From: Cytobacillus oceanisediminis 2691
GTDB lineage: Bacteria > Bacillota > Bacilli > Bacillales > Cytobacillaceae
DNA length: 64,000 nucleotides
NCBI RefSeq assembly: GCF_007678455.1
Contig: NZ_VEEP01000001.1
Coordinates: 558,001 to 622,000 of the forward strand
Direction of reading: 5' to 3'
Shown: positions 1 through 64,000 of the stretch, one piece after another
Layout: the number at the start of each line of letters is the position of its first letter
How positions within the stretch are numbered: position 1 is the first letter of the stretch
Made by a program: the position numbers and the translations under genes
The notes under the pieces: model-generated
Databases searched by the model: none
Seen by the model: the letters and a program-made list of their open reading frames with translations, nothing else
Told to the model about the DNA's origin: nothing

Positions 1-1300
1 AGACAGCTATCAATCTAGCATCGAAGCTGGTGGACAGAGGCGTGAAAATCCTTGGCACAAGCCTTGAGGACCTCGACCGTGCCGAGGACAGAGACAAGTT
101 TGAACATGCACTTTCAGACCTGGACATTCCACTGCCAAAAGGAAGCACGGCAAAATCAGTCGAAGAAGCAGCCGCAATCGCTGCAGAAATCGGTTATCCA
201 GTTCTCGTCCGCCCATCCTATGTACTCGGCGGCAGAGCGATGGAAATAGTCTATAAGGAAGAAGAGCTCCTTCATTATATGAAAAATGCTGTCAAAGTGA
301 ACCCGGAGTATCCGGTTCTGATCGACCGCTACTTGACTGGTAAAGAAGTTGAAGTTGACGCGATTTCCGATGGCAATAATGTATTGATTCCCGGGATCAT
401 GGAGCACATCGAAAGAGCCGGCGTCCACTCAGGCGATTCAATCGGCGTCTATCCGCCGCAAAGTCTGAGTGAAGAAGTGAAGCAAAAGCTGGTATCCTAC
501 ACGATCGACCTTGCAAGGGGACTTAACATCGTCGGCTTGCTGAACATCCAGTATGTAATCGCGAATGAAGAGGTTTTTGTCCTGGAAGTCAATCCGCGTT
601 CAAGCAGGACGGTTCCATTCCTGAGCAAGATCACGAATGTGCCGATGGCCAAAATCGCGATGAAAGTGATCCTGGGACAGAGCATTGAAGACCAGGGCTA
701 CCAGACAGGACTAGTACCAGAGCAAGAGGGAGTGTTTGTCAAAGTACCGGTGTTCTCCTTTGAGAAACTTCGCCGAGTCGACATTACGCTTGGACCAGAA
801 ATGAAATCGACAGGGGAAGTGATGGGCAAGGATACAACACTTGAAAAAGCTCTCTATAAAGGTATGATCGCTGCCGGAATGAAATTCAAGGAGTTCGGAA
901 CTGTGCTGCTGACAGTGGCGGATAAAGATAAAGAAGAGGCACTGGTTTTAGCCAGAAGGTTCTCGAGTATCGGCTATCAGCTGATGGCTACCGAGGGCAC
1001 GGCAAAATACCTTCAAGATAACGGAATCAAAGTCAAAACAGTCGGCAAGATTGGCTCTCCAGGCCAGAACCTGATTGATGTCATCCGTAAAGGCGAAGCC
1101 CAGATGGTCATCAATACGCTGACAAAAGGAAAACAGCCTGAACGCGATGGCTTCAGGATCCGCCGTGAATCAGTTGAAAATGGCGTGCCTTGCCTGACTT
1201 CATTGGATACAGCAAAAGCAATTTTAAGAGTCATTGAATCTATGACATTCTCAGCGGATGCCTTAAAGCCAATGGAGCAAGCCAAAGAAGGTGTCCTTTC

Positions 1301-1304
<4 letters not shown>
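1..1304 (+). CDS. carB: Carbamoyl-phosphate synthase large chain, pyrimidine type (3' part)
   Basis: This is the C-terminal part, roughly 434 residues, of the large subunit that makes carbamoyl phosphate from ammonia, bicarbonate and two ATP for pyrimidine synthesis. The reading frame is open from base 3 and begins before the window, so the 5' end is missing. It reads [20 protein letters not shown], a typical stretch at the start of the second ATP-grasp half. It continues through the ATP-grasp region ([17 protein letters not shown]) to a methylglyoxal-synthase-like allosteric domain in about the last 130 residues. The stop codon overlaps the pyrK start by 4 nt (ATGA). Its place directly before pyrK-pyrD-pyrF-pyrE identifies it as the pyr-operon copy (pyrAB in B. 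subtilis) and not an arginine-specific one. Confidence 0.97.
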
Positions 1305-3690
<2,386 letters not shown>

Positions 3691-3694
<4 letters not shown>

Positions 3695-4326
3695 GAAAAG
3701 AAATTGCAGAATCCTTGCTTGAAATCGAAGCGGTAAGCTTACAGCCAGACAATCCATTCACATGGTCGTCAGGACTGAAATCCCCCATATACTGTGACAA
3801 CAGATTAACACTCTCTTATCCTGCTGTCCGCAGAAAAGTGGCTAAAGGATTAAAGGATCTCATCGAGCAGCATTTCCCAGAGACTGAGATGGTTGCTGGA
3901 ACAGCTACTGCCGGAATCCCTCACGCCGCCTGGGTAAGTGAACTGCTGGATCTTCCTATGTGTTATGTACGTTCTAAAGCAAAGGGACATGGAAAAGGCA
4001 ATCAGATTGAAGGCAAGGTGACGGAAGGACAGAAAGTAGTGGTTGTAGAGGATCTGATCTCAACTGGCGGCAGTGTAATCGAAGCCGTCCAGGCTTTGCG
4101 GAACGCAGGCTGTCAGGTGCTTGGAGTGGTCTCTATTTTTACATACGAACTGGCAAAAGGAGAACAGCAGCTGAAATCGTCTAATATCGAAGCATACTCA
4201 TTGACAGATTTCAGTACACTGGCAAAAATCGCAGAACAAAAGGGATTGATAACGAAGGAGAACCTTAGCAGCCTGGAAGAATGGAAACAGGATCCGGCTG
4301 AATGGGGAACAGCTAAAAACTCTTGA
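3691..4326 (+). CDS. pyrE: Orotate phosphoribosyltransferase
   Basis: This 211-residue enzyme joins orotate and PRPP to give OMP, the substrate of PyrF. The PRPP-binding signature [13 protein letters not shown] is clear in the middle of the protein, and the lysine-rich loop ([12 protein letters not shown]) precedes it. It is the last gene of the pyr operon and is followed at once by a strong intrinsic terminator. Pyr operons in this family are controlled by PyrR attenuation in the 5' leader, which lies outside this window. Confidence 0.97.
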
Positions 4327-4345
4327 CCCTCGCTAAAAAAAGAAG

Positions 4346-4378
4346 AGAACCTGCAGAGCTTGCCGGCAGGTTCTTTTG
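4346..4378 (+). terminator. Intrinsic terminator of the pyr operon
   Basis: A perfect 9-bp stem, AGAACCTGC at 4346-4354 and GCAGGTTCT at 4366-4374, has an 11-nt loop and runs into a T tract. It lies 20 bp after the pyrE stop and should end the pyr transcript before the convergent rqcH gene. Confidence 0.85.
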
Positions 4379-4436
4379 GGTCTACATTAAATTATAATAG
4401 TATTTTTGTGTGGATAACTACATATGGGTGTCTTAA

Positions 4437-4554
4437 TCCAGCTCCAGCGCCTAGCCCCTCGAGACGTTTCAGTCCTGCCAATGAAGTCAAAGAACGACTT
4501 CACTGTCAGGCCCTCCAACGCTTGTCGGGGCTGAACAAGGCGCTTGCGCTTTTT
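4437..4554 (+). repeat. Structured intergenic repeat, family R1, copy A
   Basis: This is an about 118-bp element beginning TCCAGCTCCAGCGCCTAGCC and ending in GCGCTTGCGCTTTTT. It recurs at 6427, 6549, 42289 and 55088. It can fold as an outer stem (AGCGCCT with AGGCGCT, AGCCCC with GGGGCT) around a central hairpin with arms TGAAGTC and GACTTCA. Here it fills the gap between the convergent ends of pyrE and rqcH and stops 5 bp short of the rqcH stop codon. It could therefore add to transcript ends on both strands. Confidence 0.9.
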
Positions 4555-4559
4555 GTTCT

Positions 4560-6269
4560 TCATTGCTTCAATTTCAGGATCACATCTTCATCTGGTGTGA
4601 TATAAACGGTCTGCTGCTGTTCGTAAATGACGAATCCTGGTTTGGCACCGGCCGGCTTCTTTACATGGCGAACCCGGGTGAAATCGACTGGAACGGAGCT
4701 TGAATTCCTTGCTTTACTGAAATATGCGGCAATCTGGGCGGCCTCAAGGATGACATCTTCCGAAGGCTCTTTACTTCGGATCACCACATGTGATCCAGGA
4801 ATATCTTTTGTGTGCAGCCAGATTTCATCACGGGCTGCAACTTTGTTCGTTAAATAATCATTTTGCTTATTGTTTTTCCCGACGAGGATTTCTGTTCCGT
4901 CAGTTGAATGATATTTTTCCAGGACAGGTTTCAGGTTCTGCTTATTCTTATTGCCCTTTTTCTGTCTCGCTCGGATATATCCGCCTTCAATCAATTCCTC
5001 CCTGATTTCTTCAATATCCTTTGGTGAAGCTGCTTCAACCTGCTGCAGCAGGGACTCGAAATAGGCCACCTCTTCCTGTGCCAGTTGAATTTGCTCCTTT
5101 ACAATATTGACGGAGTTCTTGGCCTTCTGATACTTTGTGAAATATTTTTGCGCATTTTCAGATGGAGTCTTCCTCGGATCCAATGGTATGTTGATGGAAG
5201 CGCCGTTTTCATCATAATAATTCACGACCGAGATTTCTTGCATTCCCTTTTGGGCCATAAAAATATTCGCGGTCAGCAATTCTCCGTAGAGCTGGAACTG
5301 CTCTGCCTTTTTTGCATCCTCCAGGGTACCTTCGAGCTTCTTGATTTTCTTCTCGTTCTTTTCTTTTTCATTCGCCAGCAGACGTTCCAGGTCATTTCCC
5401 TGCTGCTTGACCCTGTCGCGCTCAGCTTTTCCAAAATAAAAGCGATCAAGAAGCTGGCTCAGCGTTTCGAAAGATTTGGTCTCTCCCTGTAAATGTTCAA
5501 AAGGGAGCAGGTAAAAGGCTTCCTTATTGCTTCCATACGTTACAGCCGGCTTGTAATGATGATTTTTAATCTCTTCCATCATGGCGGCGAAAGCCTTAGG
5601 GAGAGTTGTCCGGTTGACGAGCCCTGCCTTAAAGGTAATCTCTTTTGCCAGTACAGGCGAAACCCCGGCAAAATTTGCAACCAACTGCTTATCGATTTTT
5701 CCAGCGTTGAAATCAACCACCCTGAGGACATCTTCTTCCCCAGCCTCAAGCGGGTTCAGTTTTTCCTGTTGAGGAGGCATGATATATTCCTGGCCAGGCA
5801 TGATCGCCCGGTGTGAATTCACGGCGAAAGAAATATGCTTGATGCTGTCAAGAATGACGTTCCGGTTCTTATCCACGATGATTATATTGCTGTGGCGCCC
5901 CATGATCTCAACAATCAGCTGTTTGTATGAAATATCGCCGATTTCATTCCGTCCTTTCACTTCAAAAATAATCATTCGGTCAAGTCCTGCCTGCTTGATA
6001 TCTTCGATGATGAATCCCTCCAGATGCTTGCGCAACAGCATACAGAACATTGGCGGCTCATTTGGATTATCATATTGCTCATTGGTGATCTGGACCCTTG
6101 CATAGCTCGGATGAGCCGAGAGCAGCAGCTTATGGTTGACACCATTCGCCCTTACCGCAAGAATGATTTCGTTTTTATATGGCTGGTGTATTTTATTGAT
6201 TCTTCCTCCTTTAAGCAGGGAGGAAAGTTCATGTGTGATCGCTCTTGTAAACAATCCGTCAAATGACAT
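4560..6269 (-). CDS. rqcH: Ribosome quality control factor RqcH (NFACT family)
   Basis: This 569-residue protein is the bacterial relative of Rqc2/NEMF. It binds obstructed 50S subunits and adds alanine tails to stalled nascent chains, marking them for ClpXP. The N-terminal NFACT-N domain begins [15 protein letters not shown], and the Asp-Arg pair needed for tailing is present at residues 97-98 (GLDR). A charged coiled coil follows in the middle. The NFACT-R domain is C-terminal, with [18 protein letters not shown]. The frame is open 28 codons further upstream, but I chose ATG 6269 because the family starts there and AAAGGA lies at a fitting distance. Older names are yloA and FbpA-like fibronectin-binding protein. 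It is convergent with pyrE and divergent from the calcium pump gene. Confidence 0.95.
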
Positions 6270-6426
6270 TTGAATTACATCCTTTTCTATTATCTGGCAT
6301 GATGGGGTAAAAGCGGGTATTCTGTCTAGCTTGTGCAAAGCTATTGGCGCCAAAAACGGCTGATTTTCGAAAAAGAAGTCACTAATACCGTTTGGAATAA
6401 GTGAGTTAACTTCATGTTTCTTATTG

Positions 6427-6544
6427 TCCAGCTACGGCTCCTAGCCCCTCGAGACGTTTCGGTCCGCCCAATGAAGTCAAAGAGCGACTTCACTGGTCGG
6501 TCCTCCAACGCTTGTCGGGTCTGACCAAGGCGCTTCCGCTTTTC
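6427..6544 (+). repeat. Structured intergenic repeat, family R1, copy B
   Basis: This copy is about 118 bp, the same length as copy A, and lies 4 bp before copy C as a tandem pair. The 5' end differs slightly (CCAGCTACGGCTCCTAGCC). The central hairpin keeps the TGAAGTC/GACTTCA stem with loop AAAGAGC, extended by CCG/CGG where copy A has CCTG/CAGG. It lies in the divergent rqcH/yloB intergenic region, upstream of both genes. Confidence 0.9.
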
Positions 6545-6548
6545 TTTA

Positions 6549-6665
6549 TCCAGCTCCAGCGCCTAGCCCCTCGAGACGTTTCGGTCCGCCCAATGAAGTC
6601 AAAGAGCGACTTCACTTGTCGGCCCTCCAACGCTTGTGGGGGCTGACCAAGGCGCCTCCGCTTTT
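6549..6665 (+). repeat. Structured intergenic repeat, family R1, copy C
   Basis: This is the second unit of the tandem pair, about 117 bp. It differs from copy B at a handful of positions and ends GGCGCCTCCGCTTTT. The same end variant appears as a scrap at 55068. The 485-bp gap between rqcH and yloB (6270-6754) holds nothing else that I can identify apart from weak promoter-like stretches. Confidence 0.9.
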
Positions 6666-6746
6666 ATATCTACAAACATCTTATCATTTTTTTGGACAGG
6701 GCTGAATAAGCTTTCTTTAGAGTAGGACAAACAAGGAGGAAGTGTG

Positions 6747-6758
6747 ATGGCCCCATGA
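6747..6758 (+). other. Three-codon mini-ORF between the ribosome site and the yloB start
   Basis: The ribosome binding site AAGGAGGA ends at 6740, six bases before ATG 6747. That ATG opens Met-Ala-Pro-stop, and its TGA stop overlaps the yloB start codon as ATGA. The conserved yloB start at 6755 is 14 bases from the ribosome site, which is unusually far. Ribosomes may start on the mini-ORF and re-initiate on yloB. This is an inference from spacing only. Confidence 0.35.
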
Positions 6759-9445
6759 AGTTCCATGAAATGAATGAACAAGAAATTGCTAGTGCCTTAA
6801 GAACAGATTTTACAGAAGGATTGGATGAAAAGGAAGTAAAACGCAGACGTGATCAGCATGGGTATAATGCTCTGGCGGAAGGCGAAAAGCAATCCGCCCT
6901 GTTATTATTCTTCAGCCAGTTCAAGGATTTTATGGTACTAGTCCTTTTAGCGGCAACGTTAATATCAGGCCTTCTTGGTGAGATGGTTGATGCAATAGCG
7001 ATCATTGCCATCATACTGGTTAATGGCATCCTGGGATTTTTCCAGGAAAGGAAGGCGGAGAAGTCACTCGATGCCTTAAAGGAACTTTCTGCACCTCAGG
7101 TACATGTATTAAGGGAAAGGGAATGGGTGAAGATTCCTTCAAAGGATGTCGTGCCAGGAGATGTCCTGAAATTCTCAAGCGGGGACAGGATTGGCGCGGA
7201 TATTCGGCTGATTGAATCCTGGAGTCTTGAGATTGAAGAGTCAGCACTTACTGGTGAATCAGTTCCGGTTCAGAAAAGCACCACACCATTAAGGATTCCG
7301 AATCCGGGACTTGGCGATATGGAAAATATGGCGTTCATGGGCACGATGGTCACAAGAGGAAGCGGTACCGGGGTGGTCGTTGCTACGGGAATGAAAACGG
7401 CAATGGGGCAAATTGCTGATTTGCTGCAAACCGCTGAAGCACAGGAAACACCTCTGCAGCGCAGACTTGAACAGTTAGGGAAAATCCTGATAACAGCAGC
7501 GCTCTTCCTGACATTGCTCGTTGTTGGGATTGGTGTTCTTCAAGGCCATGATCTGTATACCATGTTCCTTGCAGGAGTCAGCCTGGCCGTGGCAGCGATT
7601 CCAGAGGGTCTTCCGGCCATCGTAACCGTTGCATTGTCACTGGGTGTCCAGAGGATGATCAGAAAGAATGCAATCGTGCGGAAATTACCTGCAGTGGAGA
7701 CGCTTGGCTGTGCATCTGTCATTTGCTCGGATAAGACGGGAACGATGACGCAAAACAAAATGACGGTGACCCATTTATGGAGCGGCAGCAAAACCTGGCG
7801 AGTTGATGGGGTTGGTTATTCCCCGACAGGATTGTTTTTCCATAAAGACAAAAGCATTGATCCACAGAGAGAAAAATCACTTCAGCAGCTGCTGACCTTC
7901 GGAATGCTTTGCAATCATGCCGAGATGATTGAGAAAGAAGGGGAGTATACCATCGATGGTGATCCAACCGAGGGGGCACTGCTGGTTGCCGCGATGAAAG
8001 CAGGGTTTAGGAAAAACCTCCTGCTCGAGCAATTTGAAATTGTCAATGAGTTTCCCTTCGATTCCAAACGGAAAATGATGAGCATGATTGTTAAAGATAA
8101 AACAGGCAGAAAGTTTGCTGTTGTAAAGGGAGCACCGGATGTCCTGATTGGACTAAGTGAATCCATTCTCTGGGATGAAAGGCAGCAAAGGTTAACGAAG
8201 GAATTGAGTGCAAAAGTCCAGGGAGCGATTGATGAATTGGCAGGTAACGCATTAAGGACTATTGCAATCGCGTTCAAGCCAATTCCTCAGGGGACGGTGA
8301 TCCTCCATGAAAACGAAGCTGAAAAAGACTTGACCTTCATCGGGCTGCAGGGAATGATCGATCCGCCTCGCCCCGAAGTGAAAACGGCTGTAAAAGAATG
8401 CCGGGATGCAGGAATCAAAACCGTCATGATTACTGGTGACCATGTCATCACAGCAAAGGCAATCGCTAAACAGCTGGGGATTTTATCAAAAGACAGCAAA
8501 GTGATAGAAGGCAAAGCGTTATCCGAGATGTCAGTTTCAGAGCTCGAGGATATCGTAGACGATGTTTCGGTCTTTGCCCGAGTATCACCGGAGCATAAAT
8601 TAAAAATCGTAAAGGCACTGCAAAACAGAGGGCATATCGTCGCGATGACTGGGGATGGAGTTAATGATGCACCGGCCATCAAAGCGGCGGATATCGGTGT
8701 GGCGATGGGAATCACGGGTACCGATGTAGCGAAAGAAGCTTCATCTCTGGTACTCCTGGACGATAACTTTGCCACCATCAAAGCAGCTATCAAAGAAGGC
8801 CGGAATATCTATGAGAATATCAGGAAGTTCATCCGCTATCTTCTTGCCTCGAATGTTGGCGAGATTTTGGTCATGCTATTCGCAATGATCATGGGATTGC
8901 CGCTGCCGCTCGTTCCGATTCAAATCCTCTGGGTGAATCTGGTTACAGATGGCCTGCCTGCAATGGCTCTAGGTCTTGACCAGCCCGAGGACGATGTGAT
9001 GAAGAGGAATCCTCGTCATCCTAAGGAAGGTGTCTTTTCGCGCGGGTTAGGGTGGAAGGTCGTTTCCCGTGGTTTCTTGATTGGACTGATGACATTGATC
9101 GCATTCATCGTCGTATATAAAAGGAACCCGGATGAACTCATCTACGCCCAGACGATTGCCTTCACAACACTTGTCATGGCGCAGCTGATCCATGTGTTTG
9201 ACTGCAGAAGCGAAAAATCGATCTTTGCCCGTAATCCATTTGGAAACAAATATTTGGTTTGGGCAGTAATCTCTTCGCTGGTTATGGTCCTTGGAGTCAT
9301 CTATTCACCAGTCTTGCAGCCAATCTTCCATACTGTCCCGATCCTGCTGACTGACTGGCTGTTGATTATAGGCTTATCTGCCGTTCCAACATTTTTGCTT
9401 GCCGGAACATTTTTTGCAAGAAAAACAAAGAGAAATATGATATAA
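6755..9445 (+). CDS. yloB: Cation-transporting P-type ATPase, calcium type
   Basis: This 896-residue P2A-type ATPase is close to the B. subtilis calcium pump YloB, which accumulates during sporulation. The order is a cytosolic N terminus (MKFHEMNEQEI), two membrane segments, an actuator domain with TGES near residue 166, and two membrane segments including PEGLP (ion site). Then come the phosphorylation site DKTGTMTQ (Asp near 326), a nucleotide-binding domain, the hinge GDGVNDAPA, and six C-terminal membrane segments. It likely exports Ca2+ from the cytosol across the plasma membrane. The start at 6755 is fixed by the conserved N terminus in spite of the long spacing to the ribosome site. 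It stands as a single gene with its own terminator. Confidence 0.95.
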   Translation: MKFHEMNEQEIASALRTDFTEGLDEKEVKRRRDQHGYNALAEGEKQSALLLFFSQFKDFMVLVLLAATLISGLLGEMVDAIAIIAIILVNGILGFFQERKAEKSLDALKELSAPQVHVLREREWVKIPSKDVVPGDVLKFSSGDRIGADIRLIESWSLEIEESALTGESVPVQKSTTPLRIPNPGLGDMENMAFMGTMVTRGSGTGVVVATGMKTAMGQIADLLQTAEAQETPLQRRLEQLGKILITAALFLTLLVVGIGVLQGHDLYTMFLAGVSLAVAAIPEGLPAIVTVALSLGVQRMIRKNAIVRKLPAVETLGCASVICSDKTGTMTQNKMTVTHLWSGSKTWRVDGVGYSPTGLFFHKDKSIDPQREKSLQQLLTFGMLCNHAEMIEKEGEYTIDGDPTEGALLVAAMKAGFRKNLLLEQFEIVNEFPFDSKRKMMSMIVKDKTGRKFAVVKGAPDVLIGLSESILWDERQQRLTKELSAKVQGAIDELAGNALRTIAIAFKPIPQGTVILHENEAEKDLTFIGLQGMIDPPRPEVKTAVKECRDAGIKTVMITGDHVITAKAIAKQLGILSKDSKVIEGKALSEMSVSELEDIVDDVSVFARVSPEHKLKIVKALQNRGHIVAMTGDGVNDAPAIKAADIGVAMGITGTDVAKEASSLVLLDDNFATIKAAIKEGRNIYENIRKFIRYLLASNVGEILVMLFAMIMGLPLPLVPIQILWVNLVTDGLPAMALGLDQPEDDVMKRNPRHPKEGVFSRGLGWKVVSRGFLIGLMTLIAFIVVYKRNPDELIYAQTIAFTTLVMAQLIHVFDCRSEKSIFARNPFGNKYLVWAVISSLVMVLGVIYSPVLQPIFHTVPILLTDWLLIIGLSAVPTFLLAGTFFARKTKRNMI

Positions 9446-9452
9446 TCCGTTA

Positions 9453-9489
9453 GGTAATAGAGAAGACTCTATTGCCTTTCTTTTTTTTT
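9453..9489 (+). terminator. Intrinsic terminator after yloB
   Basis: GGTAATAGAG (9453-9462) pairs with CTCTATTGCC (9467-9476), including one G-U pair. The loop is 4 nt and a run of T follows. It lies 7 bp after the yloB stop. Confidence 0.85.
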
Positions 9490-9547
9490 ACATATATTAC
9501 CCGTTCCATGGGTCAACAGGAAACTCGACTTTTTGGAGAGATTGGAT

Positions 9548-10432
9548 GTGTCTGGAATGGTCGTCAGTATGACTGGGTTTGGCAGGGGCAAGGCAGAATC
9601 TGAACGTTGCAGTGTCACGGTTGAGGTGAAAACGGTCAATCACCGTTTTTGTGAATTTCATATTCGAATGCCGCGGCAGCTCCTGAAAACAGAAGAAAAA
9701 ATCAAGAAGAAACTTGGCGAACATATTAAAAGAGGGCGAGTCGAAGTATTTGTCACTTTGGAAGGCGAAGGGATCGTCAGCCGAAGGGTACATATTGACT
9801 GGGAGGCCCTTGACGAATTTGTCGATAACATATCCGAAATTAAAAACAGGTACAGTTTAGCTGGAGACTTAGAAATCCGTGATATTGTCAGCAGGGAGGA
9901 CATCATCCATATTGAAGAAAGGGAAGCAGAGAATGAGGAGCTGGATCTGCTTGTTCTATCTGCAGTCGAAGAGGCCGGCCTTAAGCTTGTAGAAATGCGC
10001 AGGCTTGAAGGTGCAGCCCTTCACAAGGATGTCTTGCAATATATAAGTCTGATGTCAAATCATATTTTGCGTGTTAAGCAATTTGCTCCCGATGTTGTGG
10101 ACCAGTACCGTGAGAGGCTAAGAAAGAAGATGGCTGATTTCATGGAAGGCAATGCAGGGGATGACAGGATCATGACAGAAGCAGCCTTTTTTGCAGATAA
10201 AGCAGATATAAGCGAAGAAATTGCCAGGCTGGAAAGTCATGTTTGCCAATTCACCGAAATCCTGAAGGTGGATGAGCCGCTGGGAAGGAAGCTGGATTTC
10301 CTGCTTCAGGAAATGAACCGAGAGGTCAACACGATTGGATCCAAAGCGAATGATTCAAAGATTGCCAGGGAAGTTGTCGAGATGAAAAGCCTCCTTGAAA
10401 AGGTTAAGGAACAAGTACAAAATATAGAGTAG
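9548..10432 (+). CDS. yloC: YicC/YloC family endoribonuclease-like protein
   Basis: This 294-residue protein of the YicC family begins near the conserved VVSMTGFGRG and has the YicC N-terminal domain, a helical middle and the DUF1732 C terminus (QEMNREVNTIGSKAND). E. coli YicC is reported to be an RNase that affects small RNA stability; the Bacillus protein is less studied. GTG 9548 is chosen because GGAGAG at 9535-9540 lies 7 nt before it. ATG 9557 would match the usual family N terminus more closely but sits too far from that ribosome site. It leads the remA-gmk-rpoZ group. Confidence 0.88.
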   Translation: MSGMVVSMTGFGRGKAESERCSVTVEVKTVNHRFCEFHIRMPRQLLKTEEKIKKKLGEHIKRGRVEVFVTLEGEGIVSRRVHIDWEALDEFVDNISEIKNRYSLAGDLEIRDIVSREDIIHIEEREAENEELDLLVLSAVEEAGLKLVEMRRLEGAALHKDVLQYISLMSNHILRVKQFAPDVVDQYRERLRKKMADFMEGNAGDDRIMTEAAFFADKADISEEIARLESHVCQFTEILKVDEPLGRKLDFLLQEMNREVNTIGSKANDSKIAREVVEMKSLLEKVKEQVQNIE

Positions 10433-10488
10433 CGTTTAGAAAGGGCCTTGCAGGGCCAAAATAATTAACTGATGATTGGGGGACCATC

Positions 10489-10752
10489 ATGGCAATTAAG
10501 CTTATCAATATAGGCTTCGGCAATATTGTTTCAGCAAACAGAATCATTTCAATCGTAAGTCCTGAATCAGCTCCGATTAAACGGATCATCCAGGATGCAC
10601 GTGATCGTGGATCTTTAATAGATGCTACATATGGAAGAAGGACCAGGGCTGTCATCGTCATGGACAGCGACCATGTCATTCTCTCTGCGGTACAGCCGGA
10701 AACAGTGGCACACCGCTTGAATGACAGAGATGATATTATTGATGAAGGGTAG
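10489..10752 (+). CDS. remA: Extracellular matrix regulator RemA
   Basis: This 87-residue DUF370 protein ([20 protein letters not shown]) is nearly identical in layout to B. subtilis RemA. That protein is a DNA-binding activator of biofilm matrix operons and of osmoprotection genes and forms ring-shaped oligomers. The GFGN and [10 protein letters not shown] stretches are family hallmarks. It lies between yloC and gmk, with its stop 9 bp before the gmk start, as in other bacilli. Confidence 0.95.
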
Positions 10753-11376
<624 letters not shown>

Positions 11377-11601
11377 ATGCTTTATCCTTCTATTGATTCT
11401 TTAATGACAAAAATTGATTCGAAATATTCTTTGGTATCTGTTGCAGCCAAGCGTGCACGCAGCATGCAGGTTCATATGGACCCGAAAATCGACAAGTATG
11501 TTTCCAACAAATTCGTTGGAAAAGCACTTGAAGAAATCAACGCTGAAAAGCTTCACTTCAAAACAGCCGGAAGCCACGAAGAGCTCAATATCAACGAATA
11601 A
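11377..11601 (+). CDS. rpoZ: RNA polymerase omega subunit
   Basis: This 74-residue omega subunit helps assemble and stabilise RNA polymerase. The N terminus [20 protein letters not shown] and the block AAKRARSMQ are diagnostic. A GGAGGT ribosome site sits in the end of gmk, whose stop abuts this start. An intrinsic terminator follows immediately, closing the yloC-remA-gmk-rpoZ unit. Confidence 0.95.
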
Positions 11602-11608
11602 CACCGCG

Positions 11609-11643
11609 ATAACAACCTATTTATTGGGTTGTTATTTTTTTTG
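11609..11643 (+). terminator. Intrinsic terminator after rpoZ
   Basis: The stem ATAACAACC (11609-11617) with GGTTGTTAT (11627-11635) is followed by a long T run, 7 bp after the rpoZ stop. Confidence 0.85.
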
Positions 11644-11711
11644 TTTTTCAAAAGTTTGAAGTGGATTAATCTTGCCTATTTCATGCTTATTAAGTGAAAA
11701 AATGTTATAGT

Positions 11712-11728
11712 TCTATCATAATGATAGA
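11712..11728 (+). promoter_or_regulatory. Perfect dyad upstream of coaBC, possible operator
   Basis: TCTATCAT-A-ATGATAGA is a perfect 17-bp dyad, 26 bp before the coaBC start. A -10-like TATAAA follows at 11733. The symmetry and place suit a repressor site overlapping the promoter, but I recognise no known regulator motif. Confidence 0.4.
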
Positions 11729-11754
11729 TTGTTATAAAATGGGGGTTCTCTGAC

Positions 11755-12966
11755 ATGCTGAACGGTAAAAAGATTCTATTGTGCGTAACCGGCGGGATTG
11801 CTGTATATAAAGGCGCTGCGCTGACAAGCAAGCTGACCCAGGCTGGCGCAGAGGTAAAAGTAATCCTGAGTGAATCAGCAGCGAAATTTGTCACTCCGCT
11901 CACGTTCCAGGCGTTGTCCAGAAGTGAGGTTTATACCGATACATTCGACGAAAAAAATCCTGAAAATATCGCGCATATCCATTTAGCGGATTGGGCAGAT
12001 CTGATTATCGTTGCCCCGGCTACTGCCAACATCATCGGCAAGCTGGCAAACGGAATTGCCGATAATATGATTTCGACAACATTGCTGGCGGCGACTGCTC
12101 CGGTATGGATAGCTCCGGCCATGAATGTGCATATGTACCAGCATCCGGCCGTGACAAAGAATATGGAAACGCTCAGGAGCTTTGGATATGAATTCATTGA
12201 ACCAGGTGAAGGCTATCTGGCATGTGGATACACAGGGAAAGGCCGCCTGGAGGAACCGGAGACGATTGTAGAGCGCGCCAGTCAGTTTTTCAAAACAGAA
12301 AGCGGGGAACTTTCCGGTAAGACTGTTTTGATTACTGCGGGGCCAACGAGGGAAAAAATCGATCCAGTCCGGTTCCTGACCAATCATTCAACCGGAAAAA
12401 TGGGTTATGCGATTGCCGGTGAAGCGGTAAAGATGGGGGCTAAAGTCATCCTTGTTTCCGGCCCGGTTTCCCTTATTCCGCCAAAAGGAGCAGAGCTGAT
12501 TAAAGTTGAAAGTGCCGAAGAGATGTACAACGCCGCACTTGAAAATTTCGCGGAAACGGATGTCCTGATCGGAACTGCTGCCGTAGCAGATTACCGGCCT
12601 AAATATACTTTTGAAGAAAAAATGAAGAAAAAAGAAGGCGACCAGGCACTCGAGCTAGAACGGACGCAGGATATTCTTTTTGAACTAGGGCAAAGAAAAG
12701 CAGCTCAGGTCATTGTTGGATTTGCAGCGGAAACCAATGATATCGAAAAGCATGCTATGGGCAAGCTTACCCGGAAAAATGCTGACATGATTGTGGCAAA
12801 CGACGTAAAACAGGCAGGTGCCGGGTTCGGTGCCGATACGAATATTGTCACCATGTACAAGAAAGACGGCAGTAAGAACGAATTGCCTCTCATGGCCAAA
12901 ACTGAGGTTGCCCGCCGGATCCTCTCAGAAGTCGTCTTCCTTTTAAAAAAGGATGAAAGCCAATGA
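11755..12966 (+). CDS. coaBC: Bifunctional phosphopantothenoylcysteine decarboxylase/phosphopantothenate-cysteine ligase
   Basis: This 403-residue fusion catalyses two successive steps of coenzyme A synthesis. The N-terminal CoaC flavoprotein half (to about residue 185) shows KILLCVTGGIAVYK, the FMN/active-site LANGIADNMIS and the substrate motif PAMN. The C-terminal CoaB half begins GKTVLITAGPTREKIDPVR and carries NHSTGKMG. It starts a new transcription unit after the rpoZ terminator and overlaps priA by 4 nt. Confidence 0.96.
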   Translation: MLNGKKILLCVTGGIAVYKGAALTSKLTQAGAEVKVILSESAAKFVTPLTFQALSRSEVYTDTFDEKNPENIAHIHLADWADLIIVAPATANIIGKLANGIADNMISTTLLAATAPVWIAPAMNVHMYQHPAVTKNMETLRSFGYEFIEPGEGYLACGYTGKGRLEEPETIVERASQFFKTESGELSGKTVLITAGPTREKIDPVRFLTNHSTGKMGYAIAGEAVKMGAKVILVSGPVSLIPPKGAELIKVESAEEMYNAALENFAETDVLIGTAAVADYRPKYTFEEKMKKKEGDQALELERTQDILFELGQRKAAQVIVGFAAETNDIEKHAMGKLTRKNADMIVANDVKQAGAGFGADTNIVTMYKKDGSKNELPLMAKTEVARRILSEVVFLLKKDESQ

Positions 12967-15377
12967 ATATAGCCAGTGTTATTGTCGATGTACCTGCAAA
13001 GCAGACGGACAAAACATTTGACTATAAAATTCCCGATAAGTTCCTGGAGGTCATTAAGCCCGGAACAAGGGTCATCGTGCCTTTTGGCCCGCGGAAAATT
13101 CAAGGTTTTGTTATGGAGCTCAAAGACCAGTCGAGTTTTTCAAAGCTGCGTTCCATCGTTGAACCGCTGGATTTGACGCCGGTGTTGAATGAGGAGCTTC
13201 TGAAGCTGGGGGAATGGCTGACAGAACATACATTAAGCTATAAAATTTCCTCTTACCAGGCAATGCTGCCAGCTGCATTAAAAGCAAAATACGAGAAAAA
13301 GATTGTACTGGCAAAAGGGACCGAATTAAACAGCTTGCCAAAAAATCTTGCCGAACTCTTTCTAAATAATAGTGAGCTAAAATGGGAAGATGCCGTCGCA
13401 CAGGGGCTTGTCCAGCAGCTGCAGAAGGAAGCGGCTGCCGGCAGGGTTGAGGTTGTCTACCAAGTGAAGGACCGGGTGCGCAAAAAACTGCTTAAGCATA
13501 TTTATCCTGCGATTGGTTCGGAACAGCTGGAAGAAGCAAGAGCCAAGCTTTCATCACAAGCGTCAGGACAGCAGGCTGTGATTGATTTCTTCCTTAAGCA
13601 TCCTGAGCCTGTGGAACAGAGGCTGCTTCTCACCACTCTTGGAATTTCCCAGGCATCGGTTCAATCACTCGTCAAGAAGGGAATCCTGAAAGCCGAAGAG
13701 ATGGAGGTATACAGAGACCCCTACGCAGAAAGGGAATTTGAAAGGAAGGTTGCCCTGGAATTGACTGCTGAGCAAGAAAAAGCAATCAGCCCAATTCTAT
13801 CTTCGATTGAAAAGGAGCATCATGAAGTCTTCCTTTTATATGGAGTCACAGGCAGCGGCAAGACGGAAATCTATTTGCAGTCGATCCAGGAAGTGTTGCG
13901 CAAAGGAAAGGAAGCAATCGTGCTTGTACCAGAAATCTCTTTGACTCCCCAAATGGTCACTCGTTTCAAGGAGCGGTTCGGAGACCTTGTTGCTGTCATG
14001 CACAGCGGCCTTTCTGCAGGTGAGAAATATGATGAATGGCGGAAAATCCAACGCAAGGAAGTCAAAGTAGTCGTAGGGGCACGATCGGCGATTTTTGCTC
14101 CATTCGAAAACATTGGCATCATCATCATTGATGAAGAGCATGAAACAAGCTACAAGCAGGAAGAAAATCCACGCTACCATGCCAGGGATGTTGCGATTCA
14201 GCGTGCTAAAACCTATGCATGTCCGGTCGTTCTTGGCAGCGCCACACCATCACTCGAATCGTTTGCAAGGGCGCAAAAAGGGCGATACACTTTGCTGACA
14301 CTTCCGAAACGGATGAACAACCAGGCACTGCCCGAGGTTGAAATCGTTGATATGCGGGAAGAGCTCCGAACTGGCAATCGCTCGATGTTTTCAGTAAAGC
14401 TTTTTGAAAAAATTAAAGACCGGCTTGAGAGAAAAGAACAGACGGTCCTATTCCTTAATAAGCGCGGACATTCGTCTTTTGTCATGTGCCGTGATTGCGG
14501 ATACGTGATGAATTGTCCTCATTGCGATATCACGCTGACCTACCACCGGTACAATGAACAGATGAAATGCCATTACTGCGGATATGAAGACAGAGTGCCG
14601 ACTATTTGCCCGGAATGCAATAGTGAACATATCCGTTATTTCGGGACAGGCACCCAAAAAGTGGAAGAAGAGCTGCTCAAGCTCATTCCTGAAGCGAGAG
14701 TCATCAGGATGGATGTCGATACGACTGGTCGAAAGGGGTCCCATGAGAAGCTGCTGACTGCTTTCCAGGAAGGACAGGCAGATATATTATTGGGGACTCA
14801 AATGATTGCCAAGGGGCTTGATTTCCCCAATATCACGCTTGTAGGCGTGCTTTCGGCAGACACGATGCTGAACCTCCCGGATTTCCGTTCTTCAGAAAAA
14901 ACTTTCCAGCTTCTGACCCAGGTCAGCGGGCGTGCTGGAAGGCACAAGCTTCCAGGTGAGGTGGTTATCCAGACTTATACACCTGAGCACTATAGTGTTG
15001 AGCTGGCAGGAAGCCAGGATTACGACCGGTTTTACCAGCAGGAGATGCTGATGCGGAAGGTGCATCAATATCCGCCGTTTTATTATTTGTCCCTTGTTAC
15101 GGTCAGTCATGAAGAATTGATGAAGGTCGTATCGGTCACCGAGAAAATCGCCAAATTCATCACTTCCAGATTGTCGAAGGATTCAGTGGTCCTCGGGCCG
15201 GTTGCGTCACCGATCCCTCGCATCAATGATAGATATCGTTATCAATGTTTGATAAAATACAAAAAGGAACCAGAGCTTAGCACTACGCTAAAAACCATAC
15301 TGGACCATTACCAGCAGGAAATGGGATCAGGCGGGCTGCAGATTTCTGTCGACCTGAACCCTTACATCCTGATGTAA
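12963..15377 (+). CDS. priA: Primosomal replication restart helicase PriA
   Basis: This 804-residue 3'-5' DNA helicase reloads the replisome at stalled forks. The N-terminal DNA-binding domain (to about residue 110) is followed by a winged helix and two helicase lobes with Walker A GVTGSGKTE and a DEEH Walker B box (IIIDEEHE). The zinc-binding insertion has eight cysteines between 14488 and 14620 (CRDCGYVMNCPHC, CHYCGYEDRV, CPEC). Helicase motif VI lies in LLTQVSGRAGRHK. It is coupled to coaBC by an ATGA overlap. In B. subtilis priA runs straight into def, but here a mobile element separates them. Confidence 0.96.
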   Translation: MNIASVIVDVPAKQTDKTFDYKIPDKFLEVIKPGTRVIVPFGPRKIQGFVMELKDQSSFSKLRSIVEPLDLTPVLNEELLKLGEWLTEHTLSYKISSYQAMLPAALKAKYEKKIVLAKGTELNSLPKNLAELFLNNSELKWEDAVAQGLVQQLQKEAAAGRVEVVYQVKDRVRKKLLKHIYPAIGSEQLEEARAKLSSQASGQQAVIDFFLKHPEPVEQRLLLTTLGISQASVQSLVKKGILKAEEMEVYRDPYAEREFERKVALELTAEQEKAISPILSSIEKEHHEVFLLYGVTGSGKTEIYLQSIQEVLRKGKEAIVLVPEISLTPQMVTRFKERFGDLVAVMHSGLSAGEKYDEWRKIQRKEVKVVVGARSAIFAPFENIGIIIIDEEHETSYKQEENPRYHARDVAIQRAKTYACPVVLGSATPSLESFARAQKGRYTLLTLPKRMNNQALPEVEIVDMREELRTGNRSMFSVKLFEKIKDRLERKEQTVLFLNKRGHSSFVMCRDCGYVMNCPHCDITLTYHRYNEQMKCHYCGYEDRVPTICPECNSEHIRYFGTGTQKVEEELLKLIPEARVIRMDVDTTGRKGSHEKLLTAFQEGQADILLGTQMIAKGLDFPNITLVGVLSADTMLNLPDFRSSEKTFQLLTQVSGRAGRHKLPGEVVIQTYTPEHYSVELAGSQDYDRFYQQEMLMRKVHQYPPFYYLSLVTVSHEELMKVVSVTEKIAKFITSRLSKDSVVLGPVASPIPRINDRYRYQCLIKYKKEPELSTTLKTILDHYQQEMGSGGLQISVDLNPYILM

Positions 15378-15386
15378 TGATTCATT

Positions 15387-15585
15387 TTATGGAAGGCTGT
15401 TTTCGTAATGGTTGTTGTTAAAATCTTAAAGCCGATTTTAACGTGATAATAGCTGTTTTGTAGGTCGGTACTAAGTTTGCAAGCTCTTTTCTCATAATAG
15501 TTGATATTTATGTGAATAATTTTAGGTAATTCAATTCTATTTTTTAGGCATTAGCAACAAAGTTTGAGAAAAGTGCCTTATGGAA
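15387..15585 (+). mobile_element. MITE-like element, copy 1, with 8-bp target duplication
   Basis: The element proper spans 15395-15577 (183 bp) and is flanked on both sides by TTATGGAA (15387-15394 and 15578-15585). Its ends, GGCTGTTTTCGTAAT and the complement of GAGAAAAGTGCC, are imperfect inverted repeats over about 30 bp. It has no coding capacity. A second 183-bp copy in opposite orientation lies at 33996-34178, roughly 85% alike by eye. Short length, inverted ends, no ORF and a direct 8-bp duplication are the marks of a miniature inverted-repeat element. GG-starting ends and an 8-bp duplication suit mobilisation by an ISL3-type transposase, which is inference. It separates priA from def. 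Confidence 0.85.
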
Positions 15586-15659
15586 ACATGAAAGTTTACA
15601 GTAAAAGCTGATTGAACAAGCTAATACTATATTCAAATGGAGTTATTGGAGGATTTATT

Positions 15660-16145
15660 TTGGCAGTAAGAAAAATAGTAACCTACCCGGCAGAAATATT
15701 GGAGCAGGAATGTGAAAAAGTCACCGTTTTTGATAAAAAGCTGGCCAAACTGCTGGATGATATGTACGATACAATGATCGAGTTTGATGGAGTCGGCCTC
15801 GCCGCCCCTCAGATAGATATAAAGAAACAGATTGCGATTGTCGACATCGATGATGAGCATGGAACAATCGAGATGATCAACCCGGTAGTTCTTGAAACCA
15901 GTGGCGAGCAGACCGGGCCTGAAGGGTGCTTGAGCTTCCCGGGATTATACGGAGAGGTAACCAGACCGAATTATGTGAAGGTGAAGGCTCAAAACCGGAA
16001 AGGAAAGACCTTTGAAGTCGAGGCAAAGGAGTTTTTAGCAAGGGCGATCCTCCATGAAATCGACCATTTGCACGGTGTGTTATTTACCACGAAAGTGTCC
16101 AAATATATGGAAGAAGCTGATTTAGAGGAGTTGAACCAGGAATGA
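15660..16145 (+). CDS. def: Peptide deformylase
   Basis: This 161-residue metalloenzyme removes the formyl group from nascent protein N termini. All three family motifs are visible: [16 protein letters not shown] (metal-binding Cys) and HEIDH (HExxH). The frame is open upstream, but TTG 15660 is chosen because GGAGG lies 7 nt before it and the resulting N terminus ([14 protein letters not shown]) matches the family. It overlaps fmt by 4 nt, so the formyl-adding and formyl-removing enzymes are made together. The MITE 82 bp upstream probably cuts it off from the coaBC-priA transcript or adds a structured leader. Confidence 0.96.
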
Positions 16146-17095
16146 CAAGAATCGTATTTATGGGAACTCCAGACTTTTCAGTACCGGTTTTGCGAAGACT
16201 GGTAGAGGAAGGTTACGAGGTGGTCGGTGTCGTCACGCAGCCTGATCGCCCTGTTGGCAGAAAACGAGTCCTGACTCCGCCTCCTGTAAAAGCGGAAGCG
16301 CTGAAACATGGCATCCCTGTTTACCAGCCGGAAAAAATCCGCCAAAAGGAAGAACTGGATAAAATCCTCGCGCTTGAACCAGATTTAATCGTCACTGCGG
16401 CCTTTGGACAGATTTTGCCAAATCAGCTGCTTGAGGCACCAAAGTTTGGCTGTATCAATGTCCATGCTTCCTTGTTGCCCGAACTGCGCGGCGGTGCACC
16501 AATCCATTACGCAATCATCGAAGGAAAAAAGAAAACGGGAATCACGATTATGTACATGGTTGAAAAGCTGGACGCAGGGGACATATTGACACAAGTCGAA
16601 GTACCGATCACGGAAACAGATACAGTGGGTTCATTGCACGATAAAATGAGCCCTGCTGGAGCAGATCTTTTATCTGAGACGATTCCAAAGCTATTGAACG
16701 GGGAGATCACTCCTGTCCCGCAAAATGATGACGAGGCTACTTTTGCCTGGAATATCAAGCGTGAACAGGAAAAAATCGACTGGACAAAAACAGGACACGA
16801 AATCTATAACCATATCCGCGGCATGAATCCCTGGCCGGTTGCCTATACGACAATGGAAGGTGCAGTGGTGAAGATATGGAATTCTGTGAAGATGGATTAT
16901 AAAGGAAGCGAACAAGCCGGGACCATCGTCAAGATTGAAGCTGACGGTTTTATAGTGGCAACCGGAGATGGAACAGCTATTAAGATTACAGAGCTCCAGC
17001 CAGCTGGCAAGAAAAAGATGGACGCTAAGCAATTCCTTCTTGGGGCAGGGTCGAACTTAGAGACCGGCGTCAGGTTAGGAGACTTAAATGAGTAA
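16142..17095 (+). CDS. fmt: Methionyl-tRNA formyltransferase
   Basis: This 317-residue enzyme transfers a formyl group from 10-formyl-tetrahydrofolate to initiator Met-tRNA. The N-terminal Rossmann domain starts [16 protein letters not shown]. The catalytic region contains [18 protein letters not shown] and the conserved LDAGDIL aspartate. The C-terminal OB-like domain binds tRNA. It is coupled to def (4-nt overlap) and overlaps rsmB by 8 nt. Confidence 0.97.
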
Positions 17096-18437
17096 AAAGA
17101 AGAATGTCAGGGATGCGGCAGTGCAGCTCCTGGAAACGATTGAAAAGAACCAGGCTTACAGCAATTTGCTCCTGAACAATGCGATTGAAAAAAATGAAAT
17201 CAGTCCGATTGATGTCGGCTTGCTGACTGAATTGGTATATGGTACTTTACAGCGTAAGATGACTCTTGATTTCTACCTTAAGCCATTTATCGAGAAAAAT
17301 AAGAAATTGCAAACCTGGGTGGTCAATCTGCTTCGCATGACCGTTTACCAGATGGTGTATTTAGATAAAATACCAGACAGGGCAGCGATTTTTGAGGCAG
17401 TCGAAATTTCCAAGCGGCGGGGACATAAAGGCATTGCCAGCCTGGTGAACGGTGTCCTCCGCAGCATTCAGCGAAATGGACTTCCTTCTCTGGATTCGAT
17501 AACCGACCCTGCGGAAAGAATATCAGTAGAGACCAGCCACCCATTATGGTTAGTCAGAAGGTGGGTCGGCCAGTTCGGGATTGAAAAGACGAGGGAAATG
17601 TGTGAAGTGAATCTGACTGCACCGCTGCAGACAGGAAGGGTCAATTTGACACGGATTTCCCGTGATGAATGCCTGGAATTGCTGGAAGAAGAAGGTTTCG
17701 AAGTAGAACCGAGCCCTATCTTGCCTGAAGCCATCAAATGCCTCCGAGGCAATCTCGCATCTTCAAAGGCATTTAAATATGGCTTGTTGACAATTCAGGA
17801 TGAGAGTTCTATGCTAGTTGCCCACGCACTTGGCATAGAGGAAGAAGAGGTAATCCTTGATGCATGTGCGGCCCCTGGGGGGAAATCCTCTCATATTGCA
17901 GAGAAACTCGGCAACAGCGGAAAAGTGATTTCACTGGATCTTCACGAGCATAAGGTCAAGCTGATTGCCCAGAATGCCGAGCGTCTTGGGCTTGAAAATA
18001 TTGAAGCTCAAAAAATGGACAGTCGAGAGGCGGCACATCATTTCAAGCATGAATCGATTGACCGAGTTTTGCTCGATGCTCCTTGCTCAGGACTTGGCGT
18101 AATGAGACGGAAGCCTGACATGAAATATACGAAAAAAGAACAGGATCTCAGTCAGCTGAAATCAATCCAGCTCAGCCTTCTAGAATCTGTCGCGCCATTG
18201 CTTAAAGATGGCGGAACGCTTGTCTATAGCACTTGCACAGTAGACAGGGAAGAAAACCAGGAAGTAATAGAAATATTTTTACGCGAGCATCCTGAATTCT
18301 CGGGAGATCCAACTCTTGCAGAAAGAATGCCAGAAGCAATCAGGCCATTGATCAATGGCTTCGATGTTCAGATTCTTCCACAGGATTTTGGTTCTGATGG
18401 GTTTTATATTGCTTGTTTGAGAAAGAAGGTGGAATAA
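17088..18437 (+). CDS. rsmB: 16S rRNA (cytosine-967-C5)-methyltransferase
   Basis: This 449-residue RNA methyltransferase (also Sun, YloM) has an N-terminal NusB-like RNA-binding domain (about residues 1-140) and a C-terminal SAM-dependent domain. [18 protein letters not shown] is the SAM-binding motif. DAPCSGLG carries one catalytic cysteine and [12 protein letters not shown] the other, typical of m5C methyltransferases. It overlaps fmt by 8 nt and ends 1 bp before rlmN. Confidence 0.95.
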
Positions 18438-18438
18438 C

Positions 18439-19530
18439 ATGGAACAGGAAAAATCAACTAGAACACCAGCAACACAAGAATCAGTCAAGAAATCCATTTA
18501 TTCACTTCAGCTGCACGAACTGAAAGACTGGCTGAAGGAACAAGGAGAAAAGCCATTCAGGGCAGAACAAATTTATGACTGGCTCTACAAAAAGAGAGCA
18601 GCATCATTTGAGGATATGTCCAATCTGTCAAAGCCTTTAAGGGACAAGCTGGATCAGCATTTTGTGCTGACAACACTCAGCACGATCATCCAGCAGACAT
18701 CATCTGACGGAACCATCAAATTCCTGTTTGAACTGCATGATGGAGTATCGATCGAGACGGTGCTTATGAGGCATGAATATGGAAATTCAGTTTGTGTCAC
18801 CACACAGGTGGGCTGCCGTATTGGATGTACATTCTGCGCTTCCACACTCGGCGGTTTAAAAAGGAATCTGGAAGCAGGAGAAATCGTTGCCCAGGTCGTA
18901 AAAGTACAACAGGCACTTGATGAGACAGATGAGAGAGTAAGCTCGATTGTCATCATGGGGATCGGCGAACCGTTTGATAACTATGACAACATGCTTTCAT
19001 TCCTGAAAATCATGAACCATGACAAAGGCATGAATATTGGAGCGCGCCATATTACCGTGTCTACAAGCGGAATCATTCCTAAGATTTATCAATTTGCGGA
19101 TGAAAATATGCAAATCAACTTTGCGATTTCACTTCATGCTCCGAATACCGAGCTTCGAAGCAGATTGATGCCGATCAACCGAGCATACAAGCTTCCTGAT
19201 CTAATGGATGCGGTCCGTTATTATGTTAATAAAACCGGCCGCAGAATCAGCTTTGAATATGGTCTTTTTGGAGGAGTGAATGATCAGGTTGAGCACGCAG
19301 AAGAGCTTGCCCAGCTGGTAAAAGGATTGAAATGCCATATCAATTTGATTCCGGTCAACTATGTACCTGAACGTGATTACGTAAGAACACCTAAGAGCCA
19401 GATCTTCAAATTTGAACGCACTCTTCGCGACCGCGGAGTGAATGTAACGATTAGAAGAGAACAAGGGCATGACATTGAAGCAGCTTGCGGACAACTTCGG
19501 GCAAAAGAAAGAAAAGAAGAGACGAGGTGA
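18439..19530 (+). CDS. rlmN: Dual-specificity 23S rRNA/tRNA m2A methyltransferase RlmN
   Basis: This 363-residue radical-SAM enzyme methylates A2503 of 23S rRNA and A37 of some tRNAs at C2. The radical-SAM cysteine motif C-x3-C-x2-C is in [12 protein letters not shown] near residue 125. The second conserved cysteine used in the ping-pong mechanism is in IEAACGQLR near the C terminus. It lies between rsmB and prpC, as in B. subtilis (yloN). Confidence 0.96.
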
Positions 19531-19534
19531 CAAG

Positions 19535-20287
19535 ATGAAGGCTGTTTTCATGACAGACAGGGGAAAGGTCCGCCTGCATAATGAAGACAATGGCGGCATC
19601 TTTATGAACCCTCACGGACAGCGCCTTGCCATCGTAGCAGATGGCATGGGCGGCCACCGTGCAGGAGATGTAGCCAGTGAAATGACAATCCAGCATCTAA
19701 AAGTTCTCTGGGAAACGTCAGCATTGATACATACAGCAGAAGAAGCGGAACAATGGCTGCAGGAATCTGTTGTACAGGTGAATCAGGAGATCTTTCAGCA
19801 TTCATTGAATAATACGGAATGTGAAGGCATGGGCACAACAATTGTTGCCTCCATTTGCACGAATCTGTTCGCAACAGTGGTGAACATAGGAGACAGCCGC
19901 TGTTATTTACTGAATGAAACGGGATTCAAACAGCTGACAGAGGATCATTCTCTCGTCAATGAACTTGTACGTTCCGGACAAATTTCCAAAGAAGATGCAG
20001 AGCATCATCCTCGTAAAAATGTTCTATTAAGAGCCCTTGGAACAGAAGAATCAGTGGAGATGGACATTAAGACCATCATCTATGAAGAGGGAGATGTGCT
20101 GTTGCTTTGTTCGGATGGCCTTTCCAATAAAGTGAGCCAGGAAGAAATGGAAAGCATCCTGACAGACAATAATATGTCACTGGAAGATAAAGCGGCAGAA
20201 TTTATTAAAAGGGCCAATCAGTATGGCGGCGAAGATAATATAACTCTTGCAATCGTCGAATACAAGGAATTCAACGAGGGCAGGTGA
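19535..20287 (+). CDS. prpC: PP2C-type protein phosphatase PrpC
   Basis: This 250-residue metal-dependent phosphatase reverses the phosphorylation made by PrkC, coded next to it. Metal-binding motifs are visible: RLHNEDN, VADGMGGHRAGDVAS, GMGTTI, CSDGLSN and GGEDNITL. ATG 19535 is chosen, with GAGGTGA upstream; the longer frame reads back into rlmN. Its stop lies 5 bp before the prkC ATG, in the usual prpC-prkC pair. Such pairs set the level of phosphorylated cell wall and translation targets. Confidence 0.96.
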   Translation: MKAVFMTDRGKVRLHNEDNGGIFMNPHGQRLAIVADGMGGHRAGDVASEMTIQHLKVLWETSALIHTAEEAEQWLQESVVQVNQEIFQHSLNNTECEGMGTTIVASICTNLFATVVNIGDSRCYLLNETGFKQLTEDHSLVNELVRSGQISKEDAEHHPRKNVLLRALGTEESVEMDIKTIIYEEGDVLLLCSDGLSNKVSQEEMESILTDNNMSLEDKAAEFIKRANQYGGEDNITLAIVEYKEFNEGR

Positions 20288-20292
20288 AAAAT

Positions 20293-22245
20293 ATGATCAT
20301 CGGAAAAAGAATCAGCGGTCGTTATAAAATCAAGGATATGATTGGCGGCGGAGGTATGGCGAATGTCTATCTTGCCCATGATATGATCCTTGACAGGGAT
20401 GTTGCGGTCAAAATGCTCCGTCTTGATTTTGCCAATGATGATGAATTCATCCGCAGGTTCCATAGAGAGGCACAATCTGCAACGAGTCTGGCCCATCAGA
20501 ACATCGTCAGTATATATGATGTCGGTGAAGAGGATGGTCTATACTATATTGTGATGGAATATGTCGATGGCCAAACACTGAAGCAATACATACAGCAGCA
20601 TGCACCCGTTCCTGTTGAAGAAGCCCTGGACATCATGAAGCAGCTGACATCTGCTATCTCTCATGCCCATCACAATCATATTGTCCACCGTGATATCAAG
20701 CCGCATAATATTTTGGTAGACAGCAGCGGTACAGTGAAGATCACAGACTTTGGCATTGCGATGGCATTGAGTGCAACGAGCATCACCCAGACAAATTCTG
20801 TGCTTGGATCTGTGCATTACCTGTCACCAGAACAGGCCAGAGGCGGCATGGCAAATAAAAAATCGGATATTTATTCAATCGGGATCGTCATGTTCGAATT
20901 ATTGACAGGCAGACTCCCTTTTTCAGGTGAATCAGCCGTTTCGATCGCATTGAAGCATCTTCAATCAGAAACACCTTCATTAAAAAGGTGGAATCCGCAA
21001 ATTCCACAGAGCGTAGAGAATATCGTGCTTAAGGCCACTGCGAAAGATCCTTTCCATCGATATGACAATGTCGATGAAATGGAAGATGATCTAAGGACAG
21101 CACTTGACAGCAAGCGTCTGAATGAAAGCAAGTTTATGATTCCTGAGGACGATGAAGCAACCAAAGCAATCCCTATCATAACGAATGACCGGCCTTATCA
21201 TAATCTTGATGAAACCATTATCCGCAAAGATGCTTTAGATTCCATGGATCAGCCATCAAAGGATAAACCTGTGAAGAAGAGGAAAAAGAAATGGCCAGTG
21301 ATTTTAACTGTTTTGTTTTTGCTCATACTGACTGCGGGTATTGTCATGGTGACAATGGGGCCAGATCTTTTTGGGCCAAAGGATAAGGAAGTGCCGGATG
21401 TAAGTGGCATGGAAGTAGAAGAAGCAGTCGCTGAACTCATGTCTGCAGGTTTTATTATTGGGGACAAAAAAGAGATTAGCGATGAAGAGATCGAAGAAGG
21501 AAATGTCATCAGAACAAATCCGAAAGCCGGTAAGATGATAAAAGAGGGAAACAAAATTGATCTTTATATCAGTACTGGCAAAGAAGAAATAGAGTTATCG
21601 GATTATACCGACAGGGCCTACGATGATGTCGTCAAACTGCTTGAAGGTAAAGGCTTCAAAGATATCAAAAAAACCGAAGAGCATGATGATAGCGAGCCTG
21701 GGACAATTCTGGAACAATATCCTCCTGGTGGGGAGTCTGTCGTCCCCGAGGACACAACTTTGGAATTCAAGGTCAGCATGGGTCCTGAATTGGTAACTCT
21801 GGGTGATTTAAAAGAATACAACCAGAGAAATCTCGATCTTTATGCTGACACCACTGGGCTTGTTGTTGAAAGTACGGAGGGTTTTCATGATACCATACCG
21901 GCCGGATTGGTTATATCCCAAAAACCTGAAGCGGGAACTCAACTGCCGCCAGGAAGTAAGGTAAGTGTCGTCATTTCAAAAGGACCGGAACCTGTTCCGA
22001 AAGAAAAGACGATTGAAATTAACGTACCATACCAGCCTAAAGAAGAAGGCGTTCCACAGGAACTCAAAATCTATATGAATGATGTAAACCATACAGATGA
22101 AGCTCCAGTAGATACGATTGAAATCACAGAGGACACAATGATTAGCCTTGATTTCCTAATTGCGCCTGGCAAAAAGGGTGAGTATCGAATTCTGCGGGAT
22201 GGAGAAATCTTTGACAGTGGCAGCGTTGATTATCCAGAAGACTAA
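20293..22245 (+). CDS. prkC: Membrane Ser/Thr protein kinase with PASTA domains
   Basis: This 650-residue kinase has a cytosolic eukaryotic-like kinase domain with GGGGMANVYLA glycine loop, catalytic Lys40 (VAVKML), HRDIKPHN near residue 132 and DFG. A basic juxtamembrane stretch precedes a single membrane segment around residue 345 (KKWPVILTVLFLLILTAGI). Three extracellular PASTA repeats and a C-terminal Ig-like region follow. In B. subtilis PrkC senses muropeptides to trigger spore germination and controls cell-wall metabolism. ATG 20293 fits the AGGTGA site better than GTG 20284 and matches the family start. Confidence 0.96.
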   Translation: MIIGKRISGRYKIKDMIGGGGMANVYLAHDMILDRDVAVKMLRLDFANDDEFIRRFHREAQSATSLAHQNIVSIYDVGEEDGLYYIVMEYVDGQTLKQYIQQHAPVPVEEALDIMKQLTSAISHAHHNHIVHRDIKPHNILVDSSGTVKITDFGIAMALSATSITQTNSVLGSVHYLSPEQARGGMANKKSDIYSIGIVMFELLTGRLPFSGESAVSIALKHLQSETPSLKRWNPQIPQSVENIVLKATAKDPFHRYDNVDEMEDDLRTALDSKRLNESKFMIPEDDEATKAIPIITNDRPYHNLDETIIRKDALDSMDQPSKDKPVKKRKKKWPVILTVLFLLILTAGIVMVTMGPDLFGPKDKEVPDVSGMEVEEAVAELMSAGFIIGDKKEISDEEIEEGNVIRTNPKAGKMIKEGNKIDLYISTGKEEIELSDYTDRAYDDVVKLLEGKGFKDIKKTEEHDDSEPGTILEQYPPGGESVVPEDTTLEFKVSMGPELVTLGDLKEYNQRNLDLYADTTGLVVESTEGFHDTIPAGLVISQKPEAGTQLPPGSKVSVVISKGPEPVPKEKTIEINVPYQPKEEGVPQELKIYMNDVNHTDEAPVDTIEITEDTMISLDFLIAPGKKGEYRILRDGEIFDSGSVDYPED

Positions 22246-22263
22246 CAGACAGGGAGTGTTGCT

Positions 22264-23145
22264 ATGCCTGAGGGCAAAATTATCAAGGCGCTGAGCGGTT
22301 TTTATTATGTTGCCAATGAGGACGGTATAGTGCAATGCCGCGGCAGGGGGGTTTTCCGCAAGAATAAGGTTACACCCCTTGTTGGTGACGAGGTGGTTTA
22401 TCAGGCTGAAAATGACACGGAAGGTTATATCCTGGAAGTCAAGGACCGGAAAAATGAGCTGGTCCGTCCGCCGATTGCGAATGTAGACCAGGCCATCCTT
22501 GTTTTTTCTGCTGTTGAACCTGGATTCAGCACAGCCTTGCTCGACCGGTTTTTGGTTCTTGTTGAGTATAACCACATTGAGCCCCTCATCTGCATTACGA
22601 AAATGGATTTGACCAATGAAGAGGAAAAATCACGTCTCGAGGAATATGCAGAAGATTATCGGAAGGCAGGCTATGAGGTTATTTTTACATCCTCTGAAAC
22701 TTCAGAAGGTCTGGAAAAGCTGAGGCCGCATATTGAAGGTAAGATTTCTGTCTTTGCCGGTCAGTCAGGAGTCGGGAAGTCATCCCTGCTCAATGCGATC
22801 AGGCCGGATCTCGAGTTGAAAACCGATGATATATCCTCCCATCTGGGAAGGGGCAAGCATACAACAAGGCACGTAGAGCTGATTACGATTAACAATGGGC
22901 TAGTTGCTGACACCCCAGGATTCAGTTCTCTGGAATTCACAGAGATTGAAGCGGAAGAGCTGAATTCATGCTTCCCTGATATTGCTGAGTTCAGTGAGGA
23001 TTGCAAGTTCCGCGGCTGTCTTCACATGGCAGAACCTAAATGTGCGGTCAAGGCAGCAGTTGAGTCAGGAAATCTGCCTGAATACAGGTATGAGCACTAT
23101 AAAGACTTTTTGTTAGAAATCAAAGATAGAAAGCCGAGGTATTAA
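22264..23145 (+). CDS. rsgA: Small ribosomal subunit biogenesis GTPase RsgA
   Basis: This 293-residue circularly permuted GTPase (CpgA/YloQ) works in late 30S assembly. An N-terminal OB fold is followed by the permuted G motifs: G4 ITKMDL, G1 GQSGVGKSSLLNAI and G3 DTPGF. The C-terminal zinc motif contains CKFRGCLHMAEPKC. In B. subtilis the protein is a PrkC substrate, and it is coded directly after prkC here. Confidence 0.95.
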   Translation: MPEGKIIKALSGFYYVANEDGIVQCRGRGVFRKNKVTPLVGDEVVYQAENDTEGYILEVKDRKNELVRPPIANVDQAILVFSAVEPGFSTALLDRFLVLVEYNHIEPLICITKMDLTNEEEKSRLEEYAEDYRKAGYEVIFTSSETSEGLEKLRPHIEGKISVFAGQSGVGKSSLLNAIRPDLELKTDDISSHLGRGKHTTRHVELITINNGLVADTPGFSSLEFTEIEAEELNSCFPDIAEFSEDCKFRGCLHMAEPKCAVKAAVESGNLPEYRYEHYKDFLLEIKDRKPRY

Positions 23146-23148
23146 ATC

Positions 23149-23793
23149 ATGGTTAAGATCGCACCTTCAATCTTATCGGCTGACTTTGCCCGACTTGGCG
23201 AAGAAATAAAGGATGTCGAGCGCGGTGGGGCCGATTATATACATGTGGATGTAATGGATGGGCATTTCGTGCCGAATATTACGATCGGGCCTCTGATTGT
23301 CGAGGCAATCAGACCGGTGACAAAGCTTCCGCTTGACGTTCACCTGATGATCGAGAACCCGGACCAATATGTCGAAGCATTTGCCAAGGCAGGTGCTGAT
23401 TATATCACCGTCCATGTGGAAGCATGCAGGCATCTGCACAGGACCATACAATTGATTAAATCGACAGGGGTCAAGGCAGGCGTCGTCTTGAACCCTGCTA
23501 CACCAGTTGATAGCCTGAAGCACATCATCGAGGATGTTGATATGGTACTGCTTATGTCTGTTAATCCTGGATTTGGCGGTCAGAAGTTCATCTCTTCGGT
23601 CCTTCCAAAAATCAGGCAGGTTAAAGAACTTGCTGATTCACTAAATCCAGACCTGGAAATAGAGGTTGACGGCGGAGTGAATGAGGAAACAGCCAAGCTT
23701 GTAATTGAAGCAGGGGCCAATGTTCTGGTGGCGGGTTCAGCAGTCTTCAATAAAGAAGACAGGGAAGCCGCTATCGCCAGCTTGAGACCATAA
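23149..23793 (+). CDS. rpe: Ribulose-phosphate 3-epimerase
   Basis: This 214-residue TIM-barrel enzyme interconverts ribulose 5-phosphate and xylulose 5-phosphate in the pentose phosphate pathway. Visible motifs are the N terminus [27 protein letters not shown] (metal-binding His/Asp), the [10 protein letters not shown] loop and VDGGVN. It lies 3 bp after rsgA and ends the long operon at a strong terminator. Confidence 0.97.
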
Positions 23794-23794
23794 A

Positions 23795-23826
23795 GAAAAG
23801 CCAGCCTTGCAGAGGCTGGCTTTTCT
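23795..23826 (+). terminator. Intrinsic terminator after rpe
   Basis: AAAAGCCAGCC (23796-23806) pairs perfectly with GGCTGGCTTTT (23814-23824), directly after the rpe stop. The loop is 7 nt and the T run is part of the stem end. Confidence 0.88.
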
Positions 23827-23863
23827 TCAATAAGTGGAATCCAGAAACAAAGGAGATCTTTTA

Positions 23864-24511
23864 ATGAAAATTAATTTGGTTGCCGGTGGACCGCGGTACA
23901 TGATACCAGATTTCCATCTCTATGAAGAGGAAAACGTGGTTTGGATCGGGATCGATAGGGGTGTATTCTATTTATTAGAAGCAGGATTAAATCCTGCAGC
24001 AGCATTTGGCGATTTTGATTCAGTTTCCGAAGGAGAAATGGAAAACATTGAAAAGACGGTTGCTGACCTGAAGAAATTCAAGCCGGAAAAAGATGAGACA
24101 GATATGGAGCTGGCTCTAAATTGGGCCCTTGATCAGCACCCGGAGTCGATTAACATTTTCGGTGCGACAGGGGGGCGCCTTGACCATTTGATGGCCAATA
24201 TTCAGCTGCTGGTCAGGCCTCTTGAGGAAGATGCTTTTGTACACATCCAGATCATTGATACCCAGAATATCTTATATGTAAAAAAACCAGGATGCTATAC
24301 AGTTAGCCCAAATGATGATTTTAAGTACATTTCCTTCCTGCCAGTCACGCCGTCTGTATCCGGACTGTCGCTTGAAAATTTTAAATACCCGTTAATTGAT
24401 TGTCATATTCCAATGGGCTCGACACTATGTATTAGTAATGAACTTATTAGAGGTCATGGTACTTTTTCTTTTTCCGAAGGCATATTATTAGTAGTAAGGA
24501 GCAAGGATTGA
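23864..24511 (+). CDS. thiN: Thiamine pyrophosphokinase
   Basis: This 215-residue enzyme transfers pyrophosphate from ATP to thiamine, giving thiamine diphosphate (YloS/ThiN type). GDFDSVSEGE and the GATGGRLDHLMAN stretch are family motifs. ATG 23864 has AGGAG 8 bp upstream; the in-frame ATG at 23834 has no ribosome site and overlaps the terminator region. No TPP riboswitch is visible upstream. Confidence 0.93.
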   Translation: MKINLVAGGPRYMIPDFHLYEEENVVWIGIDRGVFYLLEAGLNPAAAFGDFDSVSEGEMENIEKTVADLKKFKPEKDETDMELALNWALDQHPESINIFGATGGRLDHLMANIQLLVRPLEEDAFVHIQIIDTQNILYVKKPGCYTVSPNDDFKYISFLPVTPSVSGLSLENFKYPLIDCHIPMGSTLCISNELIRGHGTFSFSEGILLVVRSKD

Positions 24512-24534
24512 GATGTCTTCATTTAGCTCAGGGT

Positions 24535-24569
24535 TCTTTTCAGCAATATGATTTCTTCCCCTGAAAAGA
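24535..24569 (+). other. Hairpin between thiN and spoVM
   Basis: TCTTTTCAG (24535-24543) pairs perfectly with CTGAAAAGA (24561-24569) across a 17-nt loop. No T run follows, so it is not a classical terminator. It may still shield spoVM from thiN read-through. Confidence 0.4.
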
Positions 24570-24570
24570 G

Positions 24571-24599
24571 AAAATTTTGTATACCCGGGAATATACTAT
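24571..24599 (+). promoter_or_regulatory. Possible sporulation (sigma-E type) promoter for spoVM
   Basis: TATACTAT at 24592-24599 resembles the sigma-E -10 box (CATACAnT), and AAAATTTT at 24571-24578 lies at about the right distance upstream. B. subtilis spoVM is expressed in the mother cell under sigma-E. The match is partial, and a second ATAC stretch at 24604 is an alternative. Confidence 0.35.
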
Positions 24600-24649
24600 A
24601 GGGATACAGAAAGAAGACTGGTTTGCGAGAGATGGTGAGGAGGGACGGT

Positions 24650-24730
24650 ATGAGATTCTATACAATCAAACTGCCTAGATTTTTGGGTGGCCTCGTACGG
24701 GCGATGTTAGGTGCATTTAAAAAGGATTAA
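24650..24730 (+). CDS. spoVM: Stage V sporulation protein SpoVM
   Basis: This is a 26-residue gene, MRFYTIKLPRFLGGLVRAML followed by GAFKKD, almost identical to B. subtilis SpoVM. The peptide is an amphipathic helix that recognises the convex outer forespore membrane and anchors SpoIVA, the base of the spore coat. The family's helix-breaking proline (position 9) and positive residues are kept. A GGTGAGGAGGG ribosome site precedes the ATG. It lies between thiN and rpmB as in B. subtilis and shows that the organism forms endospores. Confidence 0.96.
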   Translation: MRFYTIKLPRFLGGLVRAMLGAFKKD

Positions 24731-24782
24731 AAACCATTTAGCGTGGAGTAATCAAAGATTGAAAACCGATATGCAAGCATTT

Positions 24783-24813
24783 GGCACCCTGGTTACGGGG
24801 TGCTATTATTTTT
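24783..24813 (+). terminator. Intrinsic terminator after spoVM
   Basis: GCACCC (24784-24789) pairs with GGGTGC (24798-24803), followed by TATTATTTTT. It ends + strand transcription before the convergent rpmB gene. Confidence 0.75.
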
Positions 24814-24861
24814 ACATGAATTGGGCAGAATGAACAGAAGGACGGTGCATGTTCAGGCAAT

Positions 24862-24887
24862 AAAAAAAGGCACCCTTTATGGATGCC
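24862..24887 (-). terminator. Intrinsic terminator after rpmB
   Basis: On the - strand GGCATCC and GGGTGCC form a 7-bp stem (one G-U pair) with a 5-nt loop, followed by seven T. It lies 50 bp past the rpmB stop and faces the spoVM terminator. Confidence 0.82.
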
Positions 24888-24939
24888 GTGCAGCTTACTT
24901 CCGGCTGCTGGAGCCAGGCAGCAAGTCTGCGGTTTTTAA

Positions 24940-25128
24940 TTATACGCGTTCAACTTTACCTGATCTTAGAGCTCTTGCAGATACCCAAACACGCTTTGGC
25001 TTACCGTCTACAAGAATACGTACTTTTTGAAGGTTAGCACCCCATGTACGCTTGTTAGCGTTCATTGCGTGGGAGCGTGCGTTACCAGAACGAGTTGATT
25101 TACCAGTTACTACACATTTACGTGGCAT
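24940..25128 (-). CDS. rpmB: 50S ribosomal protein L28
   Basis: This 62-residue L28 protein begins [20 protein letters not shown] and carries the family [11 protein letters not shown] stretch. A single cysteine at position 5 (no full C-x2-C pair) means it is the zinc-independent form. The ribosome site AGGAGGG lies 8 bp before the ATG. It is a single - strand gene in a + strand neighbourhood, as in B. subtilis. Confidence 0.97.
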
Positions 25129-25238
25129 ATGATTTCCCTCCTAACTGACAGAGCTGTTACTATTTTTTGCTGCAATTATTTGCATATCGTCAGAATTGCG
25201 AATGAAACAGGATAACCTTTTCTCTGACATACTTTAAT

Positions 25239-25267
25239 AATTTATCATAGAAATTTCCCATTTGCAA
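25239..25267 (-). promoter_or_regulatory. Putative sigma-A promoter for rpmB
   Basis: On the - strand TTGCAA (25262-25267) and TAAATT (25239-25244) are 17 bp apart, 110 bp before the rpmB start. The -10 is a weak match (4 of 6). Confidence 0.4.
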
Positions 25268-25299
25268 TACTTCCGGCAAAAGCTATAAAGAAAAAAACC

Positions 25300-25346
25300 T
25301 TGACATATAGTTCAGATTCTTGCTGAATAATAAAGGGAAGTGCAGA
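25300..25346 (+). promoter_or_regulatory. Possible promoter region for yloU-fakA
   Basis: A perfect -35 box TTGACA stands at 25300-25305, but the best -10-like AATAAT is about 20 bp away, longer than usual. The rest of the 293-bp gap between rpmB and yloU is AT-rich and shows nothing else. Confidence 0.3.
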
Positions 25347-25421
25347 ATAACTTTAAAAATTGATTGGCTTATAGTAAAATAACTGTAGCATAATGCTATT
25401 TTTCCAAAGGGGGAACGAATC

Positions 25422-25784
25422 ATGTCCATCGAGCTAAAAACGAAGTACGGACAAATTGATATATCAAATGATGTCATTGCAACAATTGCAGGCGGTGCAG
25501 CAGTTGATTGTTATGGTATTGTCGGGATGGCTTCTAAGAATCAGATCAAGGACGGATTAACAGATATCCTGCGCAGGGAGAATTTTACCCGCGGAGTCAT
25601 CGTTCGCCAGGAAAATGACGAAGTACATATCGATATGTATATTATTGTGAGCTATGGGACGAAAATTTCCGAGGTTGCCCACAATGTCCAATCAAAGGTT
25701 AAGTACACCCTTGATAAAACAGTCGGGCTGGCTGTTGACTCGGTCAATATTTACGTTCAGGGAGTTCGTGTAACGAACCCGTAA
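25422..25784 (+). CDS. yloU: Asp23/Gls24 family envelope stress protein
   Basis: This 120-residue Asp23/DUF322 protein begins MSIELKTKYGQIDISNDVI and contains DCYGIVGMASKN and VNIYVQGVRV, typical of YloU. Members are abundant membrane-associated or cytosolic proteins linked to envelope and alkaline stress; the exact activity is not known. It precedes fakA by 15 bp, a conserved pairing in Firmicutes that hints at a link to membrane lipids. Confidence 0.9.
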   Translation: MSIELKTKYGQIDISNDVIATIAGGAAVDCYGIVGMASKNQIKDGLTDILRRENFTRGVIVRQENDEVHIDMYIIVSYGTKISEVAHNVQSKVKYTLDKTVGLAVDSVNIYVQGVRVTNP

Positions 25785-25799
25785 GAGGAGGAAAGATTT

Positions 25800-27470
25800 G
25801 TGTCTATTAATGTTCTAGACGGAAAACGTTTTGCGGAGATGGTGATTCAGGGTGCCAACCATTTGGCGGCCAATGCCAAGTATGTCGACGCGTTGAACGT
25901 CTTCCCTGTTCCTGATGGTGATACGGGAACAAATATGAATTTATCCATGACTTCCGGAGCTAAGGAAGTAAAGAACCATGCACAGGAACATATCGGGAAG
26001 GTGGGTTCCGCGCTTGCCAAAGGTTTGCTTATGGGAGCGAGGGGCAACTCAGGAGTCATCCTGTCCCAATTATTCCGCGGATTTGCAAAAGCAATTGAAA
26101 CAAAGCCGACTGTAACATCTGTTGAATTTGCAGCTGCATTAAACGCGGGTGTGGAGACTGCTTATAAAGCCGTTATGAAGCCGGTTGAGGGAACGATCTT
26201 AACAGTGGCCAAAGATGCGGCAAGGCATGCAGTTGCAGTCGCGCCAAACCACGACAGCATTGACGGACTTATGGAAGAGGTTCTTAAAGAAGCAAAGGCT
26301 TCATTGAATCGTACGCCAGATTTGCTGCCGGTCCTAAAGGAAGTAGGAGTAGTAGACAGCGGCGGACAAGGCCTTGTTTTCGTTTATGAAGGTTTTCTTG
26401 CAGAATTGAAGGGCGAAAAGCTTCCTGACTCCCCATCTGCGATGCCGAATATGACTGAGCTTGTAAGCGCCGAGCACCATAAGAGCGTCCAGAGCCACAT
26501 GAATACTGAGGATATTGAATTCGGCTATTGTACCGAATTCATGGTTAAACTTGAGGGGAAAGAGACATTCTCTGAGGAGAATTTCCGTCAGGACTTGAGC
26601 AAATATGGAGATTCTCTTCTCGTCATTTCCGACGAAGAGGTCGTAAAAGTACATATCCACTCAGAACAGCCTGGCGATGTATTGTCATATGGACAAAAAT
26701 ACGGAAGCCTCATCAATATGAAAATTGAAAATATGCGTCAGCAGCATACAGATATTGTCGGTGAACCGACAACACCTTTGCGCACACAGGCTAATGAACC
26801 AAAGAAAGAAAAGCAGGAATATGGAATCGTCGCTGTCTCGATGGGTTCCGGAATTGCTGAACTTTTCCGCAGCATTGGTGCCAACGCCGTGATCGAAGGC
26901 GGCCAGACGATGAATCCGAGCACCGAGGACATCATCAAGGCTGTCAAAGAGGTGAACGCACGCAAGGTCATCATCCTGCCGAACAATAAAAATATCATCA
27001 TGGCTGCAGAACAGGCTGCCGAGGTAGCGGAGGAAGAAGTGGTAGTCATCCCTTCGAAAACTGTGCCTCAGGGAATGACAGCATTGCTTTCATTCAATCC
27101 ATCAGCCGATCCTGCCGCAAATAAAGATGCCATGTCAGAAGCGATGCAGCATGTGAAAACGGGCCAGCTGACTTATGCAGTTCGTGACACCAGCATCGAC
27201 GGACTTGAAATCTCAACCGGAGATTTCATGGGCTTGGCGGATGGGAAAATTGTCTTGAAAGATCGTGATAAAGTTAAAGCAGCAAAGGACCTGCTGGACC
27301 AGATGCTCGATGAAGACACTGAAATCCTGACCATCCTTAAAGGGGAAGATGCTTCAGATGATGATGTTGATTCCATCGTTGAGTTTGTTGAGGGCAAGTA
27401 TGGAGATGTTGAGATAGAAGTCCATAATGGAGAACAGCCATTATACGCCTTCATCTTCGCGATTGAATAA
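25800..27470 (+). CDS. fakA: Fatty acid kinase catalytic subunit FakA
   Basis: This 556-residue protein (YloV) has an N-terminal DhaL-type ATP-binding kinase domain with VFPVPDGDTGTNMNLS and GARGNSGVILSQ, a middle domain and a C-terminal EDD-like domain. In Staphylococcus aureus FakA phosphorylates fatty acids held by FakB carriers, so that they enter phospholipid synthesis through PlsX/PlsY. GTG 25800 follows GAGGAGG. The lipid genes fapR-plsX lie a few kb downstream. A perfect terminator closes the unit. Confidence 0.93.
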   Translation: MSINVLDGKRFAEMVIQGANHLAANAKYVDALNVFPVPDGDTGTNMNLSMTSGAKEVKNHAQEHIGKVGSALAKGLLMGARGNSGVILSQLFRGFAKAIETKPTVTSVEFAAALNAGVETAYKAVMKPVEGTILTVAKDAARHAVAVAPNHDSIDGLMEEVLKEAKASLNRTPDLLPVLKEVGVVDSGGQGLVFVYEGFLAELKGEKLPDSPSAMPNMTELVSAEHHKSVQSHMNTEDIEFGYCTEFMVKLEGKETFSEENFRQDLSKYGDSLLVISDEEVVKVHIHSEQPGDVLSYGQKYGSLINMKIENMRQQHTDIVGEPTTPLRTQANEPKKEKQEYGIVAVSMGSGIAELFRSIGANAVIEGGQTMNPSTEDIIKAVKEVNARKVIILPNNKNIIMAAEQAAEVAEEEVVVIPSKTVPQGMTALLSFNPSADPAANKDAMSEAMQHVKTGQLTYAVRDTSIDGLEISTGDFMGLADGKIVLKDRDKVKAAKDLLDQMLDEDTEILTILKGEDASDDDVDSIVEFVEGKYGDVEIEVHNGEQPLYAFIFAIE

Positions 27471-27527
27471 TTAATCCGATGTCGGAGAATCTCCGGCTGG
27501 ACAAATAAAATTGTAATATGATACTAA

Positions 27528-27562
27528 GAAATAGAAGGGGAATCCCCTTCTATTTCGTTTTG
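27528..27562 (+). terminator. Intrinsic terminator after fakA
   Basis: A perfect 13-bp stem, GAAATAGAAGGGG (27528-27540) and CCCCTTCTATTTC (27544-27556), has a 3-nt loop and is followed by GTTTTG. A smaller hairpin (CGGAG-AAT-CTCCG) precedes it at 27483. Confidence 0.85.
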
Positions 27563-27715
27563 TATATAAAAGGATTGTTTCCGCATTCATATGTGAAAAG
27601 GTAAACGTAAGAACAGCTGTAGATTCGGATACGCAGTGGGTGGACAACAGGGGGAAAAGCAGACTATTTTGCATGGTCATGTCTGATTCCACGTAAAACA
27701 AATAACATCAATACT

Positions 27716-27799
27716 CCAGAAACAGCGTAAGGAGGGGGAGCGGCAGCACCGATTGGCCGGGAGCTGGAGGCCAAGAGTTTCGGCACACCGCTTGAATAA
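27716..27799 (+). pseudogene. sdaAA: Decayed C-terminal scrap of sdaAA (L-serine dehydratase alpha)
   Basis: The frame ending at TAA 27797-27799 reads P-E-T-A-stop-GGGAAAPIGRELEAKSFGTPLE. As I recall it, B. subtilis SdaAA ends with ETGQGGLAATPTGRELEKK and then IFGGAL, so PxGRELExKxFG lines up. The internal TAA at 27728 falls where a glutamine (CAA) is expected, consistent with a C-to-T nonsense change. No start codon or upstream remainder of sdaAA or sdaAB is recognisable. In B. subtilis sdaAB-sdaAA lie exactly here, between yloV (fakA) and recG. I infer that the two genes were lost by deletion, leaving the last 20-odd codons. The match is from memory, not a search. Confidence 0.7.
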
Positions 27800-27800
27800 T

Positions 27801-29849
27801 GTGAATGAACAACTAAAGCAACCAGTAACAGCAATAAAAGGAATCGGCAATGAAATGGCGGAGACTCTGGCGGATATGCACATCAGGACTGTCGGTGATC
27901 TGCTCGAATACTTCCCATATCGTTACGAAGATTATCGGCTTAAGGATCTGGCAGAAGTTAAGCATGACGAAAGAGTCACGGTGGAGGGCAAGGTGCACAG
28001 TGAGCCTGCACTTGTCTATTACGGCCGCAAAAAGAATCGGCTTACCGTCAGGCTGCTCGTGGGCCGTTACTTAATCATTGCAACTTTCTTTAACCAGCCT
28101 TATTTAAAACAAAAAATAACCGTCGGAGAGACGATTACAGTCACGGGGAAATGGGATCAGCATAGACAGACGATCACAGCCAGTCAAATGTCATTGGGAG
28201 AGCATGCTCAAAGCCAGGATTTTGAACCGGTTTACGCAGTGAAAGGAAAAATGACCGTAAAAACGATCAGAAGGCTGATCAAGCAGGCTTTTTCTCAGTT
28301 CGGGCATGAAATAGACGAAATATTGCCGGCAGAGCTTTTGCAAAAATATAAGCTGCTGAACCGCAGGGATGCCTTAAGAATCATGCACCTGCCTTCAGGT
28401 TCTGACGAAATGAAACAGGCGAGAAGAAGATTTGTTTACGAGGAGTTTCTTTTATTCCAGCTTAAAATGCAGTCATTACGGAAACTGGAACGGGAACAGA
28501 GTCCCGGAATTTCGTTCTCCTATGAATTGGACAAGCTGAAACAATTTATCGGCGGACTGCCTTTCCCGTTAACGGGCGCACAAAAGCGAGTAGTCAATGA
28601 GATCCTCGGTGACATGAAATCTCCATACCGTATGAATCGCCTCCTTCAAGGTGATGTTGGTTCAGGTAAAACGGTGGTCGCGGCGATTGCCCTTTATGCT
28701 GCTAAGACAGCTGGCTACCAAGGAGCATTGATGGTCCCAACAGAAATACTGGCTGAACAACACTCTCAGTCCCTGACACAGCTGCTTGAGCCATTCGGTG
28801 TTAAAGCGGCTCTGCTGACAAGCTCGGTAAAAGGCAAACGGCGAAGAGAGATGCTCGAGCAGCTGAAGCAGGGTGATATTGATGTATTGATTGGCACGCA
28901 CGCCTTGATCCAGGATGAAGTGGACTTCCAACGCCTCGGTCTTGTCATCACAGATGAACAACATCGATTTGGGGTTGAACAAAGGCGGGTTCTCAGGGAG
29001 AAAGGTGAAAATCCCGATGTCTTGTTCATGACCGCAACACCAATCCCGAGGACATTGGCAATCACGGTCTTCGGTGAAATGGATGTCTCGGTGATCGATG
29101 AAATGCCGGCTGGACGCAAGACGATCGAAACGTATTGGGCCAAGCACGAGATGCTTGAGCGGGTGCTCGCCTTCATGGAAAAGGAACTGGCAAAAGGAAG
29201 GCAGGCATATGTGATATGCCCATTGATCGAGGAGTCAGATAAGCTTGATGTCCAGAATGCGATCGATGTCCACAGCACCCTGAGTTTCTATTTTAAGGAC
29301 CGTTTTCAGGTTGGCCTGATGCATGGACGACTCCATTCCGACGAAAAAGACCAGGTGATGAAGTCCTTCAGTGAAAATGAAGTGCAAGTGCTCGTCTCCA
29401 CTACCGTCGTTGAAGTAGGGGTGAATGTCCCGAACGCGACAGTGATGCTCATATATGATGCCGAAAGATTTGGTCTGTCACAGCTTCATCAGCTTAGAGG
29501 AAGGGTTGGCCGTGGAAGTGACCAATCATATTGCATTTTGCTCGCCGATCCGAAAAGCGAAGTCGGGAAAGAACGCATGAAAATCATGTCTGAAACGAAT
29601 GATGGCTTTGTTCTTAGTGAGAAGGATCTGGAGCTGCGCGGCCCTGGAGATTTCTTCGGAAAAAAACAAAGCGGACTGCCAGAATTCAAAGTGGCGGACA
29701 TGGTCCATGACTACCGTGCACTGGAAACAGCGAGGAATGATGCGTCCTTGCTGGTGCAGTCAGGAGCTTTCTGGCAAAGCGAAAAATATCGTTCATTGAG
29801 AGAATATTTGGCGGAGTCAGGTGCACTGGCAAATGAAAAACTGGATTGA
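27801..29849 (+). CDS. recG: ATP-dependent DNA helicase RecG
   Basis: This 682-residue branched-DNA helicase reverses stalled forks and processes Holliday junctions. The N-terminal wedge/OB domain contains IKGIGNEMAETL and ERVTVEGKVHSEP. The helicase motifs are GDVGSGKTVVA (Walker A), DEQHRFG (DEQH box), TATPIPRTLA and QLRGRVGRG. GTG 27801 gives exactly the family length and N terminus. The frame is open upstream to TTG 27753, but there is no good ribosome site for GTG. The start lies 1 bp after the stop of the sdaAA scrap, so translation was probably once coupled to sdaAA. Confidence 0.93.
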   Translation: MNEQLKQPVTAIKGIGNEMAETLADMHIRTVGDLLEYFPYRYEDYRLKDLAEVKHDERVTVEGKVHSEPALVYYGRKKNRLTVRLLVGRYLIIATFFNQPYLKQKITVGETITVTGKWDQHRQTITASQMSLGEHAQSQDFEPVYAVKGKMTVKTIRRLIKQAFSQFGHEIDEILPAELLQKYKLLNRRDALRIMHLPSGSDEMKQARRRFVYEEFLLFQLKMQSLRKLEREQSPGISFSYELDKLKQFIGGLPFPLTGAQKRVVNEILGDMKSPYRMNRLLQGDVGSGKTVVAAIALYAAKTAGYQGALMVPTEILAEQHSQSLTQLLEPFGVKAALLTSSVKGKRRREMLEQLKQGDIDVLIGTHALIQDEVDFQRLGLVITDEQHRFGVEQRRVLREKGENPDVLFMTATPIPRTLAITVFGEMDVSVIDEMPAGRKTIETYWAKHEMLERVLAFMEKELAKGRQAYVICPLIEESDKLDVQNAIDVHSTLSFYFKDRFQVGLMHGRLHSDEKDQVMKSFSENEVQVLVSTTVVEVGVNVPNATVMLIYDAERFGLSQLHQLRGRVGRGSDQSYCILLADPKSEVGKERMKIMSETNDGFVLSEKDLELRGPGDFFGKKQSGLPEFKVADMVHDYRALETARNDASLLVQSGAFWQSEKYRSLREYLAESGALANEKLD

Positions 29850-29889
29850 TTCAAACCCAATCTATTAATTTTTAGAAGAATGATAGAGC

Positions 29890-29915
29890 GGAAGCAGTCA
29901 TCTGCTTCCTTTTTT
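29890..29915 (+). terminator. Intrinsic terminator after recG
   Basis: GGAAGCAG (29890-29897) pairs with CTGCTTCC (29902-29909) across a TCAT loop, then six T follow. Confidence 0.88.
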
Positions 29916-29949
29916 GATGGCTCTGTTAAAGCTGAAGTTGATTTTTAAA

Positions 29950-30054
29950 CCCTGTTGATTGTAGTGGAATACGCGTAGACACCCGCGGGCTTAGCGCCAT
30001 CCCCGCGGAAAGCGAAGCGCCTGGAACGGAAATCCACAGTCTTGTATAACAGGG
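29950..30054 (+). repeat. GC-rich intergenic repeat, family R3, copy 1
   Basis: This about 105-bp unit is bounded by CCCTGTT (29950-29956) and AACAGGG (30048-30054), which are inverted. It contains CCGCGGG-N-CCCCGCGG and the block CGCGGAAAGCGAAGCGCCTG. The core block recurs in degenerate form at 60934-60996. I recognise it as resembling a repeat common between Bacillus genes, from memory. A T-rich tail follows the right arm, so it may work as a second terminator before fapR. Confidence 0.65.
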
Positions 30055-30078
30055 TCTTTTTACTAAAAATATTTCTTC

Positions 30079-30107
30079 TTGCAATCTTTTTTTATAATAT
30101 ATATACT
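30079..30107 (+). promoter_or_regulatory. Sigma-A promoter of the fapR-plsX-fabD-fabG unit
   Basis: TTGCAA (30079-30084) and TATACT (30102-30107) have a 17-bp spacer. Transcription should start near 30114, inside the FapR operator. Confidence 0.7.
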
Positions 30108-30111
30108 ACTA

Positions 30112-30128
30112 TTAGTACCTAGTCTTAA
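30112..30128 (+). promoter_or_regulatory. FapR operator
   Basis: TTAGTACCTAGTCTTAA matches the known FapR-binding inverted repeat (TTAGTAC followed by a near-symmetrical right half). It covers the predicted start point of the fapR transcript, the place expected for autorepression relieved by malonyl-CoA. Confidence 0.88.
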
Positions 30129-30149
30129 TAGCTCGGGCGGTGTTTTTAG

Positions 30150-30719
30150 ATGAAACGCAATAAAAAAGATCGGCAGTCACTGCTGACTGATACGATAAAA
30201 GATAACCCATTCATAACAGATGAAGAGCTGGCCGAAAAATTTGCTGTCAGCATCCAGACGATCAGACTGGACAGACTCGAATTGTCTATACCTGAACTCA
30301 GGGAGAGAATCAAGAACGTTGCTGAAAAACGTTTTGAAGACGAAGTCCGTTCATTGCCGCTGGAAGAAGTAATTGGAGAAATCATCGATATTGAACTTGA
30401 TCAAAGTGCAATTTCCATACTTGATATAAAAAGAGAACATGTTTTTAAACGAAATAAAATTGCCAGAGGACACCATTTGTTTGCCCAGGCGAATTCATTG
30501 GCGGTTGCTGTGATCAATGATGAGCTGGCGCTGACTGCAAAATCGAGTATCCAGTTTACCAGATCGGTAAAAGAAGGTGAACGGGTCATCGCTAAAGCGA
30601 GGGTCACAAAAATCGATAGTGATAATGGGCGGACGAATGTGGAAGTGATGAGTTACGTAAATAATGAACTTGTCTTCAAAGGCGAATTTGAAATGTACAG
30701 ATCAAATAATGAGAAGTAA
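30150..30719 (+). CDS. fapR: Fatty acid and phospholipid biosynthesis repressor FapR
   Basis: This 189-residue repressor has an N-terminal DeoR-like helix-turn-helix ([20 protein letters not shown]) that binds the operator at 30112. A linker helix and a C-terminal hot-dog domain that binds malonyl-CoA follow ([16 protein letters not shown]). Malonyl-CoA releases it from DNA and so induces lipid synthesis. It is autoregulated and heads plsX-fabD-fabG. Confidence 0.96.
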
Positions 30720-30732
30720 GGGATGAAAAGCG

Positions 30733-31731
30733 ATGAGGCTTGCAATAGATGCGATGGGCGGAGACAATGCACCAAAAGAAATCGTCCTCGGAGCAATGAA
30801 GGCAGTAGAGAACTTCAAAGACATACATATCCTCCTTGTAGGTGACGAGAAAAAAATCAGGGAGCATTTGACGACCGAAGATAGGATTGAAATTCTCCAT
30901 ACTGAAGAGGTCATCCTGGGAACAGATGAACCTGTAAGGGCTGTTCGCCGTAAAAAGACTGCGTCCATGGTTTTGGCGGCGCAGCAGGTAGCAGACGGAA
31001 AAGCTGACGCTTGCATTTCAGCCGGAAACACTGGAGCTCTGATGGCTGCAGGATTGTTTGTGGTCGGACGGATCAATGGCATAGAACGGCCCGCACTTGC
31101 TCCTACACTTCCGACGATCGGGGGAGAAGGCTTCCTGCTTCTGGATGTTGGCGCAAATGCTGACGCCAAGCCGGAGCACCTTGTCCAATATGCGATCATG
31201 GGCTCGATCTACAGTGAGAAAGCAAGAGGGATTGAACGCCCGCGAGTTGGATTGCTGAATATCGGCACAGAAGAGAAGAAGGGAAATGAATTAGTAAGGA
31301 GCACCTTCGAATTACTTAAGGACACAGATATCAATTTCATCGGCAATGTTGAAGCGAGAGACTTGCTGGATGGTGTAGCAGATGTGGTTGTGGCGGACGG
31401 ATTCACCGGCAATATGGTGCTGAAGACAATCGAAGGAACGGCAATGTCAGTATTTAAAATGCTGAAATCGGCCCTGACATCAAGCTTCAAAAGTAAGATG
31501 GCTGCCGCAGTCCTGAAGCCGGACCTCGCTCAGTTGAAAAATAAGATGGATTACACAGAATACGGTGGCGCCGGATTATTCGGATTGAAAGCCCCGGTCA
31601 TTAAGGCACATGGATCATCGGATGCGAATGCCGTTTTCAACTCAATCCGGCAGGCCAGAGAAATGGTTGAAAAAGATGTTTCAGGCACGATCAGGACAGC
31701 TGTTGAAAAAAGAGAAGGCGTCATTCAGTAG
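30733..31731 (+). CDS. plsX: Phosphate acyltransferase PlsX
   Basis: This 332-residue enzyme makes acyl-phosphate from acyl-ACP, the acyl donor for PlsY in phosphatidic acid synthesis. The N terminus [20 protein letters not shown] and the [13 protein letters not shown] block are diagnostic. It also receives acyl-phosphates produced by FakA, coded upstream. It lies 13 bp after fapR. Confidence 0.97.
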
Positions 31732-31770
31732 GAGCGACTGGATAAAATAAACGATAAAGGGGAATCTTTC

Positions 31771-32718
31771 ATGGGGAAAATCGCGTTTTTATTTCCGGGC
31801 CAGGGGTCACAGACTGTTGGCATGGGGCAGGCACTTGCGGAGTCCGAGCAAGCAGTTTCCGAAACATTTAATAAAGCGGATGAAGTCCTTGGGGAGTCTT
31901 TGAGCAAATTGATTTTTGAAGGCCCTCAGGAAAAGCTGACTCTAACAACAAATGCTCAGCCTGCACTCCTGACAACAAGCATTGCCATCCTGAAATATTT
32001 CAGCCAATTTGGAATCAAGCCGGACTATACCGCTGGGCATAGCCTAGGGGAATATTCTGCACTTGTAGCATCGGAGGCGTTATCCTTTGAGGATGCTGTT
32101 TACGCAGTCCGCCAGCGTGGTGAGTTCATGGAAGAAGCGGTGCCAAATGGAGAGGGCACGATGGCAGCCGTCCTTGGAATGGATCGCGATAAACTTATGG
32201 ATGTGACCGAGACAGTATCGGCGGGTGGTAATCCTGTTCAGCTGGCCAATTTAAATTGCCCGGGGCAAATTGTCATTTCAGGTTCCAAATCTGGAGTGGA
32301 AGAAGCGTCTGTCAAAGCAAAGGAAGCAGGAGCAAAACGGGTCATTCCACTCGATGTGAGCGGGCCATTCCATTCTTCGCTAATGAAGCCTGCAGCCGAA
32401 CGATTTGAAGCAGTACTGGATAATATTTCACTAAAGGATGCCTCAACCCCGGTGATTGGCAATGTGACTGCTGAACCGATGACAGAAGCATCTGAAATTA
32501 AAAAGAGATTGGTAGAGCAGCTTTACTCTCCTGTGCTGTGGGAGGATTCCGTGTCAAAGATGCTTGAGCTCGGAGTTGATACTTTTGTAGAAATTGGACC
32601 TGGCAAGGTGTTGTCCGGGCTAGTGAAAAAAGTGGACCGCTCTGCTAGGACATTCGCAATTTATGATGCGGAAACTTGTGCCGCGGCCGTGGCTGCATTG
32701 AAGGAGGAGAAGGAATGA
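31771..32718 (+). CDS. fabD: Malonyl-CoA-ACP transacylase
   Basis: This 315-residue enzyme moves malonyl from CoA to acyl carrier protein. The catalytic serine lies in [24 protein letters not shown] is at the N terminus, and the catalytic histidine is in SGPFHSSLM. Its stop overlaps the fabG start (ATGA), and a GGAGGAGAAGG ribosome site for fabG lies in its last codons. Confidence 0.97.
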
Positions 32719-33458
32719 GACTTGAAGGTAAAGTAGCGCTTGTAACTGGCGCATCACGTGGAATTGGCCGGGAAATCGCCTTTGAACTTGCCCGGGAAGG
32801 AGCCTCAGTTGCTGTCAATTATGCCGGCAGCGAAGCGAAAGCACTAGAAGTGGTCGATGGAATCAAAGCGATGGGCCGAGATGCTTTCGCGATCCAGGCA
32901 GATGTTTCCAGTTCCGACTCAGTCACTGAGATGGTAAAAGAAACAATCGAACATTTCGGGAAACTCGACATACTTGTCAACAATGCGGGTATTACAAAAG
33001 ATAACCTGTTGATGAGAATGAAAGAATCCGAGTGGGATGATGTCATCAACATTAACCTTAAAGGTGTCTTCCTTTGCACGAAAGCCGTCACAAGGCAAAT
33101 GATGAAGCAGAGAGGCGGCAGGATCATCAATATTTCATCGATTGTCGGTGTCAGCGGTAATCCTGGGCAGGCGAATTACGTTGCGGCAAAATCGGGAGTG
33201 ATCGGACTGACGAAAACAACTGCGAAGGAATTATCGTCAAGAGGAATCACTGTCAATGCCATTGCCCCAGGCTTTATCACGACTGACATGACAGATAAAC
33301 TGAATGAAGACGTCAAGTCAGAAATGTTGAAGCAAATCCCATTGGCGCGTTTCGGAGAGCCAAAGGATATCGCCCGGACTGTTATCTTCCTTGCCTCAGA
33401 AGACGGTGCCTATATGACAGGCCAAACCCTCCACGTCGATGGCGGCATGGTAATGTAG
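32715..33458 (+). CDS. fabG: 3-oxoacyl-ACP reductase
   Basis: This 247-residue short-chain dehydrogenase reduces beta-ketoacyl-ACP with NADPH in fatty acid elongation. It shows the nucleotide motif [13 protein letters not shown], the catalytic serine in INISSIVG and the YVAAK tyrosine/lysine pair. ATG 32715 overlaps the fabD stop by 4 nt. The frame stays open upstream, but the SDR N terminus [14 protein letters not shown] fixes the start. Confidence 0.97.
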
Positions 33459-33502
33459 AATCCTGCACACCTGAAAAAGAGCCGGAACAAAATAAAAAGT
33501 GA

Positions 33503-33540
33503 TTGCAGCCATTTATTAATTATATAAAATCATCTATAAT
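33503..33540 (+). promoter_or_regulatory. Putative promoter for acpP
   Basis: TTGCAG (33503-33508) lies 16 bp before TAAAAT (33525-33530), and a perfect TATAAT stands at 33535-33540. One of these probably gives acpP its own high-level transcript, as in B. subtilis. Confidence 0.4.
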
Positions 33541-33563
33541 GGCTTGAGGGGAGGTGAACGAGC

Positions 33564-33797
33564 ATGGCAGACGTTTTAGAACGCGTAACAAAAATTATTG
33601 TTGACCGTTTGGGAGTAGATGAATCTCAAGTAACTTTAGAAGCATCTTTTAAAGATGATCTAGGTGCTGATTCCCTTGATGTTGTTGAATTGGTTATGGA
33701 ATTGGAAGACGAATTCAACATGGAAATTTCCGATGATGACGCTGAGAAAATCGGTACAGTTGGTGACGCTGTGAACTACATAAATAGCCAAGTGTAA
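33564..33797 (+). CDS. acpP: Acyl carrier protein
   Basis: This 77-residue acidic protein carries growing acyl chains on a phosphopantetheine arm. The attachment serine is in [25 protein letters not shown] is a strong ribosome site 8 bp before the ATG. It is the last gene of the lipid cluster and has its own terminator. Confidence 0.98.
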
Positions 33798-33814
33798 TTG
33801 TTCGATTTACTGAG

Positions 33815-33846
33815 AAGCTCCGTTTTTAAAAAACGGGGCTTTCTTC
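33815..33846 (+). terminator. Intrinsic terminator after acpP
   Basis: AAGCTCCGTTTTT (33815-33827) pairs with AAAAACGGGGCTT (33830-33842) with one G-U pair, then TCTTCT. It lies 17 bp after the acpP stop. Between it and the MITE (33847-33987) the sequence is AT-rich with no feature I can name. Confidence 0.8.
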
Positions 33847-33987
33847 TGTAAATAAAGCTCTTGGCTTTCTTCAACAAGGAATCTGCTGGAATCAAACCAA
33901 GTTTTTTTGCTTTATGGACATCATTTTTTGTAAACTGTTAGTAGTCTGTATAGAATTGTGTAATCCGCAATTCATAGAAGATCAGCT

Positions 33988-34186
33988 TTAATTTAGGCTC
34001 TTTTCTCAATCTTTGTTGCTATTGCCTAAATAATAGGGTTGAATTACCTTAGATTATTCATACAATTAACGCTTATGCTGAGAAAAGAGCTTGCAAACTT
34101 AGTACCGACATACAAAATGGCTATTATCACGTTAAAATCGGCTTTAGGATTTTAACAACAATCTTTACGAAAACAGCTTTAATTTA
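33988..34186 (-). mobile_element. MITE-like element, copy 2, with 8-bp target duplication
   Basis: The element proper is 33996-34178, 183 bp like copy 1 but inverted, and is flanked by TTAATTTA on both sides (33988-33995 and 34179-34186). Its left end reads GGCTCTTTTCTCAATCTTTG. Its right end is the complement of AGCTGTTTTCGTAAAG. Inside it, TGAGAAAAGAGC (34079-34090) is an exact inverted copy of GCTCTTTTCTCA at the left end (33997-34008), so a shorter sub-hairpin is possible. It ends 28 bp before the rnc start codon and must be part of any rnc leader transcribed from upstream. Confidence 0.85.
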
Positions 34187-34206
34187 TGAGCAAGGTGGAA
34201 TTAATC

Positions 34207-34974
34207 ATGCGCAATAATGGCAGAGAAAGAGAAAAGAAGAATATCCGCGCAAAGGACCTGAAATTCAAAGAATTCCAGGATAGGATCGGAATTCATTTTG
34301 AAAGTGACAAGCTATTGAAACAGGCTTTTACCCATTCATCCTATGTGAATGAGCATCGCAGGAAACCCCATGAGGATAATGAGAGATTGGAATTTCTCGG
34401 GGACGCTGTGTTGGAGCTGACTGTATCCCAATTTTTGTTTAAAAAATACCCGATGATGAGCGAAGGTGAATTGACAAAGCTTCGGGCGGCTGTCGTTTGT
34501 GAACCATCACTAGTGGCCTTTGCAAATGAGCTGGCCTTTGGCGACCTCGTTTTACTGGGCAAAGGTGAAGAGATGACAGGCGGCAGGACAAGGCCTGCGC
34601 TCCTGGCTGATGTTTTCGAAGCCTTCATCGGCGCTTTGTACCTTGATAAAGGAATTGATACAGTCACAACATTTCTGGAAGAAATAGTTTTTCCAAAAAT
34701 CAATGCCGGTGCTTTTTCTCATGTGATGGATTTTAAGAGCCAGCTTCAGGAACTCGTCCAGCGCGATGCCGCAGGCTCGCTGGAATACAAGATCATGAAG
34801 GAGATTGGTCCAGCTCACAGCAGGGAGTTCGAATCCCATGTCTACCTTAATGGCCAAGAATTGGGTGCTGGTACTGGCCGCTCCAAGAAGGAAGCGGAGC
34901 AGCATGCTGCCCAGATGGCTCTTGAAAAGCTGAAGGCCCACATAGAGGCTGCCCCGGAACAGGACGAAAAATAG
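34207..34974 (+). CDS. rnc: Ribonuclease III
   Basis: This 255-residue double-strand-specific RNase processes rRNA precursors and degrades antisense duplexes. The catalytic domain carries the signature [21 protein letters not shown] and the [17 protein letters not shown] glutamates. The C-terminal dsRNA-binding domain is at about 180-245 ([26 protein letters not shown]). ATG 34207 is chosen because AAGGTGG lies 8 bp before it. ATG 34186 lies at the MITE target-duplication boundary and has no ribosome site. In B. subtilis it is co-transcribed with smc and ftsY. Confidence 0.95.
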
Positions 34975-35021
34975 GACACAACAAGGTTCATTATAGATTC
35001 ATAAATGATTTCCACTATGAA

Positions 35022-35070
35022 AAAAGCCAGTTCCAGCGCTTAGCCGTTACATCCCTGGATTGGCTTTTCT
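35022..35070 (+). repeat. Hairpin with a scrap of the R1 repeat, between rnc and smc
   Basis: CCAGTTCCAGCGCTTAGCC (35027-35045) matches the R1 opening CCAGCTCCAGCGCCTAGCC at 17 of 19 positions. AAAAGCCA (35022-35029) and TGGCTTTT (35061-35068) form a stem around it. This may be an R1 copy trimmed to its 5' end and reused as a terminator-like hairpin. Confidence 0.45.
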
Positions 35071-35162
35071 CGATGAACTTGCGAAAAGCTTTTTGGAGCT
35101 GCTCGAGTCGCATGTGTCTAATGACACCTTAGAAAAAGTTAAACAGGAAAGGGAGAGCCATA

Positions 35163-38100
35163 TTGTTTTTAAAACGATTAGATGTGGTCGGCTTTAAATC
35201 GTTTGCCGAGAGAATATCTGTAGAATTCGTTCCCGGCGTGACGGCTGTCGTAGGACCGAATGGAAGCGGAAAGAGCAATATCACCGACTCCATTCGCTGG
35301 GTCCTTGGGGAACAATCAGCCCGGTCGCTGCGGGGCGCAAAGATGGAAGATATCATTTTTGCCGGAAGTGATTCACGAAAACCGCTGAATTTTGCAGAAG
35401 TCACATTAACCCTTGATAACGAAGATCAATCATTACCGCTTGATTACAACGAAGTGAGTGTAACAAGGCGTGTTTACCGTTCAGGTGACAGTGAATATTT
35501 AATCAATAAACAGAATTGCAGACTTAAGGATATTGTCGATTTATTCATGGATTCCGGACTTGGCCGAGAAGCCTTCTCCATCATCAGCCAGGGAAGGGTT
35601 GAAGAAATCCTCAACAGCAAGCCTGAGGAACGGAGGACGATTTTTGAAGAAGCGGCTGGGGTCCTAAAATATAAATCGCGGAAGAAAAAAGCAGAAAGCA
35701 AGCTTTTCGAAACCCAAGAGAACTTAAACCGTGTAACTGACATTATCCATGAGCTTGAAGGCCAGGTTGAGCCGTTAAAGATCCAGGCATCGATTGCAAA
35801 GGACTATCTTCAGCAAAAAGAAGAACTGGAACAGATTGAAGTAGCGCTGACAGCGTATGAAATAGAGGATCTGCATGCCCGCTGGGAACAGCTCTCAAGG
35901 CAGCTGGAACAGCATAAAGAAGATGAAATCAAGCAGTCTGCCATTCTCCAGAAAAAAGAGGCAGAAATTGAAAAAATGAGGGATCAGTTAGCTGCACTGG
36001 ATGAATCGGTCAGCGACCTTCAGAATGTCCTCCTGCATGCAAGCGAGGAGCTTGAAAAGCTGGAAGGCAGGAGGGAAGTCCTCAAGGAACGTAAAAAGAA
36101 TGCTTCACAAAATAAAGGCCAGCTTGAAAAGAATATTGAGGAACTGACATTCTCCATTGCCAGATTGGAAGAACAGAAGGCTGAATATGAGAAATCTGTA
36201 TCTGAGCTTGCAGCTGAGGCGGCTGCGCTGCAAAAAGAGCTTCAGGAGAAACAGGAGCAATTGACGCTCTATAGCGAAGATGTCGAGCTCAAGATCGATT
36301 CAATTAAGAGTGATTATATCGAGGTGCTGAATGAACAGGCCGGCGCCAAAAATGAAAAAATCTATATTGAGCAGCAGCTGCAGCAGCATTCAGCCAAGGG
36401 ATCCAGACTGGATCATGACAATGATCGGTTTGTATCGATCCGTGATGAAATCAAGGAGAAAAAAGCAGAAATCGAAAAGAGGGCTGCTTCCTCACAGCTG
36501 GAATTGGAAGAGCAGGGAAAGCTCTATTTTGAAGAACAGAGGAAGCTGGAATCTTTAAGAAGCAATTATGAGAAGCAGGAGAAAACACTTTATCAAGCCT
36601 ATCAATTCCTGCAGCAGGCGAAATCGAAAAAAGAAATGCTGGAGGAAATGGAAGAAGACTATTCAGGCTTCTTCCAGGGGGTCAAAGAAGTGTTGAAAGC
36701 CAGGGATACCCGTCTTCAGGGGGTAGAGGGCGCCATAGCCGAACTGATTCATGTGCCAAAGCAATATGAAACGGCAATTGAAACGGCCCTTGGCGGTGCA
36801 ATGCAGCATATTGTCGTCCAGACGGAAGAAAATGCACGGACTGCGATCCAGTACCTAAAGCAAAAGTCATTTGGCAGGGCAACCTTCCTGCCTCTCAGCA
36901 TCATCAAGGGCAAGTATCTGGCAGGCTCGCAGCTATCGCTTCTTTCAGGCCATGGCGCCTATATCGGCACGGCCGCTGATTTGATTCAATATGATCAGAA
37001 GTATGCAGAAGTCGTGAAGAACCTGCTCGGGAATGTCGTGATTGCCAGAGACCTGAAGGGTGCCAATGAAATAGCGAAAATGCTGCAATACCGCAGCAGA
37101 ATCGTGACCCTTGAAGGCGATGTAGTCAACCCGGGTGGTTCGATGACGGGCGGTGCAGTGAAGCAAAAGTCATCGTCTCTTTTAAGCCGTAAAGGTGAAC
37201 TGGAAGATTTGACCAACAAGCTCGCTGACATGGAAGAGAAAACCAGAACGCTGGAATCGCGGGTAAAGGCATTGAAGGCTGACACCCAATCAAGTGAAGC
37301 GAGGCTTGAAAAACTCAGGAAAACTGGGGAAGAGCTTCGATTCAAGCAGCAGGCCCTGAAAGGCGACCTCCGGGAAGTCGAGCTGGAACAGAAAAATATC
37401 AATGAACGCTTGTCGGTCTATGATTCTGAAAAGACCCAGCTTGATTCAGACAAGGAAAAGCTTGAATCAAGGTTGGCCGAACTGGATGATCTGCTGGCAA
37501 AGTATCAGCAGACACTCGTTCAATTTGATAAAGAAATTGAAAGGCTGACAGAGCTTAAAAACTCGAATTCTACCTCCAAGGATACACTTGTTTCCGAAAT
37601 CAGTGATTTGAAGATCAGCCTGGCTGCTAAGAAAGAGCAGCTTTCGCATGCAAAGGAGAAACTGGATTCAGCAAGCTTGCAGGCAGATGAACAATCAGGG
37701 AAATTGTCAGTGTTGAAAGAAGATCTGTCTCTTCTTTCGTCAGAGATGACGGATAGTTCCTCTGGAGAAACTCAGCTGGAGGAAGCAGCAAAGCGCAAGC
37801 TTCAGGATAAAAATGAAACACTGAAGCTGATTGCATCCAGAAGACATGAAAGACTCGAGCTTCAGAACAGACTTGAGGACCAGGAATTGGAGTCTAAGGA
37901 ACTAAGAAGGCTGCAAAAAGGTATTAATGAAGTGCTCAGGGATGAGGAAGTGAAACTGAACAGGCTGGATGTGGAACTGGACAATAAACTGGCCCATCTT
38001 CGCGAAGAGTACCTGCTTTCCTATGAGGCGGCTAAAGAGCAGTATCCGCTGACAATCCCGGCTGATGAAGCAAGACGGAAAGTGAAGCTTATCAAGCTGG

Positions 38101-38729
38101 CGATTGAAGAACTGGGAAGCGTCAATCTCGGGGCAATAGAGGAATATGAGCGAGTATCTGAGCGTTATGAATTCCTGCTGGAACAAAAGAATGACCTCCA
38201 GGAAGCAAAGGACACTCTTTTCCTTGTCATCGAGGAAATGGATCAGGAAATGAAGAAACGTTTTGAGCAGACTTTCACCGGCATCCGCTCCCACTTCGAA
38301 CCCGTGTTCCAGGCGTTGTTCGGCGGCGGAAGAGCAGACTTGCGGCTGACCCAGCCTGATGACCTGTTAAACACCGGGGTCGAAATTGTTGCACAGCCAC
38401 CCGGGAAAAAGCTTCAGAATCTTGGGCTCCTGTCTGGCGGTGAACGTGCATTGACGGCGATCGCACTATTATTCTCCATCCTGAAGGTACGTCCAGTCCC
38501 ATTCTGTATTCTTGATGAAGTGGAAGCGGCGTTGGATGAAGCCAATGTATACCGTTTCGCCCAATACTTGAAAAAATACCGTGAAGAAACGCAATTTATT
38601 GTCATCACCCACCGAAAAGGTACAATGGAGGAAGCGGATGTCCTATATGGTGTAACGATGCAGGAATCGGGCGTATCCAAGCTTGTGTCCGTCCGGCTGG
38701 AGGACTCAAAAGAACTTGTGAAAATGTAA
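35163..38729 (+). CDS. smc: Chromosome partition protein Smc
   Basis: This 1188-residue SMC ATPase is the core of the ScpAB condensin that organises and separates sister chromosomes. It shows the N-terminal head with Walker A GPNGSGKSN near residues 32-40, then a long coiled coil. The globular hinge lies around residues 500-665 (GVKEVLKARD to NPGGSMTGGAVK), and a returning coiled coil follows. The C-terminal head has signature LSGGERALTA near 1090 and Walker B ILDEVEAALDEAN near 1116. It starts at TTG 35163 (LFLKRLDVVGFKSFA) after AGGAAAGGGAG. It is followed at 18 bp by ftsY. Confidence 0.97.
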   Translation: MFLKRLDVVGFKSFAERISVEFVPGVTAVVGPNGSGKSNITDSIRWVLGEQSARSLRGAKMEDIIFAGSDSRKPLNFAEVTLTLDNEDQSLPLDYNEVSVTRRVYRSGDSEYLINKQNCRLKDIVDLFMDSGLGREAFSIISQGRVEEILNSKPEERRTIFEEAAGVLKYKSRKKKAESKLFETQENLNRVTDIIHELEGQVEPLKIQASIAKDYLQQKEELEQIEVALTAYEIEDLHARWEQLSRQLEQHKEDEIKQSAILQKKEAEIEKMRDQLAALDESVSDLQNVLLHASEELEKLEGRREVLKERKKNASQNKGQLEKNIEELTFSIARLEEQKAEYEKSVSELAAEAAALQKELQEKQEQLTLYSEDVELKIDSIKSDYIEVLNEQAGAKNEKIYIEQQLQQHSAKGSRLDHDNDRFVSIRDEIKEKKAEIEKRAASSQLELEEQGKLYFEEQRKLESLRSNYEKQEKTLYQAYQFLQQAKSKKEMLEEMEEDYSGFFQGVKEVLKARDTRLQGVEGAIAELIHVPKQYETAIETALGGAMQHIVVQTEENARTAIQYLKQKSFGRATFLPLSIIKGKYLAGSQLSLLSGHGAYIGTAADLIQYDQKYAEVVKNLLGNVVIARDLKGANEIAKMLQYRSRIVTLEGDVVNPGGSMTGGAVKQKSSSLLSRKGELEDLTNKLADMEEKTRTLESRVKALKADTQSSEARLEKLRKTGEELRFKQQALKGDLREVELEQKNINERLSVYDSEKTQLDSDKEKLESRLAELDDLLAKYQQTLVQFDKEIERLTELKNSNSTSKDTLVSEISDLKISLAAKKEQLSHAKEKLDSASLQADEQSGKLSVLKEDLSLLSSEMTDSSSGETQLEEAAKRKLQDKNETLKLIASRRHERLELQNRLEDQELESKELRRLQKGINEVLRDEEVKLNRLDVELDNKLAHLREEYLLSYEAAKEQYPLTIPADEARRKVKLIKLAIEELGSVNLGAIEEYERVSERYEFLLEQKNDLQEAKDTLFLVIEEMDQEMKKRFEQTFTGIRSHFEPVFQALFGGGRADLRLTQPDDLLNTGVEIVAQPPGKKLQNLGLLSGGERALTAIALLFSILKVRPVPFCILDEVEAALDEANVYRFAQYLKKYREETQFIVITHRKGTMEEADVLYGVTMQESGVSKLVSVRLEDSKELVKM

Positions 38730-38747
38730 TGAGAGAGGCGATGGACC

Positions 38748-39752
38748 GTGAGTTTTTTCAAGAAATTAAAAGAAAAATTTACGACACAGACTGAGGGTGT
38801 CACAGAGAAATTCAGAGATGGCTTGACGAAAACGAGAGATAATTTTTCCAATAAAGTGAATGACCTGGTATCCCGTTATCGTAAAGTCGATGAGGATTTT
38901 TTTGAGGAACTTGAAGAAATCCTCATCCAGGCGGATGTTGGATTCGAAACGGTGATGGAATTAGTCGAGGAACTGAAGAAAGAAGTGAAGCGACGCAACA
39001 TCCAGGACACGAAAGAAGTCCAGGCTGTCATTTCCGAGAAACTTGTTGAAATTTATGAAAACGGATCTGAAGACGAATCGTTCGACCTGAACATCCAGGA
39101 GGATGGATTGACTGTCATCTTGTTCGTAGGAGTCAATGGAGTCGGCAAAACCACGACCATCGGCAAGCTGGCCCATAAATTCAAGAATGAAGGAAAGAAT
39201 GTCCTGCTTGCTGCAGGGGATACATTCCGTGCAGGAGCAATCGAGCAGCTTGAGGTCTGGGGAGAGCGTGTCGGGGTGGATGTCATCAAGCAGGCAGAAG
39301 GTTCCGACCCTGCGGCTGTCATGTATGATGCTGTACAGTCTGCGAAATCCCGTAAAGCAGATATCCTGATTTGTGATACTGCAGGGCGTCTTCAAAACAA
39401 GGTCAATCTCATGAAAGAGCTTGAAAAGGTGAAGCGTGTCATCGAACGAGAAGTGCCGGGCGCTCCTCATGAGGTATTGCTTGTGCTGGATGCCACTACC
39501 GGGCAGAATGCCCTGATCCAGGCCAAGACGTTCAAGGAAGCGACAGATGTCAGCGGTATCGTTCTTACCAAGCTTGACGGTACTGCCAAGGGTGGTATCG
39601 TCCTGGCTATTCGCAATGAACTGAATATCCCGGTGAAATTTGTCGGTCTTGGAGAAAAGATGGATGACCTTCAGGAATTCGATCCTGAAAGATATGTATA
39701 TGGTCTGTTTGCTGACCTCGTCGAAGAAGAGGAAATAGCGGATGAATCTTGA
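38748..39752 (+). CDS. ftsY: Signal recognition particle receptor FtsY
   Basis: This 334-residue SRP GTPase docks Ffh-bound ribosomes at the membrane. A short charged N-terminal region ([18 protein letters not shown]) replaces the long acidic A domain of E. coli. The N domain is followed by the G domain with [15 protein letters not shown] near residue 127, DTAGRLQNK and [13 protein letters not shown] is the start. It lies in the rnc-smc-ftsY set, one gene away from its partner ffh. Confidence 0.97.
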
Positions 39753-39783
39753 TTTACAGGCAAATTGCTGTAAAGAACTTATC

Positions 39784-39812
39784 TTGACAGGAAAGATGAA
39801 CGTGTGTAAACT
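39784..39812 (+). promoter_or_regulatory. Sigma-A promoter for ylxM-ffh
   Basis: TTGACA (39784-39789) and TAAACT (39807-39812) lie 17 bp apart, 41 bp before the ylxM start. Confidence 0.6.
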
Positions 39813-39852
39813 CTTTATGTAAAGGTATTTCACTTAACATGGGGGAATTGAA

Positions 39853-40182
39853 ATGCTTGAGAAAACGAACCGAATGAATTATTTGTATGATTTTTATCAG
39901 GCATTGCTGACTCCAAAACAAAGCAGTTATATGGCTCTATATTATCTTGATGATTACTCTCTTGGGGAAATTGCTGAAGAGTATGATGTTAGCCGGCAGG
40001 CAGTATACGACAACATCAAACGTACTGAAGCGATGCTCGAGGAGTACGAAGAGAAGTTATTGTTGTTCGAAAAATTCCAGAAGCGAAATGAGCTGATTTC
40101 AAAAATGAAACAGCTAATGGGGGATGGCGAGAACAGCGGTGATCTAGCTGAAATGATAGCCGAGCTTGAGAAATTAGACTAG
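39853..40182 (+). CDS. ylxM: SRP-associated helix-turn-helix protein YlxM
   Basis: This 109-residue helical protein of the UPF0122 family contains a sigma-70 region-4-like helix-turn-helix ([23 protein letters not shown] with the middle variable). In Streptococcus mutans YlxM binds SRP components and modulates their GTPase activity; DNA binding has not been shown to my knowledge. It lies 13 bp before ffh, a conserved pairing in Firmicutes. Confidence 0.93.
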
Positions 40183-40195
40183 GGAGGCACATGAT

Positions 40196-41548
40196 ATGGC
40201 ATTTGAAGGATTGGCCGACCGACTGCAAAATACAATGCAAAAGATCCGCGGAAAAGGCAAGGTTTCAGAAGCGGATGTAAAAGAAATGATGCGAGAGGTC
40301 CGTCTGGCGCTTCTTGAAGCCGACGTTAACTTTAAAGTTGTAAAAGACTTCGTTAAGAAGGTCACTGAAAGGGCCATTGGCCAGGAGGTTGTAAAAAGCC
40401 TGACACCAGGCCAGCAGGTCATTAAGGTTGTTAAAGAAGAACTAACCGAGTTGATGGGCGGGGAACAAAGCAAGATTGCTGCATCCAATCGCCCGCCGAC
40501 CGTCATCATGATGGTCGGGCTTCAAGGTGCAGGTAAAACGACTACAACCGGAAAGCTGGCAAATCTCCTTCGCAAGAAATATAACCGCAAGCCTTTGCTT
40601 GTAGCGGCGGATATCTACCGCCCGGCTGCCATCAAGCAGCTTGAGACACTCGGCAAACAATTGAGTATGCCGGTATTCTCACTGGGAGACCAGGTCAGTC
40701 CGGTTGAAATTGCAAAACAGGCAATTGCCAAGGCGAAGGAAGACCACAATGATTATGTCCTCATCGATACTGCGGGCCGTCTTCATGTGGATGAAAACCT
40801 GATGGATGAGCTTAAGCAGATCAAGGAGCTGTCCAAGCCGGACGAAATTTTCCTTGTTGTCGATGCGATGACAGGGCAGGATGCCGTCAATGTTGCCCAG
40901 AGTTTCAATGAGCAGCTTGGCTTGACTGGTGTCGTCCTGACGAAGCTTGACGGCGATACTCGTGGTGGTGCAGCACTTTCAATCCGTGCCGTGACCAATA
41001 CGCCAATCAAATTTGTTGGTCTTGGTGAAAAACTTGATGCACTGGAAGCATTCCACCCGGAAAGGATGGCATCCAGAATCCTTGGCATGGGTGATGTCCT
41101 TACTCTGATCGAGAAGGCCCAGGCTAACGTCGATGAAGAAAAAGCGAAAGAGCTCGAGAAAAAAATGCGTACAGCATCATTTACCCTTGATGACTTCCTG
41201 GATCAGCTTGGCCAGGTAAGGAAGATGGGGCCGCTGGATGAAATCCTGAAAATGATGCCTGGTGCAAATAAAATCAAGGGCATGAACAATCTTCAAATCG
41301 ACGAGAAACAAATCTCGCATGTTGAGGCAATCATCCAATCGATGACGGCTAATGAAAAAACTCATCCTGAAATCATCAATGCCAACAGGCGCAAAAGGAT
41401 CGCGAAAGGAAGCGGGACCTCCATCCAGGAAGTCAACCGCCTGCTCAAGCAATTCGAAGACATGAAAAAGATGATGAAACAGATGACGAACATGCAGCAA
41501 AAAGGCAAGAAAAAAGGCGGATTCAAGCTTCCGTTCAACCCTTTTTAA
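40196..41548 (+). CDS. ffh: Signal recognition particle protein Ffh
   Basis: This 450-residue SRP54 protein binds signal peptides and 4.5S/scRNA. The NG domain has GLQGAGKTTTTGKLA near residue 108, DTAGRLHVDE and TKLDGDTRGG. The C-terminal M domain (from about 300) is methionine-rich, with the helix-turn-helix SGTSIQEVNRLLKQF and a terminal MKKMMKQMTNMQQ stretch. It works with FtsY, coded 444 bp upstream. Confidence 0.97.
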   Translation: MAFEGLADRLQNTMQKIRGKGKVSEADVKEMMREVRLALLEADVNFKVVKDFVKKVTERAIGQEVVKSLTPGQQVIKVVKEELTELMGGEQSKIAASNRPPTVIMMVGLQGAGKTTTTGKLANLLRKKYNRKPLLVAADIYRPAAIKQLETLGKQLSMPVFSLGDQVSPVEIAKQAIAKAKEDHNDYVLIDTAGRLHVDENLMDELKQIKELSKPDEIFLVVDAMTGQDAVNVAQSFNEQLGLTGVVLTKLDGDTRGGAALSIRAVTNTPIKFVGLGEKLDALEAFHPERMASRILGMGDVLTLIEKAQANVDEEKAKELEKKMRTASFTLDDFLDQLGQVRKMGPLDEILKMMPGANKIKGMNNLQIDEKQISHVEAIIQSMTANEKTHPEIINANRRKRIAKGSGTSIQEVNRLLKQFEDMKKMMKQMTNMQQKGKKKGGFKLPFNPF

Positions 41549-41589
41549 CTTGTAAAATCAGGTATTTTCAGTCTGTAAAGAAAAAACCC

Positions 41590-41618
41590 TTTACAAGCTG
41601 TTTTCTATTTGGTATTAT
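41590..41618 (+). promoter_or_regulatory. Sigma-A promoter for rpsP
   Basis: TTTACA (41590-41595) and TATTAT (41613-41618) are 17 bp apart, 40 bp before the rpsP start. Ribosomal protein genes usually have such near-consensus promoters. Confidence 0.6.
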
Positions 41619-41657
41619 TCTATCTTGTGTGAAACTATTCGGAGGTGCTTATTTAAA

Positions 41658-41930
41658 ATGGCAGTAAAAATTCGTTTAAAACGTATGGGAGCTAAAAAAT
41701 CTCCTTTCTATCGTATTGTAGTAGCTGATTCCCGTTCACCACGTGACGGCCGTTTCATCGAGTCTGTAGGAACTTACAACCCAGTTGCTCAACCAGCAGT
41801 GGTTGAACTTAACGAAGAGTTGGTTCTTAAGTGGTTGAACGACGGAGCTAAACCATCTGATACAGTGCGTAACTTGTTCTCTAAGCAAGGTATCATGGAA
41901 AAATTCCACAACGCAAAGCTTAGCAAGTAA
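41658..41930 (+). CDS. rpsP: 30S ribosomal protein S16
   Basis: This 90-residue S16 protein begins [20 protein letters not shown] and has the [14 protein letters not shown] block. GGAGGTG lies 11 bp upstream; an in-frame GTG/ATG further upstream has no support. It is followed by khpA at 14 bp, the common rpsP-khpA arrangement. Confidence 0.98.
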
Positions 41931-41944
41931 TTGTGGACACGCCC

Positions 41945-42175
41945 ATGAAAGAATTAATTGAGACGATCGTGAAACCCCTTGTTGATTTTCCGGAAGATGT
42001 TCATGTGAATGAACATGAAGAGGATCAGCGCGTAACCTATAAGCTTTCCGTCAACAAAAGTGATATGGGCAAAGTAATTGGAAAGCAGGGCCGCGTTGCA
42101 AAGGCGATTCGAACAGTAGTCTATGCAGCAGGATCATCACAGCAAAAGAAGATTTTCTTGGAAATCGTCGAATAA
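41945..42175 (+). CDS. khpA: KH-domain RNA-binding protein KhpA
   Basis: This 76-residue single-KH protein (YlqC) has the RNA-contacting GKQG loop in MGKVIGKQGRVAKAIRT. In streptococci KhpA pairs with KhpB/Jag and affects cell elongation and small RNA function. ATG 41945 gives the family N terminus MKELIETIVKPLVDFPEDV; GTG 41933 is possible but adds four residues. A terminator follows 48 bp after the stop. Confidence 0.92.
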   Translation: MKELIETIVKPLVDFPEDVHVNEHEEDQRVTYKLSVNKSDMGKVIGKQGRVAKAIRTVVYAAGSSQQKKIFLEIVE

Positions 42176-42222
42176 CAATCAGCTGCGCAAGCAGAAGGTA
42201 GATAACTCTATATGATTGTTCT

Positions 42223-42251
42223 AAAAGGGAGGGGGAACCCTCCTTTTTTTT
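42223..42251 (+). terminator. Intrinsic terminator after khpA
   Basis: GGAGGG (42228-42233) pairs with CCCTCC (42238-42243) across a GGAA loop, flanked by AAAA and eight T, 48 bp after khpA. Confidence 0.85.
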
Positions 42252-42288
42252 GTAGATTAAAAATGTGTAAAATTAACTTCGAGAATTG

Positions 42289-42406
42289 TCCAGCTCCAGC
42301 GCCTAGCCCCTCGAGACGTTTCGGTCCGCCCATTGAAGTCAAAGAACGACTTCAACGGTCGGCCCTCCAACGCTTGTCGCGGCTGACCAAGGCGCTTACG
42401 CTTTTC
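42289..42406 (+). repeat. Structured intergenic repeat, family R1, copy D
   Basis: This 118-bp copy runs from TCCAGCTCCAGCGCC to GCGCTTACGCTTTTC, with central arms TGAAGTC and GACTTCA and loop AAAGAAC. It stands between the khpA terminator and the ylqD promoter region, so it is probably outside both transcripts. Confidence 0.9.
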
Positions 42407-42420
42407 TAAATTTGTAAAAA

Positions 42421-42448
42421 TTACGGTATAATAAATACTTGATATAAT
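42421..42448 (+). promoter_or_regulatory. Putative promoter for ylqD-rimM-trmD
   Basis: A perfect TATAAT stands at 42443-42448 with TTACGG 16 bp upstream (42421-42426). It is 82 bp before the ylqD start and directly after repeat copy D. Confidence 0.45.
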
Positions 42449-42529
42449 AGTGACCACAAGGATTAAGGTGATCTGTGACCAGTAGTTGGAGAAATGCTGT
42501 TAACAGGTGGGCTTTAAGGAGGGAATGCT

Positions 42530-42922
42530 TTGAAGGTACTGCAAACGATCATTGTCAAACAGGTACTTACGGAAGAAAGCAAGGGAAAAATCCACCAAAA
42601 ATACCACTCCAGAAAGCTTCAGCTGCAGAAAGAATGCGATCAACTGAGATTTGAACTGAAGAAGCTAGAAAAGTCTAAAAAGTTTTCACCTGAAACATTG
42701 AAAAAGCATTTTGAACAAGAAATAAAAGTCCATAAAGAAAAAATCAAGCTCCTGGATTTTCAAATAGAACAACTACATATTCTTCCGCTTGGGAGTGAAA
42801 TTAAAGAAACAGAGCTTCAAGGGATTGTTGATGTGAATATAGGCGACCAGTGGGATGAGTTTCTTTCAGGTAAGACGATAATTGTAAAAGATGGCATCGT
42901 GACCGAAATACGCGAGAGGTGA
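42530..42922 (+). CDS. ylqD: YlqD family protein, function unknown
   Basis: This 130-residue protein has a charged coiled coil in the middle (roughly residues 20-85, rich in Lys/Glu/Gln) and a small C-terminal domain ([17 protein letters not shown]). It is conserved in bacilli at this place but has no assigned activity. It starts at TTG 42530, six bases after AAGGAGGG. Its stop lies 7 bp before rimM, so a role near 16S rRNA maturation is possible from context only. Confidence 0.88.
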
Positions 42923-42929
42923 TCGAATA

Positions 42930-43448
42930 ATGGAGAAATTTTTTAATGTCGGAAAGATTGTCAACACTCATGGAATCCGGGGCGAGGTAAGGGTGATCTC
43001 GAGGACTGACTTTCCAGAAGAGCGTTATAAAATAGGCAACACACTATTTTTATTCATGCCTGGTTCAAAGGATCCCGAGGAATTGGTCGTAAAAAGCCAC
43101 AGGACTCATAAGAATTTCAATCTGCTGACATTTGAAGGTTTCGATAATGTCAATCAGGTTGAAAGGATGAGGGGCGGTATCCTCAAGGTTCCTGAGACAC
43201 AGCGCGGCGAATTGGAGGAAGGCGAGTTCTATTTCCAGGATATTATCGGCTGCACAATGATGACCGTCGATGGTGAAGAACTTGGCAAGGTAATTGAAAT
43301 CCTTACACCAGGTGCCAATGATGTATGGGTGGTAAAGGGAGAGAAAGGCAAGGAAATCCTGATTCCGTATATTGAGGACATTGTGAAAAAAGTTGACGTC
43401 AAGGAAAAGATGATTGTGATTGAGCCTATGGAAGGGCTTCTCTCATGA
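42930..43448 (+). CDS. rimM: 16S rRNA processing protein RimM
   Basis: This 172-residue assembly factor for the 30S head has an N-terminal beta barrel ([19 protein letters not shown]) and a C-terminal PRC barrel ([35 protein letters not shown]). RimM binds S19 and helps 16S maturation. It overlaps trmD by 4 nt. Confidence 0.96.
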
Positions 43449-44188
43449 TGAATATCGATGTCCTTTCTATTTTTCCAGAAATGTTCGAGGGCGTATTTGG
43501 CCATTCGATCTTGAAAAAGGCTTCTGAAAAAGGAGCTGCACAGTACAATGTCGTCAATTTCCGGGACTTTGCTGATAACAAACATCAGACAGTCGATGAT
43601 TATCCATATGGCGGCGGTGCTGGCATGGTGTTAAAGCCACAGCCAATTTTCGATGCGGTATCTGATTTGAAAGAACAGGCAAAAAGCACTTCGCCAAGAG
43701 TGATCCTGATGTGTCCCCAGGGGGAAAGGTACACACAGAAGAAAGCTGAAGAACTGGCGAAGGAAGAACATTTAATATTCATCTGCGGACATTATGAAGG
43801 TTATGACGAACGCATCCGTGAGCATGTCATCACCGATGAAATTTCGATCGGCGATTATGTCCTCACAGGCGGCGAGCTCGGGGCAATGGTCGTGATCGAC
43901 AGCGTTGTACGCCTGCTTCCGGGTGTACTGGGCAGTGAAGAGTCCCATATCCAGGATTCTTTCAGCACAGGCCTGCTCGAGCACCCACACTATACCAGAC
44001 CGGCCGACTTCCGTGGGATGAAGGTTCCGGATGTCCTTGTTTCAGGCAATCATAAGCTGATTGAAGAGTGGAGGATGAAGGAAAGCCTGAGAAGGACGCT
44101 GAGCCGGAGACCTGATCTTCTTGAAGAAGCAGACTTGACACATCAGCAAAAAAAATGGCTGGATGAACTGATAAAACTTAATGAATAA
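43445..44188 (+). CDS. trmD: tRNA (guanine-37-N1)-methyltransferase TrmD
   Basis: This 247-residue SPOUT-class enzyme makes m1G37 in tRNAs, which prevents +1 frameshifts. The trefoil-knot SAM site is seen in [12 protein letters not shown] and [17 protein letters not shown]. Two ATGs (43445, 43448) are possible starts at the rimM stop; the first is chosen because it overlaps as ATGA. Confidence 0.96.
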
Positions 44189-44199
44189 TATTGCAGTCA

Positions 44200-44312
44200 G
44201 TCCCTGTTTATGTTAAGATACTTCTTGTGGCTAAAAGCAATCGTGCTTTTTGCTGCTTATAACAATGTTCCGCTGCAAAGAAAGTGTGCAAGAGCATTCG
44301 TGGGAGGAGATG
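44200..44312 (+). promoter_or_regulatory. Probable L19 leader RNA
   Basis: The 130-bp gap between trmD and rplS contains a hairpin (AAAAGCA-ATCG-TGCTTTT) and ends in GTGCAAGAGCATTCGTGGGA next to the ribosome site. Low-GC Firmicutes carry a known L19 autoregulatory leader upstream of rplS, and this conserved-looking 3' end fits it. The assignment is by position and partial resemblance. Confidence 0.5.
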
Positions 44313-44318
44313 AAAACG

Positions 44319-44663
44319 ATGCAACAATTAATCGAAGAAATCACAAAAGCACAACTTCGCACTGATCTTCCATCTTTCCGTCCTGGTGACACAGTACGTG
44401 TACACGTTAAGGTTGTCGAAGGAACTCGTGAACGTATCCAGTTGTTTGAAGGTGTAGTGATTAAGCGTCGTGGTGGTGGAATCAGCGAAACTTTTACAGT
44501 TCGTAAGATTTCTTACGGAGTAGGCGTTGAGCGTACTTTCCCTGTTAACACACCAAAAATTGCGAAGCTTGAAGTTATCCGCCGCGGTAAAGTCCGCCGT
44601 GCGAAACTTTACTACCTGCGTAACCTGCGTGGTAAAAAAGCTCGTATCAAAGAAATTCGATAA
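44319..44663 (+). CDS. rplS: 50S ribosomal protein L19
   Basis: This 114-residue L19 protein begins [20 protein letters not shown] and has the conserved [19 protein letters not shown] block. ATG 44319 is 9 bp after GGGAGGAG; ATG 44310 overlaps the ribosome site. It is followed by a perfect terminator. Confidence 0.98.
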
Positions 44664-44674
44664 GAATGAATGTC

Positions 44675-44706
44675 AAAAAGGAGCTTGCCTAGCCAAGCTC
44701 CTTTTT
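44675..44706 (+). terminator. Intrinsic terminator after rplS
   Basis: A perfect 13-bp stem, AAAAAGGAGCTTG (44675-44687) and CAAGCTCCTTTTT (44694-44706), has a 6-nt loop. It lies 11 bp after the rplS stop. Confidence 0.9.
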
Positions 44707-44832
44707 CATTACAAAATGCCAGTTTGAAAATTTATTTTAAAAAATCACCGCCCATCGTGTTTATCTTGACTGACTTATGTAAAATAAAGTTATGTACCTA
44801 AACTACATTTATTTTGGAATGGTGGGAAAAGA

Positions 44833-45387
44833 ATGGCCGAAAAAAAGAAGAATGAACTATGGGAATGGACGAAGGCACTGCTGATTGCTGTCGTGCTCGC
44901 AGCTGTGATCCGATACTTTTTATTTGCCCCAATCGTAGTGGACGGATTATCGATGATGCCGACTCTCCATGACCAGGACAGGATGATCGTAAATAAGCTG
45001 AGCTATAAAGTAGGCGAGCCTGAAAGATTCGATATCATTGTCTTTCATGCCCCAGAGAATAAAGATTACATAAAAAGGGTCATCGGCCTTCCAGGCGATA
45101 AAATAGAATACAAAAATGACACGCTGTATGTGAATGGCAAAGCATACGAAGAACCATACTTGGAAGAATATAAAAAACAGGTTATTGATGGGCCGCTGAC
45201 AGACCCATTTACGCTGGAAGAGAAGATTGGCAGTGAAACAGTCCCTGAAGGCCATCTTTTCGTCATGGGCGATAACCGCCGTTTCAGCAAGGACAGCCGT
45301 CACATAGGTACTGTTCCATTCGAAAAGGTACTGGGAAAAACAAACGTCATTTACTGGCCGGTTGAGGATATCCGCACAATAGACTAG
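44833..45387 (+). CDS. lepB: Type I signal peptidase
   Basis: This 184-residue enzyme cuts signal peptides from secreted proteins. A cytosolic N terminus (MAEKKKNELWEWTK) is followed by one membrane segment (about residues 14-34). The extracellular domain has the catalytic Ser40 (DGLSMMPTL) and Lys81 (KRVIGLPGD), typical of the SipS/P-type family. GDNRRFSKDSRHIG is box E. Many Firmicutes place it between rplS and rbgA; B. subtilis has no signal peptidase gene here. Confidence 0.95.
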   Translation: MAEKKKNELWEWTKALLIAVVLAAVIRYFLFAPIVVDGLSMMPTLHDQDRMIVNKLSYKVGEPERFDIIVFHAPENKDYIKRVIGLPGDKIEYKNDTLYVNGKAYEEPYLEEYKKQVIDGPLTDPFTLEEKIGSETVPEGHLFVMGDNRRFSKDSRHIGTVPFEKVLGKTNVIYWPVEDIRTID

Positions 45388-45439
45388 TCCATGAACTGCC
45401 GCCGTATTGAAAGATGTAAACAGATAGGAGGTGGCTGCT

Positions 45440-46327
45440 TTGACGATCCAATGGTTTCCTGGCCATATGGCCAAGGCTCGCAGAGAGGTCACGGAAAAAC
45501 TAAAGCTTGTCGATGTCATATTTGAACTGGTGGATGCCAGGATTCCATACTCATCCAGAAATCCGATGATTGATGAAATTATCCAGCATAAGCCAAGAAT
45601 AGTTTTATTGAACAAAGCAGATATGGCCGACAAAGCTGTCACCGATGAGTGGCTGCGCTATTATCGCGAAAAAGGGATTACTGCACTTGCAATCAACTCG
45701 CAGGCCGGGACAGGCTTAAAGCAAATTGTCCAGGAATCAAAGGTCCTGCTTAAGGATAAACTTGACCGCTTAAAGTCTAAAGGAGTCAAGCCAAGAGCGA
45801 TTCGGGCGATGATTGTCGGGATTCCGAACGCGGGGAAGTCGACATTGATCAACCGTCTTGCCGGGAAAAATATAGCCCAGACCGGGAACAGGCCGGGTGT
45901 GACGAAAGCACAGCAGTGGATCAAGGTAGGAAAGGAACTTGAACTCCTTGATACTCCGGGTATCCTCTGGCCAAAGTTTGAGGATCAGGAGGTAGGGACC
46001 AAGCTCGCTATAACAGGGGCTATCAAGGATACCATCCTCAATCTTCAGGATTTAACCGTATATGCTTTAAGGTTTTTAGAAAAGTATTACCCTGAGCGGC
46101 TGCAGGAGAGGTACAAGCTTTCCTCGCTCCCTGTGGATATCGTTGAGCTTTTCGACGAGATTGGCGATTTCCGGGGCTGCAGAATGCCTGGCGGTTATGT
46201 AGACTATGATAAAGTCGCTGAATTGGTAATTCGGGAAATACGCACAGAAAAATTAGGTCCTCTCTCCTTTGAAAGGCCTCAAGACCTGTTGAGGGATGAA
46301 GATGCAGATAAACAAGAAGAAAATTGA
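45440..46327 (+). CDS. rbgA: Ribosome biogenesis GTPase RbgA
   Basis: This 295-residue circularly permuted GTPase (YlqF) is needed for late 50S assembly, including L16 insertion. The N terminus [15 protein letters not shown] is diagnostic. G4 LLNKAD precedes G1 [14 protein letters not shown] and G3 [11 protein letters not shown] 45440 is chosen because AGGAGGTG ends 6 bp before it; GTG 45431 overlaps that ribosome site. A terminator begins in the stop codon. Confidence 0.95.
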
Positions 46328-46356
46328 AGGTCCTGATTCCAGGACCTTTATTTTTC
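46327..46356 (+). terminator. Intrinsic terminator after rbgA
   Basis: AAGGTCCTG (46327-46335) pairs perfectly with CAGGACCTT (46340-46348) across a 4-nt loop, then a T-rich run follows. It starts at the last base of the rbgA stop codon. Confidence 0.85.
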
Positions 46357-46405
46357 TTTCTTCTTGCCGATACATAATAAAGAACATAACTAGGGGAAAT
46401 AGGAT

Positions 46406-47176
46406 ATGGAAAAATGGACAATTGGCGAAATTGATCAGCTGCTATTCAGTAAAGATAAAGTGGACATGGAGTACATTGAGGAATTAAAAAAAGACAACCG
46501 CAAAGGTGTTCAAAAACTCATCATGAAGTGGGAAAAGCAAGAAGCGCAAAAAGAGCTGGCCCACAGTCAGTTTGTTGAGATGACTTCCTTTGAAAGGAAG
46601 TATCGGTCCCAGGGTTTCAGATTCATTGCCGGTATTGACGAAGCTGGCCGAGGACCGCTTGCTGGGCCAGTTGTAGCAGGGGCAGTCATCTTGTCAGAGG
46701 ATTTTTACCTTCCGGGTCTCAATGATTCTAAGAAACTGACAGAAGCGAAAAGGGAAGAATATTTTGAAATCATTAATGACCAAGCCCTTGCTGTCGGAAT
46801 CGGAATCATCGAAGCTGCCGAAATAGATGAAATCAATATTCTTCAGGCCAGTAAAAAAGCGATGCTCCATGCGGCAGCACAATTGGAAATCAATCCTGAT
46901 TTTCTTTTGATTGATGCAGTCAAGCTGGAGACACCTTATCCCTTTGAAGCATTAATCAAGGGGGATGCCAGAAGCGTTTCCATAGCCGCGGCTTCGGTCA
47001 TTGCAAAAGTAACACGGGACAGGCTGATGAAGGATCTGGGTCTCAGATTCCCGCAATATGGCTTTCAGGCAAATATGGGTTATGGAACTGCTGAGCATTT
47101 GAATGCCCTGAGAGAACACGGTGTTACAGAACATCACCGCAAGACCTTCGCTCCAGTAAGAGAGTGTATTCAGTAG
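46406..47176 (+). CDS. rnhB: Ribonuclease HII
   Basis: This 256-residue RNase removes ribonucleotides and RNA primers from DNA hybrids. The catalytic acids are in AGIDEAGRGPLAGPV and LLIDAVKL, with DSKKLT between. An N-terminal extension of about 70 residues, usual in bacilli, precedes the catalytic core. It runs to within 22 bp of ylqG. Confidence 0.96.
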   Translation: MEKWTIGEIDQLLFSKDKVDMEYIEELKKDNRKGVQKLIMKWEKQEAQKELAHSQFVEMTSFERKYRSQGFRFIAGIDEAGRGPLAGPVVAGAVILSEDFYLPGLNDSKKLTEAKREEYFEIINDQALAVGIGIIEAAEIDEINILQASKKAMLHAAAQLEINPDFLLIDAVKLETPYPFEALIKGDARSVSIAAASVIAKVTRDRLMKDLGLRFPQYGFQANMGYGTAEHLNALREHGVTEHHRKTFAPVRECIQ

Positions 47177-47198
47177 AACTTGGCAAAGCGGGTGAACC

Positions 47199-49055
47199 AT
47201 GGAAACAGGAGCGCTTAAAAGTTTATTTAACCAAAAGACAACACAGCAGACAAAAATAACCGAATTTCGTCCAGGACAAATCATCAATGGCAAAATCATT
47301 AAGCTATTCCCTGATCAAGTAGCAGAAGTCCAAATCGGGAACCAAAAAATGGTCGCCCAATTAGAAGTGCCGTTATCGGCAAATGAACGCTACTGGTTTC
47401 AGGTTCAGCCTGGAGAAGGAAAAGTCCACTTAAAGCTGATCAGTTCAAGTGGTGAGGAGAAGGGCCAGCCGGGAAACCTGACCAGGATCCTGTCTGAATT
47501 CGGATTGCAGCCGACAAAGGAAAACCTGGATCTTGTCCGTTTTTTCATCAAAGAACAGCTCCCTGTCAATGGTGAGCTTCTTAAACTCGCCTCAGAATGG
47601 TTGAAAACGGTTGGATCCCGGACTGCCGGGGAGGATGCCATAAAGATGCTGCTGACAAGGGGGATGCCTGTCACCAAGGCTGCATTTGAGGCCCTTTATA
47701 CAGCCACGAAGGAACAATCTCTGGTTATGCTTTTGGAACAGCTCGGAAAGTCCCTGGAGGCAGCAGATGAGTCAGATACAGTTGTAAGCCTGAGAAAGCT
47801 ATTGAATGAAATGCTTCCAGCAAATAAGACAATATCTTCTGCAGCCGCTTTAAACCATCTTGCTTCAGCATGGCTCGGCAGCAATGGCAAGCAAAGCGAA
47901 GCCGCTCTGGACCTTCTTCAACAGTACGGAGCGATTCCCGCGAAAAGCAGTGAAAAGAATGTTTTACAGCAGCTGTTATCGAGTCTTCAACATCTGGATG
48001 GTGCGGAAGAGAATCTGCCAGAAGGATTGAAGTTTCTAAAAACAGTCCTAACGCTTATCGAGAAGGGAGACAGTTTTTCCGCTCGGCAGATCATGGCAAG
48101 CTTCATTAATGATAAATCATTCCCTGTCAACGATCTCGCAGACTCACTTCATTTCATTTTTGACAGGGCAAATGGCAAAGACACAAATACACAAACCGGG
48201 CTTCTGGCCTTTAAACAGTTATTATCACATTCTAATGCCAGCAGTGCGCTGTCCCTCTTACTTGCAGGTAAGGCAGACTGGGAACAAGCAGGATTAAAAC
48301 TGCTGGAGGCTGCAGGAAGACAGCAGCAAGCCGGTACAGTGGGGATGCATGCCCAGCTGTTATCGGAAGCGGCTGGCAAAGCGGAGCCGGCACCTGCACT
48401 TCAGGAAAACGGACTCTCACTTCTGTCGGATGTAAAGATTAAAAGATTCCTTTCTGCTCTGGGTCTATCTTACGAACATCATCTTAGTGAAATCATGAAG
48501 GATGGTGAGGTGGGAAAAACGCAAGTCCCTGATACCCTTAAATCACTGACACTTCGATTGTTGAATGAAAATCCTCCCCAGATTGTCAAAGACGCTGCAG
48601 AGCCGCTGGTAAACAAACTTACAGGCTTCCAGCTGCTATCGCAGGAAGCAGGCCCCATCCAGCAGCTCGTGGTCCAGGTCCCAATTTTTTTGGGAGGGAA
48701 GACAAGCGAACTCTCGATGCAGTGGAGTGGGAAAAGGACTGAAGATGGCAAAATAGACGCTGATTTCTGCCGTGTCCTCTTCTATCTGAAACTGCAGTAC
48801 CTCGACGATACCATAATCGATATGCAGGTTCAGAATCGAGTCATGAGCATACAGATTTTTAATGATCAACCCGATCTTAAAAAAATGGCCGAACAGATGA
48901 CGCCGATATTGAAAACGAAGTTATCTGAACTGGAATATAAATTATCATCTGTTCACTTCCATGTCCCTGGAGAATCCAATGGCAGAAGTAATCAGCGCAG
49001 TCTGTCAGAATTATACGGGCAAAAAGAATATTATGGAGTGGATATTAAAATATGA
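47199..49055 (+). CDS. ylqG: YlqG: FliK-like hook-length control domain protein
   Basis: This 618-residue protein has no assigned function. The N-terminal part (about residues 25-85, GQIINGKIIKLFPDQVAEVQ) looks like a small beta domain. A long helical, alanine- and leucine-rich middle follows. The C terminus (about 500-590) has the pattern of the FliK C-terminal domain (LDDTIIDMQVQNRVMSIQIF followed by LKTKLSELEYKL). It overlaps ylqH, an FlhB-C-like protein, by 4 nt, which mirrors the FliK-FlhB switch pair of the flagellar export gate. It lies 12 kb before the flagellar operon. The domain call is by eye. Confidence 0.75.
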   Translation: METGALKSLFNQKTTQQTKITEFRPGQIINGKIIKLFPDQVAEVQIGNQKMVAQLEVPLSANERYWFQVQPGEGKVHLKLISSSGEEKGQPGNLTRILSEFGLQPTKENLDLVRFFIKEQLPVNGELLKLASEWLKTVGSRTAGEDAIKMLLTRGMPVTKAAFEALYTATKEQSLVMLLEQLGKSLEAADESDTVVSLRKLLNEMLPANKTISSAAALNHLASAWLGSNGKQSEAALDLLQQYGAIPAKSSEKNVLQQLLSSLQHLDGAEENLPEGLKFLKTVLTLIEKGDSFSARQIMASFINDKSFPVNDLADSLHFIFDRANGKDTNTQTGLLAFKQLLSHSNASSALSLLLAGKADWEQAGLKLLEAAGRQQQAGTVGMHAQLLSEAAGKAEPAPALQENGLSLLSDVKIKRFLSALGLSYEHHLSEIMKDGEVGKTQVPDTLKSLTLRLLNENPPQIVKDAAEPLVNKLTGFQLLSQEAGPIQQLVVQVPIFLGGKTSELSMQWSGKRTEDGKIDADFCRVLFYLKLQYLDDTIIDMQVQNRVMSIQIFNDQPDLKKMAEQMTPILKTKLSELEYKLSSVHFHVPGESNGRSNQRSLSELYGQKEYYGVDIKI

Positions 49056-49336
49056 AAACTCCTAAGCATACAAGAAAGACAGCTGTTGCCTTGGGTTATA
49101 ACGCGGGAAGCATGGATGCCCCGAAAGTGATGGCGAAGGGAAAGGGCCTGGTGGCTCAGCAAATCATAGACAAAGCAAAGGATCATGATATTCCCATCCA
49201 GGAAGACCCATCCCTGGTTGAAGTATTGTCACAGCTGGAATTGAATGAAAGAATACCAGAAGAGCTGTACCAGGCAGTCGCCGAGGTTTTTTCCTATATC
49301 TATCATCTTGATCAGCAAGCAGGGAAACGAAATTAA
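49052..49336 (+). CDS. ylqH: YlqH: FlhB C-terminal-like protein without a membrane part
   Basis: This 94-residue protein matches the cytosolic C-terminal domain of FlhB/EscU (SMDAPKVMAKGKGLVAQQI, PIQEDPSLVEVL, RIPEELYQAVAEVFSYIY). It lacks the FlhB membrane part and the self-cleavage NPTH motif; the corresponding place reads HTRKTAVALGYN. It is translationally coupled to ylqG. In flagella the FlhB C domain binds FliK to change export substrate, so YlqG-YlqH may be a derived or accessory switch pair. That is inference. Confidence 0.85.
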   Translation: MKTPKHTRKTAVALGYNAGSMDAPKVMAKGKGLVAQQIIDKAKDHDIPIQEDPSLVEVLSQLELNERIPEELYQAVAEVFSYIYHLDQQAGKRN

Positions 49337-49384
49337 TATTTTCAATTAACAAAAATAGTTTTTCTGTCCATGAATATCAATGCT

Positions 49385-49417
49385 AAAAGCCGGGAAAGGT
49401 TATCATCCCGGCTTTTT
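49385..49417 (+). terminator. Intrinsic terminator after ylqH
   Basis: AAAAGCCGGGA (49385-49395) pairs with TCCCGGCTTTT (49406-49416) across a 10-nt loop, followed by T. It lies 48 bp past the ylqH stop. Confidence 0.88.
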
Positions 49418-49487
49418 ATAGTGGCATACAATCACCATGATACTTTTTTACAATATTTAAAAAGGGGAAATATTTAAATCATAAAGG

Positions 49488-49516
49488 TAGACAATCAATA
49501 TTTCATTATATAAAAT
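49488..49516 (+). promoter_or_regulatory. Putative promoter for sucCD
   Basis: TAGACA (49488-49493) and TAAAAT (49511-49516) have a 17-bp spacer, 122 bp before the sucC start, leaving a leader of about 115 nt. Confidence 0.45.
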
Positions 49517-49530
49517 GAAAGCGCAGTCTA
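49515..49530 (+). promoter_or_regulatory. Possible CcpA-binding cre site
   Basis: ATGAAAGCGCAGTCTA fits the cre consensus WTGNAARCGNWWWCAW at 14 of 16 positions. It lies at the -10/+1 region of the putative sucCD promoter, where CcpA binding would repress under glucose. This rests on motif match only. Confidence 0.4.
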
Positions 49531-49566
49531 TTTTTTAAAAATTTAAATGAATTATATTTTCTACTT

Positions 49567-49617
49567 AGGAAAACCTTTTCAGGCCGTTATCTGGCCATGA
49601 AACGATCGAGTTTTCCT
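49567..49617 (+). promoter_or_regulatory. Two-tier hairpin in the sucC leader
   Basis: AGGAAAAC (49567-49574) pairs with GTTTTCCT (49610-49617). Inside, TTTCAGGCC (49577-49585) pairs with GGCC-A-TGAAA (49593-49602) with one bulge. No T run follows, and the TAGGAGG ribosome site begins 7 bp later. It looks like a leader structure affecting translation or stability and not a terminator. Confidence 0.5.
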
Positions 49618-49637
49618 AATAGATAGGAGGATGGGAA

Positions 49638-50798
49638 ATGAATGTCCATGAGTATCAAGGAAAAGAAATCCTCAGAAAATATGGGGTAAAAGTACCTAAT
49701 GGGAAAGTTGCTTTTACAGTCGATGAAGCTGTTGAAGCTGCTAAAGAGCTTGGCTCGTCAGTAGTAGTCGTGAAAGCTCAGATCCATGCCGGCGGAAGGG
49801 GTAAAGCTGGCGGTGTCAAGGTTGCGAAAAACCTTGATGAAGTGCGTACATATGCATCTGAAATCCTTGGGAAGACCCTGGTTACTCACCAGACTGGTCC
49901 AGAAGGCAAGGAAGTAAAACGTCTGCTGATTGAAGAAGGCTGTGACATCAAGAAGGAGTACTACGTAGGTCTGGTACTTGACCGCGCGACTTCACGTGTT
50001 GTCCTGATGGCTTCAGAAGAGGGCGGAACTGAAATCGAAGAGGTTGCAGAAGCGACTCCTGAAAAAATCTTCAAAGAGGAAATCGATCCTGTACTAGGCT
50101 TGATGCCATACCAGGCTCGCCGAATCGCTTTCAATATCAACATCCCTAAAGAGCTTGTCAATCAGGCTGTTAAGTTCATGATGGGCTTATATACTGCATA
50201 TATCGAAAAAGATTGCTCAATTGCTGAAATCAACCCGCTTGTTGTTACAGGTGACGGACAGGTAATGGCTCTTGATGCTAAATTAAACTTCGATGCGAAT
50301 GCTCTATATCGCCAGAAGGACATCCTTGAGTACCGCGACCTGGAAGAAGAGGATCCAAAAGAAATCGAAGCATCCAAGTATGATTTGAGCTATATTTCTT
50401 TGGATGGCAACATCGGCTGCATGGTTAACGGTGCAGGACTTGCGATGGCAACAATGGATATCGTCAAGCATTACGGCGGAGACCCTGCCAACTTCCTTGA
50501 TGTTGGGGGCGGTGCTACTGCAGAGAAAGTTACGGAAGCATTCAAAATCATCCTTTCAGATCCAAATGTTAAGGGTATCTTTGTTAATATCTTCGGCGGC
50601 ATCATGAAGTGTGATGTCATCGCTACAGGTGTCGTGGAAGCAGCCAAGCAGGTTGGCCTTGAAGTACCGCTTGTAGTCCGCCTGGAAGGTACTAATGTTG
50701 ATCTTGGAAAACAGATTCTGAACGAATCTGGATTGAATATCATTGCTGCTGAATCAATGGCAGACGGCGCTGAAAAAATCGTTTCATTAGTTAAGTAG
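49638..50798 (+). CDS. sucC: Succinyl-CoA ligase (ADP-forming), beta subunit
   Basis: This 386-residue ATP-grasp subunit works with SucD in the citric acid cycle, converting succinyl-CoA to succinate with ATP formation. The N terminus [17 protein letters not shown], the [14 protein letters not shown] nucleotide stretch and the succinate-binding [10 protein letters not shown] block are visible. TAGGAGG lies 8 bp before the ATG. The gap to sucD is 22 bp. Confidence 0.98.
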
Positions 50799-50820
50799 GA
50801 TCGAAAGGAGAGAATTTGAC

Positions 50821-51723
50821 GTGAGCGTATTCATTAATAAAGATACAAAAGTCATTGTTCAAGGGATTACGGGTTCTACAGCCCTTTTCCATACAAAACA
50901 AATGCTTGAATATGGTACAAAAATTGTTGGGGGAACATCTCCGGGCAAGGGCGGTACAGAAGTAGAAGGCGTTCCAGTATTCAACACAGTAAAAGAGGCT
51001 GTTGAAACCACGGGTGCTAACGCGTCTGTTATCTATGTACCTGCTCCATTCGCAGCAGATGCGATCATTGAAGCAGTGGATGCAGAGCTTGATCTGGCAA
51101 TCTGTATCACAGAACATATTCCAGTATTGGATATGGTAAAGGTAAAACGTTATATGGAAGGCAAGAAGACTCGTCTTGTAGGCCCTAACTGCCCTGGTGT
51201 CATTACTCCAGAAGAGTGCAAGATCGGCATCATGCCAGGTTATATCCATACTAAAGGGCATGTCGGTGTTGTATCACGTTCCGGAACATTGACATACGAA
51301 GCTGTACACCAGTTGACACAGGCTGGAATTGGCCAGTCAACAGCTGTAGGTATCGGCGGAGACCCGGTAAACGGCACAAACTTCATCGATGTTTTAAAAG
51401 CATTCAATGAAGATCCTGAAACATACGCTGTCATCATGATTGGTGAAATCGGCGGTACGGCTGAAGAAGAAGCGGCTGAGTGGGTCAAGGCAAACATGAC
51501 TAAACCTGTTGTCGGCTTCATCGGCGGAAGAACGGCGCCTCCAGGAAAGCGCATGGGCCACGCTGGTGCGATCATTTCAGGCGGAAAGGGTACAGCAGAC
51601 GAAAAGATCCGTGTCATGAACGAATGCGGAATCAAGGTTGCTGATACTCCATCTGTAATGGGTGAAACGCTGATCGGCGTATTGAAGGAACAAGGTTTAT
51701 ACGATAAGTGCAAAACACACTAA
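50821..51723 (+). CDS. sucD: Succinyl-CoA ligase (ADP-forming), alpha subunit
   Basis: This 300-residue CoA-binding subunit carries the phospho-histidine that passes phosphate to ADP. It shows the CoA motif [35 protein letters not shown] and the active-site histidine in [16 protein letters not shown] is the start after AAAGGAG. A terminator follows. Confidence 0.98.
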
Positions 51724-51737
51724 TATAATCAATCAGG

Positions 51738-51766
51738 CAGTCCCTCCGAACAGAGGGACTGTTTAT
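51738..51766 (+). terminator. Intrinsic terminator after sucD
   Basis: CAGTCCCTC (51738-51746) pairs perfectly with GAGGGACTG (51753-51761) across a 6-nt loop, then TTTATT. Confidence 0.85.
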
Positions 51767-51785
51767 TAATCCCAGGGGGAAGAAA

Positions 51786-52643
51786 ATGGACGAATTTAAA
51801 AGGAAACTGATCCAGCTTGTCCACAGCAGGCATGCGAGCTGGAAAACCATCTACTCAATCTTGAAATACGATGCATCCACTAATACTAATGAAGAAACCC
51901 ATTTTGCCTTCAAAAATCAACCTCAAACACAAAAACTCCACCAAGACCTTAAGCTTATTTCCGTTGATCGACTTCTCTATCATTACTCCTCACAAAATAT
52001 CCATCTGATCACCATTTTTGATGAAGAATACCCTGAAAGACTCAAAAACATCTATCAGCCTCCATGGGTCCTATTCGCAAAAGGTAATCTTTCCCTGCTG
52101 AATATAGATAATGCCCTGGCTGTCGTTGGCTCAAGGAATGCGACAGACTATGGGTTTAAGTCAATTGATTTCTTGTTTCCCTCATTAATAGAAAAGAATA
52201 TTCTGATTGTAAGTGGCCTTGCAAAAGGGATTGATGCGCATGCCCATAAGACAGCGATAAAACTGGGCGGGAAAACTATCGGTGTCATTGCTGGAGGTTT
52301 TCAACATCTATACCCCAGGGAAAATAGCAAGCTGGCAGAATATATGATGGAGAAGCAGCTCGTGATATCGGAATATCCTCCGGCAACTCACCCGGCAAAA
52401 TGGCATTTTCCGATGCGAAACAGGATTATAAGCGGCCTTTCAGAGGGTACACTGGTTATTGAGGCAAGGAAGAAGAGCGGTTCATTGATCACCGCAGATT
52501 TTGCTTTGAATGATGGACGGAATGTATTTGCTGTTCCTGGAAGTATTCTGACTCCAGATTCCGATGGAGTCCACTATTTGATTCAACAGGGCGCTAAACT
52601 GATAAAAGGTCCGGAGGATATTCTGGAGGAACTCGGAAACTAA
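51786..52643 (+). CDS. dprA: DNA-processing protein DprA
   Basis: This 285-residue protein binds incoming single-stranded DNA and loads RecA during natural transformation. The Rossmann-like core shows VVGSRNATDYG, VSGLAKGIDAHAHKTA, IGVIAGGFQHLYPREN and the RNRIISGLSEGTLVIEA block. The N-terminal about 100 residues are divergent, AT-rich and lower in G than the flanking genes, with many AAA/AAC/CAA codons. It lies between sucD and topA as in B. subtilis. No comK box is evident in the short upstream gap, so it may rely on read-through. Confidence 0.93.
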   Translation: MDEFKRKLIQLVHSRHASWKTIYSILKYDASTNTNEETHFAFKNQPQTQKLHQDLKLISVDRLLYHYSSQNIHLITIFDEEYPERLKNIYQPPWVLFAKGNLSLLNIDNALAVVGSRNATDYGFKSIDFLFPSLIEKNILIVSGLAKGIDAHAHKTAIKLGGKTIGVIAGGFQHLYPRENSKLAEYMMEKQLVISEYPPATHPAKWHFPMRNRIISGLSEGTLVIEARKKSGSLITADFALNDGRNVFAVPGSILTPDSDGVHYLIQQGAKLIKGPEDILEELGN

Positions 52644-52946
52644 TGTGGAATGATAACAAGAGAATTGTATATAATGCTTAAAAAGCAGCAAGAATTGACT
52701 TTTAGGGGTATGTTTCAACTGTTAAGCTTGTTTGAAATTGCCCCATTTTGGAAGAAAATTAAGAATTTATATTAGAAATTGCAACAAAAAGGTTGAAATA
52801 ATTTTCAATCTGTTATACATTTTGCATCAGGTATTTTAAAATCCCCAAATCAGATGAAACCGTTTACTTTTAGGGTAAATTTGACAATTTTAAGATATGT
52901 ATATAATAATTAATGATAATTTTATACCTCTAAGGAGGACAAATGG
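52644..52946 (+). promoter_or_regulatory. AT-rich dprA-topA gap with a topA promoter
   Basis: This 303-bp gap holds TTGACA at 52881-52886 with TATAAT at 52902-52907 (15-bp spacer) or TAATAA at 52904-52909 (17-bp spacer), about 40 bp before topA. AAGGAGG lies 6-12 bp before the ATG. I see no clear terminator for dprA and no other feature. Confidence 0.6.
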
Positions 52947-55022
52947 ATGTCAGATTTTTTAGTAATCGTCGAATCGCCGGCCAAGGCTAAGACGATCGAG
53001 CGTTATCTTGGAAAAAAATATAAAGTGAAAGCTTCTATGGGCCATTTGATAGATTTGCCCAAGAGCCAGATGGGAATCGATACGGAAAATAACTATAATC
53101 CCAAATACATTACAATCAGGGGCAAGGGTCCCGTACTGAAAGAATTGAAATCTGCCGCTAAAAAGGCAAAGAAAGTCTATCTCGCGGCTGACCCCGACAG
53201 AGAAGGGGAAGCAATTGCCTGGCATTTAGCACAAAGCCTTGATGTTGATGTCCATTCCGATTGCCGGGTGGTATTCAATGAGATTACAAAGGATGCCATC
53301 AAGGAATCTTTCAAACACCCAAGGGCGATTAATATGGACCTGGTAGATGCCCAGCAGGCACGCCGTGCATTAGACAGGCTGGTAGGATACAATATCAGTC
53401 CGCTCCTTTGGAAGAAAGTAAAGAAAGGGCTGAGCGCTGGCCGCGTTCAATCAGTCGCTCTAAGGATGATCATCGATCGCGAAAAAGAAATTGCGGCCTT
53501 TGAGCCAGAAGAATATTGGACAATCGGCGCTGAATTCCTAAAAGGCAAAAATGCTTTTGAAGCTTCCTTCTATGGCATTGGCAAGGAAAAAACCGAATTG
53601 AAATCTGAGGAAGATGTAAAGAACATCCTCAAGCAACTGAAGGGGAACAAATTCTCAGTCGATACAGTGACGAAGAAGGAAAGGAAGAGAAATCCTGCAC
53701 CGCCATTCATCACATCTTCCTTACAGCAGGAAGCAGCAAGGAAACTTAACTTCCGTGCCAAGAAGACCATGATGCTTGCCCAGCAGCTTTATGAAGGTAT
53801 CGATCTTGGAAAAGAAGGAACAGTCGGTTTGATTACGTATATGAGAACGGACTCTACAAGGATCTCCGAGCTTGCCCAGGGAGAAGCAAGAGAGTATATC
53901 ACTGGGGAATATGGTGAAAAATTCGTCCAAACCGAGCCGAGAAAAGAGAAGAAACAGTCAAACGCTCAAGATGCCCACGAAGCGATCAGGCCAACGAGCA
54001 CCATGAAAGTTCCAGAGAAGATAAAGGAATTTCTTTCAAGGGACCAGTACAGGCTTTATAAATTGATCTGGGAACGCTTTGTGGCCAGCCAGATGGCTTC
54101 TGCAATCATGGATACAATGAGCGTGGATTTAAGGAATGGGGATATAACTTTCCGTGCAACAGGATCAAAGGTTAAATTCCCAGGTTTCATGAAGGTGTAT
54201 GTAGAAGGAACGGATGACCAGGTTGAGGAAAAAGATAAATTCCTTCCCGACCTTAAGGAAGGCGACGAGGTTACCAAGAAAGATATGGAACCGAAACAGC
54301 ACTTTACCCAGCCGCCTCCAAGATATACAGAAGCCAGGCTCGTCAGAACACTTGAAGAAATGGGAATAGGCCGGCCATCAACATATGCGCCAACTCTTGA
54401 TACAATCCAGAAAAGAGGGTATGTATCCCTTGATAATAAGCGGTTTGTTCCGACAGAACTTGGCGAGGTTATCCATGAATTGATGCTTGAGTTCTTCCCT
54501 GAGATATTGGATCTCGAGTTCACAGCCAAAATGGAAGAGAATCTTGACCATGTCGAGGAAGGAAAGATCAATTGGGTCAAGGTCATTGATGATTTCTATC
54601 GCGATTTTGAAAAGAGTCTAGAGGTAGCGGAGAAAGAAATGCAGGAAATCGAAATCAAGGATGAACCTGCGGGCGAGGATTGTGAACAATGCGGCTCGCC
54701 TATGGTCTTTAAGATGGGCCGTTACGGAAAGTTCATGGCCTGCAGCAATTTCCCTGAATGCCGGAACACAAAGGCAATTGTGAAGGATATAGGAGTCAAG
54801 TGCCCGAAATGTGAAGAGGGGAATATCATCGAACGGAAGAGCAAGAAACGCCGCATTTTCTACGGCTGTGACCGCTATCCTGAATGTGACTTCCTATCAT
54901 GGGACAAACCACTTGCAAGGAAATGCCCGAAATGCGAAAATATGCTTGTCGAGAAGAAGCTTAAAAAGGGTGTCCAGGTTCAGTGTACAGAGTGTGATTA
55001 CAAAGAAGAACCACAAAGCTAG
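52947..55022 (+). CDS. topA: DNA topoisomerase I
   Basis: This 691-residue type IA enzyme relaxes negative supercoils. The TOPRIM domain begins [18 protein letters not shown] with the acidic [12 protein letters not shown]. The active-site tyrosine is in [12 protein letters not shown] near residue 298. Three C4 zinc motifs form the C-terminal tail (CEQCGSPM ... [15 protein letters not shown] ... [15 protein letters not shown] ... CTEC). The length is typical of bacilli. The terminator overlaps its stop codon. Confidence 0.97.
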
Positions 55023-55047
55023 AGTGAGCCAGGGGCTCACTCTTTAT
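55022..55047 (+). terminator. Intrinsic terminator after topA
   Basis: GAGTGAGCC (55022-55030) pairs perfectly with GGCTCACTC (55034-55042) across a 3-nt loop, then TTTAT. It starts in the topA stop codon. Confidence 0.82.
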
Positions 55048-55067
55048 GTTTGTAAAGAAGTTGTCAT

Positions 55068-55084
55068 GGCGCCTCCGCTTTTCA
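55068..55084 (+). repeat. 3' scrap of an R1 repeat copy
   Basis: GGCGCCTCCGCTTTTC is the exact right end of R1 copy C (6651-6665). It stands 4 bp before copy E, the same spacing as the tandem pair B-C. It is probably what remains of a first tandem unit. Confidence 0.6.
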
Positions 55085-55087
55085 TTG

Positions 55088-55326
55088 TCCAGCTCCAGCG
55101 CTCAGCCCTTCGAGTCACTTGTCTATTTTCGCCTCCTAGAAACTTCGAAACTTCAACTCCGCCGGCAGAAGCAAAAAGCGCTTCTTTGTCTGAGTCTCCA
55201 GTTTCTACGTTTCTGGTCAGTGGCTACACATTTCGTTTTCGGTGTCCTGTCAATGAAGTCAAAGAGTGACTTCATTGACAGGCCCTCCAGTGCTTGTCAG
55301 GGCTGATCAAGGGGCTTCCGCTTTTC
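55088..55326 (+). repeat. Enlarged R1 repeat, copy E (239 bp)
   Basis: Left part TCCAGCTCCAGCGCTCAGCCC and right part from TTTCGGTGTCCTGTCAATG to GGGGCTTCCGCTTTTC match the family. About 121 extra bases are inserted in the left arm. The central hairpin is the most perfect of all copies (CCTGTCAATGAAGTC with GACTTCATTGACAGG, 15 of 15). The insert folds on itself: AGAAACTTCGAAACT (55138-55152) with AGTTTCTACGTTTCT (55200-55214), 13 of 15, around AGAAGC and GCTTCT. The 540-bp gap between topA and trmFO (55023-55562) holds this, the scrap above and promoter-like TATAAT boxes near 55412 and 55444. Confidence 0.85.
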
Positions 55327-55562
55327 TAAAAATGAAACTTTTTTCTTTCTTTTTCGTAAATAAAGGTGCAAAATGATACAGGTGTCAGGGAAAAGTAAGT
55401 AAGATGGAGTATATAATAGAAGCTTTATGTTAAGGCAGATGGTATAATAAGCTTTTTGATAATGCTGTTCATGCGACTTAGCCTGACTTTGAAGCATTAC
55501 ATACTGTTTAAACATGATATTACACTTATTGATGACTTTTAATAGCAATGGAGGAAATAGAT

Positions 55563-56870
55563 ATGACAGAAGCAACAGTAAATGTCATTGGTGCCGGTCT
55601 TGCCGGAAGTGAAGCTGCCTGGCAGCTTGCTGAAAGAGGCATCAAGGTCAACCTATATGAAATGAGGCCGGTGAAGCAGACACCAGCCCACCATACCGAC
55701 AAATTTGCGGAGCTGGTATGCAGTAATTCTTTACGTGCGAATACATTGACAAATGCGGTAGGAGTATTAAAGGAAGAAATGAGAATGCTAAACTCTGTCA
55801 TCATCGGAGCTGCAGATGCTTGTGCTGTACCAGCTGGCGGTGCTCTGGCGGTTGACCGGCACGAATTTGCAGCACACGTAACGAATTCTGTAAAAGAGCA
55901 TCCGAATGTAACGGTCATTAATGAAGAAATCACTCAAATTCCGGATGGGCCTACAGTCATTGCCACCGGTCCATTGACAAGCCCGGCTTTATCCGAGCAA
56001 TTGAAGCAGCTTACGGGAGAAGAGTATCTATACTTTTATGATGCTGCTGCACCGATCCTTGAGAAGGAAAGCATCGACATGGATAAAGTTTACCTGAAAT
56101 CCAGGTATGATAAAGGTGAAGCTGCCTACCTTAACTGTCCAATGACAGAAGAAGAATTCGACAGATTTTACGAAGCGTTGATTACCGCTGAAACGGTACC
56201 GTTGAAGGAATTTGAAAAAGAAGTTTTTTTCGAAGGGTGCATGCCGATTGAGGTGATGGCGCAAAGAGGAAGAAAGACGATGCTGTTTGGCCCTATGAAG
56301 CCTGTGGGTCTAGAGGATCCAAGAACAGGGAAAAGGCCATATGCTGTCGTCCAGCTGCGCCAGGATGATGCTGCTGGGACATTGTACAATATAGTTGGCT
56401 TCCAGACACACTTGAAATGGGGCCCGCAAAAAGAAGTGCTAAGATTAATCCCGGGTCTTGAAAATGCTGAGATCGTCCGTTATGGTGTGATGCACCGCAA
56501 CACATTCATTAACTCTCCAAAAGTGTTAAAAGCGACGTACCAATTCAGGAATAGAGAGGATTTATTCTTTGCAGGACAAATGACCGGTGTTGAGGGTTAT
56601 GTTGAATCTGCTGCCAGCGGCTTGATCGCCGGAATCAATGCGGCACGTCTTGTCAAAGGGGAAGAGCCGCTTGAATTCCCGCATGAAACAGCGATGGGGA
56701 GCATGGCAAGATATATTACAACAACTAATGCAAAGAACTTCCAGCCGATGAACGCCAATTTTGGTCTTTTCCCTGATCTTCCGGAGAAAATCAAAGCCAA
56801 GCAGGAACGTAATGAAAAGCATGCTTCCAGAGCATTGGAAACAATTCAGAAATTTGTGAAAAATTTGTAA
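55563..56870 (+). CDS. trmFO: Methylenetetrahydrofolate-tRNA-(uracil-5-)-methyltransferase TrmFO
   Basis: This 435-residue flavoenzyme makes ribothymidine at position 54 of tRNA from methylene-tetrahydrofolate (formerly Gid). The FAD dinucleotide motif [20 protein letters not shown] is N-terminal. [15 protein letters not shown] and the ENFGLFP-like [11 protein letters not shown] block are family features. ATG 55563 is chosen, 8 bp after GGAGG; ATG 55548 overlaps that site. Confidence 0.96.
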
Positions 56871-56876
56871 TTTCTA

Positions 56877-56905
56877 TTGCGAGGTCTATACAAATATGAT
56901 ACTAT
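56877..56905 (+). promoter_or_regulatory. Sigma-A promoter for xerC-hslVU-codY
   Basis: TTGCGA (56877-56882) and TACTAT (56900-56905) are 17 bp apart, 25 bp before the xerC start. The B. subtilis codVWXY operon has a promoter at the same place. Confidence 0.55.
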
Positions 56906-56930
56906 TTAGTAGCCCTTGTGAGGTGATAAG

Positions 56931-57833
56931 ATGGAAGCAAATGTGAACAATTCTTTAAAGTTATTTATTGAATATTTACAAATTGAGAAAAACTACTCAC
57001 AATATACAATTGAACATTATCAACATGATATTAGGGAATTTTTTTTGTTCATGTCTGAACAAGGGCTGACAAGTCTGGATGATGTAGAGTATGCGGACAC
57101 AAGGATTTACCTGACAAAATTGTTTGACCAGCAGCTCTCCAGAAAATCAGTCGCACGGAAAATTTCCTGCATGCGCAGCTTTTATAAGTTTTTGCTACGT
57201 GAGAAAATGGTCGGTGACAATCCATTTTCGCTTGTATCCATTCCAAAACTGGAAAAGCGGCTGCCGGATTTTTTTTACGAAGAGGAACTATCACAGTTGT
57301 TCAAAGTATGTGAAACCGAGACAGCACTTGGAAAAAGGAACAAAGCACTCCTGGAGCTGCTTTATGCGACTGGAATCCGTGTAGGTGAGTGCTGTAAAAT
57401 CCAGGTGAAGGAAGTGGATTTATCGCTTTCGACTGTTTTGGTTCATGGGAAAAGGAAGAAGGATCGATATGTGCCATTCGGAAGTTTTGCTCAGGATGCG
57501 ATTGAAGACTACATAAAGAATGGTAGGCCTGACTTGCTGAATGGCAAGGATGACCATGGCCATTTATTCTTGAATTTCCGTGGCGGGGCTCTTACAGACA
57601 GAGGTATCAGGGAAATCCTTAATAAACTGATCGAAAAGTCTGCCCTTACCGGGAAAATCCATCCGCATAAATTGCGCCATTCCTTTGCGACACATATGAT
57701 GAGCAATGGAGCTGATATGAGGACTGTCCAGGAGCTTCTGGGCCATGCCTTCCTGTCTTCCACGCAAGTATATACCCATGTTACAAAGGAGCACTTACGC
57801 AGTATTTATTTGTCACACCACCCGAGGGCATAA
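56931..57833 (+). CDS. xerC: Tyrosine recombinase XerC
   Basis: This 300-residue recombinase (CodV) acts with XerD at dif to resolve chromosome dimers. An N-terminal SAM-like core-binding domain (LFIEYLQIEKNYSQYTIEHY) precedes the catalytic domain with the RKHRHY set. The visible members are Arg in ATGIRVGE, Lys in VHGKRKKDR, His-x2-Arg in HPHKLRHSFATH, His in LLGHAFLSS and Tyr in TQVYTHV. It leads hslV-hslU-codY. Confidence 0.96.
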   Translation: MEANVNNSLKLFIEYLQIEKNYSQYTIEHYQHDIREFFLFMSEQGLTSLDDVEYADTRIYLTKLFDQQLSRKSVARKISCMRSFYKFLLREKMVGDNPFSLVSIPKLEKRLPDFFYEEELSQLFKVCETETALGKRNKALLELLYATGIRVGECCKIQVKEVDLSLSTVLVHGKRKKDRYVPFGSFAQDAIEDYIKNGRPDLLNGKDDHGHLFLNFRGGALTDRGIREILNKLIEKSALTGKIHPHKLRHSFATHMMSNGADMRTVQELLGHAFLSSTQVYTHVTKEHLRSIYLSHHPRA

Positions 57834-57854
57834 GCCAAAAGGAGGACGAAAAAG

Positions 57855-58397
57855 ATGGCGGAATTCCATGCCACAACGATATTTGCTGTTCAACATAAAG
57901 GGCAATGCGCCATGTCAGGCGATGGTCAGGTTACCATGGGCAATGCTGTAGTGATGAAACACACAGCAAAGAAAGTCCGGAAGTTGTTTAATGGTAAAGT
58001 AATTGCAGGATTTGCCGGTTCGGTAGCTGATGCGTTCACCTTGTTTGAAAAGTTCGAAGGCAAGCTGGAGGAATACAACGGCAATCTTCAAAGGGCTGCT
58101 GTGGAACTTGCCAAACAGTGGAGGAGTGACAAAGTCCTCCGGCAGCTTGAAGCCATGCTGATTGTTATGAATGAAAGCAGTATGCTTCTAATTTCCGGAA
58201 CTGGTGAAGTCATCGAACCTGATGACGGCATTCTTGCCATCGGATCTGGCGGGAATTATGCTTTGTCTGCAGGCCGTGCGCTAAAGCAATATGCTGGAGA
58301 TCATCTGACAGCTAAAGAAATCGCGAAGTCTTCATTGGAAATTGCAGCTGATATTTGTGTCTACACAAACCACAATATCATTGTGGAAGAACTGTAA
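57855..58397 (+). CDS. hslV: ATP-dependent protease subunit HslV (ClpQ/CodW)
   Basis: This 180-residue proteasome-like peptidase docks with the HslU ATPase. The usual N-terminal Thr-Thr appears at residues 7-8 ([12 protein letters not shown]), preceded by a five-residue extension after Met. B. subtilis CodW has Ser at the corresponding N terminus and is reported to use it as the nucleophile. Here that residue is Ala, so the nucleophile must be Thr7 after trimming, or something else. GDGQVTMGN and the [14 protein letters not shown] block are otherwise normal. AAAGGAGG lies 10 bp upstream. It overlaps the first possible hslU start. Confidence 0.95.
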
Positions 58398-58417
58398 TGA
58401 TAAAAGGAGTGAAGAGT

Positions 58418-59824
58418 GTGAAACAGACAACAAATTTAACTCCAAGGCAGATCGTTGAAAAGCTGGACCAGTATATAATCGGACAAAAAGATGCAAAAAA
58501 AGCGGTGGCAGTTGCTCTTAGGAACAGGTATCGACGTGGATTGCTCGCTGAAAATATCAGGGATGAAATCATTCCCAAGAACATCCTGATGATTGGACCA
58601 ACAGGCGTAGGTAAAACGGAAATAGCCAGAAGGATGGCTAAATTGGTTGGGGCTCCTTTCGTAAAGGTTGAAGCCACCAAATTTACCGAAGTCGGCTATG
58701 TGGGCCGTGATGTCGAGTCAATGGTCAGGGATCTTGTCGAAACTTCAATCAGACTTGTAAAAGAAGAAAAGATGGAGAAAGTCAAGGAACCAGCAGAAGA
58801 GAATGCAAATCGCCGTCTGGTCGAGCTCCTTGTCCCATCAGCGAAAAAATCGGTGAATTATAAAAATCCTTTGGAGATGCTCTTTGGCGGCAGCCAGCAG
58901 CAGCCCGAGCAAGAAACAAGCCAGTCAGAGGATATGGGATTATTCGAAAAACGGAAAAACATCAAGCAAAAACTCGAACAAGGTGAACTTGAAGATGAGC
59001 TGGTAACCGTTGAAGTCGAAGAGCAGGCACCTTCCATGTTTGATATGCTCCAGGGCTCAGGAATGGAACAAATGGGGATGAACATGCAGGATGCATTAAG
59101 CGGTTTGATGCCAAAGAAAAGGAAGAAAAGAAAACTTCCTGTTCGTGAGGCAAGGAAATTGCTGATCAATGAGGAAGCACAAAAGCTGATCGATATGGAT
59201 GAGGTTACTCAGGAAGCTACATACCGTGCTGAGCAGGCGGGTATCATTTTCATTGATGAAATTGATAAGATCGCCAGCAAGAATTCTGGCGGTTCCAGTG
59301 CCGACGTCTCACGAGAGGGTGTTCAAAGGGACATCCTGCCTGTAGTGGAAGGGTCGACGGTCAATACGAAATATGGGCCTGTCAAAACAGATCACATCTT
59401 ATTCGTCGCTGCCGGTGCTTTCCATATGGCGAAGCCTTCTGATCTGATACCAGAACTGCAAGGTCGTTTCCCGATCCGTGTCGAGCTCACCAAGTTAACT
59501 GTAGAAGATTTCTATCGAATTCTGGTTGAGCCAGACAACGCACTGACAAAGCAATATGAAGCTTTATTGGAAACTGAAGGTATACAAATTGAATTTTCTG
59601 ACGATGCTATACGTAAGATAGCAGAAGTTGCATACGAAGTGAACCAGAATACTGATAATATAGGAGCAAGAAGGCTGCAGACAATCCTTGAGAAGCTCCT
59701 TGAAGATCTAAGCTTCGAAGCACCAGACATCAATCTTGAGAAGGTAGCGATCACTCCGCAATATGTTGAAGAAAAACTGGGCGCCATTTCAAGAAATAAG
59801 GATTTAAGCCAGTTCATATTATAA
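58418..59824 (+). CDS. hslU: ATP-dependent protease ATPase subunit HslU (ClpY/CodX)
   Basis: This 468-residue AAA+ unfoldase feeds substrates to HslV. It shows Walker [10 protein letters not shown], the pore motif GYVGRD, an I domain (about residues 110-245, with [20 protein letters not shown]), Walker [12 protein letters not shown] and the C-terminal KDLSQFIL that inserts in HslV. GTG 58418 is chosen because AAAAGGAG ends 9 bp before it and the length then matches the family. ATG 58397 overlapping the hslV stop is the alternative. Confidence 0.94.
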
Positions 59825-59848
59825 TGTTTTACCGTTTTAATGCATACT

Positions 59849-59880
59849 CAATAGGGTAGACAAATAAAGGCTGCCTATTG
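59849..59880 (+). other. Small inverted repeat between hslU and codY
   Basis: CAATAGG (59849-59855) pairs with CCTATTG (59874-59880). There is no T run. It may modulate codY expression from the xerC promoter. The 128-bp gap shows no clear separate codY promoter. Confidence 0.3.
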
Positions 59881-59952
59881 TGCTAAAGCATTGAAACTGG
59901 CCAGTATTTAAATAAATGTTATTTTGTTTGAAGCAAATAGGAGGAAGAAACA

Positions 59953-60732
59953 ATGGACTTACTATCAAAAACTAGAAAAATTAATGCCCTGCTCCAAAAA
60001 GCTGCCGGTAAACCGGTGAATTTCAAAGAGATGTCAGAGACACTAAGTGAAGTAATCGAAGCGAATATCTTTGTTGTCAGCCGCAGAGGTAAGCTGCTAG
60101 GCTTCGCCATCAACCAGCAAATCGAGAATGAGCGCATGGTTAAAATGCTTGAAGACCGTCAATTCCCAGAAGAGTATACAAAGAATCTATTCAACATCCA
60201 GGAGACATCTCCGAATTTGGATGTTGACAGTGAGTATACAGCATTCCCGGTTGAAAACAGAGAGTTATTCAAGAGCGGCTTAACAACAATCGTGCCAATC
60301 ATCGGTGGCGGCGAGCGACTTGGAACATTAATCCTTGCCCGTCTGGAAGAACAGTTCCATGATGATGATCTTATCCTTGGCGAATATGGCGCAACGGTTG
60401 TAGGGATGGAAATCCTGCGTGAAAAGGCTGAAGAAATCGAGGATGAGGCACGCAGCAAAGCTGTCGTCCAGATGGCGATCAGCTCACTATCATACAGTGA
60501 ACTTGAAGCAATCGAGCACATCTTTGAAGAACTTAATGGAAAGGAAGGCTTGCTTGTTGCATCAAAAATCGCAGACAGAGTCGGCATCACTCGTTCTGTC
60601 ATCGTAAACGCATTGCGTAAGCTTGAAAGCGCAGGCGTCATTGAATCACGTTCTTTAGGAATGAAGGGAACATACATTAAAGTATTGAACGATAAGTTCT
60701 TGTTTGAACTAGAAAAACTTAAAAATAGCTAA
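59953..60732 (+). CDS. codY: GTP- and branched-chain-amino-acid-sensing repressor CodY
   Basis: This 259-residue global regulator represses amino acid synthesis, transport, competence and motility genes when GTP and isoleucine/valine/leucine are plentiful. The N-terminal GAF domain (to about residue 155) binds the amino acids. The C-terminal winged helix reads [31 protein letters not shown] lies before the ATG. It directly precedes the flagellar operon, one of its known targets in B. subtilis. Confidence 0.97.
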
Positions 60733-60735
60733 AAG

Positions 60736-60812
60736 AAAATCCGCTGATCTCAGCGGATTTTACTTTGTTGACTAAAGGGGTTCGGATGGTCTCATTCCGA
60801 ATCCCTTTTTGT
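60736..60812 (+). terminator. Tandem intrinsic terminators after codY
   Basis: The first is AAAATCCGCTGA (60736-60747) with TCAGCGGATTTT (60750-60761), a perfect 12-bp stem. The second is GGGGTTCGGA (60777-60786) with TCCGAATCCC (60796-60805), including one G-U pair, then TTTTT. Two in a row should block read-through into fla/che. Confidence 0.85.
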
Positions 60813-60933
60813 CATTTGCTTAATTTAATCAAAGGGTAAACTACTTCGAAAAAAGCCTGGCCAGCTGTGTAGAAGCTTTATCAAAGTGCTGCAGGAACAT
60901 CTTGGACAAGTGAGAGACCCAGGAGACGCTAAA

Positions 60934-60996
60934 GACTGTTAGGAGGCTCTCCGCAGTCTCGCGGAAAGCGAGTGTCTGGAACCTAAATCAACAGTC
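60934..60996 (+). repeat. GC-rich intergenic repeat, family R3, copy 2 (degenerate)
   Basis: The unit is bounded by GACTGTT (60934-60940) and AACAGTC (60990-60996), inverted like the ends of copy 1. It holds CTCGCGGAAAGCGAGTGTCT, which matches the core of copy 1 (29998-30036). It is shorter, so the left half is probably lost. Flanking 60830-60933 shows weak resemblance to the missing part but nothing I can name. Confidence 0.5.
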
Positions 60997-61011
60997 AAGT
61001 ATGTCTTCATA

Positions 61012-61042
61012 AAAACTTCGCTGATGATCAGCGAAGTTTTTT
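61012..61042 (+). terminator. Gene-less perfect hairpin with T run
   Basis: AAAACTTCGCTGAT (61012-61025) pairs perfectly with ATCAGCGAAGTTTT (61027-61040) and TT follows. No gene precedes it; the last one, codY, has already two terminators. It could end an unannotated small RNA from 60813-61011, or be the relic of a lost gene. Confidence 0.6.
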
Positions 61043-61408
61043 GCATATAATAGAAATTTATGCTTGGATTAAATCGTTAAATGTTACAAAAAGATTGCTA
61101 TTTTTTTACACAGGTAGATGCAGAAGCGATTAACTTTATTAAAAAAATAAAGAAAATAATGGAAAATACATAAATTGTTATGAGTATTTTATCCTAATTA
61201 AGTAACTTTAAAGGTGGTTTTTTTAATTCCTTTGGCCCTATTTATCTAATAAAACTTGACAATAAAATGGGTGGTATTTTAAAAAATATAAAAAAAAGTA
61301 AGTGCATAGGTCTTTTGTACTGTTTTGTAAAATGAGCATTATGCATGATAAAAATTAACTGAAAGTACATAGACAGATTATTTCAGATTCTTTACAATTA
61401 GTGATAGA
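61043..61408 (+). other. AT-rich spacer upstream of the flagellar operon
   Basis: There are about 370 bases with very low G+C and no ORF. TTGACA occurs at 61257 without a good -10 at the right distance. I see no sigma-D promoter of the form TAAA-N15-GCCGATAT. Confidence 0.5.
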
Positions 61409-61448
61409 TTGACGAAATTCACCAAGGAATTACAAAATTCAGCAAAAT
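61409..61448 (+). promoter_or_regulatory. Putative flgB promoter overlapped by a CodY-like site
   Basis: TTGACG (61409-61414) and TACAAA (61431-61436) have a 16-bp spacer. AAAATTCAGCAAAAT (61434-61448) matches the CodY box AATTTTCWGAAAATT at 11 of 15 positions and sits over the -10/+1 region. CodY is known to repress fla/che in B. subtilis. Both calls are weak taken singly. Confidence 0.35.
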
Positions 61449-61478
61449 CATCCTGTTTTGTAAATGAGAGGTGTAAAA

Positions 61479-61874
61479 ATGAAGTTGTTTTCAAATACGG
61501 TATCGACGCTGGAACATGCGCTGAACTACTCTTCTGCAAAGCAGAAAGTTATTTCGCAAAATATTGCCAATGTTGATACGCCGAACTATAAAGCGAAGGA
61601 TGTGTCTTTCAAAGCGGTATTCCAGGATGTCATGGGACAATCCTTTCAAGCTCATAAATCGGACTCACGACATTATGATTTCAGCAGCAAGCCAAGCCGC
61701 ATGCCTGGAATCATCAGTAAACCAAACGTCAATTATAACGAGAATGGGAATAGCGTTGATTTGGATAAAGAAATGGCCGATATGGCAACGAATCAAATTT
61801 ACTACAATGCGCTGACTGAAAGAATCAATGGTAAATTCAATTCGCTCCAATCTGTCATAAGAGGAGGCAAGTAA
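61479..61874 (+). CDS. flgB: Flagellar basal-body rod protein FlgB
   Basis: This 131-residue proximal rod protein is exported by the flagellar type III system. The N terminus MKLFSNTVSTLEHAL and the rod signature ISQNIANVDTPNYKAKDV are visible, and the heptad C-terminal helix ends the protein. ATG 61479 has GAGAGGTG 5 bp upstream; ATG 61464 overlaps it. It is the first gene of the fla/che operon. Confidence 0.95.
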   Translation: MKLFSNTVSTLEHALNYSSAKQKVISQNIANVDTPNYKAKDVSFKAVFQDVMGQSFQAHKSDSRHYDFSSKPSRMPGIISKPNVNYNENGNSVDLDKEMADMATNQIYYNALTERINGKFNSLQSVIRGGK

Positions 61875-61876
61875 GG

Positions 61877-62326
61877 ATGACAATCTTTCATAGCATGAAC
61901 ACTACAGCTTCTGCGTTAACTGCGCAGCGTTTGAGAATGGACGTCATTTCCTCCAATATGGCGAATGTGGATTCCACAAGAGGGGTGAATGGAGAGCCTT
62001 ACCGCAGGAAGATGGTCGTCATGCAGCCAAAGGAAGGAAACTTTTCTTCATTTCTCAATAAAGCAATGGGAAAAACAGACAGCTCGGGAGCTGGAAATGG
62101 AGTTAAAGTAACAAGAATCATAGAAGACAGAGAAAACCCGCTCAAAATGATATATGATCCAGAGCATCCCGATGCAGATGCAGATGGCTATGTTGCATAT
62201 CCCAATGTGGACCCCTTGAGAGAAATGGTGGATTTGATAAGCGCTACTCGCTCCTATGAAGCAAACGTCACAGTTTTCAACGCCTCTAAAGGCATGATGA
62301 TGAAAGCACTTGAAATTGGAAAGTAA
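61877..62326 (+). CDS. flgC: Flagellar basal-body rod protein FlgC
   Basis: This 149-residue rod protein has the N-terminal FHSMNTTASALTAQRLRMDV and the rod motif SNMANVDSTRG. The C-terminal SATRSYEANVTVFNASKGM is diagnostic of FlgC/FlgG-type axial proteins. It starts 2 bp after the flgB stop. Confidence 0.97.
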   Translation: MTIFHSMNTTASALTAQRLRMDVISSNMANVDSTRGVNGEPYRRKMVVMQPKEGNFSSFLNKAMGKTDSSGAGNGVKVTRIIEDRENPLKMIYDPEHPDADADGYVAYPNVDPLREMVDLISATRSYEANVTVFNASKGMMMKALEIGK

Positions 62327-62338
62327 GGAGATAACTAA

Positions 62339-62650
62339 ATGAACACAGCTGGGATCAATTCAGTAACCCAAATGGTCAAGCCGTTTGAAACAAAAGGGTC
62401 TACTCCCACACCTACACCATACGAAGCGCAGAAAAGTTTTTCGTCCGTACTTAAGCAATCAATTGAAAATTTAAATCAAACCCAGCTTCAATCCGATATA
62501 CTGACAGAAAAATTGGCGCGTGGAGAAAATGTTGACCTCCACCAGGTGATGATCGCAAGCCAAAAGGCAAGCATAACACTGCAGGCAACCATGGAAGTCA
62601 GAAATAAAGTAATCGAAGCGTATCAGGAAATGATGAGAATGCAAGTTTAA
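62339..62650 (+). CDS. fliE: Flagellar hook-basal body protein FliE
   Basis: This 103-residue adaptor joins the MS ring (FliF) to the rod. The conserved C-terminal helices contain NVDLHQVMIASQKASITLQA and a terminal VRNKVIEAYQEMMRMQV. It lies 12 bp after flgC. Confidence 0.96.
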   Translation: MNTAGINSVTQMVKPFETKGSTPTPTPYEAQKSFSSVLKQSIENLNQTQLQSDILTEKLARGENVDLHQVMIASQKASITLQATMEVRNKVIEAYQEMMRMQV

Positions 62651-62678
62651 TATTATAGGCTAAAAACTAAGATTAGAT

Positions 62679-62717
62679 CGGTTATTAGCTGTATAAAAAG
62701 AAGAGACATAATAACCG
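62679..62717 (+). promoter_or_regulatory. Hairpin abutting the fliF ribosome site
   Basis: CGGTTATTA (62679-62687) pairs perfectly with TAATAACCG (62709-62717) across a 21-nt loop. The right arm runs straight into the GGGGGA ribosome site of fliF (62717-62722). It may tune fliF translation or protect the 3' end of a processed flgB-flgC-fliE transcript. Confidence 0.45.
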
Positions 62718-62727
62718 GGGGATTGAA

Positions 62728-64000
62728 ATGAAAGAAACCGTTCAAAAGTATCTACATACAATGAAGGATTTCTGGCAAGGGCGCACCAGAAAACAAAAAA
62801 TAAGTATTGGGGCTTCTATTTTCTTTGTTTTGACCGTTGCCGTCCTTACCGCCTTTTTTGTAACAAGGACTTCCCTAGTTCCGCTTTATAGCAATTTATC
62901 GCCCGCAGAGACTGGAACGATCAAAGAAAGTCTGGATGCCAGGGGCATTACATCTGAAATAACGGATGGCGGAAAAACCATCATGGTTCCCGAAGAGGCG
63001 GTCGATAGCTTGAAAGTAGAGCTGGCGGCTGAAGGGATTCCGAAATCTGGCAGTATCGATTATTCCTTCTTTAGCCAGAACGCAGGTATGGGCATGACAG
63101 ATAATGAGTTCAATGTATTGAAGCTTGAAGCCATGCAGACGGAATTGGCCAACTTGATGAAAGGAATCGACGGAGTAAATGATGCTAATGTAATGATTAA
63201 CCTTCCTGAAAAGGGGATATTCGTCAGTGATAATGCTGGGCCGGCTTCAGCATCCATCGTGCTAAATACAAGTCCGGGTTATCAATTCAAAGATGAACAG
63301 ATCACTGCTCTTTACCATCTGGTAGCAAAAAGTGTTCCGAATCTTCCTACAGATAATATCGTCATCATGAATCAGTTTTTTGAGTATTTTGATTTAAAAA
63401 ATGAAAAAAATTCCAGTGGTGCTACATTTGCCTCACAGCATGAAATAAAACAACAGATTGAAAGAGACGTCCAGAGACAAGTCCAAAACATGCTCGGAAC
63501 GCTTATGGGTCATGATAAAGTCGTTGTTTCAGTAACTGCCGATATTGACTTTACCCAGGAAAACAGGGAAGAAAACATTGTTGAGCCTGTTGATAAAGAA
63601 AATATGGAAGGCATCGCAATCAGTGCCCAGCGGATCACAGAGACATTCACCGGCAATGCAGATCAGGCTGGAGGAATTCCTGAAGGAGGAAATCCTGGTG
63701 AAACGACTGGTTCCCAATACCTTGAAGGAGCGACCGGGAACGGTGATTATGAGCGAGTGGAAGAGACCATTAATAATGAAGTAAGCAGGATCCGAAAAGA
63801 GATAACAGAAAGCCCGTACAAGGTGAGGGATTTGGGAATCCAGGTAATGGTTGAACCTCCGACTCCTGATGACCCTAATTCATTGCCTCAGGAAAGAAGA
63901 GAAGATATAACAAAAATCCTGGGTACGATTATAAGGACAACAATTGACAAAGATGCTCTTGGATCAGAGTTGACTGATGAATTGATCGAGGACAAAGTCG
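62728..64000 (+). CDS. fliF: Flagellar M-ring protein FliF (5' part)
   Basis: About 424 N-terminal residues of the MS-ring protein are present, and the frame is still open at the window end. The N terminus MKETVQKYLHTMKDFWQGRT is followed by a membrane segment (about residues 24-46) and the ring-building motif region with PLYSNLSPAET. A periplasmic-type domain follows, with TDNEFNVLKLEAMQTELAN and the VNDANVMINLPE stretch. The second membrane segment and the FliG-binding tail lie outside. ATG 62728 follows GGGGGA. Confidence 0.96.
   Translation, partial: MKETVQKYLHTMKDFWQGRTRKQKISIGASIFFVLTVAVLTAFFVTRTSLVPLYSNLSPAETGTIKESLDARGITSEITDGGKTIMVPEEAVDSLKVELAAEGIPKSGSIDYSFFSQNAGMGMTDNEFNVLKLEAMQTELANLMKGIDGVNDANVMINLPEKGIFVSDNAGPASASIVLNTSPGYQFKDEQITALYHLVAKSVPNLPTDNIVIMNQFFEYFDLKNEKNSSGATFASQHEIKQQIERDVQRQVQNMLGTLMGHDKVVVSVTADIDFTQENREENIVEPVDKENMEGIAISAQRITETFTGNADQAGGIPEGGNPGETTGSQYLEGATGNGDYERVEETINNEVSRIRKEITESPYKVRDLGIQVMVEPPTPDDPNSLPQERREDITKILGTIIRTTIDKDALGSELTDELIEDKV

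What the first reader, a model, noticed from the sequence alone, without database searches (positions are those of the whole stretch)
47199..49336. A FliK-like and FlhB-C-like gene pair outside the flagellar operon
YlqG ends in a FliK-type domain and YlqH is an isolated FlhB cytosolic domain without membrane part or NPTH cleavage site. The two are translationally coupled. In flagella, exactly these two domains meet to switch export from hook to filament. A soluble, uncleavable FlhB-C with its own FliK partner could act as a decoy, an assembly checkpoint, or a repurposed module. The pair is conserved here in synteny with B. subtilis, yet I know of no function for it.
Basis: partly seen in the sequence, partly recalled or inferred. 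Interest (0 to 1): 0.65.

Follow-up and report, generated by a model that had tools for sequence, protein, structure and literature searches.

The report
Paired FliK-like and FlhB-like export proteins
Two overlapping genes of a Bacillus relative encode a soluble look-alike of the two parts that meet to switch flagellum building from hook to filament; the pair is kept almost only where flagella are kept, so it is probably an unstudied accessory of flagellar protein export.

Summary
ylqG (47199-49055) and ylqH (49052-49336) overlap by ATGA. YlqH is only the post-cleavage half of FlhB (FlhB-CC): no membrane part, and no NPTH in any of 141 homologues examined. YlqG's C-terminal domain has the FliK/T3S4 fold (the solved PscP and FliK domains are its two best PDB matches), then a disordered linker and a conserved last-six-residue motif (GVDIKI) like the end of E. 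coli FliK (GVDIFA). In Salmonella FliK the last five residues are proposed to act on FlhB-CC. The motif is in 80 of 80 named loci (all Bacillales-type) and 55 of 60 wider Bacillota loci, also with reversed gene order.
The pair tracks flagella: of 299 class-level genomes, a YlqG profile hits 165 of 213 with FlhB and 0 of 86 without. Two non-flagellate relatives lack it cleanly; one has broken remnants. A second paralogous pair sits beside flagellin, fliS or fliD in 4 of 4 loci inspected.
Best reading: a cytosolic FliK/FlhB-CC paralogue pair that modulates flagellar export specificity in trans. Complex formation, direction of effect and phenotype are inferred. YlqH belongs with TIGR00789 and resembles FlhX/HP1575; the FliK-tailed partner and flagellum-bound distribution are the new part.

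The parts
47199..49055 (+). ylqG, 618 aa, FliK-family paralogue
   Evidence: ORF; AF2 model mean pLDDT 84.3, pTM 0.73
47280..47444 (+). YlqG residues 28-82: N-terminal beta-barrel, OB-like; role unknown
   Evidence: OB-type chains among VIA-align rows, Z about 6-7, not decisive
47469..48638 (+). YlqG residues 91-480: helical region, variable in length among homologues
   Evidence: upstream-ORF lengths 145-1325 aa in 133 loci
48657..48962 (+). YlqG residues 487-588: FliK/T3S4-like substrate-specificity-switch fold
   Evidence: PscP SS domain 5cuk and FliK-C 2rrl are Foldseek ranks 1 and 2 and the only two chains with Z >= 5
48963..49034 (+). YlqG residues 589-612: disordered linker
   Evidence: pLDDT below 50 over 595-613
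49035..49052 (+). YlqG residues 613-618 GVDIKI: conserved C-terminal motif, like FliK's last residues
   Evidence: G613 and D615 are 2 of only 5 invariant columns in 57 YlqGs; tail tallies; E. coli FliK ends GVDIFA
49052..49055 (+). ATGA stop/start overlap of ylqG and ylqH
   Evidence: the same frame relation in 78 of 79 named loci with a picked upstream ORF
49052..49336 (+). ylqH, 94 aa, stand-alone FlhB-CC paralogue (TIGR00789-like), no NPTH
49118..49291 (+). stretch holding YlqH A23, P24, A77, F80 = Salmonella FlhB A286, P287, A341, L344, the early-substrate pocket
   Evidence: numbering from the full-length FlhB alignment; pocket residues from PMC13344023; A 124/141, P 141/141, A 141/141, F 85 + L 52 of 141
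46406..47176 (+). rnhB, upstream neighbour (context)
   Evidence: name from recall; ORF; recurrent neighbour
61464..63999 (+). flgB, flgC, fliE, start of fliF: beginning of the fla/che operon (context)
   Evidence: names by eye from sequence

Best explanation
ylqGH encodes a cytosolic duplicate of the hook-to-filament switch pair. YlqG is a FliK paralogue (T3S4 core, disordered linker, FliK-type C-terminal motif). YlqH is a FlhB-CC paralogue that needs no autocleavage because it is encoded already separated. Shown: anatomy, conservation of the motif, retention of the substrate-pocket residues, dependence of the pair on the presence of flagella, and a second pair beside filament genes. Inferred: YlqG binds YlqH through its T3S4 core and last residues, as FliK is proposed to act on FlhB-CC; the pair then acts at the export gate in trans. 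The likeliest action is that YlqH is an exchangeable FlhB-CC held or delivered by YlqG, which tunes early/late substrate choice after FliK has removed the original FlhB-CC. About 0.85 that it serves flagellar export, 0.7 that the two proteins bind each other, 0.35-0.4 for the exchangeable-CC step itself.
For: Co-occurrence: of 299 class-level genomes 213 have FlhB; 193 of these have two or more Bac_export_2 matches and 165 have a YlqG-profile match; of the 86 without FlhB none has either; YlqG is in 165 of the 193 and 0 of the 20 single-match genomes. Loss: G431 and G453, with no FlhB, FlhA or flagellin, have rnhB followed directly by sucC; G418, likewise without them, keeps only broken ylqG fragments. 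Fold. Motif: 80 of 80 named loci (78 strict, 2 loose) and 55 of 60 phylum loci (45 strict, 10 loose); kept with reversed gene order in L211, L217, L224, L228; E. coli FliK ends GVDIFA; 20 of 71 Bacilli FliK ends score >= 4 bits against 0 of 924 other six-frame ORF ends. Second pair beside flagellin, fliS, fliD or flaG in 4 of 4 loci fetched. Pocket residues kept. Literature (abstract and passages): FliK-dependent removal of FlhB-CC, last five residues proposed to act on it (PMC13344023); last five residues important for switching (PMC10965912, passages); HrcU-C works in trans (PMC3040844, passages).
Against: No complex could be modelled and no phenotype is known. 20 of 213 flagellated class genomes, and G451, lack the pair, so it is not essential for flagella. 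Two draft genomes have YlqH but no FlhB/FlhA hit, though both have flagellin. The window pair is not in a flagellar operon, and no sigma-D-like promoter enrichment was found upstream of window-type pairs (6 of 156 regions, 8.0 expected). Many flagellar FliKs of Bacilli, this genome's included, lack the motif. Genomes are related, so the Fisher P of 1.6e-40 overstates the evidence; only part of the first-look candidates was scored in the large searches, and the weakest YlqG-profile hits (for example G456, E 8e-4) could be FliK.
Confidence: 0.6

Rival explanations
1. Decoy or titrator: YlqH binds FliK or early (hook) substrates away from the export gate, and YlqG controls how much free YlqH there is, so the pair delays or sharpens the switch.
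For: YlqH is soluble by sequence and keeps the substrate-pocket residues; YlqG carries FliK's fold and end motif.
Against: A pure decoy needs no FliK-like partner with a conserved motif; the second pair stands with late filament genes, not hook genes.
Confidence: 0.2
2. Spare part: YlqH alone substitutes for FlhB-CC on the FlhB membrane stub when FlhB-CC is lost, as reported for H. pylori HP1575; YlqG is its chaperone.
For: HP1575 precedent (title seen in the reference list of PMC3040844; the paper itself is not held); HrcU-C functions in trans (PMC3040844, passages).
Against: Does not explain why the partner keeps a FliK switch motif; complementation not tested here.
Confidence: 0.15
3. Non-flagellar role, for example in RNA metabolism with rnhB, suggested by the OB-like barrel of YlqG and the rnhB neighbourhood.
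For: OB-type matches for residues 20-88; rnhB in 78 of 80 named and 18 of 60 phylum loci.
Against: 0 of 86 class-level genomes without FlhB have a YlqG match; in 42 of 60 phylum loci (about 4 kb upstream and 2 kb downstream held) rnhB was not detected.
Confidence: 0.04
4. Functionless remnant of an old flhB/fliK duplication that hitchhikes in conserved operons.
For: No phenotype found in the held literature.
Against: Motif and pocket residues conserved across the phylum; coupled genes kept in most flagellated class genomes and lost with flagella.
Confidence: 0.02

Closest known systems
TIGR00789 flhB_rel (NCBIfam, 'FlhB-like flagellar biosynthesis protein')
   Same: Short stand-alone FlhB-CC homologue; 14 of 14 YlqH rows of A1 match at E <= 1e-10.
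   Different: The model's line as shown names no tested function and no FliK-like partner. The window protein scores 112.8 bits, just under the 117.35-bit cut-off.
FlhX / HP1575 of Campylobacterota
   Same: Stand-alone FlhB C-terminal homologue; a Campylobacterota study names flhX-fliK among the few flagellar genes outside the main cluster in Nitratiruptor (PMC9321776, passages).
   Different: Sequences were not compared here; HP1575 is titled a spare part, and no FliK-tailed partner is described in what I could read.
FliK (T3S4 family, PF02120; PscP/HpaP relatives)
   Same: Fold, disordered linker and last-residue motif.
   Different: YlqG has a folded N-terminal barrel and helical middle, lies outside the fla operon, and coexists with a true FliK.
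FlhB / SctU
   Same: YlqH aligns along the CC half and keeps the pocket residues.
   Different: No membrane domain, no CN half, no NPTH; separate clade (0 misplaced of 109 sequences, support 0.917).

Membership tests
TIGR00789 flhB_rel | Curated score cut-off 117.35 bits | tested here: inconclusive
   Window protein 112.8 bits, E 6.6e-33, so below the cut-off; 14 of 14 rows of A1 match at E <= 1e-10
TIGR00789 flhB_rel | Clusters apart from FlhB (recalled from the family's description) | tested here: met
   Split with 0 misplaced of 109 sequences (35 FlhB), support 0.917
FlhB/SctU export switch protein | Membrane domain | tested here: not met
   Only profile positions 261-335 of 335 matched
FlhB/SctU export switch protein | NPTH autocleavage site | tested here: not met
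   0 of 141 YlqH ORFs
FliK (PF02120) | Pfam gathering score | tested here: not met
   16.3 bits against 29.8 for the window protein
FliK / T3S4 | T3S4 fold | tested here: met
   5cuk and 2rrl are the two best PDB matches, Foldseek E 0.011 and 0.035, Z 6.0 each; moderate values
FliK / T3S4 | Last-residue switch motif | tested here: met
   E. coli FliK GVDIFA against GVDIKI; the role of FliK's last five residues is from PMC10965912 and PMC13344023
FliK / T3S4 | Exported ruler that sets hook length | not testable with these tools
   Needs secretion and hook-length assays; upstream-ORF lengths vary from 145 to 1325 aa
FlhX / HP1575 spare part | Restores export when FlhB-CC is deleted | not testable with these tools
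   No wet-lab data; paper not held

The most novel reading that the evidence does not exclude
Many Gram-positive flagellates have a second, separable layer of the export switch: a soluble FlhB-CC (YlqH) exchanged on and off the export gate by its own FliK-tailed partner, so that the hook-to-filament switch is reversible or tunable rather than one-way. A second copy encoded with flagellin and FliS would do this for filament growth. FliK-type tails would be general handles for FlhB-CC.
Probability: 0.25. Interest if true: 0.85.

Novelty: new variant of a known kind. Interest (0 to 1): 0.6.

Why it matters
How FliK acts on FlhB to switch flagellar and injectisome export is a long-standing question, and a 2026 paper (PMC13344023) proposes that FliK ejects FlhB-CC through its last residues. 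Here is a natural, soluble pair that looks built from exactly those two elements and is found across much of Bacillota. It gives a simple two-protein system to test tail-to-CC binding, and a candidate flagellar function for two genes for which I found no function in the held literature.

Tried and rejected
1) Idea that YlqG's tail mimics the FlhB-CN strand just before the cleavage site (ADVVI-TN|PTH) and donates it to YlqH. A scoring matrix of YlqG tails gives that FlhB stretch only 0.6 bits at the median of 35 FlhBs, null P 0.08, and in 34 of 35 some other FlhB window scores higher. Not supported; kept only as a lead.
2) A model of the joined YlqG-YlqH chain: not possible (see below).
3) Vestigial-fusion origin of the tail: disfavoured because the tail stays on YlqG when gene order is reversed.
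4) Flagellar neighbours of the pair in the wider phylum: 108 of 294 neighbouring ORFs, chosen as nearest, were scanned; RNase HII (9) and UPF0102 (6) lead, with only 2 flagellar rod proteins and 3 MCPs among the 25 of 149 families shown.
5) Sigma-D promoters for the window-type pair: none enriched. For the second pair, 3 of 4 upstream stretches have a match with <= 2 mismatches, no control run for them.
6) Viral carriage: none of 22 pattern matches in IMG/VR encodes a relative.
7) Significance by Foldseek E-value is weak (0.011 and 0.035); with the full-length model 5cuk and 2rrl were only ranks 4 and 11. The claim rests on the rank and identity of the two top hits of the domain model.
8) FliK's end motif is patchy in flagellar FliKs of Bacilli: 31 of 70 by pattern, 20 of 71 by score; this genome's own FliK lacks it. 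YlqG does not simply replace it: 3 of 8 FliKs from genomes with a single FlhB-type match have the motif, 23 of 50 with the pair, 5 of 8 in family f171 and 0 of 4 in f180.
9) Rows dropped or re-assigned before counts: three sub-cut-off hits (G482, G604, G628) were counted as FlhB-negative; after the loci without a fitting upstream ORF were re-inspected. L188 and L246 have no tailed ORF next to YlqH; L229, L242 and L244 miss the pattern; L202 counts as loose on a doubtful 153-aa ORF. The 60 phylum places were picked by hand from the capped list.
10) Paper searches for a described ylqGH function or a tail/strand mechanism found none in the held open-licence library; most subscription journals are not held.

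Full report
What is there. The window is a Mesobacillus-like genome: the best named match of YlqH is 99% identical (a record titled Chryseobacterium, probably mislabelled) and the next ones are Bacillus/Mesobacillus. The genome has a full FlhB and a FliK in a 429-residue frame further downstream; the fla/che operon begins inside the window at flgB, 61464.

YlqH. It matches only the last part of the FlhB profile and aligns with the CC chain of cleaved FlhB structures (3b0z_B, 3b1s_B) and with residues 273-351 of a 383-residue full-length FlhB. It is therefore FlhB-CC rather than the whole cytosolic domain. None of 141 YlqH ORFs has NPTH. YlqHs form one clade apart from 35 FlhBs (109 sequences in all, 0 misplaced, support 0.917), so the duplication looks old. 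PMC13344023 (passages) names A286, P287, A341 and L344 as the FlhB-CC pocket for early substrates. By the alignment these are A23, P24, A77 and F80 here: A in 124, P in 141, A in 141, and F or L in 137 of 141.

YlqG. AlphaFold2 gives an N-terminal barrel (28-82), a helical region (91-480), a beta-rich domain (487-588) and a disordered end. The C-terminal domain folded alone (213 aa, 47 rows, mean pLDDT 83.5) has as its two best PDB matches the PscP SS domain (5cuk; Foldseek E 0.011, Z 6.0, rmsd 3.0, 75 aligned) and FliK-C (2rrl; E 0.035, Z 6.0, rmsd 5.0, 85 aligned); the next Z is 4.9. Z near 6 is moderate; the argument is that both top hits are the expected family. In the full-length search they ranked 4 and 11. 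By sequence, 45 of 58 phylum-wide YlqGs match PF02120 at E <= 0.01, best 4e-13, and 15 of 57 from the named loci plus the window do.

The C-terminal motif. In 57 full-length YlqGs only five columns are invariant, and two of them (G613, D615) lie in the last six residues, which the model shows as disordered. In the 80 named loci all YlqGs end in the motif: 77 strict and 2 loose of 79, and L143 by re-inspection. These 80 are the best-scoring of 587 confirmed loci of a capped scan, so they are close relatives. In 60 hand-picked places across the phylum (59 genomes) the tally after re-inspection is 45 strict, 10 loose, 5 without. In four of them (L211, L217, L224, L228) the order is ylqH-ylqG and the motif is still at YlqG's end, so it is not a side effect of the gene junction. 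E. coli K-12 FliK ends GVDIFA. With a matrix made from YlqG ends alone, 20 of 71 Bacilli FliK ends score >= 4 bits; of 934 other ends of six-frame ORFs of 200 aa or more 10 do, and all ten are YlqG, second-type YlqG or E. coli FliK, leaving 0 of 924. PMC10965912 (passages) states that FliK residues 353-405 are disordered and the last five matter for switching; PMC13344023 (abstract and passages) reports FliK-dependent removal of FlhB-CC and proposes that FliK's last five residues act on it. YlqG thus has the same order of parts as FliK-C, and its neighbour is a FlhB-CC. That they bind is an inference.

Distribution. In 299 class-level genomes 213 have FlhB (best match E below 1e-90); 193 of these have two or more Bac_export_2 matches and 20 have one; 86 have no match over the cut-off, 3 of them with weak hits. 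A separate YlqG profile finds 165 genomes, all among the 193; Fisher P 1.6e-40, not corrected for kinship. The second matches were not inspected one by one in this set. That all 20 single-match genomes, which have flagellar genes, give no YlqG hit argues against many false hits on FliK, but weak hits such as G456 (E 8e-4) are doubtful. Of four phylum genomes with best E above 1e-25, G026 is spurious, G240 has an FlhB fragment, and G271 and G374 have YlqH without FlhB or FlhA. The last two are drafts of 260 and 510 contigs and have flagellin, so they neither support nor refute. Among 61 genomes, the own one and near relatives, 58 gave a YlqG hit. G431 and G453 gave none and have no FlhB, FlhA or flagellin; there sucC follows rnhB directly. 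G418, also without these, keeps only broken fragments. G451 is flagellated without the pair.

A second pair. In one search, twelve genomes showed a further (in G454 the only) YlqG match in another, mostly longer frame (440-1905 aa). I fetched four of the twelve. In all four the long YlqG (730-798 aa, ending GYNFTI, GYDFTI, GYDFSV or GFDFSI) lies beside flagellar filament genes, and in L248, L250 and L252 a 98-aa YlqH ORF was listed with it. Pfam confirms FliS and flagellin in L248, and FliD, FlaG and FliS in L252; the second YlqH of L248 and L252 matches Bac_export_2. In L249 and L250 the flagellin and FliS labels are by eye from similar sequence.

How it probably works. The parts say FliK plus FlhB-CC; the distribution says flagella; the second pair says filament phase. 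FlhB-CC analogues can act in trans (HrcU-C, PMC3040844, passages), and H. pylori HP1575 is titled a spare part for FlhB-CC (title seen in a reference list). The simplest model is that YlqG carries YlqH to, or keeps it from, the export gate, so that YlqH can take the place of FlhB-CC and shift substrate choice. The pair is dispensable for flagella as such, since 20 of 213 flagellated class genomes lack it; a tuning role fits better than an essential one. The direction of the effect cannot be told from sequence.

What is known. TIGR00789 already holds proteins like YlqH. FlhX is listed as a flagellar component in Campylobacterota and Actinobacteria papers, with flhX-fliK outside the main cluster in Nitratiruptor (PMC9321776, PMC10746217, passages). 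Of nine papers holding the string ylqG the one that I opened has it in a mutation table (PMC11523185, passage; listing); the titles of the other eight, and of the six holding ylqH, concern other subjects (listings). I found no description of the FliK-type tail on the partner, of loss together with flagella, or of the pair beside flagellin, within the searches named under Tried and rejected.

Verdict. A real, conserved and flagellum-bound module; a new variant of a known kind. Interest 0.6, because it makes a current question on the export switch testable in a two-protein system, while its mechanism is still inferred.

Noticed in passing
L248, L249 (upstream of the second-type ylqG): Sigma-D-like sites with GCCGATAA / GCCGATAC that begin about 60 bp upstream of the second-type ylqG start, at the same distance in both related genomes.
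   Followed up: partly
window 1-64000: The loose sigma-D pattern (up to 2 mismatches) occurs 12 times against 4.85 expected, 0 of 100 shuffles reaching 12; one lies inside ylqG at 48883.
   Followed up: no
L003:613-1872: The genome's own flagellar FliK lacks the FliK/YlqG C-terminal motif (ends EEALLNTEA), as do many other Bacilli FliKs, those of family f4 for example.
   Followed up: partly
L237 (G303) and rows of G535, G498: Very long YlqG-like frames: 1325 aa beside YlqH in G303, which has two YlqH hits, and PF02120-matching frames of 1353 and 1939 aa elsewhere.
   Followed up: no
L078: A record titled Chryseobacterium sp. ISL-80 carries a YlqH 99% identical to the window's; probably a mislabelled record.
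   Followed up: no
G451 (L256): A flagellated relative of the same order where rnhB is followed directly by sucC and no ylqGH was found by these searches.
   Followed up: partly
window 47280-47444: YlqG's N-terminal OB-like barrel seems present also in compact 314-315-aa YlqGs of reversed-order loci (by eye); its ligand is unknown.
   Followed up: partly
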